This document shows, piece after piece, positions 1-43,986 of a stretch of 43,986 nucleotides of DNA. Below the pieces are notes generated by a model. It saw only the letters and a program-made list of their open reading frames with translations. It did not search any database and was not told the DNA's origin. The stretch's first letter is position 1, and every line of letters begins with the position of its first letter. Position numbers and translations under genes: made by a program. The stretch is taken from assembly GCA_027858735.1 (NCBI GenBank), contig JAQICC010000205.1:1-43986 (forward strand), written 5' to 3'. This DNA is from Salinivirgaceae bacterium. GTDB lineage: Bacteria > Bacteroidota > Bacteroidia > Bacteroidales > SZUA-534.

Positions 1-28
1 GCTACTCAAAATGTGAAAATCAACAATT

Positions 29-116
29 CCTAGGTCAGCCTGTCCCGTACCGGAGGTCGGGAGGGTTATACCTAAGTAAAGCGCCTCTTCACTTTGTTCG
101 AATCGCTCAACTTAGG
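29..116. repeat. GC-rich segment with nested inverted repeats downstream of cheB
   Basis: This segment is richer in G and C than its surroundings and is built from inverted repeats. CCTAAGT at 71-77 pairs with ACTTAGG at 110-116, and TCCCG at 43-47 pairs with CGGGA at 58-62. A CCTAGG palindrome lies at 29-34. It follows the 3-prime end of cheB, so it could act as a transcript end, but there is no T-run on either side. Its composition and CCTGTC...GG architecture resemble the short palindrome at 6965-6984, which suggests an interspersed repeat family. I see no open reading frame or tRNA in 1-121. Confidence 0.4.
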
Positions 117-121
117 TAATA

Positions 122-1207
122 CTAATATTGAAATTTGAGTACTCTATTTGCTATTTGATTGAGGGGGAGAATCTCATTTGCTGCACCTAATTTTATAGCT
201 TCTTTTGGCATTCCAAATACAATACATGTTTTTTCATTTTGTGCAATTGTATGGGCGCCGGCCTCTTTAAGTTCCAGCAATCCTCTAGCACCATCATCAC
301 CCATACCAGTCATAATTACTCCAATAGCATTGTTTCCTGCATATTTTGCTGTTGATCGGAATAAAACGTCTACCGATGGTCGGTGTCTGTTAACTAATGG
401 GCCATCATTAATTTCAAGGTAATATCTTGCTCCACTTCTTTTCAAAATAAGATGGTGATTACCCGGGGCAATTAAAGCTTGCCCTCGAATTACAGTATCG
501 TTATTTGATGCCTCTTTTACACTAATTTTGCATAGTTCATTTAGTCTATCGGCAAATGATCGTGTGAATTGTTCAGGCATGTGCTGAACAATTATTACAC
601 CAGGGCTATCGGCAGGTAATGATTCCAGAAATACGCGTAATGCTTCTGTTCCCCCGGTAGATGCACCAACAACAACAACTTTTTCGGTAGTCTTAATCAT
701 GCTTTGATTAGAACTAGTTTTAACTATTACGGCATCTGCACTGAGCTTTGGTTTTACATCGATTGGTGCCACAACCTTTTTTATATTTTTCTTGCGCTTA
801 AGTTTAGCACTTGCTGCTGCTTTAACGGCATCGCAAATTCGAATACGTGATTCTTCTATAAACTCTTTGGTGCTAAGTTTAGGTTTTGTGATTATTTCAA
901 TTGCTCCAAATTCAAGAGCTTTAATTCCAGTTTCTGTACCAACTGTTGTTAAACTTGATATTATGACTACAGGGATAGGATGTTGTGTCATAATTTTTCT
1001 TAGAAAAGTTAATCCATCCATTCTGGGCATCTCAATATCGAGTGTTATAACATCGGGTACTTCATGAGCTATTTTATTGGCAGCAAAATAGGGGTCGGCG
1101 GCTACGCCCATTACTTCAATATCAGGATCGCTTTCTAAAATTGCAGTGAGAGATTGTCTAACAACTGCTGAGTCGTCAACAATTAAAACTTTTATTTTAT
1201 CGCTCAT
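122..1207 (-). CDS. cheB: Chemotaxis protein-glutamate methylesterase/glutamine deamidase CheB
   Basis: CheB removes methyl groups from glutamates of chemoreceptors and resets their sensitivity; phosphorylation by CheA activates it. The 361-residue protein has both expected domains. The receiver domain (about 5-125) has the acidic pair D11/D12, the phospho-acceptor D57 in [11 protein letters not shown] and a conserved TKP lysine. A Lys/Ala-rich linker (about 126-175) follows. The catalytic methylesterase domain (176-361) shows the triad S183 (GASTGG), H209 (VQHMP) and D305 (GMGDDGA). Length is normal for the family. The ATG lies inside the end of cheD (11-base overlap), so translation is probably coupled. 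It is the last gene of a minus-strand cheR-kinase-cheD-cheB unit. Identification is secure. Confidence 0.97.
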
Positions 1208-1697
1208 CGTTTTCTGTTTGTTTTTTTATGATTTTCATTAAAACCACTCCAGTTTCGGTATTGTAGCGTATCTTTCTTCCGTTTTTACCACCTACACTTT
1301 GACCGGTTATTTTTATTTTATGTTCTTTTAATGTATTAATTGCAATTTCAATATTACGTTCGCCAATTCGAAACATGTTAGTTTTTGTTTCTACAACTTC
1401 ACCACCGCCAAAAATTTTAGCTTGTAAATCATTAAGGTTTGATCCCATTGCAAGCATTTGATCAATAATTTTCGGAATGGCAATATTTCCGTATTTAGGC
1501 GATGCTAATCCAGTGCCATTCCAAAAAGGTAACATAAAGTGATTTATGCTACCCATTTTTTTAATAGGATCGTACAAACATACAGCAACGCATGAGCCTA
1601 ATATGGTATCAACTATATGAGGTTCCTTGTGTGCAAATATTGCTGAAGGATACAAAAAGTGTGTTTTTATAGGTATGTTAGAAGATTCCATCTTCAT
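1197..1697 (-). CDS. cheD: Chemoreceptor glutamine deamidase CheD
   Basis: CheD deamidates receptor glutamines to glutamates and in some bacteria also partners with CheC. The family signature is clear: [14 protein letters not shown] carries the catalytic Cys, 17 residues before the His of INHFMLP, the same spacing as in Thermotoga CheD, and KIFGGGEV is the conserved glycine-rich loop. In-frame ATG codons exist at 1724, 1718, 1697 and 1691. I prefer 1697 or 1691 because family members begin only a few residues before the conserved PIKTHFLYP segment. All these starts lie inside the 3-prime end of the upstream kinase-like gene (stop at 1678), and the gene overlaps cheB downstream, so the three are tightly coupled. 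No CheC or CheX is visible nearby. Confidence 0.94.
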
Positions 1698-2577
1698 TAT
1701 CGTCAAAAATAAACTCATTACCATCTATGGCATATCCATCTGTATCACTCGATTCGGCTTGAGGAATTTTAATTGTAAACACCGATCCTATGCTGCGTTT
1801 ACTTTTTATATCAATATCGCCATCTAAAATATCTAGCAATGCCTTGGTTATCGATAGTCCTAACCCGTGACCAGGGTTCAGTGAATTAATAGAGGGATCA
1901 ATTCGTTTAAATCTATCAAATATTACTTTTAAATTGTTAGTATCAATACCAATTCCATAATCTTTCACAATTAATTTTAACGTATTATCATCAACCGATC
2001 CTTTAACTTCAATGCGGTTAGCTGCGTTACTGTATTTAATACTATTGCTTAAAAGATTTGAAATTATAAGTCTAAGTTTTTCAGGATCAGTAATAAAATA
2101 GCTATCCTCGGTTAGTTTTTTATCGAGTTCAAATGAAAAATTTATTTTTAACTGTTTCTGTTCCGCTTTATATTTATAGGCCGATACTATGCTTGTGATA
2201 AGCAAATTTATGTCGGTTTTAATAAATTCGGGTAAGGCTTGTCCAGCCTCAATTCTTGCAGCTGTAAAGATGTTTTTGAGCTGAAAATCGAGTTCAAAAG
2301 CTTCAGAATGAATAAGTTCAGCCATGTTTTTTATTTTTAGAATATCGGTATCGGCTGAAGTAATAATATTTTTAGATAACCCTAATATTGAGGCAAATGG
2401 GTTTATTATTTCATTTGTAATATTTGATATGAAATGACTTTTTAAGGCCTCAGACTCCGTTAAATTTTCATTCACTATTTTTAGCTCGTCGTGTTGTTTG
2501 TTAGCTAGTATACGGCAGCTTTCGGCATCGTGTAACCGTTTTTTTAGCTCTTCAATTAGTTCTTTATCAGAAAGCAT
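1678..2577 (-). CDS. Histidine-kinase-like protein lacking the phospho-acceptor histidine
   Basis: A soluble 299-residue protein with an N-terminal coiled coil (about 1-45), a dimerisation/phospho-acceptor-like helix pair (46-115) and a HATPase domain (about 120-275). The ATP site looks intact: N-box LLSNSIKYS, G1 KDYGIGID and G2 GHGLGLSITKALL. In the H-box the segment reads FISNITNEIINPFASI. The residue aligned with the phosphorylated His of FxxNxSHExRxP is Asn55 (codon AAT; CAT would give His). The only nearby His, H48, is seven residues too early. The protein may therefore bind ATP without autophosphorylating, acting as a pseudokinase or scaffold. It ends in an acidic tail, DDNEDGIF. It starts 11 bases after cheR and overlaps cheD, so it is part of the adaptation operon. 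Its partner is unknown. Confidence 0.85.
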   Translation of the reverse strand: MLSDKELIEELKKRLHDAESCRILANKQHDELKIVNENLTESEALKSHFISNITNEIINPFASILGLSKNIITSADTDILKIKNMAELIHSEAFELDFQLKNIFTAARIEAGQALPEFIKTDINLLITSIVSAYKYKAEQKQLKINFSFELDKKLTEDSYFITDPEKLRLIISNLLSNSIKYSNAANRIEVKGSVDDNTLKLIVKDYGIGIDTNNLKVIFDRFKRIDPSINSLNPGHGLGLSITKALLDILDGDIDIKSKRSIGSVFTIKIPQAESSDTDGYAIDGNEFIFDDNEDGIF

Positions 2578-2588
2578 ATGGTCGAAGT

Positions 2589-3443
2589 TTATAGTTTAGT
2601 AAATACTGTTGGACGTATACTTTTTAGGGGAACTTTCATGTTTGTAATTGATTCAGAGTGTCCTAAAAAGAAATAGCCACTAGGGTGCAATTTGTTACAT
2701 AATTTATTGATTACTTGTTCCTGGTTGTCTCGTTCAAAATAGATGAGTGCATTTCGGCAAAAAATAATATCAAACATTTCGTTTACCTGATATGTGGTAT
2801 TCATAAAGTTCAGGCGCATAAAGTTAACTTTGTTTCTAAGTTCCTTATTTACACGTACCATGGGGGTAGTTCTGTCCTTTGATTTTAAAAAGTATTTCTT
2901 TTTTAAATTCAAGGGTATAATTTCAATGCGTTCTTCTTTATAAATTGCATTGGCGCCGTTCTGAAGCATCTGTGTCGATATATCAGTAGCTGTAATAGTA
3001 AAATCGAATCCGGGGTTTTTATCTTTAAATTCGTTCAGAACGATTGCAATAGTATAGGGCTCTTCGCCCGATGAGCAGCCTGCACTCCAAACGTTTATTT
3101 TTCCTCTACCTTTTATGGCAAGTAATTTTGGTAATATTTCTTCAGCCAGAATTTCAAAATGGATTGGCTCTCTATAGAAATCTGTTTTGTTGGTACTCAC
3201 CACATCCATCATGTGAATGATCTCATTTTCGCCTTCTTTACTAAAAACGTATTCTACATATGATTTGTAATCAGGAATTTGAAGCTTTCTAAGCCTTTTT
3301 TGAAGTCGTCCTTGTAGTACTATTTTTTTTGCGGGAGGCATTTTAATTCCATAATTATTCTGAATGTATTGGCTTAATTGATTAAACTCCTTATCAGGTA
3401 ACTGTGTATTATAAATATTATTGAACAAAGAGTTATTATCCAT
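2589..3443 (-). CDS. cheR: Chemotaxis protein methyltransferase CheR
   Basis: CheR transfers methyl groups from S-adenosylmethionine to receptor glutamates. The 284-residue protein has the all-helical N-terminal domain (about 15-85, with Arg/Lys-rich GRLQKRLRKL that contacts receptor helices). A Rossmann methyltransferase domain follows, with the SAM loop VWSAGCSSGEEPYTIA and the late motif FCRNALIYF. Length is normal, and no TPR or C-terminal pentapeptide-binding extension is seen. It is the first gene of the minus-strand group cheR, kinase-like, cheD, cheB. The 173-base gap to cheW upstream probably holds its own promoter, although I found no convincing TANNTTTG box there. Confidence 0.96.
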   Translation of the reverse strand: MDNNSLFNNIYNTQLPDKEFNQLSQYIQNNYGIKMPPAKKIVLQGRLQKRLRKLQIPDYKSYVEYVFSKEGENEIIHMMDVVSTNKTDFYREPIHFEILAEEILPKLLAIKGRGKINVWSAGCSSGEEPYTIAIVLNEFKDKNPGFDFTITATDISTQMLQNGANAIYKEERIEIIPLNLKKKYFLKSKDRTTPMVRVNKELRNKVNFMRLNFMNTTYQVNEMFDIIFCRNALIYFERDNQEQVINKLCNKLHPSGYFFLGHSESITNMKVPLKSIRPTVFTKL

Positions 3444-3616
3444 TCTATTTGTCTATATACTAGATATCACAACGAATTTAGTGGAAAAACTTACAAATAG
3501 TACATTTTTATCAATGGGATAACTATCGGGAGATAACTGTTGACCTGAATATTTAAATATGTACATCTTATAAAATGACCCAATAAATTGGTAGTAGACC
3601 CATAATTTATTAATAA

Positions 3617-4147
3617 TTATTCAGCGATATTTTCGCTCTTTAAGCCATCGCTATTTTCAATCTCTTTGGCAATTAGCAATTCTGAAGTATTGAAAATTAA
3701 ATCAATATTTAAAAGCATAATAAAACCATCGTCTAACCTATACATTCCTTGAATAAACTCAGTTTTATATTTTGTGCCAATAGTTGGAGATTCTTCAATT
3801 TCCTCATCTCTTATTTCCAAAACCTGATCAACAGTATCAACTAAAATACCCAATTGAACCTTTTCGTTGTCAATGGTAATATTTAGCACGTTAATACAAG
3901 TGTTTTGGGTAAATTCAGTTGCTTCCATGCCAAATTTTATACGCATGTCAATTACGGGTAAAACCTGTCCTCTTAGGTTAATTACACCTCTCAAATAGTC
4001 AGGAGAATTAGGAACCTTCGTAATCGGTTTCATTTCAAGAATAGTAAGCACTTTTGATACATTTACTGCAAATAATTCTTTACCCAATTTAAAGGTTAAA
4101 AATGTTGAAACATTTTCAGCTGTTTGTTTTATGATTTTTTCTTCCAT
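3617..4147 (-). CDS. cheW: Chemotaxis coupling protein CheW
   Basis: CheW links CheA to receptors in the signalling array. After a short N-terminus comes one CheW/SH3-like domain: TFLTFKLGKELFAV, then VPNSPDYLRGVINLRGQVLPVIDM, which is the most conserved family segment and includes the receptor-contacting Arg, then LGILVDTVDQVLEI. An ATG eight codons further upstream (4171), inside the end of cheA, is also possible. I prefer 4147 because it follows a GGAAG-like purine stretch and sits directly after the cheA stop codon. Either way the gene is translationally coupled to cheA. Confidence 0.95.
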   Translation of the reverse strand: MEEKIIKQTAENVSTFLTFKLGKELFAVNVSKVLTILEMKPITKVPNSPDYLRGVINLRGQVLPVIDMRIKFGMEATEFTQNTCINVLNITIDNEKVQLGILVDTVDQVLEIRDEEIEESPTIGTKYKTEFIQGMYRLDDGFIMLLNIDLIFNTSELLIAKEIENSDGLKSENIAE

Positions 4148-4148
4148 T

Positions 4149-6197
4149 TTATCTTCCAATTTTAATTTCATTGCTTGCGAATAATGAAATTAGTTTATTG
4201 CTATCCATAACTAAAGCAACGGTACCATCGCCTAGTATGGTTGCCCCTGAAATGGTTTGTTGGTTTTTGTAAAGTTTTCCTAATGGCTTTAATACAGCCT
4301 GATATTGTCCAATAATATTATCAACAGACAATCCTATTCGAATTTCGCCAAACCGAACAACAACTACATGTTCAGTTTCAGGTGCATCGCCTTCAATTTC
4401 AAACATTTCGCGTAAATTTAAATAGGCAATTTCTGTATTGTCAGTTCTTATTAGGTGGTTTATGGCATTTTTTAATACGGTATGCTTAAATTCATAGCAT
4501 TTGTCAACCGATGACACAGGAATTACAAATTTAGTATCACCAATTTGAACCAATAGCCCATCAATAATTGAAAGTGTAAGTGGAAGTTTTATAGTTAAAG
4601 TGGTTCCTATATTTATTGTAGATTCAATTTCTACTTCACCTCTAATTTCGGCAATTTTTCGTTTAACAACATCCATTCCAACACCACGACCCGAGACTTT
4701 TGTAACTTTTTTTGCGGTTGAAAAACCAGGTAAAAACAGAAGTTCGAGGGCTTCCTTTTGGCTCAATTCAGCATCAGGAGCCAGCAGTCCTTTTGAAATT
4801 GCTTTTTCTTTAATCTGCTCAGGATCGATACCTTTTCCATCGTCAGAAATTTGAATAAGAACATTGGTACCAGAATAGAAAGCTTTAAGCAAAATGGTAG
4901 CTCTTTTTGTTTTTCCATTTTTTATTCTTTCTTCAGTTGACTCAATTCCATGATCCATACTGTTTCGAACAATATGCATTAAGGGATCGGCCAAGATCTC
5001 AATCATATTTTTATCAAGTTCGGTTTCGGTACCTTCTGTTTTAAAAACAACTTCTTTATTAAGTTCGTGTGAGAGTTCTCGCACTAATCTGTGAAAACGG
5101 GTTAACATATTTTCGATAGGAATTAACCTAATACTAAATACATCGTCTCGTAAGCGGCGTGAAATTTTTTCAACCTCTTCAGCAATAGGTGTTAAACCCA
5201 TGGTTTCGGTTTCTTGGGTAAAAAGACTCAATCTGGCCTGAATGGTAACCAATTCGCTAACCCAATTTATTAAGTTGTCAAGTTTTTCAGACGACACTCT
5301 AATGCTACTGATGCTGGTTTCTGCTGCGCCTTTTCCTATTTTGCGCGCTTCTTTTTCTTGTTCTTTTGCAAATACTTTTTCTAAATCATTGGTTAATAGA
5401 AGAAGTTGGTCAACTTCAATCTTTTTTTGGTTATTTATAGTTTTATCTATGATCCCAAGAAACGGAGCCTCCTCCAATAAATTTATTTCAGATATTTTGT
5501 GAACATTTAAATCACATTGGTCGTCAGCGAAAATGAAAATTTCACTAATGGCATTAATACCTTGGTTTGTTGCTAAGAAAATATCCCAATAAATATAACA
5601 TTGCGTAGGGTCTATGGTATCATATTCTGGCAATTTGTCAAAACGTGGATAAATTTTTATTTCTCCTAATTCGCAAAGCTCATCAATTAGGTAGAGCGGG
5701 TTAGTGCCATATTTGAAAATGTCAGCATGCGGAATAAAACTGATGTAATAGGTTGCCAATTCTTTATTTAGGCGCGCATCCATATGTTGAATAGTCTTAC
5801 CTTCATCTTCGGCAATTGTATTTTCATTAATTATTTCCATTATTTTGCTAAGTAGCAAATCGTGCTGTACTTGGTGAGTAGGGTCGGTATCATCTTTCTC
5901 AACCATCAAATTTCGTAAATGGTCAACAGATGCTAATGTTACATTTAAAATATCATCGCTAATATTTAGTTTTTTATTACGAATTAAATCGTAAATGTTT
6001 TCTAGATGGTGTGTGAATTTATCCATTTTGTTAAAACCAAACATAGAGCTTCCACCCTTAAGGGAATGCATTACTCTAAAAATTTGCTCGACAATGTCCG
6101 GGTTGTCAGGACTACCTTCAAGGTCTAGAAGTGCCTTTTCAAGTTCATTGATAAGATCACTTGCTTCTTCGATAAATTTTTGTCTGAATTGTTCCAT
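4149..6197 (-). CDS. cheA: Chemotaxis histidine kinase CheA
   Basis: CheA is the central kinase that phosphorylates CheY and CheB. In order in the 682 residues: an HPt P1 domain with the phospho-acceptor H44 in MHSLKGGSSMFGF; a domain at about 145-240 starting with YISFIPHADIF, which takes the place of the response-regulator docking P2 domain and resembles that of other non-enteric CheAs; the P3 dimerisation helices (about 295-370); the P4 ATPase with N-box RNSMDHG (N412), G1 SDDGKGID and G2 GRGVGMDVV; and the CheW-like P5 domain (about 540-682). All catalytic motifs are present. Its ATG overlaps the cheY stop codon (TAATG), and cheW follows. The identification is secure; the assignment of the 145-240 domain is a family-level inference. 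Confidence 0.97.
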   Translation of the reverse strand: MEQFRQKFIEEASDLINELEKALLDLEGSPDNPDIVEQIFRVMHSLKGGSSMFGFNKMDKFTHHLENIYDLIRNKKLNISDDILNVTLASVDHLRNLMVEKDDTDPTHQVQHDLLLSKIMEIINENTIAEDEGKTIQHMDARLNKELATYYISFIPHADIFKYGTNPLYLIDELCELGEIKIYPRFDKLPEYDTIDPTQCYIYWDIFLATNQGINAISEIFIFADDQCDLNVHKISEINLLEEAPFLGIIDKTINNQKKIEVDQLLLLTNDLEKVFAKEQEKEARKIGKGAAETSISSIRVSSEKLDNLINWVSELVTIQARLSLFTQETETMGLTPIAEEVEKISRRLRDDVFSIRLIPIENMLTRFHRLVRELSHELNKEVVFKTEGTETELDKNMIEILADPLMHIVRNSMDHGIESTEERIKNGKTKRATILLKAFYSGTNVLIQISDDGKGIDPEQIKEKAISKGLLAPDAELSQKEALELLFLPGFSTAKKVTKVSGRGVGMDVVKRKIAEIRGEVEIESTINIGTTLTIKLPLTLSIIDGLLVQIGDTKFVIPVSSVDKCYEFKHTVLKNAINHLIRTDNTEIAYLNLREMFEIEGDAPETEHVVVVRFGEIRIGLSVDNIIGQYQAVLKPLGKLYKNQQTISGATILGDGTVALVMDSNKLISLFASNEIKIGR

Positions 6198-6562
6198 TAC
6201 CTTACAACTTTATTTATTGCGGCTAATAGTTTCTCTGGTACAAAAGGTTTAATAATCCACCCTGTTGCACCTGCGTCTTTAGCTTCCATTTTTTTTGAAG
6301 TTTGCGATTCTGTTGTTAAAAATAGAATGGGCACAAATTTGTAAGCTTCATTCGCTCTAACATTTCTGATAAATTCAATTCCATCCATGTTGGGCATGTG
6401 TAAATCGGTAATAATTAAATCAAGTTTGTTCCCATCAAGGAATTTTAAAGCATCATGCCCATCAATACCTTTAAGAACTTCGTGACCCGCGTTTTCAAGT
6501 GTAAAGCTTACAACCTCCCGTATGCTTTCAGAATCGTCTACTATAAGAATTTTTTTTCCCAT
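6197..6562 (-). CDS. cheY: Chemotaxis response regulator CheY
   Basis: A 121-residue stand-alone receiver domain. The acidic pocket is in KILIVDDSESIREVV. The phospho-acceptor Asp is in DLIITDLHMPNMDGIEFI, the switch Thr is in ILFLTTESQ, and the conserved Lys is in WIIKPFVPEKL. TGWIIKPF is typical of chemotaxis CheY proteins. It sits directly before cheA (stop and start share one base) and 17 bases after the STAS gene, so it is the likely diffusible output of this kinase. No flagellar switch gene is present in the window, so its target is not visible. Confidence 0.95.
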   Translation of the reverse strand: MGKKILIVDDSESIREVVSFTLENAGHEVLKGIDGHDALKFLDGNKLDLIITDLHMPNMDGIEFIRNVRANEAYKFVPILFLTTESQTSKKMEAKDAGATGWIIKPFVPEKLLAAINKVVR

Positions 6563-6579
6563 TGTTAATGGATTTATAA

Positions 6580-6891
6580 TTAAATAATTGTATTGGCAAA
6601 TCCTGCTCTACTGAATAGCTCTGAAATTTCAATGTTTAAATCAAAATTTATATCTATCTCAATATTTGATTCATTGCAATTGTTTTTTAAAACGGCTAAA
6701 AGCTGAATGATTGAAATGTCGGCATCATCAACCTTTGTGAGTTCAATGTATATTTTTTTGCTTTTTTTAATTGCCGAATTAAGCTTTTTTTGAATTTCTG
6801 TTATGTTTGAAATGTTTAAATGCCCTTGTAATGAAATTTCAAGAGCCTTAGTTTCTTTGTTTTTGGTTGAAGTTATTTTATACTCATTCAT
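6580..6891 (-). CDS. STAS-domain protein of the chemotaxis operon
   Basis: A 103-residue protein with the STAS fold pattern: LEISLQGHLNISNITEIQKKL at the start, KKIYIELTKVDDADISIIQLL in the middle, and a C-terminal helix ELFSRAGFANTII. STAS proteins usually act as anti-sigma-factor antagonists or small regulatory partners. The loop that in SpoIIAA-like proteins carries the phosphorylated Ser/Thr (DSSG-type) here reads VDDADIS (54-60), with Ala in the likely acceptor position and Ser60 displaced, so phospho-switching may be lost or different. It is the first gene of the cheY-cheA-cheW unit, which points to a chemotaxis role; the function is otherwise unknown. Confidence 0.75.
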   Translation of the reverse strand: MNEYKITSTKNKETKALEISLQGHLNISNITEIQKKLNSAIKKSKKIYIELTKVDDADISIIQLLAVLKNNCNESNIEIDINFDLNIEISELFSRAGFANTII

Positions 6892-6964
6892 AAAAATGGT
6901 TATTAATGGTTTCTTTCAGCAAATAATATCATGCCATTATATAAGAAAATGTTTAAATTTTATC

Positions 6965-6984
6965 CCTGTCTACCGTCAGGCAGG
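6965..6984. repeat. Short CCTG/CAGG palindrome
   Basis: CCTGTCTACCGTCAGGCAGG is a 7-bp stem (one G-T position) with a 6-base loop. It lies in the 253-base gap between the STAS gene and the coiled-coil gene, where I find no other gene. Palindromes of this CCTGCCT-type are common interspersed elements in Bacteroidota genomes. Its GC content stands out from the surrounding sequence, so mobility is more likely than a terminator role. Confidence 0.5.
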
Positions 6985-7144
6985 CTTAAGTTCTAGTATG
7001 CACTTTTTTGAAATAATCTCGTTATCTTTTCAGTACGTAACGATGCTATGTCCTTCAAAAATCCTTAATATTTCTTAAAAATGCATCATAATATACTTAT
7101 AAAACAAAACTTATATAGTTTCTAAACTAAGTTATCACTTTTAA

Positions 7145-8950
7145 TTAAAATAATTCAATATCACCGTCATCCATGTCGTATGACGATTCATTATCTTTAC
7201 TTGATTTATCCTCTGAATTTTGGCCTACGTCGAAAAGTCTGGCATGCACGTCACGCTCGCTTTTCATGGTATATAAATCTTTAATTCTATTTAGATATTC
7301 TTTATTATCACCTAAGATATGTTTTAAAGAATCATAGTTTACAATTTGGTTAATGGTGTTAAGTAATGATACAATTCCTTCTACAGTTTCTTTAAAATAG
7401 GTATAATATTCAATTTTTTTAATTGATTGTGTAATTTCGTCCGATATATGAGTACTTAGTTTTGCATATTCTTTTGTTTTTTGTTTAATTTCTTGCGATT
7501 TCTCTGTTAAATCTTCTATTGAACTATTTTCAATATAATGGTTTTGGATATCGGGTTTAAAACATTTAATGATATTCAATAAGAAATCAAGGTTTTGCGT
7601 GATATTATTTAAGTGCGTTTTTAGTGAATTTGAATTTATTTGAATATCAGAAAATAAGTGTGAAAGTCGCCGCATCAATTCTATTCCAAATGATTTATCA
7701 TTTGCATCTATTAGTTTTTCAAATTGACGTACTTCGGCACGTAGTGTTTTCTCGCTTTGAAAAAGCTTATTGAAATTGATTTTTAAGGTGTTGTAGTCTG
7801 TGTCAAGGTTTTTAATTTTTGTGTCCGATTCCTCCCAATTGGTACCCAATAGTTGATAATGCTTTTCAAAAACATCCTGGGCAACAACTATCTGATTTAC
7901 AAAAGTATCCTCAAAGCTTTGTGAGTTTTTGTGAATAGAATTGTAAAGCTTATCCATTGATTTCATTTCATGACCCACTTCAATAAGTTGGTTTGTTATT
8001 TTTTCAATCGATGTTTGATAATCTTTATTTGTATATAGTAATTGCGCTACCTGAATGTCAGTTATCTCAGGTATTTTAACAATGATATTCAATTGATCGT
8101 CTTGACTAGGTTTATTTAAATCAATATCATTGATCTCTTTTATGAGTTCATTTTGAGAGCTTTGAATATGCTCCATTTTTTGCCTAATGATGTCATGATA
8201 TTGTATATTAGTAATGACTTCACCTAAATAAGCAAAACTTTTTTGGGTATGATTATTTAAAGAATTTGAAAGATTTTCAGGAAGATATTCCCCAAAGGAC
8301 ATCCGTTTATAGTTGTTTAGAATTTTTTTAAGTTCTTCTTTAAGTTCCGTGTTATTCAAATTTTCATTTAGGCAAGAATTGTTTTTAAGGTCTATAATTT
8401 GTTCCAATACAGAGTCGCTTTGTAAATTAATATTGTTAAGCTGGTTATGTATGTCTTCAACACCATTTTCAATTTTAGAAATGGATTTTTGAAGTTCTTC
8501 AGCATTTTTAAGGTCAATGTAGTTTAAATGCAATTTTAAGTTGGCCAGAATGTATTTAAGGGTTGTTAGGTTCTGCTTAAAATTATTTACAGGTACAACC
8601 AATAAATCAAACGATGAATAGATGCACGTTAAATAGTGTTGTATTTTTAGGATATTAGAATCGGTATCGTTTAAAAGTTGAATTTGTGAAGCGTTTTTTT
8701 CTTTTATCTCCTGATGAATGGTGGGTAAGTCGGTATTAAAAAACACCGCAATTGCATTATTCGCCGATGAGATTTCTTTTATATTACTGTAATATTGTTT
8801 TAGTAGTTTGTTGAAATATAAAAAATCTTTGGAGGATATAGTGTGTAAAGAACCAATTTTATCATCAATTGAACTTAAAGTGGCTACAATTTTTTCGCGT
8901 GGAAAATTATCAAGAAACTCATTAATTATATTACTATTGTTATGGGTCAT
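7145..8950 (-). CDS. Large cytoplasmic coiled-coil protein with a CheZ-like DxxxQ motif
   Basis: A 601-residue Asn/Lys/Ile-rich, almost wholly helical protein without signal peptide or membrane segment. It lacks the methyl-accepting receptor hairpin, so it is not an MCP. At 249-263 it reads IQYHDIIRQKMEHIQ. The D253-x3-Q257 spacing and surrounding pattern match the active helix of the CheY-P phosphatase CheZ (FQDLTGQVIKRMMD). A second conserved-looking helix near the end carries DLYTMKSERDVHARLFD. After a Ser/Asp/Lys-rich linker the protein ends DMDDGDIELF, an acidic, Phe-terminated tail like the CheY-docking tail of CheZ. It precedes the STAS-cheY-cheA-cheW genes on the same strand, and no other phosphatase is visible. 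A phosphatase or signalling scaffold role is inference. Confidence 0.7.
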   Translation of the reverse strand: MTHNNSNIINEFLDNFPREKIVATLSSIDDKIGSLHTISSKDFLYFNKLLKQYYSNIKEISSANNAIAVFFNTDLPTIHQEIKEKNASQIQLLNDTDSNILKIQHYLTCIYSSFDLLVVPVNNFKQNLTTLKYILANLKLHLNYIDLKNAEELQKSISKIENGVEDIHNQLNNINLQSDSVLEQIIDLKNNSCLNENLNNTELKEELKKILNNYKRMSFGEYLPENLSNSLNNHTQKSFAYLGEVITNIQYHDIIRQKMEHIQSSQNELIKEINDIDLNKPSQDDQLNIIVKIPEITDIQVAQLLYTNKDYQTSIEKITNQLIEVGHEMKSMDKLYNSIHKNSQSFEDTFVNQIVVAQDVFEKHYQLLGTNWEESDTKIKNLDTDYNTLKINFNKLFQSEKTLRAEVRQFEKLIDANDKSFGIELMRRLSHLFSDIQINSNSLKTHLNNITQNLDFLLNIIKCFKPDIQNHYIENSSIEDLTEKSQEIKQKTKEYAKLSTHISDEITQSIKKIEYYTYFKETVEGIVSLLNTINQIVNYDSLKHILGDNKEYLNRIKDLYTMKSERDVHARLFDVGQNSEDKSSKDNESSYDMDDGDIELF

Positions 8951-9094
8951 GAAAATGGTTTTAGGGTTAACCGAAACTTCATTTATTCAATGAATATAAT
9001 AATAATAATTCAATATATTTTATATTATGTTATTATTATCCATGATAAATAATTCATATATTGGCATGTTTATTATCAGTTAAAATCCTATTGA

Positions 9095-9484
9095 ATGTCA
9101 AAACCCTTATTGCTTGTTGTCGACGATATTTTTGTAAATAGAATATTATTGGCAGAAATAATTTCAGAAATAAATTGTGAATGTAAATTAGCATCAAATG
9201 GCAAAGAAGCCATTGAAAAGTTGCGGACTCAAAAATTTGATATGGTATTGATGGATATTGAAATGCCAGTGATGAATGGATTGGAGACCACAAAGTATAT
9301 CCGGACAGAAATGGAGGAGTCTATTGCCAATACGCCCATTGTAGCTCTTACCGCCCATAATCCGGATGATTTTTTTGATGAGTTTAATGCGGCAGGCTTC
9401 GATGAATTGGTTACAAAACCTTATTTGATAAATAAGATTAAAGATATTGTAGAGAGATTTGTAGTTAAAAAAAGCCGCATTTAG
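9095..9484 (+). CDS. Single-domain response regulator
   Basis: A 129-residue receiver domain with no output domain: LLLVVDDIFVNRILLAEII (acidic pocket), phospho-acceptor D54 in VLMDIEMPVMNGLETTKYI, switch Thr in IVALTAHN and Lys in VTKPYL. The VNRILLAE and MDIEMPVMNGLE patterns are those of receivers usually attached to hybrid kinases rather than of CheY itself. It is divergent from the coiled-coil gene (144-base AT-rich gap) and stands at the edge of the chemotaxis locus, so it could be a second output or a phosphate sink. Its last codons form the left arm of a terminator. Confidence 0.9.
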   Translation: MSKPLLLVVDDIFVNRILLAEIISEINCECKLASNGKEAIEKLRTQKFDMVLMDIEMPVMNGLETTKYIRTEMEESIANTPIVALTAHNPDDFFDEFNAAGFDELVTKPYLINKIKDIVERFVVKKSRI

Positions 9485-9496
9485 CGGCTTTTTTTT
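9467..9496. terminator. Bidirectional intrinsic terminator
   Basis: AAAAAAAGCCGC, a 5-base loop, then GCGGCTTTTTTTT. It overlaps the last codons of the response regulator gene and lies 17 bases from the converging transketolase stop codon, so it can end transcription from both sides. Confidence 0.9.
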
Positions 9497-9512
9497 AATT
9501 TAAAACTTTTAT

Positions 9513-11552
9513 CTATTTTATTTCTTCTAAATAAATTTCAACTTGTTTTTTTACATTTTCAGCGGTATAGCCAAATTTTTCATCCAAAACTTTATAATTA
9601 GCTGAGTAACCAAAGTGATCTAGTCCGATTGATTTACCAAGAGGACCTACAAGGCCTTTTAATGTTGATGGTAGTCCTGCAGTTAATCCTAATGTAGGGA
9701 CATTTTTTGGTAAAATATCTTGCTGATATTCATTGCTTTGAGTTCTGAATAGTCCTTCAGAAATAGCAGAAACAATTTTTATTTTCAGTCCATTGTCTTG
9801 TTCAAGTAATTTTGCGCCACCAATTAGTGTTGATACCTCCGATCCGTTTGCCACTAGAATAATATCAGGATTATCAGCATCGATAACTGTATAAGCCCCT
9901 TTTTCCGCCTTAAGTGCACTTTCATACTTTGTCGTACCTTCAACAGGTAGATCGTCAATATTTTGGCGAGACAAAATTAAAGCTGTTGGTGTTTTTGTAT
10001 TTTCAAGAGCCATTTTCCAAGCAACCGTAGTTTCATTAGAATCGGCTGGTCGAAGTACTAATAAACTTGGATCACCCGAATGATTTTTAAGTTGTTCAAG
10101 CAGTCTAATTTGAGCTTCTTGCTCAATTGGTTGGTGTGTTGGGCCATCTTCTCCAACTCTAAACGCATCATGTGTCCAAATGTATTTTACGGGCAATTCC
10201 ATAAGTGCCGACATTCTAACAGCCGGTTTCATGTAATCTGAAAACACGAAAAATGTTCCGCAAGCTGCAAATACACCACCATGACTTACAATACCGTTGC
10301 AAATTGCAGCTAAAGTTAATTCAGCTACTCCGGCCTGTAAAAATTTACCGCTAAAATCACCTTTTTGCAATGCTTTGGTATATTTTAAATAACCATCAGT
10401 TTTATCTGAGTTAGATAAGTCGGCCGATGCAACAATCATGTTGTCAATGTTTTTTGCATACTCACCTAAAACAGTAGCCGATGCTGCACGTGTTGCATTA
10501 TTCTCTTTTTGTTTAATTGAAGCATAGTCAATAGTTGGAACCTGACCAGCTAAATAATTTTGTAATTTTTCTGCTAATTCAGGGTTTTGTTTTTCCCAAT
10601 TTGCTTGAATAGCTCGTTGCTCTTTTACAGATGCAGCTTTTTTCTTGCTTGCATCTTCATATATTTCAGCAACTTCTGGGAAAATAATAAATGGATTGCT
10701 CGAATTGCCACCTAAATTTTCAATGGTTTTTTCAAATGAAGCGCCAGCTGCCGAAATGGGTTGACCATGTGTTGAGCATTGACGTTCAAAATTGGTGCCA
10801 TTTGGAGTTAAAGCTCCTTTTCCCATAATGGTTTTTCCAATAATTAGCGTTGGTTTTGCCTTTTCAGCAATAGCTTTATCAAGTGCATTGCGAATTTCGT
10901 TGACATTGTTACCGTTAATGGTAATTACGTTCCATCCCCAAGCTTCATATTTTTTTGCTGTATCTTCAGATGTTACAGCATTGGTATCGGTTGATAATTG
11001 AATATCGTTTGAGTCGTAAAACATTATTAGGTTTGATAACCCTAAGTGTCCTGCAATTCGTCCTGCACCTTGCGATATTTCTTCTTGAATTCCACCGTCT
11101 GATATAAAAGTGTAAGTTTTATGAGCCATCCACTCGCCAAAGCGAGTTGCCAAAAAGCGTTCTGCAATTGCAGCTCCTACAGCCATAGTGTGTCCTTGTC
11201 CTAAGGGGCCAGATGTGTTTTCAATGCCTCTTTTAATATCACGTTCAGGATGTCCTGGAGTTACGCTACCCCATTGGCGGAAATTAGCAACATCTTCCAT
11301 GCTAAAGGTTCCGGTTAGGGCCAACTGAGAATAAAGCATTGGTGACATGTGCCCAGGATCAAGATAGAATCTGTCGCGAAAGTCCCATGAACGATCGCTG
11401 GGGTCGTAGTTTAAATACTCAGAGTAAAGAATGTTTATAAAATCGGCACCACCCATAGCTCCACCAGGATGACCTGATTTTGCTTGCTCTACCATTGCAG
11501 CTGATAAAATACGAATATTGTTTGCTGCTTTGTCTGCTGTTTTGTAACTCAT
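9513..11552 (-). CDS. tkt: Transketolase
   Basis: A thiamine-diphosphate enzyme of the non-oxidative pentose phosphate pathway that moves two-carbon units between ketoses and aldoses. From the ATG at 11552 it has 679 residues, the usual length. Visible motifs: SGHPGGAMGGADF near the N-terminus, GPLGQGHTMAVGAAIAERF, the cofactor-binding SDGGIQEEISQGAG region with DSNDIQ, and in the pyrimidine domain THDAFRVGEDGPTHQPIEQ with catalytic Glu and His residues. A TTG six codons upstream is a weaker alternative start. It is a single gene, convergent with the response regulator. A CAAAAATA sequence at 11617-11624 reads TATTTTTG on the coding strand and is a possible -7 box. Confidence 0.96.
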   Translation of the reverse strand: MSYKTADKAANNIRILSAAMVEQAKSGHPGGAMGGADFINILYSEYLNYDPSDRSWDFRDRFYLDPGHMSPMLYSQLALTGTFSMEDVANFRQWGSVTPGHPERDIKRGIENTSGPLGQGHTMAVGAAIAERFLATRFGEWMAHKTYTFISDGGIQEEISQGAGRIAGHLGLSNLIMFYDSNDIQLSTDTNAVTSEDTAKKYEAWGWNVITINGNNVNEIRNALDKAIAEKAKPTLIIGKTIMGKGALTPNGTNFERQCSTHGQPISAAGASFEKTIENLGGNSSNPFIIFPEVAEIYEDASKKKAASVKEQRAIQANWEKQNPELAEKLQNYLAGQVPTIDYASIKQKENNATRAASATVLGEYAKNIDNMIVASADLSNSDKTDGYLKYTKALQKGDFSGKFLQAGVAELTLAAICNGIVSHGGVFAACGTFFVFSDYMKPAVRMSALMELPVKYIWTHDAFRVGEDGPTHQPIEQEAQIRLLEQLKNHSGDPSLLVLRPADSNETTVAWKMALENTKTPTALILSRQNIDDLPVEGTTKYESALKAEKGAYTVIDADNPDIILVANGSEVSTLIGGAKLLEQDNGLKIKIVSAISEGLFRTQSNEYQQDILPKNVPTLGLTAGLPSTLKGLVGPLGKSIGLDHFGYSANYKVLDEKFGYTAENVKKQVEIYLEEIK

Positions 11553-11850
11553 TTTAGTTTTTTTTATCAATTTTAAATCAAATTCATCGATTTAAACCAA
11601 TCTTGTAAAATCACTGCAAAAATATCTTTTATTTGCATACCATCAATTATATAATATCATTTTGTCAATATTGTTATATTTTAAGTGTTATTTGGCATAA
11701 TATGAATATATCAAAAGTGAATAAAATTAGTTGCATTAGCAATATAGTGCATAATGAAAAATGCTGAAATACAGGAGTGTATAATAAGGTATGGGTGTGG
11801 ATAAAACTAAAATGTCCAAATTGTATTTATAGTATTTAAAAGCTAAATAG
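11553..11850. other. Intergenic region upstream of transketolase
   Basis: About 300 AT-rich bases between the transketolase start and the stop codon of the broken DUF427 gene. Apart from the possible transketolase -7 box at 11617-11624 (minus strand) I see no gene, RNA or strong repeat here. Confidence 0.5.
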
Positions 11851-12286
11851 TTATTCTGAAATCTTTGCTCCTTTCCAAAACGCTACATAGTCGGTTATAT
11901 GTTTTGCATCTTCAAAAGGAATTGGGTAATACCAAGCGGCATCAATGTTAATTTGGCCATTTACTGCAAGGCTATAGTATGATGCTTTGCCTTTCCATCC
12001 GCACATTGTGTGGGTGCACGACAAATTTCCCTAAATCGAAAAATATTGGCTTTCGTTATTCTACCCCGACCCTAAAGGGAGTCAACAAAAGCCAATATTT
12101 TTCGAAGTCCCCTTTAGGGGATCAAGGGGTAAAAAAAGGGAAATTTGTCGTACACCCCATTGTGTGAGTTTTGCTGGGGTTTAAAAATTTTTTATTTATT
12201 GATGATGGTGGGAAATAGTGATTTCCTTCAACAATAACTGTTTTATCACTCTCAGCAATAATTTGTTCGTTCCAAATGGCTTTCAT
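11851..12286 (-). pseudogene. DUF427-family gene interrupted by a MITE-like insertion
   Basis: Read on the minus strand, 12286 starts MKAIWNEQIIAESDKT, continues through GNHYFPPSSINKKFL and is cut after SKTHTM. The reading frame then enters inserted DNA and stops at 12122-12124. The rest of the family sequence resumes beyond the insertion as CGWKGKASYYSLAVNG, then DAAWYYPIPF and YVAFWKGAKISE, and ends at 11851. Removing the insertion plus one copy of the duplicated target (154 bases) leaves 282 bases, a perfect 93-residue DUF427 protein. The two halves show no other damage, so the disruption looks recent. A truncated 54-residue product could still be made. DUF427 has no firmly known function. 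Confidence 0.9.
12012..12157. mobile_element. MITE-like non-coding insertion with 20-bp terminal inverted repeats
   Basis: The ends are GGGTGCACGACAAATTTCCC and its complement with one mismatch (GGGTGTACG...). The element is flanked by a direct repeat, CATTGTGT(G), at 12004 and 12158. An inner 17-bp perfect inverted repeat, CGAAAAATATTGGCTTT, lies at 12037-12053 and 12088-12104, with CCCTAAAGGG-type sequence between and outside it. The element is about 146 bp, too short for a transposase, so it would need an enzyme supplied in trans. It splits the DUF427 gene. The 8 or 9 base target duplication is ambiguous by one G. Confidence 0.85.
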
Positions 12287-12389
12287 AATTCGTTTGTTAG
12301 ATGAATATTTTAAACAATTATTTTATGCTTTTGTTGAAGAGTGTTTTTTGTACAGAAACCTGACAATTAATTTTAAAAGGCGATATTTT

Positions 12390-12420
12390 TTTGCATAAAA
12401 AGTAATTAAACATATTTTTG
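12390..12420 (+). promoter_or_regulatory. Bacteroidota-type promoter of the START-domain gene
   Basis: TTTG at 12390-12393, a 19-base spacer, then TATTTTTG at 12413-12420 match the phylum's -33 TTTG and -7 TANNTTTG consensus exactly, 22 bases before the ATG. Confidence 0.7.
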
Positions 12421-12442
12421 TGGTCGATTTAAAAGTTAAAAT

Positions 12443-13090
12443 ATGTTAAATGTTTTTTTCAAATTTCTATTAACTGTGTTAATAGCCTCCACTTCAAGCT
12501 TTATTTTTGCTTCATATTACGACGAAGGATCAAGGTCAACTTGGGAAGTTGTTAATGAAGAAAACGGCATTCAAGTTTTAGAACGTTGGGTTACCAATGA
12601 CAAAAATCTTAAGGTTAAAGAACGTACAGGAAAAATGACATTAAATTGTTCCATTGAAGAGGTAATTAAATTAATAGCAGATGTTGAGCGAACACATTTA
12701 TGGATGTGCGATGTAGAATCGGTAAAAAAACTTAAAACCCTTAGCGATAATACTTGGTTTGTACACACCGTATTGGATACTCCATGGCCTTTTAGTAAAC
12801 AAGATATGGTGTCTAAGTATCAAATTGAAAGAGATGATGCAAACCATAGAGCAGTAGTTTTTATTAATAAAGAAGATAAGCTCTTACCCCCACAAAAAGA
12901 CATGGATCGCTTAGATACATTTGATGCAGAATGGGTGATTGAACAAGTAAAAGAAAACAAGGTTAAGGTAACCTTTACAACGAAGTCAACGCAACCTCCA
13001 AAGTATCCTTCATGGGCACAAGACCCCGTTGTGCGTAAGGTGTTTTTTAGTAATCTAAGAAATTTTAAAAGGGTTATTAATAAAGCGTAA
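12443..13090 (+). CDS. Secreted START-domain (SRPBCC fold) lipid-binding-like protein
   Basis: A 215-residue protein with an N-terminal signal peptide (FFKFLLTVLIASTSSFIFA, then SYYDEG). It is followed by a single START-type domain: WEVVNEENGIQVLERW, NCSIEEVIKLIADVERTHLW, LDTPWPFSKQDMVSKY and the C-terminal helix RKVFFSNLRNFKRVI. DTPWPFSxRD is the recognisable START signature and forms part of the hydrophobic cavity. Such proteins bind lipids or other hydrophobic ligands; the ligand cannot be told from sequence. It has its own promoter and terminator, so it is a single-gene unit. Confidence 0.85.
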   Translation: MLNVFFKFLLTVLIASTSSFIFASYYDEGSRSTWEVVNEENGIQVLERWVTNDKNLKVKERTGKMTLNCSIEEVIKLIADVERTHLWMCDVESVKKLKTLSDNTWFVHTVLDTPWPFSKQDMVSKYQIERDDANHRAVVFINKEDKLLPPQKDMDRLDTFDAEWVIEQVKENKVKVTFTTKSTQPPKYPSWAQDPVVRKVFFSNLRNFKRVINKA

Positions 13091-13108
13091 GAAACACACA
13101 ATGTACAG

Positions 13109-13140
13109 AATGCCAATCTATTAAAGCTTGGCATTTTTTT
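13109..13140 (+). terminator. Intrinsic terminator of the START-domain gene
   Basis: AATGCCAA, an 11-base loop, TTGGCATT and a run of T, starting 19 bases after the stop codon. Confidence 0.85.
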
Positions 13141-13155
13141 GTTTAAATATTCCGA

Positions 13156-13211
13156 AACTTATAATTAAATTAAATAACTTACAAATAAGTTTGATAACTT
13201 AATATTAAGTT
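13156..13211. promoter_or_regulatory. Three phased operator-like dyads upstream of blaI
   Basis: Three 16-base dyads start at 13156, 13176 and 13196, exactly 20 bases apart: AACTTATAATTAAATT, AACTTACAAATAAGTT and AACTTAATATTAAGTT. The half-site is AACTTA/TAAGTT; the second and third have perfect half-sites and the first has one mismatch. A spacing of two helical turns would put bound dimers on one face of the DNA. They overlap the promoter of the BlaI-like gene, so autoregulation by that repressor is the natural reading (inference). Confidence 0.75.
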
Positions 13212-13220
13212 GTAGTTTTG
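13190..13220 (+). promoter_or_regulatory. Promoter of the blaI-blaR1 pair
   Basis: TTTG at 13190-13193, 19 bases, TAGTTTTG at 13213-13220: an exact Bacteroidota promoter. Operator dyad 2 touches the -33 element and dyad 3 fills the spacer, so repressor binding would block polymerase. Confidence 0.7.
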
Positions 13221-13249
13221 TTTTGCTGATTAATTAAAACTCAATAGTG

Positions 13250-13627
13250 ATGATAACTTTAACAAAAGCTGAAGAACGGATAATGCAAATATTGTGGAAC
13301 ATAAATAAAGGATTCGTTAAAGATATTCAAGTTGAATTTCCTGATCCTAAACCGCCCTACAATACGGTTTCAACAATTGTTAGAGTATTAGCGAAAAAGG
13401 AAATAATAGCATTTAATAAATATGGAAATACCTATGAGTATTTTCCACTTATCTCGAAAGAGGCGTATAGTGAATCGCAAATGAGAAATTTGGTGAAGAA
13501 TTATTATAACAATTCATTTAAAAAGGTGGTGAACTTTTTTTCTGAAAGTAAAAACCTTGATGTGAATGAGCTTGATGAAGTATTAAAAATGCTTGAAGAG
13601 TTAAAGGAGAAGAAAAAGAATTCTTGA
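13250..13627 (+). CDS. BlaI/MecI/CopY-family transcriptional repressor
   Basis: A 125-residue winged-helix repressor. ITLTKAEERIMQILWN is the family start, KPPYNTVSTIVRVLAKKEII is the recognition helix region, and FNKYGNTYEYFPLISKEAY is the wing. The C-terminal helical part (about 75-125) provides dimerisation. Family members bind dyads as dimers and are cleaved after a BlaR1-type membrane protease is triggered. A GTG directly before the ATG is an alternative start. It is followed after 64 bases by a BlaR1-type protease gene, and three phased dyads lie upstream, so it should repress its own operon. No beta-lactamase or other target gene lies next to it. Confidence 0.93.
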   Translation: MITLTKAEERIMQILWNINKGFVKDIQVEFPDPKPPYNTVSTIVRVLAKKEIIAFNKYGNTYEYFPLISKEAYSESQMRNLVKNYYNNSFKKVVNFFSESKNLDVNELDEVLKMLEELKEKKKNS

Positions 13628-13691
13628 TTATTTTGAACAAATGATTTATCCACTACTGGTTTATGAATAGGTGGGGTTATATGAGATAATA

Positions 13692-15731
13692 ATGGCAAAA
13701 TTTATTCTATACTTATTTGAATCAGGGCTGTGTTTAACACTGCTGTATATGGTTTATTTTCTGTTTTTAAGAAAAGAAACCTATTTTAACTTCAACAGAA
13801 TTTACCTGTTGGGCATTATGGCTTTAGCTTTAATAATTCCTGTAGTTCATATTACAATTGCGGTTACAGCAAAAGACAATATTGAAGAGACTTTTCATGA
13901 TATTGGTAAATTACGAAGTTATTATACGGAGTTTGTGGCAATGGGTGATGCAGAGTTTGGGCGAGAGAAGTATCGAAATTACCCGGTAGCAACTTTTGAA
14001 GAAAATTATTATTATGCAAAGGATAATGAGAAGGCTAACAGACTTTTAAAGGATGAAACAGGTGGTGAAGGGGCAATAAATTCAAATACAAAATCTTCTA
14101 AAATAAATCTCTTAAAACTTATAATAATAGTATATCTGTTAGGAGTTTTGTTTTTTTTAGTGCGCTTAATTGTGTTGCTCACTTGGTTAGCAAATACGGT
14201 TAAGAGTAATCCTAGGCAAAGGCACAAAAATTACAAACTCGTTCTAATGGAAAAGGAAGTACCGCCTTTTTCATTTTTCCGTTACATTTTTGTGACAAAG
14301 GAAGCTACTCAGCTCAATCAATTTGAGCAAGTTCTGGCACACGAGAAAGTTCATGTTGGGCAAATGCATTCGCTCGATTTGATTATAGCTCATGCCATTA
14401 CAGTTTTTCAGTGGTTTAATCCCTTAGTTTGGAACTTGCAAAAGGCAATAAAAACAACACACGAATACATTGCCGATAGCAAAGTGGTGAATCAGGGCTT
14501 TGAATTATTTGATTATCAATCATTACTATTGAGTCAATTGGTCAGCATCCAATCAGTAGAATTGGTAAACAATTTTAATTTAATATCCATTAAAAAACGT
14601 ATAGCAATGATGACAAAAAGTAAATCGCGGTTTTCCGCAAAGCTAAAAGCGCTTATAATTATACCAATGGCGCTGGTTACCTTCTTTTTATTTGCCGATA
14701 TGACAATAAAAAGTCCGGTACTAAATTTCACAAATTTTTCTTCGGCAAAGGTTTCAAATCTAGATGGAATTTGGGAAAATAGCTCTGATACTTTTGGTAA
14801 ACTGCTTCTTTTTAAAGGGAGTAATTTATCGATTCTTGAGAGTTCCGATAAGGTTGATGTAATTGACCTTGATATTGTAATAAAAGATGAGGTTTTTGAA
14901 TTTAATAGATTTGGAAAGGCGAAAGAATCCTTAAAGTATCAACTTTCTGGAAGCGAATTGAAAATTTGGTGGACTGATAACGAATACGCTGTTTATAAAA
15001 AAACACATTTTAAAAACTCTTCTGATGCATTTACGCCAAAAGAAGCTGGAAATATCAAATTGCCGATGGCTGAATATGCCAAGATTCTTGAAAAACCCAA
15101 TTTGGTGATTAACGTATACGTATATTCCGATAAATATATAGTAGAAGATGTGGAATGCAAACTGGCTAATTTGAAAGAAGTATTGAGTAATAAATTTACC
15201 GGCTTTAATAAATTAGACTGGCCTTTTATTACTGCAAGATTGGTGGTTGATGAGGATACTGAAATGAAATCGGTTAATGCATTGAAGCAGGTGATGAGAG
15301 AGATATCATTACTTAGGGTTTCATATGGAAGTTTTCCTAAAAGCGGAGCTTCTGAGCTGCAATTTCATGCATCAGGTTTAACCAAAATGTTACCACCCCT
15401 TGGCGCTGAGGATATTGCACGGGATGAAATTGAAGAAAGAATTTTTGATATTGTAGATGGTGATGATTTGAATTTAAAGGCTAAGGAGCTAAGAGCATTT
15501 GTCGAGAATCATCCGGATTATATAATGGTGTATCAGAACAAGAATAGCACATTGTATGGTAACTATATTGCAGCCAGTGATATGGTTTTTAAAGTGTTTT
15601 ATGGTCTGAGAAATGAATATACTCAAGCAAAATTCAATTTGAAATATATCGATCTTCCTAAAAACCTGCAAAAAGAAGTACGCAAGAAATATCCAATGCG
15701 ATTATCAGAAACTAATTCTGACGAAGAATAA
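13692..15731 (+). CDS. BlaR1-type M56 membrane metalloprotease with C-terminal ExbD-like domain
   Basis: A 679-residue membrane protein starting MAKFILYLFESGLCLTLLYM. There are several membrane segments (about 1-25, 35-55, 145-170 and 320-340). A cytoplasmic zinc protease part has the HExxH motif at 217-221 (LAHEKVHVGQ), followed by WFNPLVWNLQKAIKTTHEYIADSKV with the third ligand Glu. The extracytoplasmic C-terminus is not a penicillin-binding sensor. It has a beta-rich region (WENSSDTFGKLLLF...) and then, at about 468-550, an ExbD/TolR-like pattern (LVINVYVYSDKYIVEDVEC ... ALKQVMREISLLRVSYG). The signal is therefore probably not a beta-lactam; the real one is unknown. It presumably inactivates the upstream BlaI-type repressor. 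A GTG at 13671 is a less likely start. Confidence 0.88.
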   Translation: MAKFILYLFESGLCLTLLYMVYFLFLRKETYFNFNRIYLLGIMALALIIPVVHITIAVTAKDNIEETFHDIGKLRSYYTEFVAMGDAEFGREKYRNYPVATFEENYYYAKDNEKANRLLKDETGGEGAINSNTKSSKINLLKLIIIVYLLGVLFFLVRLIVLLTWLANTVKSNPRQRHKNYKLVLMEKEVPPFSFFRYIFVTKEATQLNQFEQVLAHEKVHVGQMHSLDLIIAHAITVFQWFNPLVWNLQKAIKTTHEYIADSKVVNQGFELFDYQSLLLSQLVSIQSVELVNNFNLISIKKRIAMMTKSKSRFSAKLKALIIIPMALVTFFLFADMTIKSPVLNFTNFSSAKVSNLDGIWENSSDTFGKLLLFKGSNLSILESSDKVDVIDLDIVIKDEVFEFNRFGKAKESLKYQLSGSELKIWWTDNEYAVYKKTHFKNSSDAFTPKEAGNIKLPMAEYAKILEKPNLVINVYVYSDKYIVEDVECKLANLKEVLSNKFTGFNKLDWPFITARLVVDEDTEMKSVNALKQVMREISLLRVSYGSFPKSGASELQFHASGLTKMLPPLGAEDIARDEIEERIFDIVDGDDLNLKAKELRAFVENHPDYIMVYQNKNSTLYGNYIAASDMVFKVFYGLRNEYTQAKFNLKYIDLPKNLQKEVRKKYPMRLSETNSDEE

Positions 15732-15762
15732 AAAAGAGAGCGTCCGCTCCTTTTATATAAAA

Positions 15763-15780
15763 GCGGAGCTCCGGCTCCGC
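15763..15780. terminator. GC-rich stem-loop after blaR1
   Basis: GCGGAGC, loop TCCG, GCTCCGC. An upstream copy of the complementary arm (TCCGCT, 15753-15758) could form an alternative pairing. The nearest T-run begins about 8 bases beyond, so it is a plausible but imperfect terminator. Confidence 0.5.
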
Positions 15781-15827
15781 CACTTTCCTTTTTTTACCAA
15801 AAAACACCAACATTCCATATATTTATT

Positions 15828-15835
15828 TACTTTTG
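15828..15835 (+). promoter_or_regulatory. Possible -7 box of ychF
   Basis: TACTTTTG fits TANNTTTG and lies 75 bases before the ychF ATG; no clear TTTG is found at the proper distance upstream. Confidence 0.35.
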
Positions 15836-15910
15836 CGCCAAATTCAAAGATCTGAGAAATTTTACCAGAACGGTTTAATGTCTATGGTCTAAAATCTAAA
15901 AGTTAAAATA

Positions 15911-17014
15911 ATGGCATTACAGTGTGGAATAGTGGGGTTACCAAATGTAGGAAAATCAACGTTGTTTAATTGCTTGTCGAATGCTAAAGCACAATCGGCA
16001 AACTTTCCTTTTTGTACAATAGAGCCTAATGTAGGTGTAATTACAGTACCCGATGAAAGAATTACAAAGTTGGCTACCATGGCACAATCAGAGAAAGTGA
16101 TTCCAACCACTGTTGAAATTGTTGATATTGCTGGTTTGGTTAAAGGTGCCAGTAAAGGCGAGGGTTTGGGAAATAAATTTCTTGGAAATATTCGCGAAAC
16201 CAATGCAATTATTCATGTGCTACGCTGTTTCGATGATGATAATATTACCCATGTTGATGGCAGTATTGACCCCATGCGTGATAAAGAGATTATTGATACC
16301 GAACTTCAAATAAAAGACCTTGAAACTGTTGAAGCCTACATTGCTAAAATAGAAAAAGTAGCTCGTACGGGCGGCGACAAAAAAGCACAAAAAACCTTAG
16401 AGCTTTTACTTAAATATAAAGAAGCTTTAATGAAGGGGGAGTCCGCACGTACAGTTGAAATCGATCCGTTAGCAAAAAAAGACAATTTGAATGACTTAAT
16501 GTTACTAACAGATAAACCTATTTTGTATGTATGTAATGTTGATGAAGCTTCTGTAGTAACTGGCAACAAATACACTCAGGCTGTGATTGAGGCTGTGAAA
16601 AATGAAAATGCCGAGGTGTTAATTATTGGTGCAGGTATTGAGTCTGATATTGCAGAATTGGAAAGCTACGAAGAGAGAAAGGAATTTTTAGAAGATTTAG
16701 GTCTAAAAAGCTCAGGAGTTTCTAAATTAATTAACGCGGCCTACAAATTACTAAAACTACAAACATACTTTACTGTTGGCCCAAAAGAAACCCGTGCCTG
16801 GACATTCAAGATTGGAATGAAAGCTCCTCAATGTGCAGGAATTATTCATACCGATTTTGAAAAAGGTTTTATTCGCGCCGAGGTTATTAAGTTTGACGAT
16901 TATACAACCCTAGGTTCTGAAGCTGCTTGTCGCGATGCTGGTAAAATTGGTATTGAAGGGAAAGACTATGTTGCTCAAGATGGCGATATTATGCACTTCC
17001 GTTTTAATGTATAG
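15911..17014 (+). CDS. ychF: Redox-regulated ATPase/GTPase YchF (Obg-related)
   Basis: A conserved TRAFAC-class P-loop protein that binds ribosomes and in several bacteria prefers ATP. In 367 residues: G1 GLPNVGKST near the N-terminus, G2/G3 region with VEIVDIAGLVKGASKGEGLGNKFL, the NVDE motif (CNVDEASV) replacing the canonical NKxD, a helical insertion (about 120-195), and the C-terminal TGS domain with RAWTFKIGMKAPQCAGIIHTDFEKGFI and the end AQDGDIMHFRFNV. Length and motifs are standard. It is a single gene with its own terminator. Confidence 0.97.
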   Translation: MALQCGIVGLPNVGKSTLFNCLSNAKAQSANFPFCTIEPNVGVITVPDERITKLATMAQSEKVIPTTVEIVDIAGLVKGASKGEGLGNKFLGNIRETNAIIHVLRCFDDDNITHVDGSIDPMRDKEIIDTELQIKDLETVEAYIAKIEKVARTGGDKKAQKTLELLLKYKEALMKGESARTVEIDPLAKKDNLNDLMLLTDKPILYVCNVDEASVVTGNKYTQAVIEAVKNENAEVLIIGAGIESDIAELESYEERKEFLEDLGLKSSGVSKLINAAYKLLKLQTYFTVGPKETRAWTFKIGMKAPQCAGIIHTDFEKGFIRAEVIKFDDYTTLGSEAACRDAGKIGIEGKDYVAQDGDIMHFRFNV

Positions 17015-17103
17015 CTATTTGTTTGATAACCTGCAATAGTATCGCTATCTGTTTTTATAAATTTTCTTGATTTAGCCAACGGATAATTGAATTAAAAAAT
17101 AGA

Positions 17104-17167
17104 ACAACAAAAAAAGCGAAAAACACGAAAAAAGGAATAAATTCGTGTTTTTCGCTTTTTTTGTTGT
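17104..17167. terminator. Very long perfect stem-loop after ychF
   Basis: Two perfectly complementary 26-base arms (17104-17129 and 17142-17167) around a 12-base loop. The core is GCGAAAAACACGAA, and A and T tracts lie inside the stem. It works as an intrinsic terminator in either direction and ends only 13 bases before the next ATG. Confidence 0.85.
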
Positions 17168-17180
17168 CTAAAAGAATACT

Positions 17181-18875
17181 ATGATTATAAATATAAAAAC
17201 AATGCGCTCAATATTTATTTTAATTGCAATTTACCTTTCTAACTTTAGCCTTTACTCGCAGCAACCGCTTGAACTAAAACTACAGGAGCGGGGTGAGGTT
17301 GTAGTCTCAATTGATGCGAATGACTTGAGTAAATTGCCCAATCAAGGTAGTTGGTCAATAGACAATGTAAAAAATGGCAGAGCTTATATTTATTTAAATA
17401 CAAAATATTACAATAAGCTTGTTGAATTAGCAATCCCTTTTATTCCTGAACCCATACCATCATTGATTAATGAGGTTAAAATGGCACATTCAATTGCTGA
17501 AACTGAAAATTGGGATTCTTATCCTGACTATGAGACCTACTTGGCTATCATGGAAAAGTATGCAACTGATTATCCTGATTTATGCAAACTAGATACCATT
17601 GGATACAGCACCCAAAATAGATTGCTATTGGCTTTAAAAATTTCTGATAATGTGAACGAAGATGAAACAGAGCCTGAATTTTTCTATACTTCCTCAATGC
17701 ATGGTAATGAGCTTACTGGTTATGTTTTAATGTTACGATTGGCTGATTATTTGCTAAGTAATTATGCAGTTGCCAAAGGCGCAAGTCTAATTGACGAACT
17801 GGAAATCTATATAAATCCGCTGGCAAACCCTGATGGTACTTTTGCTGATGGTAATGAATCGGTAAATGGAGCTACACGAGGTAATGCTAATAATATTGAT
17901 TTAAATCGGAATTTTCCTGATAGAATTGTTGGAGATAAGCCTACTGGACCATGGCAGGCAGAAACTATTGCTATGATGGAATATATGCAAAAACGAAATT
18001 TTGGTATTTCTATGAATTTTCATGGGGGTAGAGAAGTGCTAAATTATCCTTATGACGATACAGTGTATAGAGGTGAATTGCATCCTGATAATCGTTGGTT
18101 TAATTTTATTTGTACAGAATATGTAACCAAAGCTCGTGAGGTTGATGAATTATATATGATAGATGTTGATGATTCGGGTGTTACAATTGGATATGAGTGG
18201 TATGCAGTGTCTGGTGGTCGACAAGACTATGTCACTCATTTTATTGGGGGGAGAGAAGTTACTTGTGAATTAAGCACGAAATATATACCACCTGCATCAG
18301 AATTACCCGACTTTTGGGATAAAAACTACCTTTCACTTATTGGTTACATGGAGCAAGTCATGTATGGTATACATGGTAATGTTGCCGGAGAAAATTTCGA
18401 ACCCATAGATGCTAAAATTGAAGTGCTTGATCATGATAAGGATAGCTCGCATGTGAGAACTCAAGATGGGGGAGTATTCTATCGCTATTTAAAAGCTGGT
18501 ACTTACGATATTAAAGTTACTGCCGCTGGACACAAATCGCAAACCATAAACGATGTTGTTGTAAACGATTTTGAAGTAACAACCCTCGATGTTCTCTTAG
18601 AGGAGGGAGTGTCGGTTAAAAACGCTCTTGCATTGAATATACAGGTTTATCCAAACCCAAATAGAGGTTCATTCATCATAAATGGAATTAAAGTCTTTAA
18701 TGGCGATTCTAAACTTTCTATTTATAATTTGGAAGGTAGGTTGATTTGGGAAAACAAACATGTTCAGCTTTCGAATCAGTTAAATGTTGATCTTAAGCTT
18801 ATTCCCAAAGGAATCTATATTTTATCAATCAAAAACCAGAATAGGACTGCAACGCAAAAGCTTATTATTCAATAA
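17181..18875 (+). CDS. Secreted M14 zinc carboxypeptidase with type IX sorting domain
   Basis: A 564-residue exported peptidase. Signal peptide at about 8-27 (MRSIFILIAIYLSNFSLYSQ; an ATG at 17202 is an equally possible start). The M14 catalytic domain (about 110-395) has zinc ligands H174 and E177 in SMHGNELTGY and H281 in MNFHGGREV, the substrate Arg in DLNRNFPD, NPLANPDGT, and a late CELSTKY segment probably with the catalytic Glu. Then comes a carboxypeptidase-regulatory beta domain (about 395-475, GNVAGENFEPIDAKIEV). A type A T9SS C-terminal domain begins IQVYPNPNRGSF and ends GIYILSIKNQNRTATQKLIIQ. It should be released or surface-anchored through type IX secretion. A digestive or envelope role is inferred. 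Confidence 0.94.
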   Translation: MIINIKTMRSIFILIAIYLSNFSLYSQQPLELKLQERGEVVVSIDANDLSKLPNQGSWSIDNVKNGRAYIYLNTKYYNKLVELAIPFIPEPIPSLINEVKMAHSIAETENWDSYPDYETYLAIMEKYATDYPDLCKLDTIGYSTQNRLLLALKISDNVNEDETEPEFFYTSSMHGNELTGYVLMLRLADYLLSNYAVAKGASLIDELEIYINPLANPDGTFADGNESVNGATRGNANNIDLNRNFPDRIVGDKPTGPWQAETIAMMEYMQKRNFGISMNFHGGREVLNYPYDDTVYRGELHPDNRWFNFICTEYVTKAREVDELYMIDVDDSGVTIGYEWYAVSGGRQDYVTHFIGGREVTCELSTKYIPPASELPDFWDKNYLSLIGYMEQVMYGIHGNVAGENFEPIDAKIEVLDHDKDSSHVRTQDGGVFYRYLKAGTYDIKVTAAGHKSQTINDVVVNDFEVTTLDVLLEEGVSVKNALALNIQVYPNPNRGSFIINGIKVFNGDSKLSIYNLEGRLIWENKHVQLSNQLNVDLKLIPKGIYILSIKNQNRTATQKLIIQ

Positions 18876-18948
18876 TTGAATCTCCATCTTGATAATATTC
18901 TTTAAAACCTGTACGTTTGTTCCCTTACTTAAAATAATAACTTGGGCA

Positions 18949-20586
18949 ATGAACAAACTTATATATACCACATTATTCTTATCTCTTTTTATTTCGAATT
19001 TTACTTCTGCACAAAAGCGAAAAGATATTCCACCTGAGCACCCTGTATTGGTAATCGGTATTGTGGTTGAAGATATGCGCTATGACTACCTGTACCGTTT
19101 TTGGAACAATTTTGGAGAAGGTGGGTTTAAAAAATTAATTGATGAAGGTACACTTTGTAAAAATGCCAATTATAATTATATGCTTACTCAAACTGCGCCT
19201 GGGTTTGCAACCATGGCTGCCGGATGTGAGCCTGTAATTCATGGCATAGTTTCCGATAATTGGTATCAACGAATACAGAAAATGAATACCTTTTCGGTTT
19301 TCGATGCAAAAATGAAAACCATTGGTGTTGAAAATGATATATATCCGTATGCCCCAACAAATTTGCTAACCACCACCTTTACCGATGAGCTAAAGCTGTT
19401 TAATAATGGGAAATCTAAAATAATTGGTATATCGTTTAAACCAGAAAGTGCCATACTTTCTGCGGGTCATTTGGGCGATGCTGCATATTGGTTCGATGAT
19501 GTTTCAGGTAAATTTATTACCAGCTCCTATTACTGCGATTCATTACCTGCTTGGGTTAATACATTTAACGATAAAAAATTTCCCGACATATATATTGAAC
19601 GTGATTGGTTGCCTTTATTATCAAAAGAAAAATATAGGGAGGGTTCTTTGCAAGGAAATTCGAATAGTGTAGGATTTGCATCGGAAAACAAATTTGCAAA
19701 ACGTATTTCAAGCTTTGTGAAGAAAAATGAGGCTTATGCGGTTTTAAAAGCAACACCCTTTGGTATAACTTTAACCAAAGATTTTGCCATTTCAGCTATA
19801 CTCGATGAAGAACTAGGTAAAGATGTATTTACTGATTATATAAATATTGGTTTTGCATCAACATCAAGAGTGAGTCAGTCATGCGGACCAAATTCCATTG
19901 AGTTAGAAGATTTATATATAAGGTTGGATCGTGAGCTTGAGCATTTTCTTCAATTTATCGATGATCAATTTGGAAAACAAAATGTACTAATTTATTTAAC
20001 ATCCGATCACGGTGCAGCTTATGATCCGCAAGAATTAAAAAAACAGAATATACCAGCAGGGCAGTTTAATGCTGAAAGAGCAATAATGCTTTTGGGAACC
20101 TATATGAATGCTGTTTATGATAAGGGAAAATGGATATCGGCTTACCATAACAAGCAAATCTATTTAAATCATCGCTTAATTGAAGATTCTGAACTAAAAT
20201 TAAGCGATGTGCAAGATGTTGTAGCACAGTTTATTATTCAATTTACGGGTGTTGCAAATGCCATGACATCAACAACACTAGAACAGTCGAATTTTTCCGA
20301 AGGTATTTTTGGGTATATGCAAAACTCATACAACCAAAAACGGTCGGGCGATGTGATAATTAACCTTGAACCTGCATGGATAGAAAAGGGAGAGTACTTG
20401 AGTACAGCAAATTCAGCCAATAAATACGATACTCATGTGCCCTTAATGTGGTACGGATGGAAAATAAAGCGATCGAAAATTTTACGAACAATTTATATGA
20501 AAGATATTGCACCCACAATTGCTAATTTCTTAGATATTCCTTTTCCAAATGGATGTACAGGAAATGTAATCACCGAACTTAATTAA
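18949..20586 (+). CDS. PafA-like alkaline phosphatase/phosphodiesterase superfamily protein
   Basis: A 545-residue exported enzyme from the ATG at 18949, with signal peptide MNKLIYTTLFLSLFISNFTSAQ. Alkaline phosphatase superfamily features: LVIGIVVEDMRYDYLYRF (first metal Asp), the Thr nucleophile at about 82 in TQTAPGFATMAAG with CEPVIHGIVSDNWY, the LYIRLDRELEHFLQFIDDQFG helix, the metal site YLTSDHGAA, and a late THVPLMWYGW. This is the pattern of the PafA phosphatase of Bacteroidota. The usual PGH after the nucleophile is PGF here. Likely role: phosphate release from phosphomonoesters in the periplasm. It follows the M14 gene by about 70 bases and ends flush against the converging GGGP synthase. 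Confidence 0.9.
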   Translation: MNKLIYTTLFLSLFISNFTSAQKRKDIPPEHPVLVIGIVVEDMRYDYLYRFWNNFGEGGFKKLIDEGTLCKNANYNYMLTQTAPGFATMAAGCEPVIHGIVSDNWYQRIQKMNTFSVFDAKMKTIGVENDIYPYAPTNLLTTTFTDELKLFNNGKSKIIGISFKPESAILSAGHLGDAAYWFDDVSGKFITSSYYCDSLPAWVNTFNDKKFPDIYIERDWLPLLSKEKYREGSLQGNSNSVGFASENKFAKRISSFVKKNEAYAVLKATPFGITLTKDFAISAILDEELGKDVFTDYINIGFASTSRVSQSCGPNSIELEDLYIRLDRELEHFLQFIDDQFGKQNVLIYLTSDHGAAYDPQELKKQNIPAGQFNAERAIMLLGTYMNAVYDKGKWISAYHNKQIYLNHRLIEDSELKLSDVQDVVAQFIIQFTGVANAMTSTTLEQSNFSEGIFGYMQNSYNQKRSGDVIINLEPAWIEKGEYLSTANSANKYDTHVPLMWYGWKIKRSKILRTIYMKDIAPTIANFLDIPFPNGCTGNVITELN

Positions 20587-21321
20587 TTAATAATCAGCAA
20601 TAATTCTCGCGAATTCAGATATAAATCCGGGATTGTTTTCTGAGGCAGTGCCAATAACTATCATATCGGCACCTGCTTTTAATATATCTATTAACTGTTG
20701 GCTTTTACGAATTCCACCACCTACAATAAGTGGTATCTCCGTTTTTGCTTTAACTGCTGATATCATTTCTGTCGATACGGGTATTTTTGCTCCGCTTCCA
20801 GCTTCTAAATATATGGCTTGTAAACCAAGCATCTCGCCAGCTAAAGCTGTAGCAACAGCAATGTCGTTTTTTCGATAAGGTATAGGTGCAGTATTGCTCA
20901 TGTAAGAAACCGATGTGTCAATGCCAGAATTTACTAAAATATAACCTGTTGGAATTACTTCAATTCGCGACTTTTTTATTTTAGGAGCTGCTAATACATG
21001 ATTGCCGATTAAAAATTCAGGATTGCGACCCGAAATTAATGAAAGTAACAATATGCCATCGGCATGTTTTGATACTTGCAAAGCGCTGCCTGGAAATAAA
21101 TAAACGGGTTTTGAGGTAAGTGCCTTTATCTGCTTGACTGTGTCGTCAATGCCATTGAATACGATACTTCCACCTATTAAAATTACATCTGGTCCGGGTT
21201 CGGAATTAGCAACTATCATTAATTTTTCTAATGATTTTGAATCGTGTTTATCGGGGTCAACCAATAAAGCAAAAAGTTTTTTGCCTGATGAAATTTTATT
21301 GTGTAGTATTGATTTTAACAT
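20587..21321 (-). CDS. Geranylgeranylglyceryl phosphate synthase family protein
   Basis: A 244-residue TIM-barrel prenyltransferase of the GGGP synthase/PcrB family, which joins a polyprenyl diphosphate to glycerol-1-phosphate to make an ether bond. Motifs seen: LFALLVDPDKH (first strand), DVILIGGS, PVYLFPGSALQVS, GYILVNSG, the catalytic-site YLEAGSGAKIPV and the phosphate loop LIVGGGIRKSQQ. Length fits the larger bacterial/archaeal group found in Bacteroidota. The physiological product in these bacteria is not well defined. The gene is last in a run with the phosphopantetheinyl transferase upstream (44-base gap). Confidence 0.92.
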   Translation of the reverse strand: MLKSILHNKISSGKKLFALLVDPDKHDSKSLEKLMIVANSEPGPDVILIGGSIVFNGIDDTVKQIKALTSKPVYLFPGSALQVSKHADGILLLSLISGRNPEFLIGNHVLAAPKIKKSRIEVIPTGYILVNSGIDTSVSYMSNTAPIPYRKNDIAVATALAGEMLGLQAIYLEAGSGAKIPVSTEMISAVKAKTEIPLIVGGGIRKSQQLIDILKAGADMIVIGTASENNPGFISEFARIIADY

Positions 21322-21365
21322 TGTAACAAATATATACTTTTTCGGAATGAGCGTAAAGATTTATT

Positions 21366-22004
21366 TTACGAATTGATGGAACTTTTTGAGAGAGTGTATG
21401 TTAAAATATCGTTTTCAATGCATATATAGTTCACCAAATAACTGCTCTCTTTACCCGATTTAATTACTTCGGTTCTGAATTTTCCAGAACCTGCATCAAC
21501 CTCAAATTTTGAAATAAGCATGTCATAAAAATCTAAATGCTTTTCATGAAGCTTAAAAACAGTTTCTTTCGCACTCCAGCATGTTGTCAACTGATTAAGA
21601 TCTGTACACCAACTTAATTCCTCTGAATTAAGAAATTTATGTTTCACTTTAGCTACACGTTCCGAAATAAATTCAATATCAACTCCCGGAAAATAATCAT
21701 GTGAAATAATTATAGCGACAAAATTACGAGAATGAGAAATTGAAATATTTGAATCGTGATTTTCAATATAGGGTTTGCTATTTTCGTTATATAGAATTGT
21801 TTTGCGTTGTTGTAGCAATTCAGTTAATAGTATTCTTGTTGAAAGCCATTCCTTTTTACGCGACTCGTTGGATATTTTATTGTAGTGTACTTGTTCAAGT
21901 TTGTTCAATTCATAAACCGATTCAAGCAATTCTAAATCTTCTTCTTTTTTCCAGATACCTAATTGAGTACCCTTAGCAATGCAATTTATATTTATTAAAG
22001 CCAT
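21366..22004 (-). CDS. 4'-phosphopantetheinyl transferase superfamily protein
   Basis: A 212-residue Sfp-type enzyme that moves phosphopantetheine from CoA onto a carrier-protein serine. Core motifs: NISISHSRNFVAII, GVDIEFISERVAKV (magnesium-binding Asp/Glu) and TCWSAKETVFKL, with Lys and Glu of the active site. The ATG at 22004 follows the gldD stop codon by one base; a TTG at 22019 inside gldD is less likely. The position next to gldD and gldE is a conserved neighbourhood in gliding Bacteroidota. The acceptor protein (fatty acid synthesis ACP or another carrier) cannot be told from sequence. Confidence 0.9.
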   Translation of the reverse strand: MALININCIAKGTQLGIWKKEEDLELLESVYELNKLEQVHYNKISNESRKKEWLSTRILLTELLQQRKTILYNENSKPYIENHDSNISISHSRNFVAIIISHDYFPGVDIEFISERVAKVKHKFLNSEELSWCTDLNQLTTCWSAKETVFKLHEKHLDFYDMLISKFEVDAGSGKFRTEVIKSGKESSYLVNYICIENDILTYTLSKSSINS

Positions 22005-22005
22005 A

Positions 22006-22572
22006 TTATTTCCACTCAAAAGTTTCTATTAAATGCATAATATCTTCATTAATGTAGGCAAGTACCGGAGCAAGTGAATCCTTGTTGGGGGTTACATTAA
22101 AATAGAGGGCACCACGTACAAAGTTTTTAGTGCTATCGGTTAAAAAGAATTGAGTATTCGAAGCTGCATCGCCTTTTATATTGTATTTGATGCCGTATAC
22201 ATTTTTCTCTTTCTTAATAAAAACATCTTCTGATATAGCATCGGCTTTTATGGTATGCTTATACACAAACCCTCTTGAATCTTTTATGTATTGGTCAACA
22301 TTATTGTCTACTTCTTTATAGCTTAAGTGTATGGTTGCTTTATATTGTGGATAAACAATATTAATCCAATACAATTCATGTGCTGCTTTCCTATTATTTA
22401 TAATAAGACTATTGGTTGGTACTTCAAAGCGATAAGGTAATATGTCTGGCGATTTTTTGTACTCTTTTTCGGGCAAATCAATACGAAAAAAACCTCGAGG
22501 TTTGGGAGTGTAATCTTGTCCGCATGAAAAAAATACCAAGACAGGTATTATAAATAAAAACAATCGAATCAT
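22006..22572 (-). CDS. gldD: Gliding motility lipoprotein GldD
   Basis: A 188-residue lipoprotein with the signal peptide MIRLFLFIIPVLVFFSCGQ; the lipobox Cys is in FFSC. The family hallmark YTPKPRGFFRIDLPEKEY follows at once. The rest is soluble and beta-rich, ending HLIETFEWK. GldD is needed for gliding and type IX secretion in Flavobacterium; its exact action is not known. It lies 66 bases downstream of gldE, and the order mutY-ssb-gldE-gldD-phosphopantetheinyl transferase supports the assignment. Confidence 0.93.
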   Translation of the reverse strand: MIRLFLFIIPVLVFFSCGQDYTPKPRGFFRIDLPEKEYKKSPDILPYRFEVPTNSLIINNRKAAHELYWINIVYPQYKATIHLSYKEVDNNVDQYIKDSRGFVYKHTIKADAISEDVFIKKEKNVYGIKYNIKGDAASNTQFFLTDSTKNFVRGALYFNVTPNKDSLAPVLAYINEDIMHLIETFEWK

Positions 22573-22638
22573 TGGAAATACAAATTTTGGATAAAAATAA
22601 CTTTATTTATTCTGATAAAGAATCTTAAATGAATAAAG

Positions 22639-23958
22639 CTAACGCTGAATGGCAGTTTTTATTTTCACAATGCGTCTTTTGTCAAGAGCCTCAATGGTGA
22701 AAGTAAATTGTTTGTATTTTATTTTATCATACATAGCCGGAAACCCGCCTTTAATTTCAAGAATTAGACCCGCTAATGTGTCAGCATCTCCTTTAATTTC
22801 ATCAAATACAAAAGATTCAACTTCTAAAATTTTATAGAAATCGTTTAATAGAGTTTTGCCCTCAAAAAGGTAATTGTTGTCATTTATTTTAGTGAAACCA
22901 TCTTCGTGGTCGTCAAATTCATCTGATATGTCCCCAACAATTTCTTCAATAATATCTTCCATAGTAATTATACCTGATGTACCACCATATTCGTCAACCA
23001 CTATAGCTACATGTATTTTGTCGGTTTGTAGTTCTTCAAGCAAATCATTTATTTTTTTCTTCTCGGGCACAAAATAGGGTGGTCTAATTAATGATTGCCA
23101 ATGAAAACTATTGGTTTTATGAATGTGCGGTAGTAAATCTTTAATGTATAAAATACCTTTTACATTATCGAATGATTTTGCATAAACAGGAATTCTGGAG
23201 TACCCTGCATCAATTATTTCCTTTAAAATCTTTGAAAAACTTGTAGTAACATCAAGAGCCAAAACATCAACTCTAGGACACATAATTTCTGATACTTCTG
23301 TATTTTTGAATTCAATTATACCTTTTAATATATCCTTTTCTTGAGCTAGCGATTCGGAAGTGAGTTCTAACGCTTCTGAAAGATCGGCAATGGAAAAGTT
23401 AGGCTTTTTATGAATCCGTTTGTCAATGATGTATGTGGACGATACCAATAGGCTTGTAATGGGCTTAAAAAGGTATGTAAGGAAGTTTAAAGGCATAGCC
23501 ATTAAATGTACGAAGCTATATGAAAACTGATTGGCATAAACTTTTGGAATTATTTCACCAAATAACAATAATAGAAAAGTGATAAGTGCAATTTGAAAAA
23601 GAAAACCTAATACAACGACATCGCCAAAGCTAACTATCGAATTTATGGTATAGGTTGATAGAATTACAATGGCAATATTTATAAAATTATTTGATACTAA
23701 AATTGTTGCCAATAATTTTTGGGGGTTGTCAAGTAGTTTATTTGCAGCTATTGATGTGCTCTTTTTTGCTTCTGAAATTTTAAGAATCTCATTCGGATTC
23801 AATGAAAAAAAAGCAACTTCCGAGCCTGAAATCAGGGCAGAACAAAACAATAGTATTATAACTAAAACAATACTTATAGCTGTAGCGAACTCAAATGATA
23901 AATAGGTAATACTAACGTTAGTTAATATTACCCATGCGGACAGAGGATCAGTTTCCAA
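22639..23958 (-). CDS. gldE: Gliding motility-associated protein GldE (CorC/HlyC-like, CBS domains)
   Basis: A 439-residue membrane protein. An N-terminal CNNM/DUF21 transmembrane part (about 20-190, with [16 protein letters not shown]) is followed by a CBS pair (about 205-330, [11 protein letters not shown] ... [28 protein letters not shown]) and a CorC_HlyC transporter-associated domain (about 350-435). GldE supports GldD function in gliding Bacteroidota. The start is TTG: no in-frame ATG exists between the upstream stop and the first membrane helix, and the resulting N-terminus METDP resembles the MDP-type start I recall for GldE proteins. It follows ssb by 25 bases. Confidence 0.92.
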
Positions 23959-23983
23959 ATTGTTTTATCTTAGTTTTTGTAGT

Positions 23984-24421
23984 TTAGAATGGAAGATCAT
24001 CGGTTTCAAGCGGTTCACTTGCCTCATTGCTGCTTTGTTCTTGCGCAGAAGGTGCTGACGCTGCTGAAGGTGCTGTGCTTCTACCCTCATTTGAGGTCTT
24101 TGAACCTAACATTTTCATTTCGTTCCCCACTATTTCTGTAATGTACTTTTTTACACCATCTGGAGTATCGTATGAACGGGTTGTTATTTTACCTTCAATG
24201 TATAAAGGATGCCCTTTTTTAACATATTTTTCAGCAATCTCAGCCAAACCTCGCCAGAATACTATATTGTGCCACTCGGTTTTAGTATTCTTGTTACCTT
24301 CTTTGTCTTTGTAAGTTTCGCTTGTAGCCAGCGAAAATTGAGCAACAGCAACGCCACTATCTAAATATCTTACTTCAGGGTCTTTGCCAACGTTGCCTAC
24401 TAATATCACTTTGTTTACCAT
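23984..24421 (-). CDS. ssb: Single-stranded DNA-binding protein
   Basis: A 145-residue SSB. The OB fold (1-105) begins MVNKVILVGNVGKDPEVRYL and includes WHNIVFWRGLAEIAEKYVKKG and LYIEGKITTRSYDTPDGVKKY. A Ser/Ala-rich linker leads to the acidic partner-binding tip ETDDLPF. It sits between mutY and gldE in the conserved cluster. It coats single-stranded DNA during replication and repair and recruits partners through the tip. Confidence 0.97.
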   Translation of the reverse strand: MVNKVILVGNVGKDPEVRYLDSGVAVAQFSLATSETYKDKEGNKNTKTEWHNIVFWRGLAEIAEKYVKKGHPLYIEGKITTRSYDTPDGVKKYITEIVGNEMKMLGSKTSNEGRSTAPSAASAPSAQEQSSNEASEPLETDDLPF

Positions 24422-24485
24422 AAATTTAATTTTTTTGATGGGTTTTTAATTGCCTAAAATTACAAACTTTTAGCTTAAAGGACAA

Positions 24486-25544
24486 CTATTGTAAATTCTT
24501 GTTAAAAATAGTTGAAATATGCTTATGAATTAATTGTGGAAAGGCATATTCTGCTAAATCCGATATGTTAATCTGCGTAAATTGCGAAGTGTCTTCTATT
24601 GCGGCAATAGTACATTTAATAAATGTTGTGTGAATGGTTTGATGGCTTAGTATATGTGGTGAAACACTAAAATGGTTTACCATAATATCAAATTTATTAT
24701 TAACGAGAGTTTTAAATTTTACGTGATTTAGTATCTGTTTTAAAGTGGCTTTTTTCTTGAATACAATTAATGGAAATTCATAAATTCCTTTCCAAATGTC
24801 ATTTTCTTCACGTTTATTAATTAGTAGTTTATTATTCGATTGAATAATTATATAAACAAAGTATCGGTTTTTAATACTTGTTTTTTTCTCTTTTAAAGGA
24901 ATACTATCTACTGACCTTTTAGAGTAAGCCTCGCACATGTTAATTAATGGGCATGCATTACAATTTACTTTTTTTGGAGTGCAAATAATCGCTCCCAAAT
25001 CCATTAAAGCCTGATTGTATATTGAAGCATCAATATTTTTAATGAGTTTTTGGCTAATGGCATCAATTGTTTTCAAGGTTGGCAGCTTGTTTACTGCTTC
25101 TTTAATATTAAACAAACGTGCAATAACTCTAATTACATTTCCATCAATTGCGGCAATATTTTCGCCAAAGCAAATCGAACTGATTGCCGCTGCGGTATAT
25201 TTACCTATGCCTTTAAGTTTTATTAATTCAGCAGCACTTGTTGGAAAATTACCCTGAAATTTCAACACAATTTCTTTGGCAGTGTGGTGCATGTTGCGTG
25301 CTCTGGAGTAGTAGCCTAATCCCTGCCAGACAAGCAGCACCTTCTCTTCGGAGGCTTTGGCCAGATCGTGCACTGAAGGAAAATGATCAAGGAATTTTAA
25401 ATAATAAGGTAGGCCTTGATCAATTCGAGTTTGTTGCATAATAATTTCCGATACCCATATAGCATATGGGTCACTCGTATTTCTCCAAGGAAGGTCTCTC
25501 GCATTTGTATTATACCAGTCTGTTAGAGTCTTTGAAATATCCAT
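24486..25544 (-). CDS. mutY: Adenine DNA glycosylase MutY
   Basis: MutY removes adenine mispaired with 8-oxoguanine. The 352-residue protein starts WYNTNARDLPWRNTSDPYAIWVSEIIMQQTR (catalytic Glu in SEIIMQQT). It has the helix-hairpin-helix LKGIGKYTAAAI, the catalytic Asp in AIDGNVIRV, and the iron-sulphur cluster cysteines beginning ICTPKKVNCNACPLINMC. The C-terminal NUDIX-like domain (about 225-350) recognises 8-oxoguanine and is shorter and more divergent. The stretch at about 25295-25385 is noticeably GC-richer than the rest of the gene. It is the first gene of the mutY-ssb-gldE-gldD run and is divergent from the HU gene. Confidence 0.95.
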   Translation of the reverse strand: MDISKTLTDWYNTNARDLPWRNTSDPYAIWVSEIIMQQTRIDQGLPYYLKFLDHFPSVHDLAKASEEKVLLVWQGLGYYSRARNMHHTAKEIVLKFQGNFPTSAAELIKLKGIGKYTAAAISSICFGENIAAIDGNVIRVIARLFNIKEAVNKLPTLKTIDAISQKLIKNIDASIYNQALMDLGAIICTPKKVNCNACPLINMCEAYSKRSVDSIPLKEKKTSIKNRYFVYIIIQSNNKLLINKREENDIWKGIYEFPLIVFKKKATLKQILNHVKFKTLVNNKFDIMVNHFSVSPHILSHQTIHTTFIKCTIAAIEDTSQFTQINISDLAEYAFPQLIHKHISTIFNKNLQ

Positions 25545-25622
25545 TTAATTAACTGTTATTTAGGTGCTTTAAAAAAAATAACAAAAATAAACGATTTGTT
25601 TTTTATATTAAGATTAATCAAT

Positions 25623-25630
25623 TATATTTG
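25623..25630 (+). promoter_or_regulatory. Possible -7 box of the HU-like gene
   Basis: TATATTTG matches TANNTTTG and lies 51 bases before the ATG. The nearest TTTG (25595-25598) leaves a 24-base spacer, longer than usual. Confidence 0.4.
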
Positions 25631-25680
25631 CTGCCACTTTTAGAAAAAATTAAATTATTGATTATAAAAGGTTTTTAGAA

Positions 25681-25968
25681 ATGACAAAAGCAGATATTGT
25701 TAACGAAATCTCAAAAAATACTGGAATTGAGAAAGTAACGGTTCAAAAAACCGTTGAGGCTTTTATGGATGGTATTAAATCTTCTTTGGAATCGGGGAAT
25801 AACGTTTACTTGAGAGGGTTTGGTAGTTTTGTAGTGAAAAAGCGCGCTGAAAAAACGGCACGTAATATTTCAAAAAACACTACAATTATTATTCCTGAAC
25901 ACTTTATTCCTTCGTTTAAACCTGCCAAAACTTTTGTAAATGAAGTTAAGAGTGCAGTAAAAAAATAA
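25681..25968 (+). CDS. HU/IHF-family DNA-binding protein
   Basis: A 95-residue nucleoid protein: MTKADIVNEISKNTGIEKVTV (helical base), FMDGIKSSLESGNNVYLRGFGSFVVKKR (the family signature), a DNA-clasping arm including KTARNISKN and IIIPEHFIPSF, and the end FKPAKTFVNEVKSAV. The usual arm sequence RNPxTGE is replaced by ARNISKNTTIIIPEHF, the form usual in Bacteroidota. It compacts and bends DNA. It is followed by a tiny basic peptide gene and rng. Confidence 0.94.
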   Translation: MTKADIVNEISKNTGIEKVTVQKTVEAFMDGIKSSLESGNNVYLRGFGSFVVKKRAEKTARNISKNTTIIIPEHFIPSFKPAKTFVNEVKSAVKK

Positions 25969-25991
25969 ATTAACATTTAAATTTACGAATT

Positions 25992-26084
25992 ATGCCAAGC
26001 GGAAAGAAGCGGAAAAGACATAAGATGGCCACGCATAAGCGTAAAAAACGTCTACGCAAAAACAGGCACAAGAAGAAGAAATAA
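25992..26084 (+). CDS. 30-residue AURKAIP1/COX24 (mS38-like) basic protein
   Basis: A very short gene encoding MPSGKKRKRHKMATHKRKK followed by RLRKNRHKKKK. More than half of its residues are Lys, Arg or His. The KRxxHKMxTHKRKKRLRKNRHK pattern is that of the AURKAIP1/COX24 family, whose mitochondrial member mS38 is part of the small ribosomal subunit. Small proteins of this kind are annotated upstream of ribonuclease G in many Bacteroidota. It starts 23 bases after the HU-like stop codon, and a strong hairpin follows. A ribosomal role is inferred from the family. It is easy to miss because of its length. Confidence 0.8.
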   Translation: MPSGKKRKRHKMATHKRKKRLRKNRHKKKK

Positions 26085-26113
26085 TTCTCTTCATCTTATT
26101 AGAAAGAACTTTT

Positions 26114-26149
26114 AATAAACCTATAGAGCTTTTGCTCCTTAGGTTTATT
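26114..26149 (+). terminator. Stem-loop after the mS38-like gene
   Basis: Outer arms AATAAACCTA and TAGGTTTATT (10 perfect pairs) enclose an inner GAGC-TTTT-GCTC hairpin. The following T-run is short (ATTTTAT), so termination may be partial, letting some transcripts reach rng. Confidence 0.65.
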
Positions 26150-26212
26150 ATTTTATGTACTTATGAAAGTATGTAAACATCTCTGTATCTTCAAAACTAA
26201 AGTGATAGAATA

Positions 26213-27760
26213 GTGAGCAAGGAACTTGTGATAAATTCATCTTCTTCGGAAGTTGTTATTGCACTTTTAGAAGATAAGAACTTAGTAGAATTAAATAAAG
26301 AGAAAAATAGTACCAACTTTACTGTTGGTGATATTTATCTGGGCCGAATTAAAAAAATTATGCCTGGGTTAAATGCCGCATTTATTGATGTGGGTTACGA
26401 AAAAGATGCCTTCCTTCATTATCTTGATATGGGAGCCCAGTTTCGTTCTCTAAATAAGTATCTGAAAATGGCACTTGATACGCGACAAAAGTATTTTCCT
26501 TTGTCGAAGTTTCAATTAGAGCCTGATATTGATAAAAACGGAAAAATTCAACAAGTACTTACTGAAGGGCATACCATAATAGTACAGGTAGCAAAGGAAC
26601 CTATTTCTACAAAAGGTCCCCGATTGGCATCTGAAATTTCAATTGCAGGTCGGAATTTGGTTTTAATCCCTTTTTCTGATAAAATATCGATTTCTCAAAA
26701 AATTCAAGATAATAGTGAACGTGATCGATTACGGAAGCTTATACAAAGTATAAAACCCCAAAATTTTGGGGTTATAGTACGTACGGTAGCGGAAACTAAG
26801 CGTGTTGCTGATCTCGATGCTGAATTGCGAGAATTAGTGCAAAAGTGGGAAGGTGCATTTGTTAACCTAAGAAATAAACCTCCGAAACTGGTATTGGGCG
26901 AATTAAATCGAACCTCTGCCATTCTTCGCGATATGCTAAATAGCGAGTTTAATAATGTATATATTAACGACAAAAAGCTATATGATGAAACACGCGAATA
27001 TATTAAATCAGTAGCTCCGGATAATGAGAAAATTATTAAGCTTTACGCTAAAAGTCAACCTATATTTGAAAATTTTGGTCTTGAAAAACAGATTAAATCA
27101 CTATTTGGAAAAACAGTTGCTATTCAAAAAGGAGCTTATTTAGTAATTGAGCATACCGAAGCATTGCATGTAATTGATGTTAACTCAGGAAACCGATCGC
27201 AGTCGGAAAACAATCAGGAGGAAAATGCAATCGATGTAAATTTGGTGGCTGCTCAGGAAATTGCACGACAATTGCGTTTGCGTGATATGGGTGGAATCAT
27301 TGTTATTGATTTTATTGATATGCATCAATCGGATAACAAACAACAACTCTTTGAAAAAATGAAAGAGTTTATGGGTCCCGATCGAGCAAAACACCATATT
27401 TTACCGCTAAGTAAATTTGGTTTAATGCAAATTACTCGTCAGCGTGTACGACCTGAAATGTCAGTACAAACAGTTGAACGCTGTCCTTCATGTAACGGAT
27501 CAGGTGAAGTTCCTCCAAGTATTCTTTTTGTTGATGAATTGGAGAATCATGTGCGTTGGACCCTGAAAAAACATAAGAATAAAAAAATTACTTTGAAGCT
27601 ACATCCATACGTAGCGTCATATTTAACCAAAGGATTATTTTCAATTGGTTGGAGATGGAGATTAAAACATCTTAGAAGGCTGAAAATAAAACCTTCAAAC
27701 TCAAATGCCTTTCTTGAATACTCATTCTGCGATAACAAAGGCGATAAAATATTCATTTAA
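26213..27760 (+). CDS. rng: Ribonuclease G/E family endoribonuclease
   Basis: A 515-residue RNase G-type enzyme for rRNA maturation and mRNA decay. An S1 domain (about 38-130; VGDIYLGRIKKIMPGLNAAFIDVGYEKDAFLH) is followed by the RNase H-like and DNase I-like catalytic parts, with the metal Asp residues in LHVIDVNSGN and GGIIVIDFIDM. The zinc-link is CPSCNGSG; the two Cys are at CPSC. It lacks the long RNase E C-terminal scaffold. The start is GTG; no ATG is suitably placed, and the N-terminus KELVINSSSSEVVIALLEDK aligns with relatives. Confidence 0.94.
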   Translation: MSKELVINSSSSEVVIALLEDKNLVELNKEKNSTNFTVGDIYLGRIKKIMPGLNAAFIDVGYEKDAFLHYLDMGAQFRSLNKYLKMALDTRQKYFPLSKFQLEPDIDKNGKIQQVLTEGHTIIVQVAKEPISTKGPRLASEISIAGRNLVLIPFSDKISISQKIQDNSERDRLRKLIQSIKPQNFGVIVRTVAETKRVADLDAELRELVQKWEGAFVNLRNKPPKLVLGELNRTSAILRDMLNSEFNNVYINDKKLYDETREYIKSVAPDNEKIIKLYAKSQPIFENFGLEKQIKSLFGKTVAIQKGAYLVIEHTEALHVIDVNSGNRSQSENNQEENAIDVNLVAAQEIARQLRLRDMGGIIVIDFIDMHQSDNKQQLFEKMKEFMGPDRAKHHILPLSKFGLMQITRQRVRPEMSVQTVERCPSCNGSGEVPPSILFVDELENHVRWTLKKHKNKKITLKLHPYVASYLTKGLFSIGWRWRLKHLRRLKIKPSNSNAFLEYSFCDNKGDKIFI

Positions 27761-27763
27761 TTA

Positions 27764-27815
27764 AAAGCACTCGATTATTCATTCCGGTAAGGTTTAAATA
27801 ATCGAATGCTTTTTC
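27764..27815 (+). terminator. Intrinsic terminator of rng
   Basis: Arms at 27764-27780 (AAAAGCACTCGATTATT) and 27798-27814 pair with one mismatch, followed by T-rich sequence. The rest of the 269-base gap to dsbD shows nothing recognisable. Confidence 0.8.
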
Positions 27816-28029
27816 TCCCAAAGTGTTGTCAGCTTTAATTTTTTAATCGATCATTTGTCCAATTAAATTTTTTGGGAATGATAATAATTTATAGTGTGTT
27901 GTTAAGAGCCAATTTAGTGCTTTAGAGTATCGTGAATTGTTAAATTAAAGTTAAAATTAATTCCCTATCTTGTATTGAATATCTGTTTTATATATTTACA
28001 TATTAAAATATATAGATAAAATAATAATT

Positions 28030-30012
28030 ATGAAATTTGTATTTAGATTCTTAATCGTATTGATCGTTTCAGTAATGGCTTATCAGTCGGCTGATGCTCA
28101 GATTTTAGAGCCGGTGAGATGGAAATTTGAAACGAAAGAAATTTCAACAACTGAAGTAGAGCTTGTATTTACAGCCACCATTGAAGATCATTGGCATTTA
28201 TATGCTCAGTGGTTGCCCGAAGGTAATTTTTCACTACCTACTGTTTTTGAATTCGACAGCATTGCTGGAATTGAGCTGGTAGATTCTGTAATTGGGCTTT
28301 CAGAAGTTCACGAGGCCTATGAAGAATTGGCTGATGCTATGAGTCGTTGGTATGAAGGCACTGCTATTTTTACGCAGAGAGTGAAAATTATTGGGAATAA
28401 ACCCTATGTGAAGGGATACATTGATTTCATGTCCTGCGACGACGAGCAATGTATTAAGCTTGATGAGGATTTTGTTTTTGACCTTTCAGTTGGATCTACA
28501 GAAACTATTGGTGATAACAAAGGAGGTGAAAGTAAGGATTCATCGTTACTAACTTTTTTTATTCTTGCTTTTTTAGGTGGTTTAGTTGCCATATTAACAC
28601 CTTGCGTTTTTCCAATGATTCCTATGACAGTTAGTTTTTTCATGCATAGTGGAGGGGACAATAAAAATAAGGCAAGGGCTAATGCATTAATTTATGGGAT
28701 TTCTATAATTGCAATTTATACAGCTATTGGTTCAATTGTATCTGTAACCTTGGGGCCAGAGTTTTCAAATTGGCTAAGTACGCATTGGCTACCTAATATT
28801 TTCTTTTTCTTGATTTTTATAATATTTGCAGCTTCTTTTTTCGGAATGTTTGAAATAGTACTACCGAGCTGGATGGTTAATAGTGCTGATAAACAGGTAG
28901 ACAAAGGAGGATTTTTAGGATCGTTTTTTATGGCCTTTACTTTAGTGCTGGTTTCATTTTCATGTACTGCACCCATTGTTGGAAGTATATTAGTTTTATC
29001 AGCCGATGGTGCGGTAATACGTCCTATAGTTGGCATGGTTGGATTTTCACTGGCTTTTGCTATCCCATTTACATTTTTTGCGTTTTTCCCATCAAAACTA
29101 GGAAACCTTCCCAAATCGGGTGGGTGGTTAAATTCTGTTAAAGTTGTTCTTGGATTTATTGAAGTAGCTCTAGGTTTTAAATTTCTAAGTGTTGCCGATC
29201 AAACATACCATTGGGGACTGTTAGATAGAGAAGTTTATTTATCTATTTGGATTGTAACATTCAGTTTGCTTGGAATGTACTTGCTTGGAAAGTTGAAATT
29301 TGCTCACGATAGTGAGGTTAAGTATTTATCTGTTCCACGTTTAGGTCTTGCGATTGTGGTGTTCTCGTTCGTTGTGTACTTAGTTCCAGGTATGTTTGGT
29401 GCGCCTCTTAAAGCCTTATCGGGGTATTTACCTCCGCAAGCTACACACGATTTTGATATTGAAAGAATAGTAAGAGATAATACTCCAGAAATTACCTATG
29501 ATGCCACTTCAGTACTTCACAATAATGGTGAGCAAGATTGCGAACTACCAAAATACTCTGATTTTTTGCATTTGCCACATGGTATTAAAGGGTATTTTGA
29601 TTACGAGCAGGCATTAGCTTGTGCCAAAGCTCAAAATAAACCTATATTTATTGATTTCACAGGCCATGGCTGTGTCAATTGTAGAGAAATGGAAGCACGC
29701 GTTTGGGCTGATGCAGAGGTTTTAAAAAGACTTAACAATAATTTTATTGTAGTAGCTTTATATGTTGATGATAAAACGAAATTGGATGAAAGCGAATGGG
29801 TTAAATCGCAGTATGATGGTAAAATGAAAAAGTCGATTGGAAAGAAATTTGCTGATTTTCAAATTACTAGATTTAAAACAAATGCCCAACCTTATTATTG
29901 TTTATTAGATAGTAATGGTGAATTATTAGTTGATCCAAAAGCATACGATTTAAACGTGAGCAATTTTGTTGAATTCTTAGATAAAGGGTTGGCGGAATTT
30001 GAAAATAGATAG
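28030..30012 (+). CDS. dsbD: Thiol:disulfide interchange protein DsbD
   Basis: DsbD carries electrons from cytoplasmic thioredoxin across the membrane to periplasmic thiol proteins. The 660-residue protein has a signal peptide (MKFVFRFLIVLIVSVMAYQSADA), an N-terminal immunoglobulin-like domain with a redox pair (SCDDEQC), and a central domain of about eight membrane segments with its two reactive Cys (LTPCVFPMIPM and SFSCTAPIVGS). The C-terminal thioredoxin domain (about 500-660) has GHGCVNCREMEARVW. All three Cys pairs are present. It is a single gene with a strong terminator. Substrates may include cytochrome maturation or secreted disulfide proteins. Confidence 0.95.
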   Translation: MKFVFRFLIVLIVSVMAYQSADAQILEPVRWKFETKEISTTEVELVFTATIEDHWHLYAQWLPEGNFSLPTVFEFDSIAGIELVDSVIGLSEVHEAYEELADAMSRWYEGTAIFTQRVKIIGNKPYVKGYIDFMSCDDEQCIKLDEDFVFDLSVGSTETIGDNKGGESKDSSLLTFFILAFLGGLVAILTPCVFPMIPMTVSFFMHSGGDNKNKARANALIYGISIIAIYTAIGSIVSVTLGPEFSNWLSTHWLPNIFFFLIFIIFAASFFGMFEIVLPSWMVNSADKQVDKGGFLGSFFMAFTLVLVSFSCTAPIVGSILVLSADGAVIRPIVGMVGFSLAFAIPFTFFAFFPSKLGNLPKSGGWLNSVKVVLGFIEVALGFKFLSVADQTYHWGLLDREVYLSIWIVTFSLLGMYLLGKLKFAHDSEVKYLSVPRLGLAIVVFSFVVYLVPGMFGAPLKALSGYLPPQATHDFDIERIVRDNTPEITYDATSVLHNNGEQDCELPKYSDFLHLPHGIKGYFDYEQALACAKAQNKPIFIDFTGHGCVNCREMEARVWADAEVLKRLNNNFIVVALYVDDKTKLDESEWVKSQYDGKMKKSIGKKFADFQITRFKTNAQPYYCLLDSNGELLVDPKAYDLNVSNFVEFLDKGLAEFENR

Positions 30013-30039
30013 CGGTTTTTAATTAACATAATTACCAAT

Positions 30040-30083
30040 AAATGAGATGAGTTTGTAAAAAAATGGCTCATCTCATTTTTTTT
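30040..30083 (+). terminator. Intrinsic terminator of dsbD
   Basis: AAATGAGATGAG and CTCATCTCATTT, 12 perfect pairs around a 15-base loop, followed by a T-run. Confidence 0.9.
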
Positions 30084-30144
30084 GCTCTATATTTAAAGTG
30101 CAAACGTTATTTTTCATGAAAATAGTTTCTATTTTTATAGTTAA

Positions 30145-32754
30145 ATGCTAAACCCAAAAATGGGTGTTTTTATGAGGCAAGTTATATTAACAGTCTTTTC
30201 CGTAATAAGCTTAGTGAATCTATTTGCTCAAGGCGTTGTTTCTATTGATGACTCTAATACCGATGGAGTTTTTGATTTATCAGGAGATGTTTTTTATTTA
30301 ATAGATACTGAAAGTCAATATTCTTTTGAGCAAGTTCTTAGTTCTGAGTTTGAAGAAAAATTTATACAAGCAAAAGATGCTGATTTTGCATACAAAAACA
30401 AGGTGCCAACTCAGTGGTATAAACTAAAAATTGATAATAATACCTCTCAGACTAAAGAGTTGGTTTTATCAATTGATAATCCTCTTATTGAGGATATCAC
30501 TTTTTTTAGTTCATTTGACTCTGCGTTTTATCATGCCGGCCTTGTTTATCCATTTAAGCAGCGTCAGGTTATTTTCAATAACTACTTGTTCAGAATAAAA
30601 GTATTACCCGGGCAAAAAGGGGTAGTTTGTTTTAATGTAAAAAAACAAGGAATTCCTGAATATTTGCCAATTTCATTAATGTCAGAAAAAACAGCTTTTG
30701 ACAAGCTTAGAATAAATGCTTTTGTTGAAGGTCTTTTTTATTGCATTTTCTTAATCTTTTTGCTTGTTGTGTTAGTACTATGGCAAACAGAAAAAAAGCG
30801 ATCGTACTTATGTTTATTCGCGTTTATTTTATTATTAGGTTTTTTAAGCTTGTGGCGTGATGGCTATTTATTTCAATTTGTTTGGCCTAATTCTCCGAAC
30901 TTGAATTATACTATGGGAAGAGTTATTCACTCTCTTCTTGTATTTTTTTTATTGCTATTTATAAATAATTTTTTGAAAGTAAAGAAAACCCATAAAGTAT
31001 TATCAAATATTGTTAAAATTTCATTAGTAGCAGCCTTATTGTTTTCCATTTCGCAATTCTTTCTACATCAGTATGGTATGTTTTATTATGGATACCGAGT
31101 TTTACTAGGTTTATTACTGATAATTTCTGCATGGAGTGTTTATGGAAGGCGAAAAGATAAAATTCAATATTTTAATCACTATATATTTGGTATTTCAATT
31201 ATAGTTGTTAATCTAATTGTATCAACGTTTATTTTAATACCGACATACGGAATTGGTTTTTATGATGCTCAAACAGCTACTTTTGCAACCATTTTATTTT
31301 TTCTGGCTATTGTTCATGTTTTTATTTCGAAATTTAAAAGCTCAAGGCTTGAGGTTATTGGATTAAATAAAAATTTAGAAGGCTTGGTTGTAAAAAGAAC
31401 AGCGGAATTAAATATGCAAAAAGAGGAGTTAAAAGCCCAACATGAAGAGCTTATTCAGCAGAAGGAAATATTGCAAACTCAGCGTGAAGAACTTAGAGCT
31501 AAAAAAGAACTATTAGAATTGAATAATGCTGAACTAGCCAAATTGTCGTTAGTTGCCAGTAAAACCGATAACTTAATTTATATTTGCTTGCCAAATGGTG
31601 AATTGGATTGGTTTAATACCTCGTTTAGTAATAAAATAGGTTTAACACTTGAAGAGTATCATAGAAGTAATTCTTTAAGTATTATCGATGTTAGTACCAA
31701 TAAAAATATTAAGCACGTTTTAAATACCTGTTTACGTGAAAAAATTGTGGTATCATATGAAACGAAGTTGGAGGAAGAAAACCAGCCAGGTAAATGGTAT
31801 CATACTACACTAACACCAATTCTAGATGATCGTGAGAATATTAGTTATTTAATAGCAATTGATACCGATATTACGCAATTAAAACATTTCGAAACTGAAA
31901 TAAATGAGCAAAGGAATGATGCTGAATTGCAGAAAAATCTAGCTATAAAACGAAAAGAAGAACTTGAGGAAAGGCAAATTGAAATTACTGATAGTATTAG
32001 ATATGCTAAAAGAATTCAAACTGGAATTATGCCAAAAGTTAAGCAAATTCAACGCGATTTTTATGATAGTTTTGTGCTTTTCTTACCTAAGGATATTGTT
32101 AGTGGTGATTTTTACTGGTATCACAGGATTAAAGATAAATATTTTATTGCAGCTGTTGATTGCACTGGTCATGGTGTGCCAGGTGCATTTATGTCAATCA
32201 TTGGAACGTACCTTTTAAATTCAATAATAATTAGCAATGAGGTTAGTGACCCCGCTGAAATATTAAAACAACTTAACAGAAAACTAAAAATTGCCCTTAA
32301 GGCCGATAGTAGATCAGAAACAAATGATGGAATGGATTTATCCATTGCAATAATTGATAAGAATCAAAATACTATCGAATTTGCCAGCGCATTGCGTCCA
32401 GTGTATTTATTTAACAGCGGAGACTTTATTGAAATTAAAGGAGATAAAATACCTATCACTAGTAGTATTTCAGGTATCACAATAAGTTCATTTACAACAC
32501 ATAGCTATCCGTTTAACGAAGGAGATATGTTTTACTTGTTTAGTGATGGTATTATTGATCAATTTGGTGGAAAACATGGTAAGAAGTTCCTAACAAAAAG
32601 ATTCAAACAAGTGCTTTTTGAAATTAATCCGCTTTCAATGAAAGAGCAAAAGGAGATTGTAAAAAAGGCATTTGATGATTGGCGGGGTGAGAGTGAGCAG
32701 GTTGATGATATTTTGGTTATGGGTATCCGAAATAAGCATTTACCATACAAGTAA
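30145..32754 (+). CDS. 7TMR-DISM sensor with PAS and SpoIIE-type PP2C phosphatase domains
   Basis: An 869-residue membrane signalling protein. Signal peptide MRQVILTVFSVISLVNLFAQ (an ATG at 30172 is an alternative start). Extracellular 7TMR-DISMED2 jelly roll at about 30-170 (WYKLKIDNNTSQTKELVLSI). Seven membrane helices (about 185-395). A Glu/Lys-rich coiled coil (EELKAQHEELIQQKE) and a PAS domain (about 460-585; LPNGELDWFNTSFSNKIG). Then a second coiled coil with SIRYAKRIQTGIMP and the SpoIIE phosphatase (about 650-865), with metal Asp residues in DIVSGDFYWY, AAVDCTGHGVPGAFMS and LFSDGIID. It probably dephosphorylates a Ser/Thr-phosphorylated partner such as an STAS protein in response to an outside signal. 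No partner is adjacent; the only STAS gene in the window is at 6.6-6.9 kb. Confidence 0.9.
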   Translation: MLNPKMGVFMRQVILTVFSVISLVNLFAQGVVSIDDSNTDGVFDLSGDVFYLIDTESQYSFEQVLSSEFEEKFIQAKDADFAYKNKVPTQWYKLKIDNNTSQTKELVLSIDNPLIEDITFFSSFDSAFYHAGLVYPFKQRQVIFNNYLFRIKVLPGQKGVVCFNVKKQGIPEYLPISLMSEKTAFDKLRINAFVEGLFYCIFLIFLLVVLVLWQTEKKRSYLCLFAFILLLGFLSLWRDGYLFQFVWPNSPNLNYTMGRVIHSLLVFFLLLFINNFLKVKKTHKVLSNIVKISLVAALLFSISQFFLHQYGMFYYGYRVLLGLLLIISAWSVYGRRKDKIQYFNHYIFGISIIVVNLIVSTFILIPTYGIGFYDAQTATFATILFFLAIVHVFISKFKSSRLEVIGLNKNLEGLVVKRTAELNMQKEELKAQHEELIQQKEILQTQREELRAKKELLELNNAELAKLSLVASKTDNLIYICLPNGELDWFNTSFSNKIGLTLEEYHRSNSLSIIDVSTNKNIKHVLNTCLREKIVVSYETKLEEENQPGKWYHTTLTPILDDRENISYLIAIDTDITQLKHFETEINEQRNDAELQKNLAIKRKEELEERQIEITDSIRYAKRIQTGIMPKVKQIQRDFYDSFVLFLPKDIVSGDFYWYHRIKDKYFIAAVDCTGHGVPGAFMSIIGTYLLNSIIISNEVSDPAEILKQLNRKLKIALKADSRSETNDGMDLSIAIIDKNQNTIEFASALRPVYLFNSGDFIEIKGDKIPITSSISGITISSFTTHSYPFNEGDMFYLFSDGIIDQFGGKHGKKFLTKRFKQVLFEINPLSMKEQKEIVKKAFDDWRGESEQVDDILVMGIRNKHLPYK

Positions 32755-32801
32755 AAGGCCTTTCCAAATCTTGGGTAAATAATATAGTAAGTGTACCTAT
32801 C

Positions 32802-33344
32802 TTATTCTATTTTCAACTCTCCAATCTCGTATTCTCTAAACATTTTTGAAAGTGTAGCCATAAACCTTGATAGTAGTGATGTTGAGTCTAAGGTTTCTTT
32901 AGTAATCTCGTGTTTTTTAAGCTTGAGTAAATACACCCCGTATATGGTGTTAATAATTGTTTCAACATCATTAATGTCATTTCCTTGCTTAGGCTTTAGA
33001 TCTTGAAGAATAGGTAGTATTTCCTTATACTTATTTAGGTATTCAGTGTAGTCTTTGTTTTTAAGCAGGTATAAATGAAAGTCAAACACTTCATTTATTT
33101 TATGAATAATGGTACTTAAATGGCCCGAAATATTAAGTTTTTCTTCCTCCATTAAATCGGTAAGGCCAAAATACCACTCCTTAATTTCATTTTTTGTATT
33201 CGCATCGGTTTGGTATTGAGCAACTAGATTCGATTCAATAATTGACTTGTTGAAATTGCAGGCACGTATCAAATCTTCAATTTGAAACATATATAAAAAG
33301 TACTCACCTATGTTTGTTTTTATTTTATCTTTTGCTACAAGCAT
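32802..33344 (-). CDS. DUF4924 family protein
   Basis: A 180-residue soluble, mostly helical protein with no signal peptide. The start (MLVAKDKIKTNIGEYFLYMFQIEDLIRACNF), WYFGLTDLMEEEKLNISGHL and FDFHLYLL agree with the DUF4924 family of Bacteroidota, whose function is not known. It ends 47 bases from the converging SpoIIE-type gene. Confidence 0.85.
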   Translation of the reverse strand: MLVAKDKIKTNIGEYFLYMFQIEDLIRACNFNKSIIESNLVAQYQTDANTKNEIKEWYFGLTDLMEEEKLNISGHLSTIIHKINEVFDFHLYLLKNKDYTEYLNKYKEILPILQDLKPKQGNDINDVETIINTIYGVYLLKLKKHEITKETLDSTSLLSRFMATLSKMFREYEIGELKIE

Positions 33345-33392
33345 GTCAGTTGATTTAAAAATACGAAGTTAGTTGAAAAATTTGAATGCTAA

Positions 33393-33441
33393 AATGCTTT
33401 AATAATTCAATATAATTTTTCAATTGAATTATTAAAGCATT
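33393..33441. terminator. Long perfect AT-rich stem-loop after the POT transporter
   Basis: AATGCTTTAATAATTCAA and its exact complement (18 pairs) around a 13-base loop, downstream of the minus-strand transporter gene and upstream of DUF4924. The stem is strong but the T-run on the minus strand is poor. Confidence 0.6.
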
Positions 33442-33479
33442 AAGAAATTAGCTGATTAGAGCATTTGCTACTACCGTTT

Positions 33480-35192
33480 CTATTGCTGTTTTGCCTGACT
33501 TTCGTTGTACACTTTTTTAAGCCAAGGTAATAATAGGGCAATTGCTGCAAATGCAACTAATGTTAGTAGGGCATTGGTTAAAAAGAAATTTGATTTTTTC
33601 TCGAACAAATCCCAAAGACCTGATAAGATACCAGAAAGTTTGTTGCCTATGGCAGTGGATAGGAACCAGCCACCCATCATTAATGCAGCAAGGCGCTTAG
33701 GTGCCATTTTTGAAACCAATGATAACCCCATCGGACTTAAGCAAAGTTCACCAAAGGTAATGATGCCATATACGCCAAATAACCATGCTACTGAGGCTTT
33801 GTCCAATCCGTTTTGAGAATACATTGCAGCCGCAACCATAATAAACCATGACAAGGCTGATATAAACATTCCTAGCGCAATTTTACCTGGGGTTGACACT
33901 TCTCGTCGTCGACGTGCCAAAAATGCAAAAAATGCCACAACAAGTGGTGTTAATAGAATTACAAATCCTGGGTTAATTGAAGCTTGCAGTTCTGTAGGCC
34001 ATAAATTTGATTTTCCATACTTATCAGATTCAGCTTTAATTTTTTCCCAATCTTCATCAGTAACGTCTCCTGGCTTTCCTTCTAAATTGCCTGCAGGTAA
34101 TTCTTCATTAAAATTATCATAATATGGATTAGGTCCTGTTTTAGTACCCAATTCCTCACCATGCAATCCTTGCAGTTTTATTTCGCGGGGTACAGTGGAA
34201 ACTTCTTCGGTTTTAGCAATGGTGTTAATCACACTTTCTGTCACCTCTTTTACTTCACGATTTGTATTGTATTTTGCCCAATACGTTAACGCAGAACCAT
34301 TTTGATGGAATACTGCCCAAAAGATTATTACGACTCCAAAAATTGTAAGTAAAGCCGCAATAGGACCTTTTTCGTCTTTCGAGGCATTGCGCACCATATT
34401 CACAAAGTAAATTATTAGTGGAATACAGAAGAATATAAAAGCATCGGTTGAATCGCCACCAAAAATATTTCCAGGAATTATCCACCCAATTACAGCGGCA
34501 GTAAGTGCAGGTAAAAACATAGTAGTAAGTATTTTGCTCATAGGCATGTCTTCAGGTTGAAGAGGAGTGATGACATCAACCTCTTTAATTTCTGGAACTT
34601 TATAATTGCCATAAGCAAACCATAATACGCCAAGTATCATGCCCAAGCCTGCAGCTGCAAATGCCCAACCCCAGCCATAGGTTAAACGCAGGTAGGCGGC
34701 AGCAAAATTACATACAAAGGCACCAATGTTAATACCCATGTAAAAAATATTGTATCCGCTATCTTTAAGCTTAATATATTCAGGTTTTTCGTAAAGTTTA
34801 CCTAAAAGAACTGAAACATTAGGTTTAAACATTCCATTACCAATAATAATGAGTAATAATGCCGAATAGAATGCAAGCATACTATTGGGTATGGCTAAGC
34901 AGAAATAACCTGCAGCCATAAATAAACCTCCAATGTAAATCGATTTTCTATAGCCCAGAAAACGATCGGCAATTAAACCACCGAAAAATGGAGTTAAATA
35001 AACCAAAGCGAGGTAAGTACCATAAATATCGGCAGCTCCCATGTTACTCATACCCAATCCGGGAAATGTTGCAGATTCAGGAGCTATCATGTATAAGGTG
35101 AAAATTCCTAACATAAGATAGTATCCAAAACGCTCCCACATTTCTGTAAAAAAGAGAACCATCAGTCCTCTTGGATGCTTGTTTTTAGCCAT
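33480..35192 (-). CDS. POT/PTR-family proton-dependent peptide transporter
   Basis: A 570-residue major-facilitator protein with about 12-14 membrane helices. The proton-coupling ExxERFGYY motif is in FFTEMWERFGYYLML, LTPFFGGLIADRFLGYRKSI follows helix 2, and NIFYMGINIGAF is the PTR2 signature. It imports di- and tripeptides with protons. An extra hydrophilic loop between about residues 310 and 400 (rich in Glu, Lys and Asn, containing NPYYDNFNEELPAG) interrupts the C-terminal half, as in other Bacteroidota members. A possible promoter lies upstream (CAAATATA at 35233-35240, reading TATATTTG on this strand). Confidence 0.94.
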   Translation of the reverse strand: MAKNKHPRGLMVLFFTEMWERFGYYLMLGIFTLYMIAPESATFPGLGMSNMGAADIYGTYLALVYLTPFFGGLIADRFLGYRKSIYIGGLFMAAGYFCLAIPNSMLAFYSALLLIIIGNGMFKPNVSVLLGKLYEKPEYIKLKDSGYNIFYMGINIGAFVCNFAAAYLRLTYGWGWAFAAAGLGMILGVLWFAYGNYKVPEIKEVDVITPLQPEDMPMSKILTTMFLPALTAAVIGWIIPGNIFGGDSTDAFIFFCIPLIIYFVNMVRNASKDEKGPIAALLTIFGVVIIFWAVFHQNGSALTYWAKYNTNREVKEVTESVINTIAKTEEVSTVPREIKLQGLHGEELGTKTGPNPYYDNFNEELPAGNLEGKPGDVTDEDWEKIKAESDKYGKSNLWPTELQASINPGFVILLTPLVVAFFAFLARRRREVSTPGKIALGMFISALSWFIMVAAAMYSQNGLDKASVAWLFGVYGIITFGELCLSPMGLSLVSKMAPKRLAALMMGGWFLSTAIGNKLSGILSGLWDLFEKKSNFFLTNALLTLVAFAAIALLLPWLKKVYNESQAKQQ

Positions 35193-35232
35193 AATATTTC
35201 TGTTTAATTTTTACATTAGTTTTGTATAATAG

Positions 35233-35261
35233 CAAATATAGAAATCTTTTTCATGTACAAA
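35233..35261 (-). promoter_or_regulatory. Possible promoter of the POT transporter gene
   Basis: On the minus strand TTTG (35261-35258), a 17-base spacer and TATATTTG (35240-35233). The spacer is slightly shorter than the 19-base norm. Confidence 0.45.
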
Positions 35262-35381
35262 GGGTGAGAAAACCTATTGCAGAACATTTTGATATTAAAT
35301 TTTACTAATTCCGAAGAATAGGTTAAATTTATAGAAGAGTGCTTTTAGCTATATATATATAAGTTCGAAATTATAACTCCT

Positions 35382-36896
35382 ATGAAGATACTGAATACGC
35401 AACAAATTAGAGACTGGGATGCCTATACCATAATTAATGAACCCATTTTAGATATTGATTTAATGGAGCGGGCGGCACAAAGATTATTTGCTTGGATAAA
35501 AGAAAAGCATACAGGAGAAGAATCGTTTTTGATTTTTGCCGGACCTGGAAATAATGGGGGTGATGCTCTTGCATTAGCTCGAATTTTATACCATGCGGGA
35601 TATCAGAATACGCGAGTTGTAATGCTGAAAATTGGAGCTAAACTTTCAGACGAATGTTTTAAAAATTTAAATAGCTTAGAGGCCGTTCGTAAAGTTGAAA
35701 TACTATATTGCAACGAAGGCGATTGCATGCCGGAAATTACCTCAGAGGATATTGTAATAGATGGTATATTCGGATCGGGCATAACTCGTGCTATTACAGG
35801 CTATTGGGCTAAAGTGGTTGAACATATTAATAGGAACTCATTCGAAACAGTATCAATTGATTTTCCGTCGGGTTTATATGGCGAAGATAATTTGAACAAC
35901 GAGGGAGCGAAAATTGAGGCCCAAATAACATTAACATTTCAGTTTCCGAATTTGGCTTTCTTTTTTGCCGACAATCTGCCTTATTTTGGCAAATGGTTTG
36001 TGCTCGATATAGGACTGCATCCAGATTTTATGAATGAAATTGATGTACATTATTTTTTAACAGAAAAAAATGATGTGCAAGCACTTATAAAGCAACGCAA
36101 GACTTTTGGACATAAGGGAACTTATGGCCATGGGTTTTTAATTGCCGGTAGCTATCAAAAAACAGGAGCGGCGGTTTTGGCTGCTAAAGCATGTCTACGT
36201 TCAGGAGTAGGTTTAGTAACTGTTCACGTACCGGAAACGGGTAGAGAAATTTTGCAAACGGCAGTGCCCGAAGCTATGGTGTGTATTGATGAAACTGAAA
36301 TGAATTTTTGCGGCGCAGAAATTCTACAAAGATATTCTGCCGTAGGAATTGGGCCTGGAATTGGCACTAAGCAATCGATGCAGAATGCTTTAAAGAGACT
36401 ATTGGATAACAATTCAAAGCCTTTAGTCATAGATGCAGATGCCTTAAATATTTTATCGGAAAATAGAGATTGGTTAAGATTGCTTCCTCCAAATGCAATT
36501 TTAACTCCCCATGTGGGTGAGTTCGATAGGTTAACACATAATCATGACACTTCGTTTGAACGATACAAAACACAGCTGGAGTTTTCAAAAAAGTATAATG
36601 TATTAATAGTATTAAAGGGAGCCTATACCTGCATAAGCGATTCGGTTGGTAATGCGCATTTTAATTCAAGCGGAAATCCAGGAATGGCCACTGCAGGTAG
36701 TGGCGATGTATTAACAGGAATTATATTATCTTTGCTAGCACAAGGCTATAAACCACTTGATGCTGCAAGAGCAGGAGTTTTTTTGCATGGTTTAGCGGGC
36801 GATTTGGCAGCTGAACAATTAGGATTTGAAGCATTAATTGCATCAGATATAATTAATAACTTGGGTTTAGCGTTTAAAAAGGTAAAAAAGGAATAA
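35382..36896 (+). CDS. nnr: Bifunctional NAD(P)H-hydrate epimerase / ADP-dependent dehydratase
   Basis: Repairs hydrated NAD(P)H. The N-terminal YjeF-type epimerase (about 1-215) has MKILNTQQIRDWDAYTI, LIFAGPGNNGGDALALARIL and DGIFGSGITR with VSIDFPSGLYGE. The C-terminal ribokinase-like dehydratase (about 225-504) has KGTYGHGFLIAGS, GIGPGIGT, LVIDADALN, ILTPHVGEFDRL and the nucleotide-site GNPGMATAGSGDVLTGII. Both active sites look complete and the 504-residue length is standard. The DUF4831 gene follows after 13 bases. Confidence 0.95.
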   Translation: MKILNTQQIRDWDAYTIINEPILDIDLMERAAQRLFAWIKEKHTGEESFLIFAGPGNNGGDALALARILYHAGYQNTRVVMLKIGAKLSDECFKNLNSLEAVRKVEILYCNEGDCMPEITSEDIVIDGIFGSGITRAITGYWAKVVEHINRNSFETVSIDFPSGLYGEDNLNNEGAKIEAQITLTFQFPNLAFFFADNLPYFGKWFVLDIGLHPDFMNEIDVHYFLTEKNDVQALIKQRKTFGHKGTYGHGFLIAGSYQKTGAAVLAAKACLRSGVGLVTVHVPETGREILQTAVPEAMVCIDETEMNFCGAEILQRYSAVGIGPGIGTKQSMQNALKRLLDNNSKPLVIDADALNILSENRDWLRLLPPNAILTPHVGEFDRLTHNHDTSFERYKTQLEFSKKYNVLIVLKGAYTCISDSVGNAHFNSSGNPGMATAGSGDVLTGIILSLLAQGYKPLDAARAGVFLHGLAGDLAAEQLGFEALIASDIINNLGLAFKKVKKE

Positions 36897-36909
36897 AGAC
36901 TTGAATTAA

Positions 36910-38121
36910 ATGACACGTTTAGCATTATTAACCATTTATTCGCTATTAGTTATACAAGTATTAGCGCAAAAAGAGGATGAACTTAATTGCGAGGTTAGGC
37001 CGGTAACATCTAAGCTATCAGTTAGTGGAAATCAAATTTTTTATGCATTGCCTAAGAATACGCTCAGAATTGAAGTTGAGGTGGAGCGGGTTACTCTATT
37101 TGAAGGGCCGTATAAAGAGTATGCAGCAAAATATTTAAATATAAGCGAAGGGGTAATACAAGCCGACGATGAATTTTATTCCATTACATCAGCTAAATTC
37201 CATAGATTAAGTCAAGCCGATTCTTCAAAATTCTATGCAGTGACATGTACAAATCTGTATGGATTCCCAATGTTGCAACTAAATTCAGACGGGGTAATAA
37301 TAGGATGCAATTCTCTTGCAACAGAAGGATATTCCACGCTTACTTGTCCCTTACTAAATCCGGTGCCAGAGGCTGATGAATATATATTTACCGATTTGGG
37401 AATAAAACCGTTTTTATTTGAGAAAACCCAGACGCTTTATAAAACTGTTGCAACGGATACTACGCCCACAAGAGTATCCTATACCGAAACAAAGCAAATT
37501 GAAACAACAACCGAAATGAATGCAGAAGCTGCCGCTTCGTTTATTAGGAAACTGAGAAAGCGACGGTTTAAATTAATTTATGGAGATAAAGAGGAAGTTG
37601 TGAATATTGGGGGCGGTGAAGTTGCCCAAATGATCAAGGAACTTGAAAAACTAGAACAACGCTATATTAACCTTTTTATAGGAAAAACAGTTCGCAATTC
37701 ATTTACCTATTATTTTGATTTTGAACCCGATGAGCAAAGCGTTGCCGAACAACAAATTGTTGGTTGGTTTTCACGTAAAAAAGGCTTGGAAATTGATAAA
37801 CCCGATATGCGCAAAACCGATTTTAAACCATTAATTATTTTTTCAAACTTAATTGGTAAAGTACCTCGATCGCAAATACAAATTATGGATCAATCGCAGA
37901 AAACTCCTACTGCCATTAAGTATGGTTTGTTTTATAGAATTCCGGGTAGAATAGATGTGACATTGAAATATACCAATCGGGTGTTGGCTCGCCAAGAGTG
38001 GGAAATTGCTCAAAAAGGACAGATTGTACCCTTACCTGTTTCGTATTTAAATAACCAAAATTATTCCATTGAGTTTTACCCTGAAACCGGGGGTCTAAAA
38101 AGAATTTACTTAAAAGACTAA
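36910..38121 (+). CDS. DUF4831 family exported protein
   Basis: A 403-residue protein with a signal peptide (MTRLALLTIYSLLVIQVLAQ), so it is periplasmic or outer-membrane facing. The N-terminal part (IFYALPKNTLRIEVEVERV, GPYKEYAAKYLNI) and the later LRKRRFKLIYGD and ALEKLEQRYINLFIGK-like region (KELEKLEQRYINLFIG) match the DUF4831 family of Bacteroidota, which has no established function. It is co-directional with and close to the NAD(P)HX repair gene. Confidence 0.82.
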   Translation: MTRLALLTIYSLLVIQVLAQKEDELNCEVRPVTSKLSVSGNQIFYALPKNTLRIEVEVERVTLFEGPYKEYAAKYLNISEGVIQADDEFYSITSAKFHRLSQADSSKFYAVTCTNLYGFPMLQLNSDGVIIGCNSLATEGYSTLTCPLLNPVPEADEYIFTDLGIKPFLFEKTQTLYKTVATDTTPTRVSYTETKQIETTTEMNAEAAASFIRKLRKRRFKLIYGDKEEVVNIGGGEVAQMIKELEKLEQRYINLFIGKTVRNSFTYYFDFEPDEQSVAEQQIVGWFSRKKGLEIDKPDMRKTDFKPLIIFSNLIGKVPRSQIQIMDQSQKTPTAIKYGLFYRIPGRIDVTLKYTNRVLARQEWEIAQKGQIVPLPVSYLNNQNYSIEFYPETGGLKRIYLKD

Positions 38122-38268
38122 TTTAAAATCGTTCTAAACTTCCCAAGCCGTCATTGTAAACATCAATAATACAGCACATTAAAAAGATTTAAATAAATGT
38201 AATTGCACAAAATCTACAATTGTATGCAATTTGAAACTTATCAAGGGCTCTTCTTTCATAGAAAATTT

Positions 38269-38276
38269 TATCTTTG
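38269..38276 (+). promoter_or_regulatory. Possible -7 box of the etfB-etfA-acyl-CoA dehydrogenase operon
   Basis: TATCTTTG fits TANNTTTG, 88 bases before the etfB ATG; no TTTG at the right distance upstream. The remainder of the 242-base gap shows nothing recognisable. Confidence 0.4.
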
Positions 38277-38363
38277 CTCCCTTTCTGCTAAAATCGAGTT
38301 GTTAAAAATCGATTTTTTGCTTAAAATAATAACTTGAAAATAACTTTTATATAAAAATAAACT

Positions 38364-39239
38364 ATGAAAGGATTAAGAATCGTTGTTCTGGCTAAACAGG
38401 TACCCGATACTCGAAATGTGGGTAAAGATGCCATGAAAGCCGACGGAACAGTTAACAGAGCTGCTCTACCAGCCATTTTCAACCCAGAAGACCTGAACGC
38501 TCTTGAGCAGGCATTAAGAATTAAGGATAAATATCCGGGAACGATTGTAACCATTTTAACAATGGGGCCAGGAAGAGCTGCAGAGGTTGTACGTGAAGGT
38601 ATGTACCGTGGAGCTGATGGTGGATATTTATTAACAGATAGAGCTTTTGCCGGATCGGACACACTAGCTACATCCTATGCCATATCTTGTGCAATTAAAA
38701 AAATAGGTTGCGATATTGTAATTGCAGGTCGTCAGGCTATTGATGGGGATACTGCACAGGTTGGACCTCAGGTGGCTGAGAAGCTAGGTTTGCCACAGGT
38801 AACCTATGCTGAGGATGTACAGAAAATTGAAAAAAACTTTGTTATAATTAAGCGAAGATTAGAGCGCGGTGTTGAACTTGTTTCTACTCCAATTCCATGT
38901 GTAATTACTGTTAATGCAACAGCTCCAGAAAGTCGTGTGCGTAATGCAAAAGCTTTAATGAAGTTTAAACATGCCAAAACCATTACTGAACTTCAAGGTG
39001 CCGACGAAGATTACATTAAAATGCACGATGATCGTCCCTACCTTAGAATTGAAGAACTTAGCGTTGCCGATGTTGAAGCTGATACTAAATGGTTAGGTTT
39101 ATCGGGATCTCCAACAAAAGTAAAAACCATTCAGAATGTGGTATTTGCTGCTAAAGAGGCAAAGCGCTTAACATCAGATAAAGAAGAAATTAACGCTTTA
39201 ATGAATGAACTGCTTGCTAACCATACGTTAGGTAACTAG
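38364..39239 (+). CDS. etfB: Electron transfer flavoprotein beta subunit
   Basis: A 291-residue EtfB that binds AMP and pairs with EtfA to take electrons from acyl-CoA dehydrogenases. Recognisable segments: KGLRIVVLAKQVPDTRNVG, NPEDLNALEQALRIKD, VTILTMGPGRAAEVVREGMYRGADGGYLL, IVIAGRQAIDGDTAQVGPQVAEKLGLP, and the C-terminal LGLSGSPTKVKTIQNV. It opens a three-gene operon with etfA (31-base gap) and an acyl-CoA dehydrogenase (38-base gap). Confidence 0.96.
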   Translation: MKGLRIVVLAKQVPDTRNVGKDAMKADGTVNRAALPAIFNPEDLNALEQALRIKDKYPGTIVTILTMGPGRAAEVVREGMYRGADGGYLLTDRAFAGSDTLATSYAISCAIKKIGCDIVIAGRQAIDGDTAQVGPQVAEKLGLPQVTYAEDVQKIEKNFVIIKRRLERGVELVSTPIPCVITVNATAPESRVRNAKALMKFKHAKTITELQGADEDYIKMHDDRPYLRIEELSVADVEADTKWLGLSGSPTKVKTIQNVVFAAKEAKRLTSDKEEINALMNELLANHTLGN

Positions 39240-39270
39240 TTTCAGGGTTTAACTTAAAAAATATTCGAAA

Positions 39271-40290
39271 ATGAACAATGTATTTGTTTTTTGTGAGATA
39301 GATGAAGGAAAAGTTGCTGACGTAAGTCAGGAACTTCTTACAAAAGGGCGCTCATTGGCCAATGAGTTAAAATGTGACCTTGAAGCTGTAATTTTAGGTC
39401 ATAAAATAAAAAATATTGAGAAAGATATCGCTCCTTATGGTGCCGATGTTGTACATATTGCTGATGATAAAAGATTAGAGTTTTTCTTAACCCTGCCTTT
39501 TGCATCAATAATAATTGATTTATTTACTAAAGAAAAACCACAGATTGCACTTTTTGGCGCAAGTACTGTTGGGCGTGATTTAGCACCACGAGTATCGTCC
39601 GCTTTATTTAGTGGATTAACTGCTGACTGCACTAGTTTGGTAATTGGCGATCATGAAGATAAAAAAGCAGGAAAAAAATATGATAATTTATTATATCAAA
39701 TTCGTCCTGCTTTTGGTGGTAACATTATTGCTACTATTATTAACCCCGACTGTCGACCACAAATGGCAACAGTACGTGAGGGTGTAATGAAAAAAGAGAT
39801 TTACAAAGAAGATCATAAGTGTAAGGTTAAAACTATTGAAGTAGGTAGTATATTAACAGATGCTGATGATGCTGTAAAAATTATTGAACGTCATATTGAA
39901 CCACGCAAAATTGATATTAAAAAATCGCAGATTATTGTGTCGGGGGGGTATGGTGTTGGCTCAAAAGAAAACTTTGATAAATTATTTGAATTAGCCGAAG
40001 TTATTGGTGGCGAAGTAGGTGCTTCACGTGCTGCTGTCGATTCTGGTTTTGTTGATCATGCTCGTCAGGTAGGTCAAACAGGCGTTACCGTTCGTCCAAA
40101 GCTTTATATTGCTTGTGGTATTTCAGGTCAGGTGCAACATACTGCAGGTATGGAAGAATCGGCTATGATTATTGCAATTAATACCGATCCTAGTGCACCC
40201 ATTAATAAAATTGCTGATTACGTAATTGAAGGTGATGTGGGTGTGGTAATTCCTAGAATGATTGAAGCTTATAGAAAGAACTCTAAATAG
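39271..40290 (+). CDS. etfA: Electron transfer flavoprotein alpha subunit
   Basis: A 339-residue EtfA carrying the FAD. The N-terminal part resembles EtfB (NVFVFCEIDEGKVADVSQELL, IALFGASTVGRDLAPRVSS). The C-terminal FAD domain has IIVSGGYGVGSKENF, GASRAAVDSGFVDHARQVGQTG, then KLYIACGISGQVQHTAGM and INTDPSAPI. All usual FAD-contact motifs are present. It works with the etfB product upstream and the dehydrogenase downstream. Confidence 0.97.
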   Translation: MNNVFVFCEIDEGKVADVSQELLTKGRSLANELKCDLEAVILGHKIKNIEKDIAPYGADVVHIADDKRLEFFLTLPFASIIIDLFTKEKPQIALFGASTVGRDLAPRVSSALFSGLTADCTSLVIGDHEDKKAGKKYDNLLYQIRPAFGGNIIATIINPDCRPQMATVREGVMKKEIYKEDHKCKVKTIEVGSILTDADDAVKIIERHIEPRKIDIKKSQIIVSGGYGVGSKENFDKLFELAEVIGGEVGASRAAVDSGFVDHARQVGQTGVTVRPKLYIACGISGQVQHTAGMEESAMIIAINTDPSAPINKIADYVIEGDVGVVIPRMIEAYRKNSK

Positions 40291-40328
40291 TTCTTTGAGC
40301 ATTTATTAATCAATTAAAAAGTTGAAAA

Positions 40329-42053
40329 ATGGCTAATTTTTATACAGATAATAAAGACTTAAAATTCCACCTTACTCATCCGTTGATGAAGAAAATTGTT
40401 GCTTTAAAAGAGAACAATTTTGTGGACAAAGATAAATATGATTACGCTCCGGTTGACTTTGAGGATACCATGGATAGTTACGATAAAGTAATGGAGATTG
40501 TTGGTGATATTTCTGGTGAAATTGTGGCACCTAATGCAGAATCGGTTGATGCCGAAGGGCCAAAAGTGGTTGATAATCGTGTGGTTTATGCAAGAGGCAC
40601 AAAAGAAAATCACGAAGCAATGGCAAATGCCGGACTTGTGGGAATCTCATTGCCACGCAAATATGGTGGGTTAAATTTTTCAATTACTCCTTATGTAATG
40701 TCGGGCGAAATTGTAGCGCGTGCTGATGCTGGATTTGCTAATATTTGGGGGTTACAAGATTGTGCTGAGACATTGCATGAGTTTGCCAGCGATGAAATTA
40801 ATGATGAATTTCTTCCTAAATTTAACAAAGGGGCTACCGCAGCAATGGATTTAACTGAACCAGATGCAGGATCGGATCTTCAAGCAGTTATGCTTAAAGC
40901 ACATTACGACGAAAAGCAAGGTATATGGTTGTTAAATGGTGTGAAGCGTTTTATCACTAATGGTGATGCTCATGTTTCGTTAGTACTGGCTCGCTCAGAG
41001 GAGGGTACTACCGATGGCCGTGGTTTGTCGCTTTTTGTTTATGAAAACGACCAAACAACAATGTCTGTTCGTCGCATCGAGAATAAATTAGGTATTAAAG
41101 GTTCGCCTACTTGTGAACTGGTATTTAAAGATGCTCCTGCAAAATTAGTAGGTGATCGTAAGTTAGGACTCATTAAATACGTAATGTCGTTAATGAACAG
41201 TGCTCGCTTGGGTATTGGTGCACAGTCAGTAGGTATTTCTGAAGCTGCATACCGCGAAGCTTTGGAATATGCAAAAGAGCGTGAGCAATTTGGTAAGCCA
41301 ATTATTCAGTTTCCTGCTGTTTACGAAATGCTAACCGATATGGAAGTGAAGCTTAAAGCAAGTCGTACAATGCTTTATGAAACATGTCGTTTTGTTGACA
41401 TGTATAAAGCTTATAATTTGGTTGCTGAAACACGCACATTAGAAAAAGAAGAACGTACTGATGCTAAATATTACCAACGTTTAGCAGATATTTTTACTCC
41501 CTTATTGAAATTAGTAACTAGTGAGTATTGTAACCAAGTATCGTATGATTCATTACAGATTCATGGTGGATCTGGTTACATGAAAGACTACCCAATTGAG
41601 CGTATCTTCCGCGATGCCCGTATCACAAATATTTACGAAGGTACATCACAACTTCAAGTTGTAGCGGCTATTCGCGGCGTAACAACTGGGGGGTATTTGA
41701 AGCAAATGCGTGCTTATGAAGCTCAAGAGCTTAAGCCGGAGTATGATTATTTACGTCGTTCGTTAATTGATATGACTGCGGAATACGAAATAGCTGTAAA
41801 CGCTGTTAATGAAATAAATTCAAAGGAAGATAATAATGATTACCTTGATTTTCACGCTCGTCGTTTGGTTGAGATGGCAGGTAATATTATTATTGCTTAC
41901 TTATTACTTAATGATACCATGCGCGATTCAGAAAATGAAAAATTTGCATCATTATTTATTAAGAAAGGTATTGTAGAGAATAGAGAGAAATCGCTATACA
42001 TTCAGAATTTCGAATTGAAAGATTTAGGAGTTTTTAAAAAACAAGATTTTTAA
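40329..42053 (+). CDS. Acyl-CoA dehydrogenase
   Basis: A 574-residue flavin dehydrogenase oxidising an acyl-CoA to the enoyl-CoA and passing electrons to the ETF encoded upstream. Signatures: MANAGLVGISLPRKYGG, AAMDLTEPDAGSDLQAV (first family signature), WLLNGVKRFITNGD, REQFGKPIIQFPAV, and QIHGGSGYMKDYPIERIFRDARITNIYEGTS, where the Glu of IYEGTS is the usual catalytic base. The C-terminal extension after about 440 makes it longer than the roughly 380-residue short-chain enzymes. Substrate chain length cannot be read from sequence. Coupling to etfB and etfA makes a fatty-acid or amino-acid catabolism module. Confidence 0.95.
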   Translation: MANFYTDNKDLKFHLTHPLMKKIVALKENNFVDKDKYDYAPVDFEDTMDSYDKVMEIVGDISGEIVAPNAESVDAEGPKVVDNRVVYARGTKENHEAMANAGLVGISLPRKYGGLNFSITPYVMSGEIVARADAGFANIWGLQDCAETLHEFASDEINDEFLPKFNKGATAAMDLTEPDAGSDLQAVMLKAHYDEKQGIWLLNGVKRFITNGDAHVSLVLARSEEGTTDGRGLSLFVYENDQTTMSVRRIENKLGIKGSPTCELVFKDAPAKLVGDRKLGLIKYVMSLMNSARLGIGAQSVGISEAAYREALEYAKEREQFGKPIIQFPAVYEMLTDMEVKLKASRTMLYETCRFVDMYKAYNLVAETRTLEKEERTDAKYYQRLADIFTPLLKLVTSEYCNQVSYDSLQIHGGSGYMKDYPIERIFRDARITNIYEGTSQLQVVAAIRGVTTGGYLKQMRAYEAQELKPEYDYLRRSLIDMTAEYEIAVNAVNEINSKEDNNDYLDFHARRLVEMAGNIIIAYLLLNDTMRDSENEKFASLFIKKGIVENREKSLYIQNFELKDLGVFKKQDF

Positions 42054-42067
42054 AAATTTATAATAAG

Positions 42068-42102
42068 AAACGGCCAACTCTTTATAGGGTTGGCCGTTTT
42101 TT
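42068..42102 (+). terminator. Intrinsic terminator of the etf/dehydrogenase operon
   Basis: AAACGGCCAAC and GTTGGCCGTTTTTT pair fully around a 10-base loop just after the dehydrogenase stop codon. Confidence 0.92.
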
Positions 42103-42182
42103 GATTGCTAGAATTGATATAAAAGATTTTGGTAAGGGAATCAACCATCAATTCTTAGAGCTGACAAGCAATTTGATATGGG

Positions 42183-43172
42183 TTATACTGCTGCTGCTTT
42201 CTCAAATATATTTTCGTATAAATCTACTTCCATAATTAGTTTCTTCACCAAATCATCTACTCCTTGTTTTAATTGTTTTGAACCATTTCGGAATGAATCC
42301 AGATTCGAATGTTCTAGTAATAAATTGTTATCAGGATTCCTTAAACTTGGAGCAACATAAGGATTTTCAACAATTTTTTTTAAAAATAAGCTAACCTCAA
42401 GTAAAAGAAAAAGTAATTGTCCAGAGGGTTTTGATAATGTAAAATTATCCATTGCGTATATTATACAAGTAATTTGATGTCCAGTTAAACATATTGGATC
42501 AATAGAGTCAGTTTTTATGCTTTTTAGAATTCGGATTAAATTTTTCGTATTCCCATGGGTTTGCCTGTCTTTTTTTTGCACTTCCGTTATCATTTTTATT
42601 GGGTTTGATGTGCATAAAGACCTTGATTGGTAATTGAGTAATTTAATTTCATTGTTAATGGGGAAATCTCCGGAGGCCTTATCGTCGTTTGTAAGGAAAT
42701 AACCAAAGTAATAGCAAAAATTACAAGGTTTGGATGGAATAGAAAGCTTGATTGCGAGAGGTTGGGAATCATCAAGCAATGCCTCCGGAAATTTATTTCT
42801 TAATACTATTTTAGTAAATTCTCTTAGTTGAATTAATTCTTTAAGTTTTGATAATTCGTTTTGGTCTTTGTTTTCATTAGTTTCTTTTAATACGATTAAA
42901 AGATCGGCGGTTTCATCTTGGTTAATGTATGTATTATTGGCAATGCCACCAATATTCTTTATTTCAACTAGGATATTTTCTTCAAATAAATCACTCTGAA
43001 TAATCTGTCCCATTGCAATAGCAGTTTCTTGGTATATTTCAGTTATTACCTTTTGAACGGGAGTCAAAGCTTCAATTGAATATTTAAGCCAACATTCTTT
43101 TTTGCTGTCAGTTTCATCAACTATTAACTTGCGTTGATTTAATTTCTCCATATGTTGAATATAGTTGAGCAT
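42183..43172 (-). CDS. Unknown protein coupled to double-glycine peptides; weak nucleotidyltransferase-like pattern
   Basis: A 329-residue soluble protein I cannot place in a family. The middle (about 70-96) reads VEIKNIGGIANNTYINQDETADLLIVL. This resembles the GSxxxxT...DxD start of nucleotidyltransferase folds, but with Gly for Ser and without the first Asp. NTKNLIRILKSIK and a helical C-terminus (about 220-325) fit the helical half of such enzymes. If the resemblance is real the active site looks degenerate. Cysteines at 150 and 153 (PCNFC) are notable. Its ATG lies 3 bases after the stop codon of peptide 1, so it is translated with it. A partial copy lies behind peptide 2. Likely role: modification, immunity or regulation of the peptides (inference). 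Confidence 0.8.
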   Translation of the reverse strand: MLNYIQHMEKLNQRKLIVDETDSKKECWLKYSIEALTPVQKVITEIYQETAIAMGQIIQSDLFEENILVEIKNIGGIANNTYINQDETADLLIVLKETNENKDQNELSKLKELIQLREFTKIVLRNKFPEALLDDSQPLAIKLSIPSKPCNFCYYFGYFLTNDDKASGDFPINNEIKLLNYQSRSLCTSNPIKMITEVQKKDRQTHGNTKNLIRILKSIKTDSIDPICLTGHQITCIIYAMDNFTLSKPSGQLLFLLLEVSLFLKKIVENPYVAPSLRNPDNNLLLEHSNLDSFRNGSKQLKQGVDDLVKKLIMEVDLYENIFEKAAAV

Positions 43173-43175
43173 AGC

Positions 43176-43319
43176 TTATTTATTTTTTTCATCTTCTTCA
43201 TCATCAGGTGGGGTCTCCATAGTTCCACCCTTAATAAGAATCAATTCTTCGTTTGATAACTGTGTAAAAATTTCTGTATCTCTTTTTTTACTAGTATTTT
43301 TAACAAGCAAGTGTTTCAT
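43176..43319 (-). CDS. Double-glycine precursor-like peptide 1 (47 aa)
   Basis: A short gene encoding MKHLLVKNTSKKRDTEIFTQ, then LSNEELILIKGG, then the possible core TMETPPDDEEDEKNK. The LS-x-x-EL-x-x-(I/L)KGG segment is the leader end of double-glycine natural-product precursors widespread in Bacteroidota, in which a C39-type peptidase cuts after GG. The core would be a very acidic 15-mer without Cys. It has the same leader pattern and core start as peptide 2 (GT-x-ETPPD) and an almost identical upstream sequence. Directly followed by the 329-residue gene. No peptidase, exporter or radical SAM gene lies inside the window; they may lie beyond the right edge. Confidence 0.75.
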   Translation of the reverse strand: MKHLLVKNTSKKRDTEIFTQLSNEELILIKGGTMETPPDDEEDEKNK

Positions 43320-43327
43320 TTTTTAAA

Positions 43328-43370
43328 ATATTAGTTGTGTTTATTAATTAATGCAAAAAAAAGGTAAAAT
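43328..43370 (-). repeat. Duplicated upstream region of peptide 1 (copy 1)
   Basis: About 43 bases in front of peptide 1 are nearly identical to 43616-43658 in front of peptide 2. They share an A-tract with GGTAAAA, the palindrome ATTAATTAAT and TAGTTGTG. On the coding strand TTTG followed 20 bases later by TAATATTT could be a shared promoter. Confidence 0.7.
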
Positions 43371-43451
43371 GCAATCTTTTTTGCTGTCAGTATCATCAAC
43401 TATTAACTTGCGTTGATTTAATTTCTCCATACGTTGAATATCGTTGAGCAG
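43371..43451 (-). pseudogene. 5-prime remnant of a second copy of the 329-aa gene
   Basis: These 81 bases align without gaps to the first 27 codons of the gene at 42183-43172, with about six mismatches. The start codon is CTG instead of ATG. After codon 27 the sequence changes abruptly into the upstream region of peptide 1. From an internal ATG (43430) a 28-residue fragment, MEKLNQRKLIVDDTDSKKDC plus eight residues, could be made, ending at 43344. It shows that the peptide-plus-gene unit was duplicated in tandem and one large gene copy was deleted. Confidence 0.85.
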
Positions 43452-43456
43452 TTATA

Positions 43457-43606
43457 TTAAAAGTCCGAGTTAGATTCATTTTCACACTCATCGGGAGGAG
43501 TTTCAGTAGTGCCTCCTTTTAAAACATTCAATTCATTTAGAGATAGTTTTATAAAAACTTCGAAATCTGTTTTTTTACTTGTAGCTTTAAGTTTCAATCG
43601 TTTCAT
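43457..43606 (-). CDS. Double-glycine precursor-like peptide 2 (49 aa)
   Basis: Encodes MKRLKLKATSKKTDFEVFIK, then LSLNELNVLKGG, then the possible core TTETPPDECENESNSDF. Leader pattern, GG site and core start match peptide 1. The two differ mainly in the last ten residues; this core holds one Cys and ends in Phe. It is followed by only a remnant of the partner gene and may be co-transcribed with peptide 1 and the intact 329-residue gene. Confidence 0.75.
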   Translation of the reverse strand: MKRLKLKATSKKTDFEVFIKLSLNELNVLKGGTTETPPDECENESNSDF

Positions 43607-43615
43607 GATTATTAA

Positions 43616-43658
43616 ATATTAGTTGTGTTTATTAATTAATGCAAAAAAAGGGTAAAAC
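43616..43658 (-). repeat. Duplicated upstream region of peptide 2 (copy 2)
   Basis: Near-identical partner of 43328-43370, at the same place relative to its peptide gene. The next 94 bases to the divergent gene show nothing recognisable. Confidence 0.7.
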
Positions 43659-43752
43659 GTAATCACCTAAAACGAACTATTTTTTAAAATAATTGTTAAG
43701 GTGTTGATATACAGGACTAAAAAATTTATTAAAAATCACGTATTTTAATATT

Positions 43753-43986
43753 ATGTTTAATAAAATATGTATCCTTATTTTAATTTTTATTGAGGTTTAT
43801 CAAACAAATGCTCAATCTAATTTAGATTCTATTTCTAAGGATATTAGAAAAGATATTCAGGTTTTTCAGATTTCAAACCAAAAGAAATATTTACATGCAT
43901 TTATTTCAAAAAAACTTTATGAGTTTGATTCAAAAAGTGATGCTGAATATAATCCAAAGGATTTATATTCATATTATCTTTATATT
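43753..43986 (+). CDS. N-terminal part of an exported protein, cut by the window edge
   Basis: An open frame of 78 codons runs off the right end. It begins MFNKICILILIFIEVYQTNA, a plausible signal peptide cleaved before QSNLDS. The mature part is helical and rich in Lys, Ser and Tyr (DIRKDIQVFQISNQKKYLHAF). I do not recognise a family. It is divergent from the double-glycine peptide genes and could be part of their cluster (for example a secretion or sensor component). Confidence 0.65.
   Translation, partial: MFNKICILILIFIEVYQTNAQSNLDSISKDIRKDIQVFQISNQKKYLHAFISKKLYEFDSKSDAEYNPKDLYSYYLYI

Follow-up and report, generated by a model that had tools for sequence, protein, structure and literature searches.

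Results

The stretch of DNA analysed here (the window; 43,986 nucleotides) makes up all of contig C121, so that no sequence continues it directly; its genome (G000; 6.0 Mb) comprises 452 contigs. Read from its right end, the last 2 kb hold a 78-codon plus-strand gene start, a short gene (pepB), a remnant of a longer gene that we call X, a second short gene (pepA), and gene X itself, which is convergent with an acyl-CoA dehydrogenase gene. The features are as follows:

42183 to 43172, minus strand: gene X, 329 aa, a CD-NTase relative that has lost catalytic acids one and three and is predicted to be inactive
43176 to 43319, minus strand: pepA, 47-aa GG-leader peptide precursor, predicted core TMETPPDDEEDEKNK
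43341 to 43378, minus strand: pepA element, a degenerate copy inside the duplicated flank, upstream of pepA
43359 to 43451, minus strand: gene X remnant, 31 matching codons of the X start between the peptide genes, a partial tandem duplication
43457 to 43606, minus strand: pepB, 49-aa GG-leader peptide precursor, predicted core TTETPPDECENESNSDF
43629 to 43666, minus strand: pepB element, GTGATTACGTTTT-N12-CATTAATTAA, a putative promoter; the same type precedes the sigma gene in relatives
43753 to 43986, plus strand: TPR-CHAT start, the N-terminal 78 codons with a signal peptide by hydropathy, cut at the contig end

Both short open reading frames (ORFs) that a first-pass annotation had placed here are present on the minus strand. 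Their leaders end in LSNEELILIKGG (first peptide) and LSLNELNVLKGG (second peptide), and an ending of the form L..(E)L..(L/I)(K/R)GG is that of C39-type leaders. The predicted cores carry charges of -5 (pepA) and -6 (pepB), the latter with one Cys. When the 30-80 aa ORFs of the window and of 38 other CHAT loci were scanned, 3910 in all, only pepA and pepB matched the leader and core motif, which was derived from these two peptides themselves, so that the scan speaks to rarity and not to function. Against curated profiles, pepB scored 19.8 bits for TIGR04149 (rSAM-modified RiPP), below the cut-off of 25, and pepA gave no match; pepA was in turn a near-miss to TIGR01847 bacteriocin_sig (14.1 bits against 15.7).

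Direct repeats of 79 nt (95% identity) and 56 nt (91%) around the peptide genes indicate that a peptide gene and the start of X were duplicated. The duplicated operon described in the first pass is consequently a real duplication, but a partial one, the upstream copy retaining only about the first 31 codons of X. Between the two copies the X start is 94% identical and the peptide ORFs are 65% identical, i.e. the copies differ at 35% of peptide nucleotides against 6% in the X start, in agreement with the earlier description of divergent peptide tails. The homologous locus of G005, with the same layout as the window (peptide, X remnant, peptide, X), shows 85% identity between copies for the X start and 75% for the peptide ORFs (differences of 15% versus 25%). 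Substitutions between pepA and pepB are unevenly distributed: codons 30-39, encoding KGGTxETPPD, contain 7 synonymous differences and 1 non-synonymous difference, bearing out the suggested conservation of the GG and the core start, while codons 1-29 and 40-47, compared position by position, contain 4 synonymous and 19 non-synonymous differences. From this one gene pair, the GG and core start thus appear to be held and the rest to be freer to change. Two other matches in the same genome were rejected: a DNA match in an AT-rich stretch of contig C140 beside a LytTR-like ORF, and one on contig C432 among hydrogenase/NADH-type genes (genes named by eye).

Gene X was identified in five of the 20 family genomes, counting that of the window itself, and its profile detected only the window's own genome among 295 sampled across the order. 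A contig search with the X protein alone gave no match, and a search with an alignment returned the same four other loci only: JAUXEM010000065.1 and JAEINW010000012.1 (Salinivirgaceae), DOTG01000038.1 (Marinilabiliales) and PHDD01000008.1 (Bacteroidetes HGW-Bacteroidetes-4). The carriers are G000, G001, G002, G005 and G007, the last four with complete loci. All four complete loci share one layout, in which the TPR-CHAT gene is divergent from a GG peptide gene (two in G005) that is followed by X, and a sigma and an anti-sigma gene lie convergent to the CHAT gene (sigma / anti-sigma-TPR / TPR-CHAT <-> GG peptide(s) -> X).

A peptide profile recovered seven strong members (at least 76 bits) in exactly the five X-carrying genomes, the next match among the 20 genomes scoring 16 bits, and CHAT matches above 1000 bits were confined to the same five of the 20 (next, 219 bits). 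As both profiles were built from these same loci, their informative part is the absence elsewhere. Weak peptide-profile matches in loci L145 and L134 are not GG peptides. The search for related peptides and neighbourhoods proposed at the first pass therefore yielded seven peptides, in five of 20 family genomes, in a single layout. GG, F18 and L21 are invariant in all seven aligned peptides, as expected for the GG-leader secreted type to which the first-pass annotation had assigned them, and the tightest shared part is KGGTxExPP[DE]. The seven cores (TMETPPDDEEDEKNK, TTETPPDECENESNSDF, TDEIPPEDEQPKKV, NDEVPPEEEEGKATD, ETPPDKEIEEEVAGDVK, TEEQPLENDEGDYNE and TKELPPEEDEEDQATTTAG) have net charges of -3 to -7 and one Cys between them. 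The two ORFs of the window are genuine GG-leader precursors of short (14-19 aa) acidic peptides.

The idea of a natural-product cluster with adjacent maturation enzymes was not supported: Pfam searches of seven neighbouring genes in G002 and inspection by eye of the four homologous loci revealed none. Specifically, no radical SAM/SPASM enzyme and no ATP-grasp ligase (the graspetide test) were found in either survey, and the lanthipeptide test found no LanB/LanC or LanM among the seven G002 neighbours, with one Cys in the seven cores. TxETPPD resembles the microviridin motif TxKxPSD, a reading dropped since no ATP-grasp ligase was seen. Of the exporter and radical SAM genes expected nearby, none was seen beside the peptides in the four homologous loci; C39 and HlyD genes adjoin a GG peptide in a second family, f180 (below). 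The 18-kb stretches of the four complete loci contain no C39 exporter. C39 proteins are encoded elsewhere in all five cassette genomes and in five of the 15 others of the family, a count that is weak evidence because C39 exporters are common. In G002 a C39 exporter lies about 16-18 kb from the cassette. Two further GG-leader peptides, with cores beginning LWGW and LWLW, lie upstream of a C39 exporter in the same genome (L184, G002:C40, 9745-10155), about 20 kb off the cassette. Separately, the window's genome holds a lanthipeptide-like cluster (L087, G000:C84:18000-33211, 6280-14519) comprising a GG peptide with a Cys-containing core, LanB/LanC-like ORFs and an HlyD-like protein (by eye), and a C39 exporter (by profile).

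The 78-aa fragment at the window's end aligns with positions 1-80 of the TPR-CHAT profile (23 bits, E 1e-9 in a one-sequence search); a pairwise BLASTP against one orthologue was not significant (E 0.62). Contig C348 of the same genome covers profile positions 89-852, with the first 88 absent, and the ends of C121 and C348 do not overlap. Judged from these complementary positions, C348 probably holds the rest of the window's TPR-CHAT gene. In the complete loci the protein has 844-864 aa and runs from a hydrophobic N-terminal segment through TPR-like helices to a CHAT domain (PF12770, above the cut-off in all four at E 2e-56 to 3e-55), with the His/Cys dyad motifs LHLAMHT and LSACNTG in all four and in C348. 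The C-terminus is formed by a hydrophobic segment and a basic tail, and from hydropathy the CHAT domain would face the periplasm. A predicted structure has pLDDT below 50 over most of the CHAT part, and one CHAT protein scanned against PADLOC gave no match. Two of these genomes also carry CHAT proteins of about 930-970 aa in tandem, two or three to an array (L061, G005:C36, 3402-12094; L060, G000:C264, 5042-10812); no anti-sigma-like ORF or GG peptide was found within those stretches.

Beyond the CHAT gene, all four complete loci encode a sigma-like protein and, overlapping it, a protein with a central TM-like segment and a TPR-like C-terminus, for which position, overlap and architecture suggest an anti-sigma (inhibitor) role. 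The four sigma proteins score 34.5-36.1 bits (E 5e-9 to 1.4e-8) against the sigma70-ECF model TIGR02937, whose cut-off of 42.9 is exceeded by the f180 sigma (63.8 bits). The TM segment of the anti-sigma-like protein is weakly hydrophobic in the window's family (0.93-1.15) compared with f180 (1.6-1.83). In G001 (L016, 3243-4898) two extra ORFs lie between the anti-sigma and CHAT genes, and the larger of these matches Peptidase_C10 with a Spi inhibitor domain. Relatives of the anti-sigma protein occur in 20 of 38 other CHAT loci, which were selected among the top-ranking matches when 395 Bacteroidia genomes were searched. Not all of these relatives adjoin CHAT, contig ends truncate several of the loci, and a plausible GG peptide was seen in only two. 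CHAT/anti-sigma pairs thus do not need the peptide, and CHAT plus anti-sigma looks like a wider pair to which GG peptide and X may be additions. In the window's own genome an 80-aa C-terminal piece of the anti-sigma protein (profile E 3.5e-27) lies beside a transposase-like ORF at a contig end (L027, G000:C348, 2504-3751), and no sigma gene was seen in G000; the locus may be damaged there, possibly by IS disruption, or the assembly may instead be broken.

A second lineage was identified in f180, where four genomes (G601, G478, G447 and G580) of 12 in its order have a close relative of the f180 CHAT protein. In G601 and G478 a GG peptide gene directly precedes the genes for a C39 peptidase-ABC exporter and an HlyD protein; CHAT, anti-sigma and sigma genes lie alongside, with a small HTH gene between the peptide-exporter group and the CHAT gene. 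The peptide differs from those of the window's family (MKGTFxSLSxxELxNVRGGLMDGxxKPPP...). The G447 parts are divided between two contig ends, C1 with peptide, C39, HlyD and the start of a secreted-type TPR-like protein, and C69 with the CHAT end, anti-sigma and sigma; the G580 contig starts 540 nt before CHAT, leaving the peptide side out of view, and the peptide profile had no match elsewhere in that genome. No gene X was seen in the f180 loci. By gene content, f180 is a second linkage of a GG peptide with CHAT and sigma, one that supplies the exporter missing beside the window's peptides.

The upstream regions of the peptide genes have in common a GTGATTACGTTTT-N9 to N12-ATTAATA-like sequence, and a similar element precedes the sigma gene; such a bipartite, promoter-like element is common to sigma and peptide genes in three of the four complete loci of the window's family and in two of three f180 loci. 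For the window's family we ran over each locus a two-block matrix trained solely on peptide upstream regions of other genomes, its blocks having been chosen by eye after the sigma upstream regions were seen. Of about 36,000 positions, the sigma and peptide sites took the first two ranks in L016, L017 and L018; in L015 (G002) the peptide site ranked 3 and the sigma site failed, at rank 34. In the window the pepB element was the best of about 88,000 positions (23.5 versus 14.2 for the next), and the pepA element fell outside the top 10, a match 7 nt away ranking 10th. In ungapped within-genome comparisons, null windows as good numbered 0 (G002), 4 (G001), 0 (G007) and 13 (G005) per 1000; the corresponding f180 values, 38 (G601) and 99 (G478), are weak. 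An f180 11-mer, GGTAACCTTTT, occurs twice in each of L124 and L125, one copy preceding sigma and the other the peptide, with GAATA 11 nt after all four copies, against an expectation of about 0.003 per locus and none in 34 control CHAT loci (514 kb). Two copies lie before sigma in L127, and the 11-mer is absent from L123 and from L185, the G447 peptide locus. The GGTAAC-N16-GAATA arrangement is spaced like an ECF promoter. At the sigma gene, only a few bases separate the end of the element from the start codon (Met aligned between homologues), so that a transcript begun there would be leaderless or the element may be an operator and not a promoter. Most simply read, the sigma and peptide genes are under common control, probably that of the sigma factor encoded in the locus.

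Little was found for X with Pfam. The X protein matches the PADLOC cyclase model PDLC00807 (E 6e-32; three homologues, 1e-37 to 1e-41) and the STING-associated CdnE structures 6wt9 (E 1.3e-17, the closest solved) and 6wt8 (3.2e-10). Its AlphaFold2 model is weak (pLDDT 57), with Foldseek placing the same structures first (7e-8); VIA gave Z of about 13 at an rmsd of about 14 A over 190-199 residues for the CdnE structures, and Z 11.7 at 3.5 A over 130 residues for DncV. In G000, G002, G001, G007 and G005, respectively, the first catalytic Asp is replaced by T, K, T, T and K and the third catalytic acid by C, C, C, Y and C, the second Asp being kept. All three acids are kept in the seven PDLC00807 relatives compared from other Bacteroidia, a count that omits two of nine relatives (L169, where a patatin-like ORF had been taken, and L170, whose cyclase is more distant and retains SDVDI). 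Given this loss in all five proteins, X is predicted to be a pseudo-cyclase that would make no cyclic nucleotide. Foldseek also returned MiD51, a non-catalytic nucleotide-binding member of this fold. In G005 the X gene (L018, G005:C319, 7824-8839) is broken into frames of 142 and 194 aa, representing either a pseudogene or a sequencing error in this MAG. While X resembles the STING-associated CdnE proteins in sequence and fold, it differs in lacking two of the three catalytic acids and in being paired with a peptide and CHAT, and no STING or other Cap effector was seen in its locus; its neighbours are the peptide, CHAT and acyl-CoA dehydrogenase genes, PADLOC having been run on the X proteins and one CHAT protein.

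Discussion

The gene content, the shared upstream element and the loss of the catalytic triad, all seen directly in the sequence, are best explained by an autoregulated sigma circuit to which the peptides would belong, with the exported peptide as signal or output and the CHAT protease acting on the anti-sigma factor as the switch. We hold this reading tentatively, at a little short of an even chance, our confidence having been lowered by the abutment of the element on the sigma start codons. An ECF-like sigma factor, held by the TM/TPR anti-sigma protein, would drive its own gene and the peptide gene via the shared element. The signal peptide and C-terminal TM helix of TPR-CHAT (from hydropathy) would put its caspase-like domain and the TPR part of the anti-sigma protein on one side of the membrane, where TPR-CHAT could act as a site-1-like protease releasing sigma, by analogy with Csx29, Csx30 and CASP-sigma. 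Export of the peptide and cleavage after the GG would fall to a C39 exporter, encoded in trans in the window's family and next to the peptide gene in f180. Once outside the cytoplasm, the peptide would most likely act on its own circuit, as a ligand or regulator of TPR-CHAT, with feedback as the result. X, with its broken triad, may act by binding in place of cyclic-nucleotide synthesis.

More specifically, the locus may encode a Bacteroidota peptide pheromone, an acidic peptide that leaves through a C39 exporter and either activates or restrains a TPR-CHAT protease anchored in the membrane. The protease would cut the TPR anti-sigma protein and so free an ECF sigma factor to induce its own gene and that of the peptide, with a dead CD-NTase recruited as an intracellular peptide- or ligand-binding regulator. 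In this full form the proposal is speculative and, in our estimate, has well under an even chance of being right.

The RseA/DegS type combines a protease outside the cytoplasm, a membrane anti-sigma factor, an ECF sigma factor and autoregulation, all of which are also proposed here; it differs in that the protease here is a CHAT (caspase-like) protein and that a GG peptide gene has the sigma gene's upstream element. Anti-sigma proteolysis of this type is named in PMC10028731, which describes, for type III-E CRISPR systems, how cleavage of the inhibitor Csx30 by the CHAT protease Csx29 (TPR-CHAT) relieves inhibition of CASP-sigma. As in that system, which is the experimental precedent, a TPR-CHAT protease is encoded with an ECF-like sigma factor and a putative inhibitor: TPR-CHAT shares one locus with sigma and a putative inhibitor in all four complete loci of the window's family and in G601 and G478. 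The present systems differ in the N- and C-terminal hydrophobic segments of CHAT, in a TPR-type anti-sigma factor carrying a TM-like segment, and in the addition of GG peptides and a CD-NTase relative. Inspection by eye of the ORF lists for the four loci revealed no Cas gene, and a PDB profile search returned no Csx29 match at E <= 0.01. GG-leader peptides are exported by C39 (PCAT/AMS) transporters (PMC6363468); the present peptides likewise end their leaders in GG and, in f180, adjoin a C39 exporter and HlyD, and they differ in their acidic, Cys-poor, proline-kinked cores, in the lack of a visible maturation enzyme and, in the window's family, in an unlinked exporter. Among the open-licence literature matches listed, none described a CHAT/sigma locus with a GG peptide or with a pseudo-CD-NTase, and none gave a signal for CHAT/TPR anti-sigma pairs. 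The parts all come from known families, and it is their combination that looks new.

The most serious competitor is that the peptides are bacteriocin- or RiPP-like effectors induced by sigma under envelope stress, with X or another protein serving in immunity or modification and CHAT/sigma as mere regulator. GG leaders with C39 and HlyD partners in f180 are typical of bacteriocins, and the near-miss of pepA to bacteriocin_sig, the element common to sigma and peptide genes, and the divergence of tails between duplicates would all fit. Set against this are the lack of a modification enzyme among the seven G002 neighbours scanned, the very acidic character of cores that hold one Cys in seven, which is unlike the bacteriocins known to us, and the presence in G000 of a separate, lanthipeptide-looking cluster (by eye) with its own C39 exporter. 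We consider an effector role unlikely, though by no means remote, and favour a signal or regulator role over an antimicrobial one at somewhat less than twice the likelihood.

The peptide might otherwise be a protein-level substrate or pseudo-substrate inhibitor of CHAT, its GG and acidic stretch constituting a recognition site in place of a C39 export signal. That KGGTxExPP[DE] is the tightest shared part, that TPR-CHAT is divergent from the peptide in all five genomes, and that no exporter is adjacent in the window's family are compatible with such a role, but the f180 peptides directly precede C39 and HlyD, the leader ending is of C39 type, and CHAT is predicted by hydropathy to lie outside the cytoplasm, which together make it improbable. 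A CBASS-type defence, in which X would make a cyclic nucleotide that activates the CHAT protein, with the peptide as accessory, is suggested by the matches of X to PDLC00807 and to STING-associated CdnE; we regard it as highly improbable given the loss in all five X proteins of two catalytic acids that all seven compared relatives keep, the signal peptide of CHAT (hydropathy), and the lack of a PADLOC match for the one CHAT protein scanned. Finally, short ORFs are common in AT-rich DNA and the X copy between the peptide genes is a truncated remnant, but a chance or decaying origin of pepA and pepB is ruled out, as nearly as can be, by seven conserved peptides at the same position in five genomes and by the near-synonymous change across the GG/core motif.

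Taken together, these findings suggest that the conserved gene group is a previously undescribed peptide-linked signalling circuit of some environmental bacteria. CHAT recurs beside TPR anti-sigma-like proteins in Bacteroidia, and the short peptide gene that shares an element with sigma in two families makes the proposed circuit concretely and cheaply testable. If the proposal is true, the conserved pseudo-CD-NTase would exemplify how an enzyme of immune type can come to serve in a non-catalytic role, and peptide signalling and caspase-like proteolysis would be extended to a Gram-negative surface circuit.
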